Positions 1 through 25,453 of a stretch of 25,453 nt of DNA are shown here, piece after piece. The position numbers and the translations under genes are program-made. How positions within the stretch are numbered: position 1 is the first letter of the stretch; each line of letters opens with the position of its first letter. Source of the stretch: a virus; the IMG/VR virus record IMGVR_UViG_3300034407_001456, positions 1 through 25,453 of that record, one strand, 5' to 3'. The notes under the pieces are model-generated. The model ran no database searches. It was given only the letters and a program-made list of their open reading frames with translations, and was not told where the DNA came from.

Positions 1-17
1 ATATATCAAAATAATTT

Positions 18-42
18 CGTATCTTTACTTAGTAAAGAAAAA
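18..42 (+). promoter_or_regulatory. Promoter/operator-like leader, copy 1
   Basis: A 25-base stretch here is repeated exactly at 345-369, and each copy lies upstream of a gene that opens ATGGCAAACACA. It contains TATCTTTA (20-27), close to the Bacteroidota -7 element TAnnTTTG, and the dyad CTTTACTTAGTAAAG (23-37), which has two perfect 7-base arms around one T. The matching -33 element would fall off the window edge. Promoter or operator function is inferred from the duplication and position. Confidence 0.5.
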
Positions 43-68
43 ACATTAACACATAAAACACAAACAAA

Positions 69-311
69 ATGGCAAACACAGTATTTAGAGAATCAGTTCA
101 ATTCCCCCCATCAATCACATCCGATTCAACCTACGAACGTAGTTACACCGATGAATCAAGTTTAACTAACAATGGTTTATACCAAACTGTAAGATTTCAT
201 TCATCCGAAGTAGTAGAACAATACCTCTTGGTTAACAAGAAAAAGTATACACTATCTACCGATATTACCTTAGATGAATCCTTAGAAATGATTAACAATT
301 TATTAAAATAA
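69..311 (+). CDS. Small hypothetical protein (80 aa)
   Basis: I do not recognise this 80-residue protein. It has no signal peptide, membrane segment or Cys/His cluster. The N-terminal half is rich in Ser and Thr, and the C-terminal part (around residues 55-80) is lysine-rich and then a probable helix ending in LEMINNLLK. The start follows an A-rich leader (ACAAACAAA before ATG), as in most genes here. It is the first of four small rightward genes that face the leftward virion genes. It shares its leader and its first four residues (MANT) with the next gene, so the two were probably placed under common control by duplication of the 5' region; the rest of the proteins is not visibly similar. 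An early accessory or host-interaction role is possible but unsupported. Confidence 0.7.
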   Translation: MANTVFRESVQFPPSITSDSTYERSYTDESSLTNNGLYQTVRFHSSEVVEQYLLVNKKKYTLSTDITLDESLEMINNLLK

Positions 312-323
312 TTAAAAAAAGAT

Positions 324-369
324 TTGGAGATACGGATTAATTTCCGTATCTTTACTTAGTAAAGAAAAA
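324..369 (+). promoter_or_regulatory. Promoter/operator-like leader, copy 2
   Basis: TTG at 324-326 is followed after 20 bases by TATCTTTA (347-354). This fits the spacing and most bases of the Bacteroidota promoter consensus (TTG-N19-21-TAnnTTTG). Two inverted repeats cover it: AGATACGGA/TCCGTATCT (328-336 with 343-351) and CTTTACTTAGTAAAG (350-364). The -7 element lies at the junction of the two dyads, so a repressor or an RNA hairpin could act there. The segment 345-369 is identical to 18-42. Confidence 0.6.
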
Positions 370-395
370 CAATTAAACAATTAAACACTATTAAA

Positions 396-653
396 ATGGC
401 AAACACAATTACAAATCCAGAAACACACTTATTAAATTATTTAACCAACCAAATTGGTAACACCTTAACTCTAATCAAAGAACAAGAGAAATCACTAGAT
501 ATACTAACTGATGGTGATGATGAGTTCACAGATGCAATAGATGAAGTAATCCAATCTAAATTAACAGATTTAACCGTTTACAAGTTTAGAATGATATGGT
601 TACAATCACAAGTTAAACAAATTAAATCATTTAAACAATTTTTAATTAATTAA
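396..653 (+). CDS. Small hypothetical protein (85 aa)
   Basis: Not recognised. The 85 residues look largely alpha-helical, with an acidic stretch (DGDDEFTDAIDEV, about residues 48-60) and a basic, glutamine-rich C-terminal helix (QSQVKQIKSFKQFLIN). No membrane segment or metal-binding cluster is seen. The start codon follows an A-rich leader (CTATTAAA before ATG) and lies behind the second copy of the duplicated promoter-like leader. The first residues (MANT) match the preceding gene. The next small gene begins three bases after this stop codon, so they are probably co-transcribed. Confidence 0.7.
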   Translation: MANTITNPETHLLNYLTNQIGNTLTLIKEQEKSLDILTDGDDEFTDAIDEVIQSKLTDLTVYKFRMIWLQSQVKQIKSFKQFLIN

Positions 654-655
654 AA

Positions 656-790
656 ATGGAAAGAAACATTTTAATAAAAGTAGCTAACTTAATGAGATTA
701 AGAAATCAGCATTCACAAGATTCAGAAATATGGAAATCTTATGATAAACAAATGTGGCAGGAAATGGAATTTTGTTGCAACCTTAAATAA
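656..790 (+). CDS. Micro-gene, hypothetical (44 aa)
   Basis: This short frame opens with ATG two bases after the preceding stop codon, behind TTAAAA, and ends in TAA seven bases before the next start. It encodes a 44-residue basic, Met/Trp/Gln-rich helical peptide that begins MERNILIKVANLMRLRNQ and ends FCCNLK with two adjacent cysteines. It fills what would otherwise be a 144-base gap in a tightly packed operon, which is the main support for it. No function can be assigned. A chance open frame in AT-rich sequence cannot be excluded. Confidence 0.55.
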   Translation: MERNILIKVANLMRLRNQHSQDSEIWKSYDKQMWQEMEFCCNLK

Positions 791-797
791 ATAAGTT

Positions 798-986
798 ATG
801 ACAGATACACAGAAACAAATCATCCGTCAATCTTCTATGAAAACGGCGGTTGATTACTTCAAGGTAAGAAACGATTTGAAACCTACCCTTATGGAGGTGT
901 TAGGAGTGTGTATGGGGATAGAAGCCTATGCCACCGATGGAGATTATGATTTACTGAAGAAAGTTCAGGAGAAGTTAGATAAATAA
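798..986 (+). CDS. Small hypothetical protein (62 aa)
   Basis: A 62-residue, probably all-helical protein that I do not recognise. It begins MTDTQKQIIRQSSMKTAVDY and ends with a charged helix (DLLKKVQEKLDK). It is the last gene of the small rightward cluster and is followed within 50 bases by the terminator at 1031-1069, which supports its being the end of a transcription unit. There is no Shine-Dalgarno site; the leader is AAATAAATAAGTT. Slightly higher G+C than its neighbours is the only compositional difference. Function is unknown. Confidence 0.65.
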   Translation: MTDTQKQIIRQSSMKTAVDYFKVRNDLKPTLMEVLGVCMGIEAYATDGDYDLLKKVQEKLDK

Positions 987-1005
987 CTTTAAGTAAAATA
1001 TATAA

Positions 1006-1030
1006 GGCAATCTAAAGTTTGCCACTTTAG
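1006..1030 (+). other. Overlapping alternative RNA hairpins upstream of terminator
   Basis: CTAAAGT (1012-1018) can pair perfectly with ACTTTAG (1024-1030) around the loop TTGCC. That loop can instead pair with GGCAA (1006-1010). The two stems share bases and cannot form together without a strained zero-length loop. They sit directly against the terminator stem. The structure is seen in the sequence; any switching role is inference. Confidence 0.4.
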
Positions 1031-1069
1031 CCCTTACCGAGTTCTCATAACTCTCGGTGGGGGTTTTTT
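1031..1069 (+). terminator. Rho-independent terminator of the small rightward operon
   Basis: CCCTTACCGAG (1031-1041) pairs with CTCGGTGGGGG (1053-1063) to give 11 pairs including two G-T wobbles, around an 11-base loop, followed by six T (1064-1069). It is GC-rich in an AT-rich background and lies 44 bases after the last small rightward gene, as expected for an intrinsic terminator. Confidence 0.88.
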
Positions 1070-1109
1070 ATCCACTTACCTAAAACATATATAATCTATA
1101 AAAGAAACT

Positions 1110-1553
1110 ATGTATTACATTTATCACATACCTAAAATTAAGATTGGTTGCAGTACTGTACCATCAAATAGGGTTAACCAACAAGGATATACTGAATTTG
1201 AGATATTAGAAGAACATACAGATATCTACGAAGTATCTAAACGAGAAAAGGAATTACAAAAAGAATATGGACTTCCTATTGATAATATACCTTACTATCA
1301 ATCAGTTTTAAATAGAAATAAAGGTACTACAAAAGAATCTCTTTCTAAAGGTGGAAGTGCTTCAAGGAAACACCATGGTCAAAAGACTATTAGAGTTCAC
1401 GTAAACGATATCAATGGTAAATTTATTGGGATATATGAATCTATAACAGCAGCAGGGAAAGCTTTAAATTTACATAAAGGTAATATACATAATGTTATCA
1501 TTGGTAGACATGGAGCTAAACAACACAAGGGGTATTGTTTTAAAAAAATCTAA
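1110..1553 (+). CDS. Free-standing GIY-YIG endonuclease with C-terminal NUMOD-type DNA-binding domain
   Basis: A probable homing-type DNA endonuclease of 147 residues. The N-terminal part (about 1-70) is a compact GIY-YIG nuclease domain: YIYHIP for the first motif, KIGCS for the second, an Arg in PSNRV (residue 21) and a Glu-rich helix SKREKELQKEYG where the metal-binding Glu is expected. The classical second Tyr is replaced by Lys, and the insertion between the two motifs is very short, as in other phage versions I know. A Gly/Lys/Ser-rich linker leads to a NUMOD1-like module (about 95-147: VNDINGKFIGIYESITAAGKAL, then a helix-turn-helix-like GNIHNVI and GYCF), which normally binds DNA. It has its own spacing after the upstream terminator, and its last bases overlap the end of the opposing virion gene by four. 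No intron or intein is seen next to it, so it would be a mobile free-standing element. Confidence 0.85.
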   Translation: MYYIYHIPKIKIGCSTVPSNRVNQQGYTEFEILEEHTDIYEVSKREKELQKEYGLPIDNIPYYQSVLNRNKGTTKESLSKGGSASRKHHGQKTIRVHVNDINGKFIGIYESITAAGKALNLHKGNIHNVIIGRHGAKQHKGYCFKKI

Positions 1554-1873
1554 CCTATTTTATAAGTGATTCCGTTGAGTTCTAACTTATCTATTCTATC
1601 ATAAACAAAAGTTCTACTCTCACCTTTTCTCATATCAAAGAATATCATGTACCCTTTGGCGTTGTAGTTATATCCTACACCGGGTGAACGAGATGGACCT
1701 GTAAAGGTAAACACTTCTCTACCACTATATCTTCTACCATCTAAGGTAGTACCCCATATCTTCATAGGAGTATTCTTATTGGTTAAAGTTAAAGTACGTA
1801 ATCTTCTCACAGAGATGACTTTTTCTTCACCTGCAAATCTAAGAATCTTATTTAATACTGAATTATTATACAT
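1550..1873 (-). CDS. Hypothetical protein, small beta-rich fold (107 aa)
   Basis: Not recognised with certainty. The frame is open from 1933, but the first good start is the ATG at 1873 (MYNNSVLNK), preceded by GGTTTAAAAAAA. It overlaps the end of the upstream membrane-protein gene by eight bases. The 107 residues have many predicted beta strands (KIWGTTLDGRRYSG, GYMIFFDMRKGESRTFVYDRI), which suggests a small SH3- or WYL-like barrel. It contains no cysteines and is basic. It is the last gene of the leftward virion region and converges with the GIY-YIG gene. A minor virion or DNA-associated role is possible, but nothing in the sequence fixes it. Confidence 0.65.
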   Translation of the reverse strand: MYNNSVLNKILRFAGEEKVISVRRLRTLTLTNKNTPMKIWGTTLDGRRYSGREVFTFTGPSRSPGVGYNYNAKGYMIFFDMRKGESRTFVYDRIDKLELNGITYKIG

Positions 1874-2042
1874 TTTTTTTAAACCAACCTGTTTTATATA
1901 CAATCCATTTACCAACAACCCCACCAATACCACCGACTAAACCGAGTAGTAATGCCATACCTAATTCGTATAAAGGCATTGTCCATAGAGAAGTTAAAGT
2001 AAATCCACTTATAAACGAAATCTTGTTATCTAATCCCATCAT
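1866..2042 (-). CDS. Small membrane protein, possibly holin-like (58 aa)
   Basis: A short hydrophobic protein. Open sequence extends to 2066, but the likely start is the ATG pair at 2042/2039 (MMGLDNKIS), just downstream of the protease stop codon. The protein has a first hydrophobic stretch (FISGFTLTSLW), then a long Gly-rich transmembrane segment (ELGMALLLGLVGGIGGVVG), and a basic C-terminus (KTGWFKKNV). Size, hydrophobicity and the positive tail are compatible with a small holin or other phage inner-membrane protein. No endolysin gene is seen beside it, so holin is only a suggestion. Confidence 0.55.
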   Translation of the reverse strand: MMGLDNKISFISGFTLTSLWTMPLYELGMALLLGLVGGIGGVVGKWIVYKTGWFKKNV

Positions 2043-2047
2043 TATTC

Positions 2048-3130
2048 TTATTCTTTTGGTACACAATTAGGAACTTCTCTACCATCTTTGATTTTAGTTC
2101 CAATTGCAATATATCCCTCTTGACAAGGGTTTGGTGTTATTAATTCCTCAGCTTTCTCACCAGGGTAAGATGAATCTACACTCGGTAATTCTGCTTCTTC
2201 TAATAACCCAAGTTCTCTTAACTTGTTTCTTGACCAACTCAGAGCAGCTTTCCCACCCCATAGTAAATAACTGATAGTACCACACTTAGTAGTATCACCT
2301 TCATCATAATAAGTTTCAGCACGAGATAAGTAAGAATGCATTCTCTTGATAGTTTCTACTGATATAGGTTCACCCTTTGCTAATTGTTGAGCACGAACCT
2401 TACCGGTCTGAGTAGCACACTTGTTACCATTCTTCTCATTCAGTTCTATACCTCTCTTAGCATTGTTCTTAATACCTTCACCATAATCCGAATAAGATTG
2501 TAATTCAATAGTAGGCATTAACATAGAATGTATCTTATCTAATAATTCTTTTGCTTCTTCTTCAGTTAAATCTTTGATATCCTTGTCCAGATACGTAGGC
2601 ATTGATTCTAAGGATGCTTTAACTAAATCATGAGTAAAGACACCCTCAATTGAAAATCCTTGAACAGAACCAGTCTTTACGTAATCTTCCCAAACTTCAT
2701 CGTTATCAATCTTAAATAAACCTACCCAAGTTCCAATTGGTAAGTTAAGTCCTAAACCATTAGATTTATCTAATTTAGTAGTCTTTATCCAAGATTCTAC
2801 TAAAGATACACCTGAAACAGTTCTTTCATGTTCTAAGTTAGATTCATTTTGATATCCTCGTTTAAGATAGTTCTGGGCTAGTTTCTCAACTGTTTCAGAA
2901 GAGAAGAATACCTCATAAGGTTTGCCTTCACCATCTACACGAAGAATCTTTTTATTTGGAATCAGTACAGGACCCGCAACGATTCTTTTTTCTGTATTTA
3001 CTTTTTGGAACTGAATTGTTTCTTTATCAAAAAACATAAAGTTAGATTCAATTGCAGGTTCTCCTACAAGTGAAATTCTAAAAACTTCATCTTCCAATTC
3101 ATCATCTATTTTTAATTCAAAGAGTTTCAT
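2048..3130 (-). CDS. XkdF-like prohead (capsid maturation) protease with C-terminal accessory domain
   Basis: A probable serine protease that trims scaffold and capsid proteins during head maturation; 360 residues. The N-terminal ~170 residues match the XkdF/assemblin-type pattern: VAGPVLIPNKKILR, a His in NLEHERTVSG (His101), a WVGLFKIDNDEVWEDYVKTG segment and a Ser in QGFSIEG (Ser160). An acidic linker is followed by a second domain (about 213-305: YSDYGEGIKNNAKRGIELN, KVRAQQLAKGEPISVETI, YLLWGGKAALSW) that I know as a C-terminal companion of phage head proteases. It ends in a CQEGYIAIGTKIKDGREVPNC motif-like tail typical of such proteins. A partial copy of the intergenic element (TTGTTA) lies upstream at about 3135-3140. 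It is oddly placed: the capsid and scaffold genes are 15 kb upstream in the same strand. Confidence 0.82.
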   Translation of the reverse strand: MKLFELKIDDELEDEVFRISLVGEPAIESNFMFFDKETIQFQKVNTEKRIVAGPVLIPNKKILRVDGEGKPYEVFFSSETVEKLAQNYLKRGYQNESNLEHERTVSGVSLVESWIKTTKLDKSNGLGLNLPIGTWVGLFKIDNDEVWEDYVKTGSVQGFSIEGVFTHDLVKASLESMPTYLDKDIKDLTEEEAKELLDKIHSMLMPTIELQSYSDYGEGIKNNAKRGIELNEKNGNKCATQTGKVRAQQLAKGEPISVETIKRMHSYLSRAETYYDEGDTTKCGTISYLLWGGKAALSWSRNKLRELGLLEEAELPSVDSSYPGEKAEELITPNPCQEGYIAIGTKIKDGREVPNCVPKE

Positions 3131-3155
3131 ATACTTTTAACAATTTTGTTTCACT

Positions 3156-4949
3156 TTATAGTGTTGATGCGGCAGTTGTTCTTCTATCCATCGCCTGTTG
3201 TGATGAGATATCTTGTGATACAACATATGCTTTAATTGGTTGTTGTCTAGCTGCTGCAATCGAATCTGCAATCTGTCCACCTGTTGTAACTCCATCAGGT
3301 AAAGTTTGAATACTCGGTGCTGCAAATGATGTAGTTGGTAAAGAAGGTGCGGTAAATGAACCTCCACCACCACCTGATGATGATACCGAACCTCCACCTG
3401 GTTTAGGAACTTCAGGTAACTTTTGTTTACGAATTGCGTTTACTTGTAATAAACCAGCTGCGATAACCGTTCCAGCTGCGATAGCTCCGAATGGTGGGGG
3501 GTATGTAGCAAGTGCTTTAGTCGCTCCTAAATACGTATTGATAAGTGCTTGTGATATAGCCAGTGCTTTCCCTGCAGCTGTTTCTTTTCCTACTGCTTCC
3601 GCAATCGTACCAAGTGCATTCGATATAATAGAAAGTTTAGTTTCTGTTTGAGCTCTCTCAATTTGGATACGAGCTGCTGCAGTTTGTTTATCAAATGCAA
3701 GTAATGCTGCTGCAGATGCTTGATTAGCAACCATTTCCTGTCTCTGTAAAGATTGAGTTTCATCAAATAAGTTTAACTCATCTTGGAATGTTGCTTTGTT
3801 TGTAGCTACTCTTAAATCGTATTCAGCAAATAAACCATCAATAGCTTCACCTCTTGCTTGAGATTCAGCTGCGGCTATATCAGCTAACCTTTGTTTATCT
3901 TCATTAGCTGCTTTATCTTTTAATTCTTTTTCTTTAGCTAACTTTGCTTGTTCTTGAGCCAAAGCTTCATCATCATACTTCTTATTGATACCGGCTAAAT
4001 CTATTCTGTATTCTTCTTCAAATGCTTTTAAATCTTCAACACCAGCTTCTTTAAGTTTCTTTAACTCTTCTTGATACTCTCTTTCTCGTAAGAGTAGTTC
4101 TCTACTCCTCTCATCCATAAGAGATAGTTGTGCATCATCTATAATCTTATTTGCTTCTGCAATTAAAGCTGCTCTATCTTTTGCCGCTTGTTCAGCAATC
4201 TTCTTTCTATCCTCAGCTTCTTTCTTCTCTTGTTCTATACGTTTAGCAGTTTCTTCTTCTAACTTCTTAGTTGCTTCTTCTTCTGCTTTTAGATTTTCTT
4301 CGTACTTCTTTTGTAAAACTTCTGAACTAGCTCTCGATGCTTCCTCTATTTCTTTTGTACCAACACCTAAGAATTTAGCGAATCTGTTAAATGCCGCTGC
4401 TGCTTGGTCTAATAATTCAACAAGGAATTCGAATATAGGGAATGCAACCTTTTCAATAATTGCAAAGATAGGTCCAAGTATCTTACCAAATGCTTCACTA
4501 GCTTTGTTTAATAATTCTTGTCCTCTTTCTGTTTTACTTAAAGATTCTTTGAAAGCAAGAAACAAACCTGCTAAGAGAGTAACTACTGCAATGATAGGGT
4601 TAGCTGCAAGAACCTTTAATCCTCCATCTAATCCTTTTAAAGAACCACCTACTAAACCAACAATACCTGGTTGTTCTGCTAATGCATCTGAGAATCTACG
4701 AGATTGTATTTCAGTATCTTCAAAGGTTCTTTCTAAACCATTAAGTTCTTTTCTTAATCTTTTAAACTCAACTTTATCACCATCGAGTTTTGCTTTTTGT
4801 AATGCTTTACGAGTTTTCTCAATTACCGCACCAATATCCTCAAATCCTTCGATAGTATCATCAAGAGATTTGTTTAATTTAGCTAATTGGTCAGTACCTT
4901 TAGTATCAACATCAACAACAGCTTTGTATGTAGTAGTATTATCTGCCAT
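3156..4949 (-). CDS. Tail tape measure protein
   Basis: Probable tape measure protein, which sets tail length and helps DNA delivery; at 597 residues it is short for this class. The N-terminus (about 20-95) is a coiled coil (KLNKSLDDTIEGFEDIG and following). A hydrophobic segment (about 114-133, ANPIIAVVTLLAGLFLAF) is followed by a second hydrophobic helix (about 156-185, ILGPIFAIIEKVAFPIFEF). A long, very charged Glu/Lys/Ala coiled coil occupies about 200-420. Near the C-terminus is the Ala/Gly-rich region ALATYPPPFGAIAAGTVIAA, which is characteristic of tape measure proteins in Bacteroidota phages. A Ser/Gly-rich linker (GGGSVSSSGGGGG) and a disordered end follow. The start is fixed by the ATG six bases after the micro-gene. 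If roughly 1.5 Å per residue holds, the tail would be about 90 nm; that figure is only an estimate. Confidence 0.82.
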   Translation of the reverse strand: MADNTTTYKAVVDVDTKGTDQLAKLNKSLDDTIEGFEDIGAVIEKTRKALQKAKLDGDKVEFKRLRKELNGLERTFEDTEIQSRRFSDALAEQPGIVGLVGGSLKGLDGGLKVLAANPIIAVVTLLAGLFLAFKESLSKTERGQELLNKASEAFGKILGPIFAIIEKVAFPIFEFLVELLDQAAAAFNRFAKFLGVGTKEIEEASRASSEVLQKKYEENLKAEEEATKKLEEETAKRIEQEKKEAEDRKKIAEQAAKDRAALIAEANKIIDDAQLSLMDERSRELLLREREYQEELKKLKEAGVEDLKAFEEEYRIDLAGINKKYDDEALAQEQAKLAKEKELKDKAANEDKQRLADIAAAESQARGEAIDGLFAEYDLRVATNKATFQDELNLFDETQSLQRQEMVANQASAAALLAFDKQTAAARIQIERAQTETKLSIISNALGTIAEAVGKETAAGKALAISQALINTYLGATKALATYPPPFGAIAAGTVIAAGLLQVNAIRKQKLPEVPKPGGGSVSSSGGGGGSFTAPSLPTTSFAAPSIQTLPDGVTTGGQIADSIAAARQQPIKAYVVSQDISSQQAMDRRTTAASTL

Positions 4950-4955
4950 CTGTTA

Positions 4956-5090
4956 TTACATTCTCTTAAATAGATTTCTTACCGAACTCCAATCTTGAGG
5001 TACTTGATATTTGCCTTTTGCAACATCCATATCCTCCGATACATCGTAGAAATCATACATTTTTAATAAATCAATTATATTCTTTATCAT
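4956..5090 (-). CDS. Micro-gene between hub and tape measure (44 aa, or 34 aa from an internal Met)
   Basis: A short frame fills most of the 166-base gap between the hub C-terminal gene and the tape measure gene and stops six bases before the latter. It encodes MIKNIIDLLKMYDFYDVSED and continues to NLFKRM. The first ATG (5090) overlaps the end of a copy of the recurring promoter-like element. If transcription starts there, the internal ATG at 5060, preceded by TTATTAAAA, is the better start and gives 34 residues. The composition (Asp, Tyr, Lys, one Trp) and lack of low-complexity sequence favour a real gene. Its position next to the tape measure suggests a small tail-assembly factor, but that is guesswork. 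Confidence 0.5.
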   Translation of the reverse strand: MIKNIIDLLKMYDFYDVSEDMDVAKGKYQVPQDWSSVRNLFKRM

Positions 5091-5103
5091 AATATTATAA
5101 CAA
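5090..5103 (-). promoter_or_regulatory. Recurring intergenic element, copy 5 (upstream of micro-gene and tape measure)
   Basis: On the minus strand this reads TTGTTATAATATTA. It matches the element found at four other gene boundaries (TTGTTATA-NN-TTA pattern). Here the TTGTTAT half is also part of a perfect dyad, ATAACAA-T-TTGTTAT (5097-5111). Candidate phage promoter. Confidence 0.4.
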
Positions 5104-5115
5104 ATTGTTATTCAT

Positions 5116-5643
5116 TTATTGGTTATCTAAACTATCTTTAATAATAGGTCCAAGTAATTGTAAATTACAATCACCTGTCTTTAAGTTGTAATCGTTTATT
5201 GCTCTCAAATGATAGTGAGAACCTTTAAATAAAACAACATCGTTTAACTTTAAATCTACATACAGAGCAAATGGTAGGTTAGCTTCACATTCTACAAACC
5301 TTGTTTTAGGATTATAAAGTAATTCTATATATGTCTGCCAATACTTTGTGTATAATGTTTCTGATGGAAGTGAACCATACGCAGTACCTTCGTTAAAGAA
5401 TAACAAAGATTCTGAATCAGATGTAGGACCTGTATTTGCATCAGCTGCACTATAATGGTCAAAGTATGGGAATTCTGAATATTCATCTATCGTTGCTTGA
5501 ACTAAATTTGCTTCCAATCCTGTTATTTTAAAATCAGGTGATATATCTCTTTTCCCATTATAGAAAAACATTCTTGGGTTTATAATAGCTGGTTGAAACT
5601 TTTCATTAGCTATAAATGTCGGTATGTATAATCCTTCTGCCAT
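5116..5643 (-). CDS. C-terminal part of a split tail hub/baseplate protein
   Basis: This 175-residue protein looks like the C-terminal portion of the hub family whose N-terminal portion is the gene just upstream. It has an AIINPRMFFYNGKRDISP segment, a TKYWQTYIELLYNPKTRFVE segment and a LKLNDVVLFKGSHYHLRAIN end, which in relatives I know occur in one polypeptide. Its ATG (5643) lies in the same reading frame as the upstream gene and only one codon after that gene's TAA (TAA-ACT-ATG). It is therefore made either by termination and re-initiation as a separate subunit or by stop-codon readthrough. No Shine-Dalgarno site precedes it. It would assemble with the N-terminal part at the tail tip. Confidence 0.7.
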   Translation of the reverse strand: MAEGLYIPTFIANEKFQPAIINPRMFFYNGKRDISPDFKITGLEANLVQATIDEYSEFPYFDHYSAADANTGPTSDSESLLFFNEGTAYGSLPSETLYTKYWQTYIELLYNPKTRFVECEANLPFALYVDLKLNDVVLFKGSHYHLRAINDYNLKTGDCNLQLLGPIIKDSLDNQ

Positions 5644-5646
5644 AGT

Positions 5647-7608
5647 TTAACACGTATATACGTTTGAGCCCACAACACCTGTGTCTCTATTCATTAAATA
5701 AATTTTTCCATTTGATACATCTTGTATATAGAAATACCATCTCCATGGTATAGTTAATGCACTATCCTTAAACAATTGGTCACCAAAAGCAATTGGGCCT
5801 GATGTTGATTTAAATGCAGTACCTGGAAAACTACCATAATCACAGATAGGACCAAGTGAATTATTATATACAATTGCATGTGCATATGCAGTAGGTGGAG
5901 TTGAACCACCTGTACCACCTGTTCCTTCTATATATCTTAATGGTGATGAAGAAAATGTAGTTTCTACATCTATCTTACCTTGTGAGAATTGATTAGTTGA
6001 ATCAATAAATGTTGAAGCACCATATATACGATTGTTTAAATCGTTAAAGTTTCTTCCAAGGTAATCTTTACCCAAAGAATCTGTAAACTCTAACTCGTTA
6101 ACTGCTAGAGTGTTTGCAGGTACTACTTTAAGTTGTTTATCCATTTTGATAAACTGAGTTAAATCTTTAGTATTACCTGATTTATACCAATCGTTAAACG
6201 TTTCTATTTCAAATTGATTTACATTAATCTTTGATGGAGTAATTACAAGGTTATACTTTCTTTGTAATCCTCTTATAAAATCTAAACATGTTATACCATT
6301 CTCACCAAATGGCATGTTTTGAGCAATTTCCATAACTCTATAATCAGCAGCAAAGTTAACTCTATCTACTGTTATATAAGATTCTGTATTACCATCTTTA
6401 GCTATTGTGATATCAAAATCACCTGTACCTACTACACTATACTTTGCTTTAAACTGCCAATCACCAGCGGGTGGTATTCCAACTGGAACAAATAACCAAG
6501 TTTCTTCAAGAGTATAAGTTTTTTCACCAATTTTATCTAATTGAGAATATGTTTCACGTAAGTACTTATTAATTTCTTCAACACCAAGTTCAAAGGTTGA
6601 ATCAAGACCTACTGAATATCCTCCTAATTGAATTTGAGGATATCCTATATCACCTGTGGATGAACCTGATATGTAAATGTTTAATTTTACATCCCCTTGA
6701 AATAGAGAATTAATAGGTAAGTTATAAGTTGCATTAGGTCCCATAGCAAATGATGGGTCAAAATCTGTTGTATCAAAATTAAGTAAAGTATAAGTTGAGG
6801 TATTAAGTACAATATCAGTTGTAGAACCACTTGTTGGTGCTATCTTAACTTGACCATATCCATCTAAATCTACACCATCGAATATAGGATATTGTTTACC
6901 TCTATCACACAACATATAGATATCATCCCACATAGGTTGTGCAAAGAATGAAGATGTGTAGGTATATCCAAACTCTTCGAATATCTTATCTACTACCTTT
7001 TTAACTCTAATGGCTGGTTTAAAATCTTGAACGTTCAAAGAACCTTGGTCAGTATCGATACCAAATTGACCTGGCAATGCTGATGATTGATATTTGAATT
7101 CAAACCCATAATCAGCTAAAGGATAAACAATATCACCTCCAAATAAATTACCATCCCATGAGCCTGTTATATTTTGGTATGAAGCTGTATGATTGTATAC
7201 ATCTAATCCAGTTATATCAGTTAGGTTGTTTTTTTGTAAATCTCTTGAAAAGTTTGAAAGAGAACCATATAAAGAAATATCATATGATTCTACTTTGTTG
7301 TTAATAACATTTATTTTATTTAATTGTAGATATCCTTGAACTACTAAATATCCACTTATATCAATATAACATGCTACTTTTTCCGATTCCTGAAATAGAA
7401 ATGGGGTATCGATATCAATATCGTAAGCATGTTGAAAGAATGAATTATTTTTCTTAGAACCAGGTATAGTTAATTGTCTAGTAAAATCAGCGGGTAGCTT
7501 ATCTATATCAAATAAACCAGTTGAGTTATTTGATACTAATACTTGTTCATCAGTAAAAGTATCTAACTCTATTCCATTAGCTACTACTTTAAAAAAATAA
7601 TTTGTCAT
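5647..7608 (-). CDS. Tail hub/tail-associated structural protein, N-terminal part, with a C-terminal added module
   Basis: A 653-residue tail-tip protein of the kind found after the distal tail gene in Bacteroidota siphophages. The N-terminus has the pattern I associate with this family: FDIDKLPADFTRQLTIPGS, then a beta-rich region (VACYIDISGYLVVQGYLQLN). A middle section has CLDFIRGLQRKYNLVITPS and FETFNDWY-like strands, as in hub domains of tail-associated proteins. After about residue 570 a Gly/Pro linker (GTGGTGGSTPPT) leads into an ~80-residue domain (AHAIVYNNSLGPICDYGSF through FKDSALTIPWRWYFYIQD to VYTC) that looks like an independent surface module. The gene stops immediately after its final Cys, and the rest of the hub resumes in frame one codon later. 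The ATG overlaps the stop of the upstream gene (TAATG). Confidence 0.72.
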   Translation of the reverse strand: MTNYFFKVVANGIELDTFTDEQVLVSNNSTGLFDIDKLPADFTRQLTIPGSKKNNSFFQHAYDIDIDTPFLFQESEKVACYIDISGYLVVQGYLQLNKINVINNKVESYDISLYGSLSNFSRDLQKNNLTDITGLDVYNHTASYQNITGSWDGNLFGGDIVYPLADYGFEFKYQSSALPGQFGIDTDQGSLNVQDFKPAIRVKKVVDKIFEEFGYTYTSSFFAQPMWDDIYMLCDRGKQYPIFDGVDLDGYGQVKIAPTSGSTTDIVLNTSTYTLLNFDTTDFDPSFAMGPNATYNLPINSLFQGDVKLNIYISGSSTGDIGYPQIQLGGYSVGLDSTFELGVEEINKYLRETYSQLDKIGEKTYTLEETWLFVPVGIPPAGDWQFKAKYSVVGTGDFDITIAKDGNTESYITVDRVNFAADYRVMEIAQNMPFGENGITCLDFIRGLQRKYNLVITPSKINVNQFEIETFNDWYKSGNTKDLTQFIKMDKQLKVVPANTLAVNELEFTDSLGKDYLGRNFNDLNNRIYGASTFIDSTNQFSQGKIDVETTFSSSPLRYIEGTGGTGGSTPPTAYAHAIVYNNSLGPICDYGSFPGTAFKSTSGPIAFGDQLFKDSALTIPWRWYFYIQDVSNGKIYLMNRDTGVVGSNVYTC

Positions 7609-8900
7609 TATAAAGTTAGTTTATAAGGTGTTGAGAATCTAAAATCAAATGTATATTGTACAAGTTTATCAACAACTCCTGTTTTTAATTGTACTGTATT
7701 GTTTGTTAATACAAGTGGTAAGAAGGTTGCACCTAACCCATCTTCATCAGCTGTTTCTGGTGGCTTTGATTGTACTAAATATATTTCATCACTTACCAAC
7801 ATTCCTTTAAAGAAATCGTTAAATGATTCATCTATATAATCTGTGTTTACAGTAAGAGTTTCTCCTCCTTCAGTATAATACAAGGCATCACCCTTGAAAG
7901 TATCGTAGGTAGAGTATAAGGGGGTTTCTAAAGCGTTTTGTTTATATGATTTAACATTAGTACTAAATGATTTTTTACTTACTAAAGGAAAATCAAATTG
8001 GTCAAATGCACCATATCTATTTTTAAATACAATTCTGATTGGTGGGTATTTCTTTTGACATTGTGATATATCTAAATTAATTTGCTCACCAATAGGATTA
8101 TCTGAAGAATCTTGTATTTCTATTGTTACAGTACTACCACCATCAGCTGACATAGTTGCAAACATATATGGGTCAATAGTTGTGTTAGGTGCTATTCTTG
8201 GTGATTCAATATATGAATCAGAAGTATCTAAATCAATAGTATAAGTTGAACTTATTACATCAGTACTAATAACAGCTTTACTAACTTGTCCTTGTGTTGA
8301 ATTATCTTTTAAGGCATATGCTGAAAAGTAGTAAGGTACATCTAAGTTATATAAACTTTGTGTTACATTACTTGGTATTGTACTAAGTATAGGGTAATTA
8401 TCTACTGATTGACTAAATGGAGAAAGTGATGTTAATCCTGCATTACCTGTTCTTTCACCCCAAAGGTTATAACCACTCAATGCAACAAAGTTATTCCAAC
8501 CAGTAACAGTTTGATGTGATGTGGTTATATATGTTTGTGTAGCTACATCTAAGTACTTACTATATAATTCTGCAGTATACCATCTTGGTAACGATATAGG
8601 TTGTAATAGAGTACCTTGATAAACATCAGCAAGAGATGCTGACATTGTAGATTGTAAAAGTGGTGATACATCAAATATAGTACCTGGATTACCTGTGTAA
8701 TCACTTACAGGAAACTTGTTTAATATATACGTAGGTGATGAGGGTTTATCAGTTGTTATATTCCCTTGCCAAGTATAAAAATCACACACAAATTGATATG
8801 ATGATTTTGTAGGGTCGGTAGTAGTATCGTTTACTTGAAACATTACTGGTGATTCAACTAAAGATGCTGTTGCTGGAAAGCTTAATATAGTTACTGCCAT
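7608..8900 (-). CDS. Distal tail/baseplate-like structural protein
   Basis: A 430-residue, almost entirely beta-rich protein without coiled coils or membrane segments. It precedes the hub gene with a one-base overlap (TAATG). Features include FPVSDYTGNPGTIFDVSPLL near residue 70, a long variable middle with many Ser, Thr and Tyr residues, and a conserved-looking stretch CQKKYPPIRIVFKNRYGAFD (about 288-307) followed by FDFPLVSKKSFSTNVKSYKQ. The last resembles the phage family in which the protein before the hub forms the tail-tip ring, so a Dit-like role is likely but not proven. A copy of the recurring promoter-like element lies 18 bases upstream, so this gene may start a transcription unit running through the hub. 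Confidence 0.6.
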   Translation of the reverse strand: MAVTILSFPATASLVESPVMFQVNDTTTDPTKSSYQFVCDFYTWQGNITTDKPSSPTYILNKFPVSDYTGNPGTIFDVSPLLQSTMSASLADVYQGTLLQPISLPRWYTAELYSKYLDVATQTYITTSHQTVTGWNNFVALSGYNLWGERTGNAGLTSLSPFSQSVDNYPILSTIPSNVTQSLYNLDVPYYFSAYALKDNSTQGQVSKAVISTDVISSTYTIDLDTSDSYIESPRIAPNTTIDPYMFATMSADGGSTVTIEIQDSSDNPIGEQINLDISQCQKKYPPIRIVFKNRYGAFDQFDFPLVSKKSFSTNVKSYKQNALETPLYSTYDTFKGDALYYTEGGETLTVNTDYIDESFNDFFKGMLVSDEIYLVQSKPPETADEDGLGATFLPLVLTNNTVQLKTGVVDKLVQYTFDFRFSTPYKLTL

Positions 8901-8918
8901 TGTTTAAAATCTTTGTTT

Positions 8919-8933
8919 TAAACATATAACCAA
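8919..8933 (-). promoter_or_regulatory. Recurring intergenic element, copy 4
   Basis: On the minus strand this reads TTGGTTATATGTTTA, followed by AAAC. It is one base longer in the first part than the other copies. It lies in the 51-base gap before the distal-tail-like gene, the largest gap in this part of the region apart from the one before the micro-gene. Candidate promoter. Confidence 0.42.
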
Positions 8934-8951
8934 CGAAATTGAAAATATATG

Positions 8952-9386
8952 TTAGGATGTAATTACCTTAACACCTGCTCTTTCCATTTCTTTATCTATA
9001 TTATCAAAGAATGAATCTAATTTACCTTTAACGATATTATCATTTATGTAATCATCTAATGCTGCTTTAAACTCTGGTGATTCTGCGGCTATCTCTGCAA
9101 ATGGTCTTTTACCCATCTTGTACGTACCATTGTGTACATACTTACCATAAGGAGCTCCATTAGGTGATATATTAAAGGTGAAGGTAATCTTTTCACTATT
9201 CTTATCTTTATTGAATATTCTAGCTATTCTATTTTCTTGTGCAATAGAAGAGAATAACCTACCAGTCTTATAAGCTTTAGATGAGCCAGTTTTATATGAC
9301 TTGTATGGCACTCCAGGGTTTATTGCTTGGAGTGCCTTATTTTTATAGACTTTAGCTACATCTTTTAATGTTTTCTGTTTTCCCAT
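8952..9386 (-). CDS. HK97 gp10-like head-tail or tail completion protein
   Basis: A 144-residue, very basic protein. The N-terminus is Lys-rich (MGKQKTLKDVAKVYKNKA), then comes KTGRLFSSIA, which resembles the TGxLRxSI motif of HK97 gp10-like proteins. The segment GAPYGKYVHNGTYKMGKRPF matches the family's Y(A/G)xYVHxGT...RPF signature, and a C-terminal helical part follows. Proteins of this family sit at the head-tail joint or assist tail attachment. The ATG overlaps the stop of the preceding adhesin gene by one base. Its position after the receptor-binding gene, away from the connector and portal genes, is unusual. Confidence 0.72.
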   Translation of the reverse strand: MGKQKTLKDVAKVYKNKALQAINPGVPYKSYKTGSSKAYKTGRLFSSIAQENRIARIFNKDKNSEKITFTFNISPNGAPYGKYVHNGTYKMGKRPFAEIAAESPEFKAALDDYINDNIVKGKLDSFFDNIDKEMERAGVKVITS

Positions 9387-12300
9387 TAGTATCTTGGATA
9401 TAAGAATGTATCGTTGTATTCCATCTCTTGTAATGTAAGAGATGATGTATATAATCCCATCAATCCAAATACTGAATCATTACCTAAACCAATATCTTGT
9501 GATGATGAGTTAAATGATAATAATATATCATTAGCTGTTATTGATTCATTAACAACGGCTGAACCACTAAATCCATCAACATACCAAAGTAATTCTTGTC
9601 TAGCTTGGTTATAAGAGAATTGTGATATGTGGAATCCTTGTCTTGGAACGAAATCACCAGCAGTTCCAGGTTCAGTAGTTATAATAGTATCACCTATCTT
9701 AATAACTATTGCTTCTTCGTATGTTGCTAAATCACCAGCGTATATACCAAATGATGATGTACCAAAGTTTTCATCTGAAACCAATGGATATAGAGATGAT
9801 GTTGAGTAAGTAACATTATTACTAAACCATGTAGTTACAATAGAGAACTCACCTTGTGATTGTGTTGCTTCTGTTTGTATGTATGGGTGTAATTGAGAAC
9901 CTGTAACTTCAAGAGAACCACTACCATCAAGAATTACAGTATTGTAGAACCATCCACCATTTTCTAATGAACCACTACCCATAGGACCGTAAGATGAATA
10001 GATATCTGAACCACTACCAATGTATGAGTTCTTATCGTATGAATCATACCAACCAGCGATACCACGTTGAATAGGTACAGAGCCTGTTGGGATTGGATTT
10101 GCTATCCATTTGTAATTAACAATAACTACACCAGTACCACCTAATCCTTGATTACCATAAGTTAATCCAGTCCAAGGATAACTTATTTCTTCAGTATATG
10201 AACCACTCCAAGCTCCTCCACCTGCACCATAGAACGAACCTGTACCTAATCCACCAGAAGTACCACCACCTCCGAGACCACCATCAGCTGCTCCACCTGG
10301 TCCCCATCCTGCTCCACCACCAGCGTAGTATCTAAGAGTACCATCGTAGTTTAATCTTAAACCATTACCACCTTCAGCTCCTTGTGCATTAACACCTGAT
10401 GTACCATCAAATCCATCTTCTCCAGCACCTCCACCACCTCCGGAAGAACCTGTACCATTGTATCCATCTCCACCATCAGTTGATTGATACGAATCTCCTC
10501 CAAGATAATCTTGATTTAAAGAGCTACCAGCTCCTCCACCACCAGAACCACTTCTATCGTTCCATTGGTACGTTGCAGTGTTATTACCAGGTGTAGCCCC
10601 TGGTCCACCAATTCCTGAACTTATATATACTGAACCATCGGATGAACTAACAATTGTTTCCCCAACAAGTCTTTGCCATAAATCAGGGTCAGTACCACTC
10701 CAATCATATGCCATTGGAATTCCGGGTGCAAGTTGTAATGTGTATTCACTACAAATACCATTTAATGTTGTTTGTTTAAGCTGGCCAGCTCCTCCACCTC
10801 CACCAATATTTCCTATAATACCAGCTTTTCCACCTGGACCACCTGGTCCAATAACTAACACGTTCACATCTTGAGTAAACCCACTAGCAACATTCAATTC
10901 ATAATAAGGACGAATAATATCAAAATCTGGTGCACCTGTATAACTAAAATCATCTATACTTGATGTAAAAATATGATATTTGTAAATCCAAGAACCACTA
11001 ACAAACGAACCAGTCTCACCACCACTTGCTGTGATAGGTGATTCATCAAACGGTCTACACTCATAATATGTGAAACATTCAGAGCCAGTTGTGAAATCTA
11101 CATTCTGTCCTCCATAAGATGATGAGAACGATGCAGATGGTACAAAATTACTATATGGTATATCAGTATCAAAATCATTTGATATTGCTCCTATACGTGT
11201 TCCATACACGTTAGGAGGTGTGTTATATTCTGATGAAGTTATATAATTCTGTGATGATGTATAATGTACTACTGTATTTGGATAATAATGGAAAGGTGAA
11301 CCACTTGAACCACTAATATCAAATCCAATATAGATACCAGCGGCATCTGATTGTTTACAAGAACCACATTCTTCCCATCCTTCAAATGGTACGTAGGCAT
11401 TACATTCTGAACCTGTTGTAAAGGTAACTGTACCACTACCACTTGGTAATTGGTCCATCATCTTTTCAGGACTAAACTCTAAGTTACTTCCTGTGCGTTC
11501 TGCTACTGTTAAATCTTCCCACCAATAATCTCTATATGTACCACCAAGATAAAGGTCTTGGCCAGTATCCATAGCACATATACAAGCTTGTTTACCAGCA
11601 GGTACTTCAAGAGTTTCTACTCTTACTTCACCACATGGTATAAATGAGAATATACCTCCATTTACTCCACCATCTAAGTAATGTAGTTTACCATTAGTTA
11701 ATTGTGAGCCAGTTAAAGCGTATGTTACCATAGCTTCACCTTTTTTACCTACGAAGTATGTATCTTGTACTCCATCTGACCATGAAGATGTATAATCATG
11801 TTTTAAAGCAAATCCACCAGCGCCTGGATAATAAAGATAATCAGAACCACTATCTGTGAATAGTACATCAAATCCAGTTCCACAATACGCGTTTATACCT
11901 GGCTTTCCTTCACGTGAGTACTCTTGGTCATATCCTCGTATATTACGATATTTAAATTCAATTCCTGAACCACTTGGTACACCTCTACCACCACCACCAC
12001 CTCTATCATCTTCAAATGGAACTTGTCCACTTTGGTGAGGTTCTCCATCTTCTCCTTGATTCAACCAAGGATATAAATTTATACCTGGACTTCCAACACT
12101 ATTTCCTGCACCACCATCACCACAAGCTGAGAATGAACCACCTCCACCGGTTGAACCTGATGTTGCGTTATACGTTTGTTGAAACCAATGTGCATTACCA
12201 GCTTGAAAACCACAATTTGCTTCTGTGGTTACTACCCATTCTACGTAAGCTCCTTTACCACCACCTTCTGAAACTATTGCTGATGAAGTATATTGATATA

Positions 12301-12838
12301 CGTTATATGGAGTTGAACCAGATGGCAAATCAGATTCATTAGCTATTTGATATGCGTATTTAAATGATGTACTTTCACCATCTGTATTAAAGTTTAAACC
12401 ACCTTGATTATCAAGTTGTACAATACCACCTCCACCAATAGTGATTGGATATTTACCTGGCACTAATTGTAAAGAACCAGTCATATCTTTTTGTGGATTG
12501 ATGTTAACAACACCACCTCCACCTCCACCACCGCCGGTTTGCATAGTTGCACCTTCACATCCAATATATGAATTAGGGGGAGATAAGAAATAAGGTGCAT
12601 CTGAACCTACTAAACGTACTTCACCGAATCCACCACCCGCTCCTCCTGCTACAAGAAGAAGTTCCGTAGAATCAGTACATCCTTGGTGAACTTCAAATTC
12701 ATATGAACCTGTGTTATAACCAAAGTAGTGTGCTCTTCTAATTTGAGAACCTGTAATATAATCATACATGAAATCTCCACCACTAGCAGAGATTTCAGTT
12801 GTTAAACAATCTTGTAAGTAAGGTTTGGGTATGTACAT
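9386..12838 (-). CDS. Large glycine-rich receptor-binding/tail fibre protein with two Gly-rich lectin-like domains and a C-terminal LamG-like domain
   Basis: Probable adhesin of 1150 residues. The first glycine-rich domain (about 45-375) begins YEFEVHQGCTDSTELLLVAG and carries runs such as GGGGGGGG, with loop sequences rich in Asn, Tyr and Ser. A Cys- and Thr/Gly/Ser-rich region (about 400-620) contains repeated FTTGSECxxY units (three copies). A second glycine-rich domain (about 655-905) begins similarly with DVNVLVIGPGGPGGKAG. The C-terminal ~225 residues (from GIAGWYDSYDKNSYIG) have the beta-rich make-up and AGWYD start of a concanavalin/LamG-like domain. Glycine-rich domains of this type occur in tail fibre adhesins, which supports host binding at the virion surface. 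The Gly and Ser codon bias produces long antisense open frames, which I take as shadows. It is three bases from the upstream fibre-like gene. Confidence 0.75.
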   Translation of the reverse strand: MYIPKPYLQDCLTTEISASGGDFMYDYITGSQIRRAHYFGYNTGSYEFEVHQGCTDSTELLLVAGGAGGGFGEVRLVGSDAPYFLSPPNSYIGCEGATMQTGGGGGGGGVVNINPQKDMTGSLQLVPGKYPITIGGGGIVQLDNQGGLNFNTDGESTSFKYAYQIANESDLPSGSTPYNVYQYTSSAIVSEGGGKGAYVEWVVTTEANCGFQAGNAHWFQQTYNATSGSTGGGGSFSACGDGGAGNSVGSPGINLYPWLNQGEDGEPHQSGQVPFEDDRGGGGGRGVPSGSGIEFKYRNIRGYDQEYSREGKPGINAYCGTGFDVLFTDSGSDYLYYPGAGGFALKHDYTSSWSDGVQDTYFVGKKGEAMVTYALTGSQLTNGKLHYLDGGVNGGIFSFIPCGEVRVETLEVPAGKQACICAMDTGQDLYLGGTYRDYWWEDLTVAERTGSNLEFSPEKMMDQLPSGSGTVTFTTGSECNAYVPFEGWEECGSCKQSDAAGIYIGFDISGSSGSPFHYYPNTVVHYTSSQNYITSSEYNTPPNVYGTRIGAISNDFDTDIPYSNFVPSASFSSSYGGQNVDFTTGSECFTYYECRPFDESPITASGGETGSFVSGSWIYKYHIFTSSIDDFSYTGAPDFDIIRPYYELNVASGFTQDVNVLVIGPGGPGGKAGIIGNIGGGGGAGQLKQTTLNGICSEYTLQLAPGIPMAYDWSGTDPDLWQRLVGETIVSSSDGSVYISSGIGGPGATPGNNTATYQWNDRSGSGGGGAGSSLNQDYLGGDSYQSTDGGDGYNGTGSSGGGGGAGEDGFDGTSGVNAQGAEGGNGLRLNYDGTLRYYAGGGAGWGPGGAADGGLGGGGTSGGLGTGSFYGAGGGAWSGSYTEEISYPWTGLTYGNQGLGGTGVVIVNYKWIANPIPTGSVPIQRGIAGWYDSYDKNSYIGSGSDIYSSYGPMGSGSLENGGWFYNTVILDGSGSLEVTGSQLHPYIQTEATQSQGEFSIVTTWFSNNVTYSTSSLYPLVSDENFGTSSFGIYAGDLATYEEAIVIKIGDTIITTEPGTAGDFVPRQGFHISQFSYNQARQELLWYVDGFSGSAVVNESITANDILLSFNSSSQDIGLGNDSVFGLMGLYTSSLTLQEMEYNDTFLYPRY

Positions 12839-12841
12839 ATC

Positions 12842-14278
12842 TTATAAATAATTTTTACCTAATACACCGAATAATGAACCTGTATCAAATGATACAAGAG
12901 TTAAAATATCAATAGCTTCACTTCCTTGAGTTGGAGTAGGTCCGTTAGTGAATGGAAACTTGATTGAACCAGTATCCCATACTATATCTCCATACGAGCC
13001 TGTTCCACCTGGTTGGTTTAATCTAACTGTAATAGTTTCACCACCACTCATGTTTTGTGCGTATATTCTATTTTCTCCATTTAATAAGTAAAAATCAAAG
13101 AAGTTTCCTAAGTTACAATCAATAGAGTGTGTGAAATCACTTGGGTCTTGTGTTGATGATGAATCAAAGATTACATTACCTTTAACAGAACCACTATAAT
13201 AAGATGAACCTGTTACTGCCCATCCACCATTAATACTTGCAGAAGTTTCTACTCTAAGAGTTCCTTCTAATGTTAAAGAACCAGATACGAATTGAGAACC
13301 TGTTTGTTCTATATTACCAATAAGGTTTACATTTCCTAATTGATTTGTAGAGCCTGTAATTTGTTGATTACCAGTTTGTTGTGAATCACCACTTAAAGTA
13401 CTACTTCCATCTATTACAATTGAACCTGTAATGGTTACATCACCATCAATTGATTGAGAACCAAAGAAGTTATTTGAACCAGTAGTTGCGTGTGTATTAG
13501 CATCATTTTGTAAATCTATTATTTCTGCTTGTTGTGCAAGTAATCTTGAATCAACAGATGCAGAGAAAGGTTCAAATACAGAACCAGTCCATAATTGGAA
13601 AGAAGCTGTATCTAATACAAGTGATTGAGAGAATAACTCTAATGCATCTATTTGTTGAGATACTGAACTACTAAACGGAAGGAATACAGAACCAGTCCAA
13701 GAACTTGGAAGTGCATCTTGTACTATTTGGTTTAATCTTGTATTTGTATCTATTGAGCTTGTACCTAAGTAATGTAAGTTTGGTACATATACTGAACCAC
13801 TAAAGATTTGTGTATCTGATGGTTCATCTCCTAATTGGTTTGAACCACTTGAGAAGATTACAGAAGCAGATTCAGTAATAGTATGTATCGTATAAGCAGT
13901 TAGAGAACCGCTGATGGTTACATCTCCTTTGAAATCAGTATTAGTACCACTAACACTAAATGCATCTCTTAGAGAGGATGTATAGATTTCTAATTGTTCA
14001 ACTCTACCATCGTGTTCTGATGCCGTTGCTTCTACTTCATCTAATCTTAAATCAACTGAAGCTGAATATGTTTCAACGTTACCAATACCACTAAGTGTAG
14101 ATGAAGATATATCATTATCTACAAGTAATGATCCCGATAATATAGAAACCCCTATACCGTTCCCTAATCCATCTTGAAGTTCATAATCTGTTTGACCAGT
14201 TATACCTTCAGTTGAATCAGAAAGGTTAATAATCCCTTTATAGGATTGCGATATATATAAATTACTTAAATCACTCAT
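12842..14278 (-). CDS. Ser/Gly-rich fibre-like structural protein (478 aa)
   Basis: A 478-residue, Ser/Thr/Gly-rich beta-repeat protein. TGS or SGS triplets occur every 10-30 residues (for example DVTISGSLTAY, GDVTITGSIVIDG). A short coiled-coil-like stretch is at about 70-105 (VDLRLDEVEATASEHDGRVE). A repeated unit reads WTGSVFLPFSSSV and then WTGSVFEPFSASV (about 195-250). SASVIFSSGSNQLGD is a pattern I know from fibre and neck-appendage proteins of marine phages. The C-terminus (GGETITVRLNQPGGTGSYGD onward, ending GVLGKNYL) resembles the C-terminal domain of the 1087-residue fibre gene in this window. It lies between the neck-like protein and the glycine-rich adhesin, which suggests a side or tail fibre. 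Exact attachment site unknown. Confidence 0.62.
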   Translation of the reverse strand: MSDLSNLYISQSYKGIINLSDSTEGITGQTDYELQDGLGNGIGVSILSGSLLVDNDISSSTLSGIGNVETYSASVDLRLDEVEATASEHDGRVEQLEIYTSSLRDAFSVSGTNTDFKGDVTISGSLTAYTIHTITESASVIFSSGSNQLGDEPSDTQIFSGSVYVPNLHYLGTSSIDTNTRLNQIVQDALPSSWTGSVFLPFSSSVSQQIDALELFSQSLVLDTASFQLWTGSVFEPFSASVDSRLLAQQAEIIDLQNDANTHATTGSNNFFGSQSIDGDVTITGSIVIDGSSTLSGDSQQTGNQQITGSTNQLGNVNLIGNIEQTGSQFVSGSLTLEGTLRVETSASINGGWAVTGSSYYSGSVKGNVIFDSSSTQDPSDFTHSIDCNLGNFFDFYLLNGENRIYAQNMSGGETITVRLNQPGGTGSYGDIVWDTGSIKFPFTNGPTPTQGSEAIDILTLVSFDTGSLFGVLGKNYL

Positions 14279-14293
14279 ATCTTTATTTCTTTT

Positions 14294-15187
14294 TTAAGTG
14301 TACTGCCACTTTCTTAATGCTTCATCTACTGCTCCAGAATTCCAACGTTCTGGTGTTGTACTCCAAACTTTGGGTGAAATCCAAAGTTCACAATTCTCAC
14401 ATGATTCATAATCCTCAAATGGAATTGCTAAAATAGGAAGATTATAAAAATCATAATCATCTCTTCCTGTCACTTCTTCTAATATTTCAAAACATCTTAA
14501 ATTATCATAAGATGTTAAATCTTCTCTTGTGTTCGGTGTGTACTTTGTACTAAATATCTGTCCTACCGAGCCTGTTGTGTTTAATACTGCATTGTAATAT
14601 TGTTCTGTTTCACAATCTTGTATCTTAAAATACTGCCCCTCAGGGGCTATCAAAAAAAAAAGACAACGATTTTTATCATTGTGACAGGTAAGGTTAAATG
14701 TTGCTGACCAACCTGCCAGCCCGTTATCAAACCGGTCCACAAAGGGTTCACACGTTATATCTCCAAATATCTCAAACCCATCTACTTTGTTCTGTGTGTA
14801 TGCTGTTAAATCATTTATAGCTGCTAATGTGTTAGCATGTATATCAACAACATCATCAGTACCATAAAAAGGAATAGATTGTTTATTCTCTGCTCCATTA
14901 CTTTCGTTCTCTAATACTTTATGTTTATCTGCTATTATTAATTGAATACGATATTCAGTTGTATTTTGTCCAAATACAGCATCTTGAATCAACACATTAC
15001 CAACAGGGTATTGAGGGAACTGAACGTTATCAATTGAGAAAACATCACCTTGAGTTACGTGAGCAATTGAAGGATGATTCTTCATTATAGTTTTAAAATA
15101 GTTTAATGTATTATAGTACAGAGTAAAGTTAGTCTGCGTATCATTAACTATTTGAGCCTGTGCTGGTGTTTGTGATGGTGTGCTCAT
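14294..15187 (-). CDS. Neck/tail terminator-like protein with C-terminal extension and internal slippery site
   Basis: A 297-residue protein in two parts. Residues 1-180 resemble a Bacteroidota phage family placed near the connector (a helix NYFKTIMKNHPSIAH, then a strand set ending VDGFEIFGDITCEPFVDRF and AGWSATFNLTCHNDKNRC) and are plausibly the tail terminator or neck protein. Residues 183-297 (from IAPEGQYFKIQDCETEQYY) look like a separate, Cys-containing surface module. The two parts are joined exactly at a run of ten T (14652-14661 on the minus strand). A GC-rich hairpin lies six bases beyond the in-frame T-TTT-TTT heptamer. A -1 slip there gives FDSP and then UGA, producing a 182-residue protein without the module. 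The start is ATG at 15187, one base after the connector gene. Function is inferred from context and pattern. Confidence 0.6.
   Translation of the reverse strand: MSTPSQTPAQAQIVNDTQTNFTLYYNTLNYFKTIMKNHPSIAHVTQGDVFSIDNVQFPQYPVGNVLIQDAVFGQNTTEYRIQLIIADKHKVLENESNGAENKQSIPFYGTDDVVDIHANTLAAINDLTAYTQNKVDGFEIFGDITCEPFVDRFDNGLAGWSATFNLTCHNDKNRCLFFLIAPEGQYFKIQDCETEQYYNAVLNTTGSVGQIFSTKYTPNTREDLTSYDNLRCFEILEEVTGRDDYDFYNLPILAIPFEDYESCENCELWISPKVWSTTPERWNSGAVDEALRKWQYT
14635..14661 (-). promoter_or_regulatory. Candidate -1 frameshift signal: T10 slippery run plus GC-rich hairpin
   Basis: Reading the minus strand, T10 (14661-14652) contains the zero-frame heptamer T-TTT-TTT (14660-14654). A six-base spacer TTGATA follows, then a five-pair all-GC hairpin GCCCC-TGA-GGGGC (14647-14635). 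The -1 frame meets its stop codon UGA exactly in the hairpin loop (14642-14640). The geometry matches known -1 frameshift cassettes; use in vivo is inferred. Confidence 0.5.
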
Positions 15188-15188
15188 A

Positions 15189-15701
15189 TTATAGATTTAT
15201 TCCTCCGAAGTATTGGTTACTCTGGTCAGGATATACTTGTGTACTATCACCAACTGATTGTAAATATTCGGGGATGTTTTGTGAATTAGCCAATAAATAA
15301 TCTTGTAATCTCGTTGCGTAATAATCTGCATTGTTTAATGCTTTACTCAATAGATAATCTATCTCATTCTTACCAGGAGATACTGATTGTTCACTAATAT
15401 GTTTAACTGCTCCATTTGATTTAAATGATATAGCTGAGAATGGGATATACTCAACACACGAATACCATATGATGGTTGGTTTTACATAATCAACTACAAG
15501 TGTTTCGTAATAACCAGTAAATGGGGTCTGTGCTTCTATATCATCTTGTAACTTATTGTACAATACAGTACCAAGTAAGTTAAGTAAGTACTTTTCTTGT
15601 GCAGTTCTAACAAATGGTAAAAGTGCATCAGCATCAATAGCACCACCTAACGGAGTGTTCTTGATAATATCGTTTCGTGTTATTAATAATCCAAATGCCA
15701 T
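15189..15701 (-). CDS. DUF6712-like head-tail connector protein
   Basis: A probable adaptor between portal and tail. The frame is open to 15749, but the likely start is the ATG at 15701 (MAFGLLITRNDIIKNTPLGG), four bases after the portal stop codon; the upstream Met would overlap the portal gene by 44 bases. The 170-residue protein has the pattern of the DUF6712-like connector family: TRNDIIKNTPLGGAIDADAL at the start, AQEKYLLNLLGTVLYNKLQD, then YVKPTIIWYSCVEYIPF and a C-terminal helix-rich part ending in QYFGGINL. Position directly after the portal fits a connector ring. Confidence 0.72.
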   Translation of the reverse strand: MAFGLLITRNDIIKNTPLGGAIDADALLPFVRTAQEKYLLNLLGTVLYNKLQDDIEAQTPFTGYYETLVVDYVKPTIIWYSCVEYIPFSAISFKSNGAVKHISEQSVSPGKNEIDYLLSKALNNADYYATRLQDYLLANSQNIPEYLQSVGDSTQVYPDQSNQYFGGINL

Positions 15702-15705
15702 ATCT

Positions 15706-16977
15706 TTAATCTTTGTATATTTCTGTTTCGTAATATCTATCAAAACCAAAATCAGTAGGTCTCATTGGTTCTCTTTCTGAACTAAGTTCGAGTTCTGTTG
15801 TTTCTTCGTTTTGTAGATTATCGTTAATATCATCTTGTACTTCTTCAATAGTTGAATCAGTATCATCAGCCGTATCTGCAAGTATTACAAGAGGAGTAAG
15901 TTGTTCGAATGCTAAATCGTATGAACCCCACCCACCTTCAACTAATACTTTATCTATTGCAGTTAAAAGAATAGATTGGAAAGGTTGAATTGTCATTGTT
16001 TGAAATATAGAATAAGCTGTTTTCATTTCCTCTGCTTGAGAAGAGAATCCATTTGCTGCAGTTCTAATACCAAATAATAAAGGTGATACGATTCTGTGTG
16101 ATACTAAGATTCTATCTTGTGCGTATTCAGCCACATATTGGTACTTCTCATGAAGGTTCTCAATAGGAATGGTATCAATGGTTGGCTTGTTGATTGCATC
16201 ATCGTTAAAACTCACCATAAACCTTCCGGCATTACGTGTTCCACTAAACTTAGTTTCCATTAACGCTTCGATAGTTTGTCTTTCTTCAGGTGCAGGTACT
16301 CCATTATTGAAGTTAACCATAGCTACTGGTAAGAACCCATTCTCTATATTGTTAATGTGTAAGTTAGATAGCTCAGCTTCTGTAAATGAATATTGTACAG
16401 AAGATATCCAATCTGGTAATGAATAGTAATATCTATTAGGTTCGTATTCTTTAATATAAAGAACTTCTCTTTCTTCAGTAGATGTACCGAATGAAGGGAT
16501 ACGAATCTTTTCTTTTTGTTTTCTAACATCATTCCAATCAGTACAATAGAAATATGCTTCTACACGTGTACTAATACCGATTTTCTCTGCTCTAAGAGTT
16601 TGTGCAGGAACGTGATAAAACTTAATTACTTTTGTATGTTCTTTATTCCATAGAACTTGGAATGCAGCATTACCATATAACTTTAAATCAAAAGAAACTC
16701 TTTTTAAATCTTCAGCTGGTATTAACTTTGCAAGTGCAAGAGAGAACTCATTATCTTTAGTTACTAATCCTTTACCATATATTAAATCCGATACACCATC
16801 TATACATGCGGCTGATGTTGTAGATGTATTGTAAGCTTCTGTTAATAAATCGAAGAAGTCATCTTGGTCATGAACACCCACAGGTACCCATTGGTATCTT
16901 GTTTTGATATCCTCAGTTACAATTGGAACTTCCTCCCTTGTAAAGTTTACCACAGAAAAGTTTTGATGTTGTTTCAT
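15706..16977 (-). CDS. Portal protein
   Basis: Probable portal, the dodecameric ring through which DNA enters and leaves the head; 423 residues, near the usual HK97-type size. The N-terminus has a short leader, then EAYNTSTTSAACIDGVSDLIYGKGL, like the start of portal cores. Next come DLKLYGNAAFQVLWN, KVIKFYHVPAQTLRAEK and a clip-like beta region. The helical stem/crown part has NGVPAPEERQTIEALMETKF, then SHRIVSPLLFGIRTAANGFS and a helix TMTIQPFQSILLTAIDKVLV, which is characteristic of portals. The C-terminal tail is acidic. Its neighbours, the connector downstream and packaging genes on the same strand, agree. It follows the tail tube rather than the terminase, an unusual order. Its start overlaps the stop of the preceding gene by four bases. 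Confidence 0.82.
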   Translation of the reverse strand: MKQHQNFSVVNFTREEVPIVTEDIKTRYQWVPVGVHDQDDFFDLLTEAYNTSTTSAACIDGVSDLIYGKGLVTKDNEFSLALAKLIPAEDLKRVSFDLKLYGNAAFQVLWNKEHTKVIKFYHVPAQTLRAEKIGISTRVEAYFYCTDWNDVRKQKEKIRIPSFGTSTEEREVLYIKEYEPNRYYYSLPDWISSVQYSFTEAELSNLHINNIENGFLPVAMVNFNNGVPAPEERQTIEALMETKFSGTRNAGRFMVSFNDDAINKPTIDTIPIENLHEKYQYVAEYAQDRILVSHRIVSPLLFGIRTAANGFSSQAEEMKTAYSIFQTMTIQPFQSILLTAIDKVLVEGGWGSYDLAFEQLTPLVILADTADDTDSTIEEVQDDINDNLQNEETTELELSSEREPMRPTDFGFDRYYETEIYKD

Positions 16978-17363
16978 AATACTATATAATCGTTATCTGT
17001 TTGATTTGATACGTACCCATCGTTTTGAGTTTTGTATATCGTCTTATCAATTGATTGAGATGCGTACACTTGCATACTTCCTCTCCATATTTCTAATTGA
17101 TTAGAACCACTTGTTGATATTACTTTTGTTAGATACTCATCACCAGTTGAGGTGTTACCTTCTAAACTCTGTGAGTAAGTTAATATGTTCTCATAAGGAT
17201 TAAAAGTGAAAGAACCACTTAAATCATATGATGATGTAGCGTGAGTATACAGATTATATAGTTCAAGTGTTAACTCATATGAGCCAGTATCACCTTGAGA
17301 ACTAGCACTATCTTCTGTTCTTACTACGAATTCGTTTGATTGTGATATATAATAACTAAGCAT
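16974..17363 (-). CDS. Small beta-rich virion protein (129 aa)
   Basis: A 129-residue Ser/Thr/Tyr-rich protein with repeated beta strands (SYELTLELYNLYTHATSSYD, NQLEIWRGSMQVYAS). The arrangement of alternating strands with a final LEIWRGSMQV-like strand is one I have seen in small Ig-like virion proteins of Bacteroidota and marine phages. A longer frame begins at 17390, but the better start is the ATG at 17363 (MLSYYISQSNEF), because a copy of the recurring promoter-like element occupies 17385-17397 and would lie inside the longer reading. The gene is the first of the unit that includes the portal; a stop overlap (ATGA-type) couples them. Whether it sits on the head or the neck is unknown. 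Confidence 0.58.
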   Translation of the reverse strand: MLSYYISQSNEFVVRTEDSASSQGDTGSYELTLELYNLYTHATSSYDLSGSFTFNPYENILTYSQSLEGNTSTGDEYLTKVISTSGSNQLEIWRGSMQVYASQSIDKTIYKTQNDGYVSNQTDNDYIVL

Positions 17364-17384
17364 TATCTTGGTCTTATCTCGTTT

Positions 17385-17397
17385 TAACATATAACAA
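17385..17397 (-). promoter_or_regulatory. Recurring intergenic element, copy 3 (upstream of the portal unit)
   Basis: On the minus strand it reads TTGTTATATGTTA followed by AAAC, preceded by GGA exactly as in copy 1. It lies 19 bases beyond the end of the terminator that follows the tail tube gene and 21 bases before the next start codon, the expected place for a new promoter. This is the best-supported copy. Confidence 0.52.
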
Positions 17398-17416
17398 TCC
17401 GATAATAACTTATAGT

Positions 17417-17448
17417 AAAAAGAAAACCCCTCACTATTGTGAAGGGTT
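17417..17448 (-). terminator. Rho-independent terminator after the tail tube gene
   Basis: On the minus strand AACCC-T-TCAC pairs with GTGA-G-GGGTT around the loop AATA (17448-17425). This gives nine pairs with one mismatch, followed by the T-rich tract TTCTTTTT. It lies 40 bases downstream of the tail tube stop codon and just before a promoter-like element. Confidence 0.85.
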
Positions 17449-17488
17449 AAACTTTTAAAAGTATTATACTAATGTATATACTATCGTC

Positions 17489-18022
17489 TTATGAACTCAC
17501 TATTGTTGGTGCTACAACCAACCCAGCGAATGGGTCAGATGCGGTTGCTCCGTTAAGGAAAGCTGCTGGAAGAGCTTCTTCACCAGTCATTGTAAAGTTA
17601 TAACCATACAAATCTCCTAATCCTGCTCCTGTCTGAATTGTACCTGCGGTCATTTCAGCTCCATTTACTTCTCCTACTAATAGTGCTTCACCATTCTTTG
17701 TATGAACGATGATTTGTGGTCTACCATAAGCCAACAATTTCAATTGTGTTGTCATCTCATTAGTTAATTTTTTCAAACTAACACTTAATTCTTGTGAAAA
17801 GAACGTAGTTCCATTATCACGTGATGAGTTCACAGTTTCTGTATATGCAGAAGTACCTTTTAGCTCGTATTTGTAGACAGTGTATCCATCTAAATCAGAA
17901 ATCTCTCCATCTGTATTCTTATCGAAAGAAGCAGAATCGTAGTTCATGAAATAAACAGCTTGTAATCCTCCAATGGATTCTTTACATTGTTCCTCTCTAC
18001 CTTGACTTATTAAACATGCCAT
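17489..18022 (-). CDS. Major tail tube protein
   Basis: Probable tail tube subunit of 177 residues. The pattern fits tail tube proteins of Bacteroidota siphophages: an N-terminal CLISQGREEQCKESIGGLQA with two Cys followed by VYFMNYD, a YKYELKGTSAYTETVNSS strand pair, DNGTTFFSQELSVSLKKL, IIVHTKNGEALLVGEVNG and AGLGDLYGYNFTMTGEEALP, where the DLxGYxxxxxGEE end is typical. It is the next gene after the capsid protein, and a terminator on each side suggests separately tuned, abundant expression. Unlike most genes here it has a Shine-Dalgarno-like AGAGGA eight bases before the ATG, which fits a highly translated product. Confidence 0.78.
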   Translation of the reverse strand: MACLISQGREEQCKESIGGLQAVYFMNYDSASFDKNTDGEISDLDGYTVYKYELKGTSAYTETVNSSRDNGTTFFSQELSVSLKKLTNEMTTQLKLLAYGRPQIIVHTKNGEALLVGEVNGAEMTAGTIQTGAGLGDLYGYNFTMTGEEALPAAFLNGATASDPFAGLVVAPTIVSS

Positions 18023-18050
18023 ATCGGTTTTCCTCTGTTTTTAATTGTTA

Positions 18051-18078
18051 ATAAAAGGGGTGAGGTTAATCACCCCTT
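18051..18078 (-). terminator. Hairpin terminator or attenuator between capsid and tail tube genes
   Basis: On the minus strand AAGGGGTGA and TCACCCCTT (18078-18055) form a perfect nine-pair stem with a six-base loop, followed by TTAT. The T tract is short, so partial readthrough into the tail tube gene is likely; no promoter-like element is seen between the two genes. Confidence 0.7.
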
Positions 18079-18100
18079 AGTTATATTGCTTATAGTTCGG

Positions 18101-19045
18101 TTATGATAAACCGTATCCTACTACTTCATTGTTGAATCCAGTAGTAACACCAGCGGTGTAACGCATGATTACTCTGAAATTCTGTGAACCATCAATGTCC
18201 GCCATGTCTAAAACACGTACTTCATTATAGTCTGACATCAATCCTGTCCCGAAGTGAAGGTTTGATTTCTGTGCTGCAATTACAACATCTCCACTAAGTC
18301 CTGGTGTATGAACTAATTCAATACCTTGGAAGTTAGCTGGTTTCTCACCTACGTTCAACATGTTGTTGTATGAACCTACATTAGTAACACCTGATTGAGA
18401 TGATTGCCATGCTTTCATTCCTTTAGTTGATAGGTAGATAACTACATCTTCTTTTCCGTATACAGTTGCTGGAATAGCTTCTACTGTTGAAGTTAAGATA
18501 TCTACTATGTTAGCTGCTGTAATTGCTGCAGCTGGTTCAGCTGGAATAATTACTGAATCTGCTGAACCAGAAGATGCAAATAATATTGATTCGAATCCTG
18601 CGAATGAACCATTAGTTGCAGTTCCTTGCCAGATAGCTGTTTCAGTAGCTTCTGCTACTTTACCACCTACGTAAGATACTAAGTAATCTGTAAAGTTTCT
18701 TGGAATCTCATCGAATGCAGAGTATCCTAAAGAAATTGCTTCCCAGGAATCCAAGAAGTTTTGCTTACATAATTCAAGGTTTACTTGAAGCTCTTTTGGC
18801 TCAAGTACTGCTTCAGAAATTCCTACTGAACCAGTAGTTTCGAAGTTACATGATGCATCAGATACGATACCTGATACGTCTAATTTTTGGATTACCTCTT
18901 TGTATTTTACATTTGGGTGAATCTCAACGTTTCTTTGGTCAAGTGTTTTAGCACTTAACAATGCTGCTGCGATAAAATCTGCTGCTGCTTCACCTGCATA
19001 GGTAGAAGTTACAGTAGGTAACGCAAAGTTTTGATTTTTTCTCAT
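18101..19045 (-). CDS. Major capsid protein
   Basis: Probable HK97-fold capsid protein; 314 residues. The N-terminus (MRKNQNFALPTVTSTYAGEA) is helical and short, without a large delta domain, which fits the presence of a separate scaffold gene just upstream. Features include EVIQKLDVSGIVSDASCNFE, LQVNLELCKQNFLDSWEAIS, an E-loop-like and spine-helix region NFTDYLVSYVGGKVAEATET followed by AIWQGT, then a P-domain/A-domain style section with VVIYLSTKGMKAWQSSQSG and GIELVHTPGLSGDVVIAAQ. The C-terminal FRVIMRYTAGVTTGFNNEVV is typical of capsid proteins of this class. Leader GAAAGAAAAAAAA before ATG. It is flanked by the scaffold candidate upstream and the tail tube gene downstream, a familiar trio. 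Confidence 0.78.
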   Translation of the reverse strand: MRKNQNFALPTVTSTYAGEAAADFIAAALLSAKTLDQRNVEIHPNVKYKEVIQKLDVSGIVSDASCNFETTGSVGISEAVLEPKELQVNLELCKQNFLDSWEAISLGYSAFDEIPRNFTDYLVSYVGGKVAEATETAIWQGTATNGSFAGFESILFASSGSADSVIIPAEPAAAITAANIVDILTSTVEAIPATVYGKEDVVIYLSTKGMKAWQSSQSGVTNVGSYNNMLNVGEKPANFQGIELVHTPGLSGDVVIAAQKSNLHFGTGLMSDYNEVRVLDMADIDGSQNFRVIMRYTAGVTTGFNNEVVGYGLS

Positions 19046-19063
19046 TTTTTTTTCTTTCGTTAA

Positions 19064-19732
19064 TTAACGGTTATACAATTTTTCAAGAACTGATGAATGA
19101 TATGATTTCTTGAATGAATCTTTTTGAACCTTAGAAAACTTAGATGTGTCAACAGGTGCACCATCCAATTTCTTAGCTTCAATTTCTTCATCCTCTTCTT
19201 CTTCCATCTCTTCTTCTTTGATTTCTTCTTCTGCTGCTTTAAGTGTCTTTTCTAACTCACTAATTCTGTAAGCCATATCCTCTACTTTTTTAACAACTTC
19301 TTCTAAGTTGATTGTTACTTCTTCTTTTTCTTCAGTTTCTTCAACCATTTCTTCTTCGGTTTCTTCTACTGCTTCTAAAGCTTGAGTAATCTCTTCATCA
19401 ACTTTAACTGTTTCAGCTTCAAGTTCTGTTTCTTCATCTTCTACAATGTCCTCTAACTCAACGTTTTCACGTTCGGTGATGACACCTCCCTCCGTAATGA
19501 TTTTGAAACGAACAGTCTCACCTTCAGCTCCAGTAAGTTCTAATTCGTGTTCTCCATCTGGCGCTGGTGATTTTGTTCCATCTTCTGAAACTACCTCAAC
19601 CAATTCACCTACATCGAAAGTGGAAGATTCCAAAATAGTACCATCTGCTAATTTTGCATACGTTAAAGCAACTTCTTCACTTTTAAGTGAAAGTAAGTTT
19701 GCAATTCGTCCTAATACTGTGTTTGAATTCAT
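19064..19732 (-). CDS. Acidic coiled-coil protein, probable capsid scaffold
   Basis: A 222-residue protein with very strong acidic bias. A beta-rich N-terminal part (about 20-80: LTYAKLADGTILESSTFDVG, PAPDGEHELELTGAEG) resembles a small domain I know from head assembly proteins of Bacteroidota phages. A long Glu-rich helical segment follows (about 88-195), with a coiled-coil core LEEVVKKVEDMAYRISELEK. The end is basic (SKVQKDSFKKSYHSSVLEKLYNR in part). An acidic helical middle with a basic C-terminus directly before the capsid gene is the usual layout of a scaffolding protein, and the XkdF-like protease in this window would then degrade it. A copy of the promoter-like element lies 17 bases upstream. 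Assignment rests on composition and position. Confidence 0.65.
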   Translation of the reverse strand: MNSNTVLGRIANLLSLKSEEVALTYAKLADGTILESSTFDVGELVEVVSEDGTKSPAPDGEHELELTGAEGETVRFKIITEGGVITERENVELEDIVEDEETELEAETVKVDEEITQALEAVEETEEEMVEETEEKEEVTINLEEVVKKVEDMAYRISELEKTLKAAEEEIKEEEMEEEEDEEIEAKKLDGAPVDTSKFSKVQKDSFKKSYHSSVLEKLYNR

Positions 19733-19749
19733 AATTATCTCTCGGTTTT

Positions 19750-19763
19750 TAATACTATAACAA
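19750..19763 (-). promoter_or_regulatory. Recurring intergenic element, copy 2 (upstream of scaffold and capsid genes)
   Basis: On the minus strand it reads TTGTTATAGTATTA followed by AAAA. It overlaps the perfect dyad CTATAAC-TTT-GTTATAG (19756-19772), and the upstream part also gives TAACTTTG, an exact match to the Bacteroidota -7 consensus TAnnTTTG. No convincing -33 TTG is present at the normal distance. Confidence 0.48.
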
Positions 19764-19808
19764 AGTTATAGTTGTTTATATTCATTTTTATACCATCTGG
19801 TATTTTTA

Positions 19809-22800
19809 TTATACTAAATCACCAGATATATCTAAATACACCCCAGTCACTATAATTGGATAATTAGTTCCATCATATGTAGAACCTACTGATTTTAATG
19901 TTATAGTATCTACTGCATCAGCTGCCTGTGATGCTGTATATGGTGATTGTCCTGCTGCATACATTACATTGTATGGGTCTCCGTATGAACCTGTTACAAA
20001 ATTAAGATTTCCAAATCCTACTGATGGTTGTTTAACCATTAAGGTTACTTCTCTGTTTAAGTTATTTCCAACTAAATCTTGCATGGCCACGTTAGTTGTA
20101 GTACCATTTATTAAGGTAATTACAAAGTTATCTGTTTCATTAGTAAGGTTTACATTCGCAGCACTTGCTTCTTGTCTGTTTTTGTAAACAGCTGTATTAA
20201 AGTTTGTAGCTCCATTTACGGTAAGTCCGGCATTAAAAGAAACCGGTTGCGGTGATTCTATTGCAACATTTGAACCACTCAATTGTAATATACCACCATT
20301 TGCTTGTAATCGTATTGTGTTAGAACCAATTGTAACTGTACCCGTTGTAGATTCTATTATTGGTGTTATAACTGCTTCTCTTGCTTCGAATTGAGTTGCT
20401 ACTACTGGTACACCAGCTACTACATCAACAGAACCACTAATAACTGTATTAGAACCAATTGTAAATGTACCTGTCTGTGATTCTATAAATGGCGATATAA
20501 CAGATTCATTTGCTTGTACTTGTGTTGCTTCTATCGGTACATTGGGCATTAATGTTAACGAACCACTAATTATTGTGTTGTTTGATAATGTAATAACAGT
20601 AGCATTATTTACTTGTATTGTATCTACTAATAACGCTGGTGTTGCAACTTCACCAGCTTCTACTAAACCATTAGGGTTGTTGATAACTTGATTTGCTCCA
20701 CTTAATGATATGTTACCAGAGGGAACATCTATCTCTCCGTTTAACTGAATGTTCCAACCTTCTGCAATAGCACCATTTTGTGAATTAACTATAAGTCTTG
20801 GTTGTATAGCATCTGTTACAAATAATGAAGGTGTGTCTGCATTTGCAGGTTCTGATTGTAAAGAGTTTGCAAACAGTTCTCCACTAACCTCTATAAAACC
20901 GAACATTTGAATTGCAGGTTGTCCTAATGATTCAAGTCCACCTGCTTCAATTTTAAATTTCCTTCCATTTGAATTAAATATATCCATTGGTGTAGTTCCA
21001 GCAAGAATACTCGGAAAAGTTCTAAATCCTTCATCACCTGTTATAGTAGTACCAAAGTGTATTGTGGCATCTCCTGCTAGATATTCAGCAGAACTTGATA
21101 TATACTGATAAAACATTGGTTGTGCAAGTGTACCTCCAAATTGAGGTCCACGTGCAGTATATACACCAACAGTGTCATTATATTTACTTTGTAATTGATA
21201 TCCATAGTTGTTTATTTTTGTAGGAGTACCTGATATCCAAAGAGCAGTATCATTATTATCTGAATCTAATGACCTACCCCATACACCACCTGCTGTTAAT
21301 TGTGTAAATGGAATACTATCAGATGCACCTTTAATTCCAATTGAATCAGTACCTATAATTGCTGAGTTACCACCAGCATCTTCTACAAATATCTTATTTT
21401 GTCCTTGTTCTGATATTACGTTTAATCCACCTTTAAGTGTTAACTCTCCTTCATTGTTGTTAGCTGAAGATGAGTTAAATAAGGTTAGAATATCATTATT
21501 ATTTTTTTGAACTGTAAATATCTTAAAATTACTATCTGTTGTTTCATCATTAATTGTTGTAACACCATTTATAGTTTGTGCTTGTGTAAACGTATTACTT
21601 ACATTTGTATAAGCTATATTTGAATCTAAAGTCAATCCACTACCATCACCAACGAATGAACCTGTGAATACAGATGCAGATACATCACCATTTATAGTTA
21701 GGGATACTCCACTATCTACTGAGGATGAACCTTGCATTGTGATTTTATCACCTCTTAATCTTACTTCTCCAATTGCTCCGTTAGATAAGAAGGAACTGTA
21801 ACTATCACCATGTCCTAATCTTAGATTATTTGCTGGACCAAGCTTAGCTTGTACACCATATCCACCAGTAATGTTACCAACTGAACCGAAGGAACTACTT
21901 AAAGTGTTTCCACCATAGATTTCTATACCTGTAAGAGTGGAACTATCAAACTTGGTTATATAATCAGGTCCTGGTGTAATAATTACATCACCCGTACCTC
22001 CATTGTTTTGTAGAACTAATCCATCGTTATTTTGTATAGTTTGCCCACCTGTAAAGGTGTTAGAACCTAATGTTGCAAATGAACCAGTTATATCAGCTGA
22101 TGGAACATTCTCCCATAGGTCTAATCCTGAGTTGTATTTTAACACATCTCCGTTAGAGGCAGATGTTATTGTAACATCATATAACTCTGTTAGAGCAGTT
22201 CCTACTTCAACCTTAACATAAAGTGAACCATTTGGTGCTGAAGTTATTACAAACCCTACTTTAACTAATTGTGATGGGGCAGTTGGTTTAATATTGGTTA
22301 ATCCCCCTGGCGTTGTATCTGATAGGTATAATGGGTCTCCATCTTGCCAATCCTCTACCCCAGGTCCTCTTGTATCTATTCCCCTTACTATACCATTTGT
22401 AGTTACAAATCCTTCTTGATTAATTAGGATTGTTTCTGTTACTACCCCAAGAGTAGATTGTGCATCTACTCCATCTGCTGATGCTAACTCAACTGATAAT
22501 CTATTTCCTTGTGCTCCTAGTATTTGAACTACTTGGTAATTTGCTTCTAATAAATCAACACCTGATTTGTTTACAGTTCTTGTTACTAATTCTTGTCCTA
22601 CTTGTAAGGTTACATTACCACCTTTTAATCCAAGATTTAATGTTCCATCAGTATCATTCCAACTCATTCGTTGTTCGATAGCAGTATCTCCTCCTACCAA
22701 GAAATCTACATGTGATACTTGTTCTGCATTACCTTCTAATCGTGATGCGGTTAGAGCCGAAGTAGCAACACCAGTTGCTAAAGATAAATCTATTTGAGAT

Positions 22801-23072
22801 GAACCTGAAACTATACCACTTGGTATATTACTAATCTCTGGATAATCTATTTGTGATGAACCAGATACTAAACCAGGTATATCTATACCACCAGTTTTGA
22901 TTCTTTCATCAAATGAAGATGAATCAGCTGTATAATCAGCTTGGTTAACAGTATTATTAATAAGGGTTTCGTTAAACGCTCTTACATCATCAGCACCAAT
23001 CTCACCTGAATTGTTATTCAAGTAGGTATTGTTACTTTCAATTATTAATTGTTGTTTAGTTAAATCTGCCAT
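19809..23072 (-). CDS. Large tail fibre/virion appendage protein (1087 aa)
   Basis: A 1087-residue fibre-like protein. The N-terminus (LTKQQLIIESNNTYLNNNSG, then IGADDVRAFNETLI) matches a start I know from phage fibre and appendage proteins, probably the virion-attachment end. LVSGSSQIDYP and GIVSGSSQIDLS repeats follow (about 67-95), then a capsid-decoration-like domain (about 150-300, VNKSGVDLLEANYQVVQILG) and a long beta-helix-like Ser/Thr/Gly/Asn-rich shaft. Residues about 830-930 contain tandem copies of a 43-residue unit (NTxISGS...EATQxxAxExVIxPxIES...TxTIGS; 129-base period around 20311-20580). The C-terminal ~110 residues are a small beta domain with EVTLMVKQPSVGFGNLNFVT, similar to the end of the 478-residue fibre. 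No S74 peptidase-like chaperone is seen. It sits three bases after the Cys-rich protein gene, with which it is probably co-transcribed. Confidence 0.68.
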   Translation of the reverse strand: MADLTKQQLIIESNNTYLNNNSGEIGADDVRAFNETLINNTVNQADYTADSSSFDERIKTGGIDIPGLVSGSSQIDYPEISNIPSGIVSGSSQIDLSLATGVATSALTASRLEGNAEQVSHVDFLVGGDTAIEQRMSWNDTDGTLNLGLKGGNVTLQVGQELVTRTVNKSGVDLLEANYQVVQILGAQGNRLSVELASADGVDAQSTLGVVTETILINQEGFVTTNGIVRGIDTRGPGVEDWQDGDPLYLSDTTPGGLTNIKPTAPSQLVKVGFVITSAPNGSLYVKVEVGTALTELYDVTITSASNGDVLKYNSGLDLWENVPSADITGSFATLGSNTFTGGQTIQNNDGLVLQNNGGTGDVIITPGPDYITKFDSSTLTGIEIYGGNTLSSSFGSVGNITGGYGVQAKLGPANNLRLGHGDSYSSFLSNGAIGEVRLRGDKITMQGSSSVDSGVSLTINGDVSASVFTGSFVGDGSGLTLDSNIAYTNVSNTFTQAQTINGVTTINDETTDSNFKIFTVQKNNNDILTLFNSSSANNNEGELTLKGGLNVISEQGQNKIFVEDAGGNSAIIGTDSIGIKGASDSIPFTQLTAGGVWGRSLDSDNNDTALWISGTPTKINNYGYQLQSKYNDTVGVYTARGPQFGGTLAQPMFYQYISSSAEYLAGDATIHFGTTITGDEGFRTFPSILAGTTPMDIFNSNGRKFKIEAGGLESLGQPAIQMFGFIEVSGELFANSLQSEPANADTPSLFVTDAIQPRLIVNSQNGAIAEGWNIQLNGEIDVPSGNISLSGANQVINNPNGLVEAGEVATPALLVDTIQVNNATVITLSNNTIISGSLTLMPNVPIEATQVQANESVISPFIESQTGTFTIGSNTVISGSVDVVAGVPVVATQFEAREAVITPIIESTTGTVTIGSNTIRLQANGGILQLSGSNVAIESPQPVSFNAGLTVNGATNFNTAVYKNRQEASAANVNLTNETDNFVITLINGTTTNVAMQDLVGNNLNREVTLMVKQPSVGFGNLNFVTGSYGDPYNVMYAAGQSPYTASQAADAVDTITLKSVGSTYDGTNYPIIVTGVYLDISGDLV
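20311..20580. repeat. Tandem 129-base coding repeat in the 1087-residue fibre gene
   Basis: Blocks beginning GAACCACTAAT at 20431 and 20560 (plus strand) are 129 bases apart, and a further partial copy lies at about 20311-20430. In protein terms a 43-residue unit is repeated in frame with conserved NTxISGS, EATQ/VATQ and TGTxTIGS segments. Divergence between copies shows that the repeat is not recent. Confidence 0.65.
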
Positions 23073-23075
23073 GGC

Positions 23076-23327
23076 TTATTCTCGTATTGTTATATCGAAT
23101 GCGTTAGAAAATGCAGAAGAGAAAGCTCCTCTATGTGTAGGTTGTGGATAAGCTATCTGTCCTATCCCTTGATTTTGTAAGTACCCATCGCAACATTTAG
23201 TTGAATATGTATTAGATTTAGCACACAAACACCCTTGACGTGAGTTTTTTGGAGATGATAATCCAAGAGTTGGTCCAATATATAGACCTGTAGCTCTTTT
23301 TTTTCTTAATCTTCGCGAATATGACAT
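23076..23327 (-). CDS. Small Cys-rich virion-associated protein (83 aa)
   Basis: An 83-residue protein with a basic N-terminus (MSYSRRLRKKRATG) and a cysteine cluster CLCAKSNTYSTKCCDGYLQN (CxC and CC) followed by QGIGQI. This CLC...TYSxxCCDGxxxxQGIG pattern is one I recall from small proteins next to fibre genes in marine and Bacteroidota phages, without a known function. The four clustered Cys could bind a metal or form disulfides on the virion. The start (ATG at 23327) lies 11 bases after a copy of the promoter-like element, and the stop is three bases before the large fibre gene, so it may be an attachment or assembly partner of that fibre. Confidence 0.62.
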   Translation of the reverse strand: MSYSRRLRKKRATGLYIGPTLGLSSPKNSRQGCLCAKSNTYSTKCCDGYLQNQGIGQIAYPQPTHRGAFSSAFSNAFDITIRE

Positions 23328-23338
23328 CGATATCTTTT

Positions 23339-23352
23339 TAAACCTATAACAA
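23339..23352 (-). promoter_or_regulatory. Recurring intergenic element, copy 1 (upstream of Cys-rich and fibre genes)
   Basis: On the minus strand it reads TTGTTATAGGTTTA followed by AAAA, preceded by GGA as in copy 3. It occupies the 27-base gap after the tail chaperone frame, next to the start codon of the Cys-rich gene. Candidate promoter. Confidence 0.48.
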
Positions 23353-23354
23353 TC

Positions 23355-23669
23355 CTATTGTGATTTATATTTGTTCATATTCTCTCTGTGCATCAGATGT
23401 TCCATAGTTGCTTTATCACTAAGATAAGCTAGATACAACAAACATTCTTCTAAAGGTTTCTCTGTTACCTTATTGAATTTTAGGATATCTCCTTCTGCAA
23501 GTTGGACAATTGTTGAATAACTTCCCCACTTTCTTCCAAAATTGATTTGATGTTGGGTGACATCTCCTCCTTCTTCAAAGAGTTCAGGGTACCTTTCACT
23601 AAGTCCTTGTATAAACGAATGAAGAAAAAAAAACAACCAAAGTGAAAATCCATTCCCACTTCCCACCAC
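23355..23669 (-). CDS. Second tail assembly chaperone domain, reached by -1 frameshift
   Basis: This open frame lies one base behind the upstream chaperone gene and overlaps its last ~140 bases. The residues after the slippery run (LHSFIQGLSERYPELF, then NFGRKWGSYSTIVQLAEGD, ILKFNKVTEKPLEECLLYLA and a basic end) match a recurring pattern of the C-terminal tail chaperone domain in Bacteroidota siphophages. The frame is open up to an ATG at 23669, but entry is most likely by -1 slippage at T-TTT-TTT (23633-23627), giving a fusion of about 258 residues that starts at 24130. This is the G/GT arrangement known from lambda-like phages. The GT-type product would bind the tape measure and recruit tube subunits. 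Confidence 0.75.
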   Translation of the reverse strand: MVGSGNGFSLWLFFFLHSFIQGLSERYPELFEEGGDVTQHQINFGRKWGSYSTIVQLAEGDILKFNKVTEKPLEECLLYLAYLSDKATMEHLMHRENMNKYKSQ

Positions 23670-24130
23670 TTATCATCATCCCATGGTTCTGCTCCTTTAT
23701 ACTTTTCTATCTCGTATAAAGCACCACGTTTCTTTTTAATAGGTCTGTATAAGATAGATAAGATACTCGGCCAATCATCATTCAATTGTATATTATCGAA
23801 TCTTGATATATCCAAGTAAGCACCATATGGCATTGCAGATAAGTTTGGTTCAAATCCATACTCAACATCACCAATCTTTATTGTTCTTTGTAACTCATAA
23901 TCAGTCTTTCCTAACAACTTAGTTAAATCTTTTCTGATGTTTGATATGATATCACTATCTAACTCTTTCGTCATATCAGGCGTTAGCCCTGTAAGGTTAA
24001 ATACTAAGTAAGCATCTTGTGCAACTGTATCACCTTCATTAGCTTCTAAATCTCTTTGTAAATTAACGTATTGCTTTAAGTTAATTGCTGAGAAATCATT
24101 TGGTACTTTAATCTCTATCTGTTTACTCAT
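23480..24130 (-). CDS. Tail assembly chaperone (zero-frame product)
   Basis: A 216-residue protein that I take as the shorter (G-type) chaperone used during tail assembly and absent from the finished virion. The pattern INLKQYVNLQRDLEANEGD near the N-terminus, then WPSILSILYRPIKKKRGALY, EIEKYKGAEPWDDDKWWEVG and FFFFIRLYKDLVKGTLNSLK with a charged tail, is what I know from chaperones next to the tail genes of Bacteroidota phages. The codons TGT-TTT-TTT-TTC-TTC (around 23624-23635) form a nine-T slippery run where about 1 in some ribosomes would shift to -1. The ATG overlaps the preceding gene by eight bases (ATGAGTAA). Its distance from the tape measure gene, about 19 kb, is unusual. Confidence 0.72.
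   Translation of the reverse strand: MSKQIEIKVPNDFSAINLKQYVNLQRDLEANEGDTVAQDAYLVFNLTGLTPDMTKELDSDIISNIRKDLTKLLGKTDYELQRTIKIGDVEYGFEPNLSAMPYGAYLDISRFDNIQLNDDWPSILSILYRPIKKKRGALYEIEKYKGAEPWDDDKWWEVGMDFHFGCFFFFIRLYKDLVKGTLNSLKKEEMSPNIKSILEESGEVIQQLSNLQKEIS
23624..23633 (-). promoter_or_regulatory. Slippery site for -1 frameshift in the chaperone gene
   Basis: Nine T on the minus strand (23633-23625) followed by C. In the zero frame this gives two overlapping heptamers of the X-XXY-YYZ type, T-TTT-TTT (23633-23627) and T-TTT-TTC (23630-23624). A slip of -1 joins the two chaperone domains. I see no strong stimulatory hairpin downstream. Confidence 0.7.
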
Positions 24131-24383
24131 GTGTTATATCTATTATATTATCCTTATCGTTTTGTATATTTGTTATTTGAATGTTCTGATGTCCAATGTG
24201 TGATTTCAATTGAAGTATCTCACCTCTTAACTTTGTTACCTCAGCATTCTTTAACTTCATCTCTGCTTGATTATTCTCTATATCATCACGTAACTTTGTT
24301 ACGTACTTCGATAATAAAGTGATATCAGCATATAGTTCTTGCTTGTTTTTATTTGCAAACTCTTCTGGTATTATTTCTGCCAT
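24123..24383 (-). CDS. Small coiled-coil protein (86 aa)
   Basis: An 86-residue protein, almost entirely a predicted coiled coil (KYVTKLRDDIENNQAEMKLK, VTKLRGEILQLKSHI) with a short acidic N-terminus (MAEIIPEEF). The ATG overlaps the terminase stop codon (TAATG) and the end overlaps the chaperone start by eight bases, so the three are translationally coupled. It is not recognisable as a small terminase subunit, since no DNA-binding helix-turn-helix is seen. A role in packaging or tail assembly is open. Confidence 0.68.
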   Translation of the reverse strand: MAEIIPEEFANKNKQELYADITLLSKYVTKLRDDIENNQAEMKLKNAEVTKLRGEILQLKSHIGHQNIQITNIQNDKDNIIDITHE

Positions 24384-25453
24384 TACTTAAATGTTAGTGT
24401 ATATTTTCCTTTGTTCTGTTGTTTGATACTCAATCTCATCATTGCCACATAACGAGCTGCATCTATTAAGTGGTCTAATCCACCTTCTGGTTTATCTAAA
24501 ACGTATCCGTATTTATCGGTTGCCCATTGATAAGAGTATAGTTCATTGATAAGGTTCTGTGATTTCTTATCTACACATATACCATAGTTCTGTAATACAC
24601 CTATACCAAACTTAATTGAATCAGGTCCTTTCTTCACTGCTTTAGCATTGAACCCACTTCTGTATATCTCTTCTATTAACCTTGGGTCTGCTGAATCACA
24701 CCAGATTTCATCAGTCCTACCTATATTAAGTTGTTCTAACTTCTTAACTATATCATTAGTTACAAGACCTGTATCATACATCAGTTCTCTAAGGTATAAC
24801 ATATCTCCCTGTCTGTGTACTGCTACCAACGTTGTAGGGTCATTAGCAAAACCAAAGTCCATTCCAAATCCAATTAACTCAGTTATAGGCATTTCATCTA
24901 ATATCTGAAAGTTAAAGATTGCTTTATCATTCGGTGCATATTCACCTTTACCATAGATTGTCCAATACTTGGGGTTCTTATGTTGTAAATCCTCAATAGC
25001 TTTAACCATCTCCACCGGCAAGTATGGATTATCTTTGTAGGTTGTTACAAACCTATCACAATCTTCCATCTGTCTTAACCAATGGTAGGGTGAGATGGTG
25101 GGGTTAAAAGCTAATATAATGGGACCTGAACAACGAATAGATAGTTGGAAGTATGATTCTTCATCTACTTCAGATGCTTCATCTACAAAGAGTATGTCCG
25201 ATTTTACTCCACGTAGTTTCTCCGGGTCATCTGTATTTAAGAATGAAACTATACTACCATTACTAAACTTATAGTATCTCTCTGATTGGTTAAATGCTTC
25301 TTCACTAAAGATACCAATGTTTAATAAGATATCTTTGAAATCTTTCATTACAGTACGTTTTAAAGATGGTACTGTTTTCCTTACTACGGTAATATCTTGT
25401 TTCTCTTGTATAGCTCTTACAATCAACCATTGGAGGATTGCGTATGTCTTGCC
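24383..25453 (-). CDS. terL: Terminase large subunit (N-terminus beyond window edge)
   Basis: DNA-packaging motor: an ATPase that pumps DNA through the portal and a nuclease that cuts concatemers. The gene is cut by the right edge. The frame runs to 25453 and starts in mid-motif with GKTYAILQWL, the end of the Walker A loop, so the TTG at 25426 is not the start. Within the visible ~356 residues are the Walker B box ILFVDEASEVDEE, the coupling motif ILAFNPT, and the RNase H-like nuclease with its acidic residues in GFGMDFGFANDPTTLVAV, EIWCDSADPRLIEEIY and GGLDHLIDAARYVAM. The family is clear. Missing are the first ~40-60 residues. The last codon overlaps the coiled-coil gene. The packaging type (cos, pac or other) cannot be judged from this. 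Confidence 0.93.
   Translation of the reverse strand, partial: GKTYAILQWLIVRAIQEKQDITVVRKTVPSLKRTVMKDFKDILLNIGIFSEEAFNQSERYYKFSNGSIVSFLNTDDPEKLRGVKSDILFVDEASEVDEESYFQLSIRCSGPIILAFNPTISPYHWLRQMEDCDRFVTTYKDNPYLPVEMVKAIEDLQHKNPKYWTIYGKGEYAPNDKAIFNFQILDEMPITELIGFGMDFGFANDPTTLVAVHRQGDMLYLRELMYDTGLVTNDIVKKLEQLNIGRTDEIWCDSADPRLIEEIYRSGFNAKAVKKGPDSIKFGIGVLQNYGICVDKKSQNLINELYSYQWATDKYGYVLDKPEGGLDHLIDAARYVAMMRLSIKQQNKGKYTLTFK

Follow-up and report, generated by a model that had tools for sequence, protein, structure and literature searches.

The gene at 14294-15187 on the minus strand of the window, which encodes a predicted tail terminator of 297 aa, carries a run of ten T's (T10, 14652-14661, minus strand) at a domain boundary, and this run very likely serves a programmed design in which a single gene gives two products, by whatever mechanism; transcriptional slippage, that is, slippage of RNA polymerase on the run, is probably the main route. 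RNA polymerase would slip on T10 and produce some mRNAs in which the number of U's differs from ten, for example 9 or 11. Those with ten or 10+3n would be read by standard translation into the long 297-aa protein; in the others translation would end early, either at once, in the codon where the run ends (178 aa), or a few codons later (182 aa), leaving the bare terminator. A single gene would thus supply short and long subunits to one ring capping the tail, on which the extension might have its role. The window, meaning the whole stretch analysed here, is a 25,453-base record of an uncultured virus (IMG/VR IMGVR_UViG_3300034407_001456, positions 1 to 25,453), and its genes include those for terminase, portal, tape-measure and protease-like proteins, with the terminator gene lying two genes after the portal gene in the structural cluster. 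Among named phages the closest relative is Nonlabens phage P12024L, with a portal 37% identical, which makes a bacteroidote the probable host. The open reading frame has full-length relatives of 48-86% identity; annotated relatives were found neither in the phage collection nor in bacterial and archaeal genome contigs, the family libraries gave no firm Pfam match and a weak PHROG match with unknown function only, and a sequence search of solved structures returned nothing significant.

Residues 1-178 (14654-15187, minus strand) comprise a gpU-like tail-terminator domain (about residues 21-170) and the start of a linker, according to VIA-align and the AlphaFold model, which was built from 79 relatives and has a modest mean pLDDT of 64 (the structure predictions in this analysis had mean pLDDT of 64 and 70, a modest confidence). 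The modelled N-terminal domain matches lambda gpU (3fzb) with a VIA-align Z of 12.3 and 3.1 Å over 125 residues, T5 p142 with a Z of 11.3-11.4, and the terminators of Mu and P74-26, and tail terminators dominate the match list; on the model, the domain is a tail-terminator fold of the lambda gpU/T5 p142 type. The linker, residues 171-183, has a pLDDT under 50, and T10 encodes part of it. Residues 179-297 (14297-14653, minus strand) form a beta-rich C-terminal extension by the alignments and the model, in which Cys192, Cys232, Cys263 and Cys266 are invariant among the aligned relatives, and a fold search with the extension alone gave no convincing match (best VIA-align Z 4.2). The sequence-only reading had placed the slippery run at the boundary between a neck domain, i.e. 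the tail-terminator domain, and a Cys-containing extension, and the conserved run, the fold and the alignments agree with this. Several predicted phage proteins among the BFVD matches combine a terminator fold with very long C-terminal parts (868-1035 aa), and some other matches are annotated as collagen repeat or concanavalin A-like, a hint that in other phages fibres may be attached to terminators.

On the coding strand the site reads CTT TTT TTT TTG ATA GCC CCT GAG GGG CAG, with GATA directly after T10. Protein-based searches gave 298 loci with 182 distinct gene copies, among which 148 are long with exactly T10, three have T9, one has T11, one is long and run-less (L285) and 19 are short paralogs, the remainder being fragments, unclassified copies and the L079 type. 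Exactly T10 is present in 148 of the 149 distinct intact extension-bearing relatives, with identity down to about 50%. A DNA-pattern scan that accepted any synonymous codon, and is unbiased with respect to the presence of the run, matched at least 111 loci, and among the matches listed 109 have T10, one has T11 and one is run-less (L429). On a tree of 79 leaves the run codons changed once at Leu176, never at Phe177 or Phe178 and seven times at Leu179, all seven being TTA/TTG third-base swaps, whereas other columns of the same tree changed 8-36 times for Leu and 5-23 times for Phe, and the flanking Cys175 changed 12 times. CTT makes up about 16% of the Leu codons of the gene, yet it stands at the run in 49 of 51 representatives; a change of Leu to Ile (ATT), which preserves T10, occurs among the relatives, and no synonymous change that breaks T10 was seen in single-gene phages. 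The constraint spans the third base of Leu176, both Phe codons and the first bases of Leu179, all of which no single heptamer needs. Moreover, A/T runs of at least 9 in the related loci (1.74 Mb, redundant) number about 122 at the T10 site and two elsewhere, and in longer contigs totalling 977 kb T-runs of at least 9 lie at the T10 site and otherwise only in a second gene (9 distinct). A homopolymer error, against which the sequence-only reading had cautioned, is answered by the exact T10 in many independent assemblies, and chance or a sequencing artefact was ruled out for T10 by its recurrence in over 100 assemblies. In L039 (about 3515-3545) T10 is kept and the preceding Arg codon reads TGA in frame, which is either a broken copy or a sequence error.

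Off-length runs are found in four of about 152 genes and are either real variants or assembly or sequencing errors. In the contigs concerned, L058, L075 and L078 (T9) and L076/L412 (T11), which may likewise be variants or assembly errors, the extension is out of frame. They bear on the very unlikely alternative of phase variation at the DNA level, in which T10 would become T9 or T11 in replication and the extension would be switched off in part of the population: the three T9 and one T11 contigs, if they are not sequencing errors, would be such variants, and stops in both shifted frames would give a clean OFF state. However, contingency tracts usually drift in length, while here the exact T10 is held across about 50% protein divergence and the in-frame lengths T7 and T13 were absent among the relatives and the scan matches listed. 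In addition, the second site described below, if G/GT-like, would need both of its products in one infection.

Both shifted frames end early. One T fewer in the mRNA gives, in the window, CTT TTT TTT TGA, i.e. LFF followed by the +1 stop (14650-14652, minus strand) and a product of 178 aa; in 147 of 148 relatives this stop is the codon that begins with the run's last T, and in the remaining one it is the next codon. One T more gives the 182-aa product ending LFFFDSP, with its TGA at 14640-14642 (minus strand), exactly as the sequence-only reading had it (LFF-FDSP-UGA), and the −1 stop lies within 15 bases past the run in 148 of 148 relatives. That reading had taken −1 as the sole truncating frame, which does not hold, as +1 stops at once too; it had missed this immediate stop as well as the upstream inverted repeat treated below. 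The +1 stop comes mostly for free (shuffling predicts it in 45.4 of 50), but the −1 stop does not: when synonymous codons were shuffled with the proteins and the run held fixed, an early −1 stop appeared in a mean of 27.8 and a maximum of 39 of the 50 representatives in 2000 draws, against 50 of 50 in the real sequences, and after clustering at 70% in 22 of 22 against 11.7 expected. We take the −1 stops to be under selection on the basis of these shuffles. Furthermore, a G follows TTG in none of 46 cases and TTA in 40 of 102 (raw counts, with relatives treated as independent), so that TTG avoids a following G and the +1 stop is preserved.

Some phages possess a dedicated gene for a short terminator (about 170 aa) directly upstream of the long gene, and such tandem pairs are found in L126, L127, L129, L132, L276, L285, L429 and others. 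The free-standing short paralogs end in LFELYPN or LFELY followed by the stop, at the same point as the slip products, which supports the earlier claim that slippage gives the short form. In the comparison of one-gene and two-gene cases, made where upstream sequence is visible (144 single-gene and 28 two-gene cases), the run is kept in all 144 single-gene cases (140 T10, three T9, one T11) and lost in two of the 28 two-gene cases (Fisher p 0.026, with relatives treated as independent); the two-gene state needs only three changes on the tree. The intact run-less extension genes are only L285 and L429, each preceded by a dedicated short-terminator gene, so an extension without the T-run, the case that would have told against the sequence-only reading, was found only twice and both times next to a separate short gene. 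These are probably separate losses of the run, because the two are only 67% identical to each other and each is 73-75% identical to a T10 relative. In L079 and L112, which are about 90% identical to the T10-bearing L113, both the run and most of the extension are gone. Loss of T10 is thus confined to copies that have a dedicated short gene next to them or that have lost the extension too, although the persistence of T10 in 26 of the 28 two-gene contigs despite the short gene counts against a simple account.

Considering the mechanism, the main rival to transcriptional slippage is programmed −1 ribosomal frameshifting at U UUU UUU (or U UUU UUR) to the 182-aa form, in the manner of E. coli dnaX, which we regard as unlikely. 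U UUU UUU stands in frame at codons 176-178, it and U UUU UUR are both ribosomal slippery heptamers, the heptamer is present in all run-bearing relatives, and the −1 stops are selected. In the lineage of the window a strong GC hairpin, GCCCC-TGA-GGGGC (14635-14647, minus strand), follows at suitable spacing (MFE −11.4 versus −3.1 for the null), and on re-reading the window sequence both it and T10 exist in the 297-residue gene as had been described. Its proposed part as a stimulator was not borne out, since folds of the 36 bases after the run gave a mean z of −0.31 against synonymous shuffles over 50 representatives, and the hairpin is confined to close relatives of the window; of the elements whose conservation the sequence-only reading had wanted compared, the T-run (T10 in 148/149) is kept and the stem belongs to the window lineage only. 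The ribosomal −1 mechanism of that reading is also disfavoured, as the whole run of ten bases, beyond any one heptamer, is selected; the +1 stop is held as well; the conserved upstream block CACAAYGATAAAAATCGTTGTC contains no Shine-Dalgarno-like sequence on inspection of the alignment; and the run in the second gene keeps 9-10 T's while shifting against the codons. Transcriptional slippage is favoured because all ten T's are constrained and both frames have stops, because no conserved stimulator was found in the 36 bases downstream and a run of at least 9 is of the length known for polymerase slippage, and because poly(T) readily causes slippage of E. coli RNA polymerase (PMC6260861). The scarcity of other runs in the 977 kb, the conserved −1 ORF of the second gene and the inverted repeat next to the run were also counted for slippage.

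One base upstream of T10 lies a conserved inverted repeat, ACAATGAT-AAAA-ATCGTTGT (14663-14682, minus strand), which is perfect in the window and could form a stem-loop in the nascent RNA. Its mean MFE is −5.83 kcal/mol, compared with −0.38 for synonymous shuffles, the lowest of 200 reaching −0.89. The codons within it are unusual for the gene: Arg174 is CGT in 45 of 51 representatives, with CGT used for 6 of 279 Arg codons elsewhere in the gene, and His169 is CAC in 48 of 51, against 28% elsewhere. The run-less copies L285, L429, L079 and L112 all have AGA at the Arg and have lost the repeat, while all 28 dedicated short genes without the T-run keep CGT and the repeat, which therefore cannot be a stimulator of slippage only. 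No compensatory changes in the repeat were found across the relatives and RNAalifold gave no consensus structure on the alignment of the upstream block, so pairing of the repeat is putative; the window has no match to Rfam families. A genome-wide operator was considered for the palindrome and ruled out, as it is a single site in the window, and in the longer contigs each copy of the gene has one. The order of repeat and then T's resembles an intrinsic terminator, and also the stem-loop of the Roseiflexus insertion sequence (IS), where a nascent stem-loop 5' of the motif stimulates slippage of RNA polymerase, as described in a review (PMC5009743).

The first of these likenesses raises the alternative that the stem-loop and U10 are an internal terminator or attenuator lowering downstream expression, with the truncated frames irrelevant. 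Although the repeat stands one base before U10 in terminator order, this is extremely improbable: selection for −1 stops and the loss of the run only with a short gene or a lost extension are left unexplained, and the stem, which is AU-rich, persists in short genes without a U-run. It is also highly improbable that the conserved block serves at the DNA level as a linker through which recombination exchanges extension modules, or is an element of another kind, with no productive slippage on the run. The block CACAAYGATAAAAATCGTTGTC-T10 does sit at the domain boundary and is partly kept in short paralogs, but a linker of this kind predicts neither the stops in both frames nor the scarcity of runs of at least 9 elsewhere, and each gene copy has the palindrome at this one site only.

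Among known systems, the closest match for transcriptional slippage in the terminator gene is dnaX of Thermus thermophilus, in which slippage on a 9-base run produces mRNAs that stop in either non-zero frame and give the shorter subunit (PMC5009743, PMC1088944). Common to both are a long zero-frame product, an A/T run of at least 9 and stops in both frames leading to a shorter product, and the marks of dnaX-type slippage, a maintained T-run of at least 9 and early stops in both non-zero frames, were found here. In contrast to the replicase gene dnaX, this is a gene for a phage virion protein, T10 extends across a large phage family and adjoins an inverted repeat, and slippage is predicted from sequence. 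In E. coli dnaX, a −1 ribosomal frameshift gives gamma. The likeness to the present gene is that a slip leads to the short form and that U UUU UUU or U UUU UUR is available, whereas here neither a conserved stem in the 36 bases downstream nor a Shine-Dalgarno-like stimulator was found, and +1 also stops. The A11 run of tssM1 in Citrobacter rodentium, with about 20-25% slippage and both forms and their ratio needed (PMC4256274), is likewise a homopolymer with two length variants, in a machine related to phage tails, but slippage there gives the long form and here the short one. In the major tail proteins of SPP1 and the lactococcal 936 phages, extensions (TpeX) are made as a long form by programmed frameshift (PMC6669499); a frame change gives some copies of a virion protein an extra domain in these cases and, as proposed, in ours, there as the long form of the major tail protein and here by a short form of the tail terminator. 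The Roseiflexus IS transposase likewise has an inverted repeat immediately before its slippage motif (PMC5009743), with a T5C5 motif, a fusion-type product and a strong GC stem as against the AU-rich stem and plain T10 here. Truncation-type slippage is easily missed, and a genome-wide survey of slippage sites omitted such genes because they offer comparative analysis no additional coding sequence (PMC1088944). Three signals would reveal it here: a run conserved at its synonymous positions, a stop held in each of the two shifted frames, and disappearance of the run where a separate short gene is present. If slippage of this kind operates in the terminator gene, the mix of copies of a phage virion protein would be set by RNA polymerase, with the ribosome not responsible, and the oligomeric tail cap would offer a ready test of mixed subunits.

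The second poly-T gene of the window (23480-24130, minus strand) encodes a zero-frame product of 216 aa and has a T9 run (23625-23633, minus strand) followed by a −1-frame extension (23355-23633, minus strand), the fused product being about 259 aa. T9 or T10 is kept in 20 of 20 aligned relatives covering the whole site (44-82% identity), the run is sometimes displaced relative to the codons with its length still 9-10 T, and the fused −1 product (254-260 aa) is conserved to the C terminus in the 20 relatives. The gene looks like a G/GT-type arrangement, with a slip site late in the first ORF and a conserved −1 ORF, and this assignment is putative. It shares with the lambda-type G/GT chaperones a G-like zero-frame product and a conserved −1 extension, and differs from them in its T9-T10 homopolymer and in lying beside the terminase gene, away from the tape-measure gene (3156-4949). 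No obvious conserved stem was found upstream of its run. It is an evenly balanced conjecture that poly-T slippage by RNA polymerase is the usual recoding device throughout this lineage of double-stranded DNA phages at two virion-assembly genes, with fusion in one and truncation of the terminator in the other, so as to set a mixed ring of bare and extended subunits whose ratio would be tuned with the help of the terminator-like stem-loop. Elsewhere in the window, a run of nine A's on the coding strand (19045-19053) lies immediately 5' of the start codon of a gene for 314 aa (18101-19045, minus strand).
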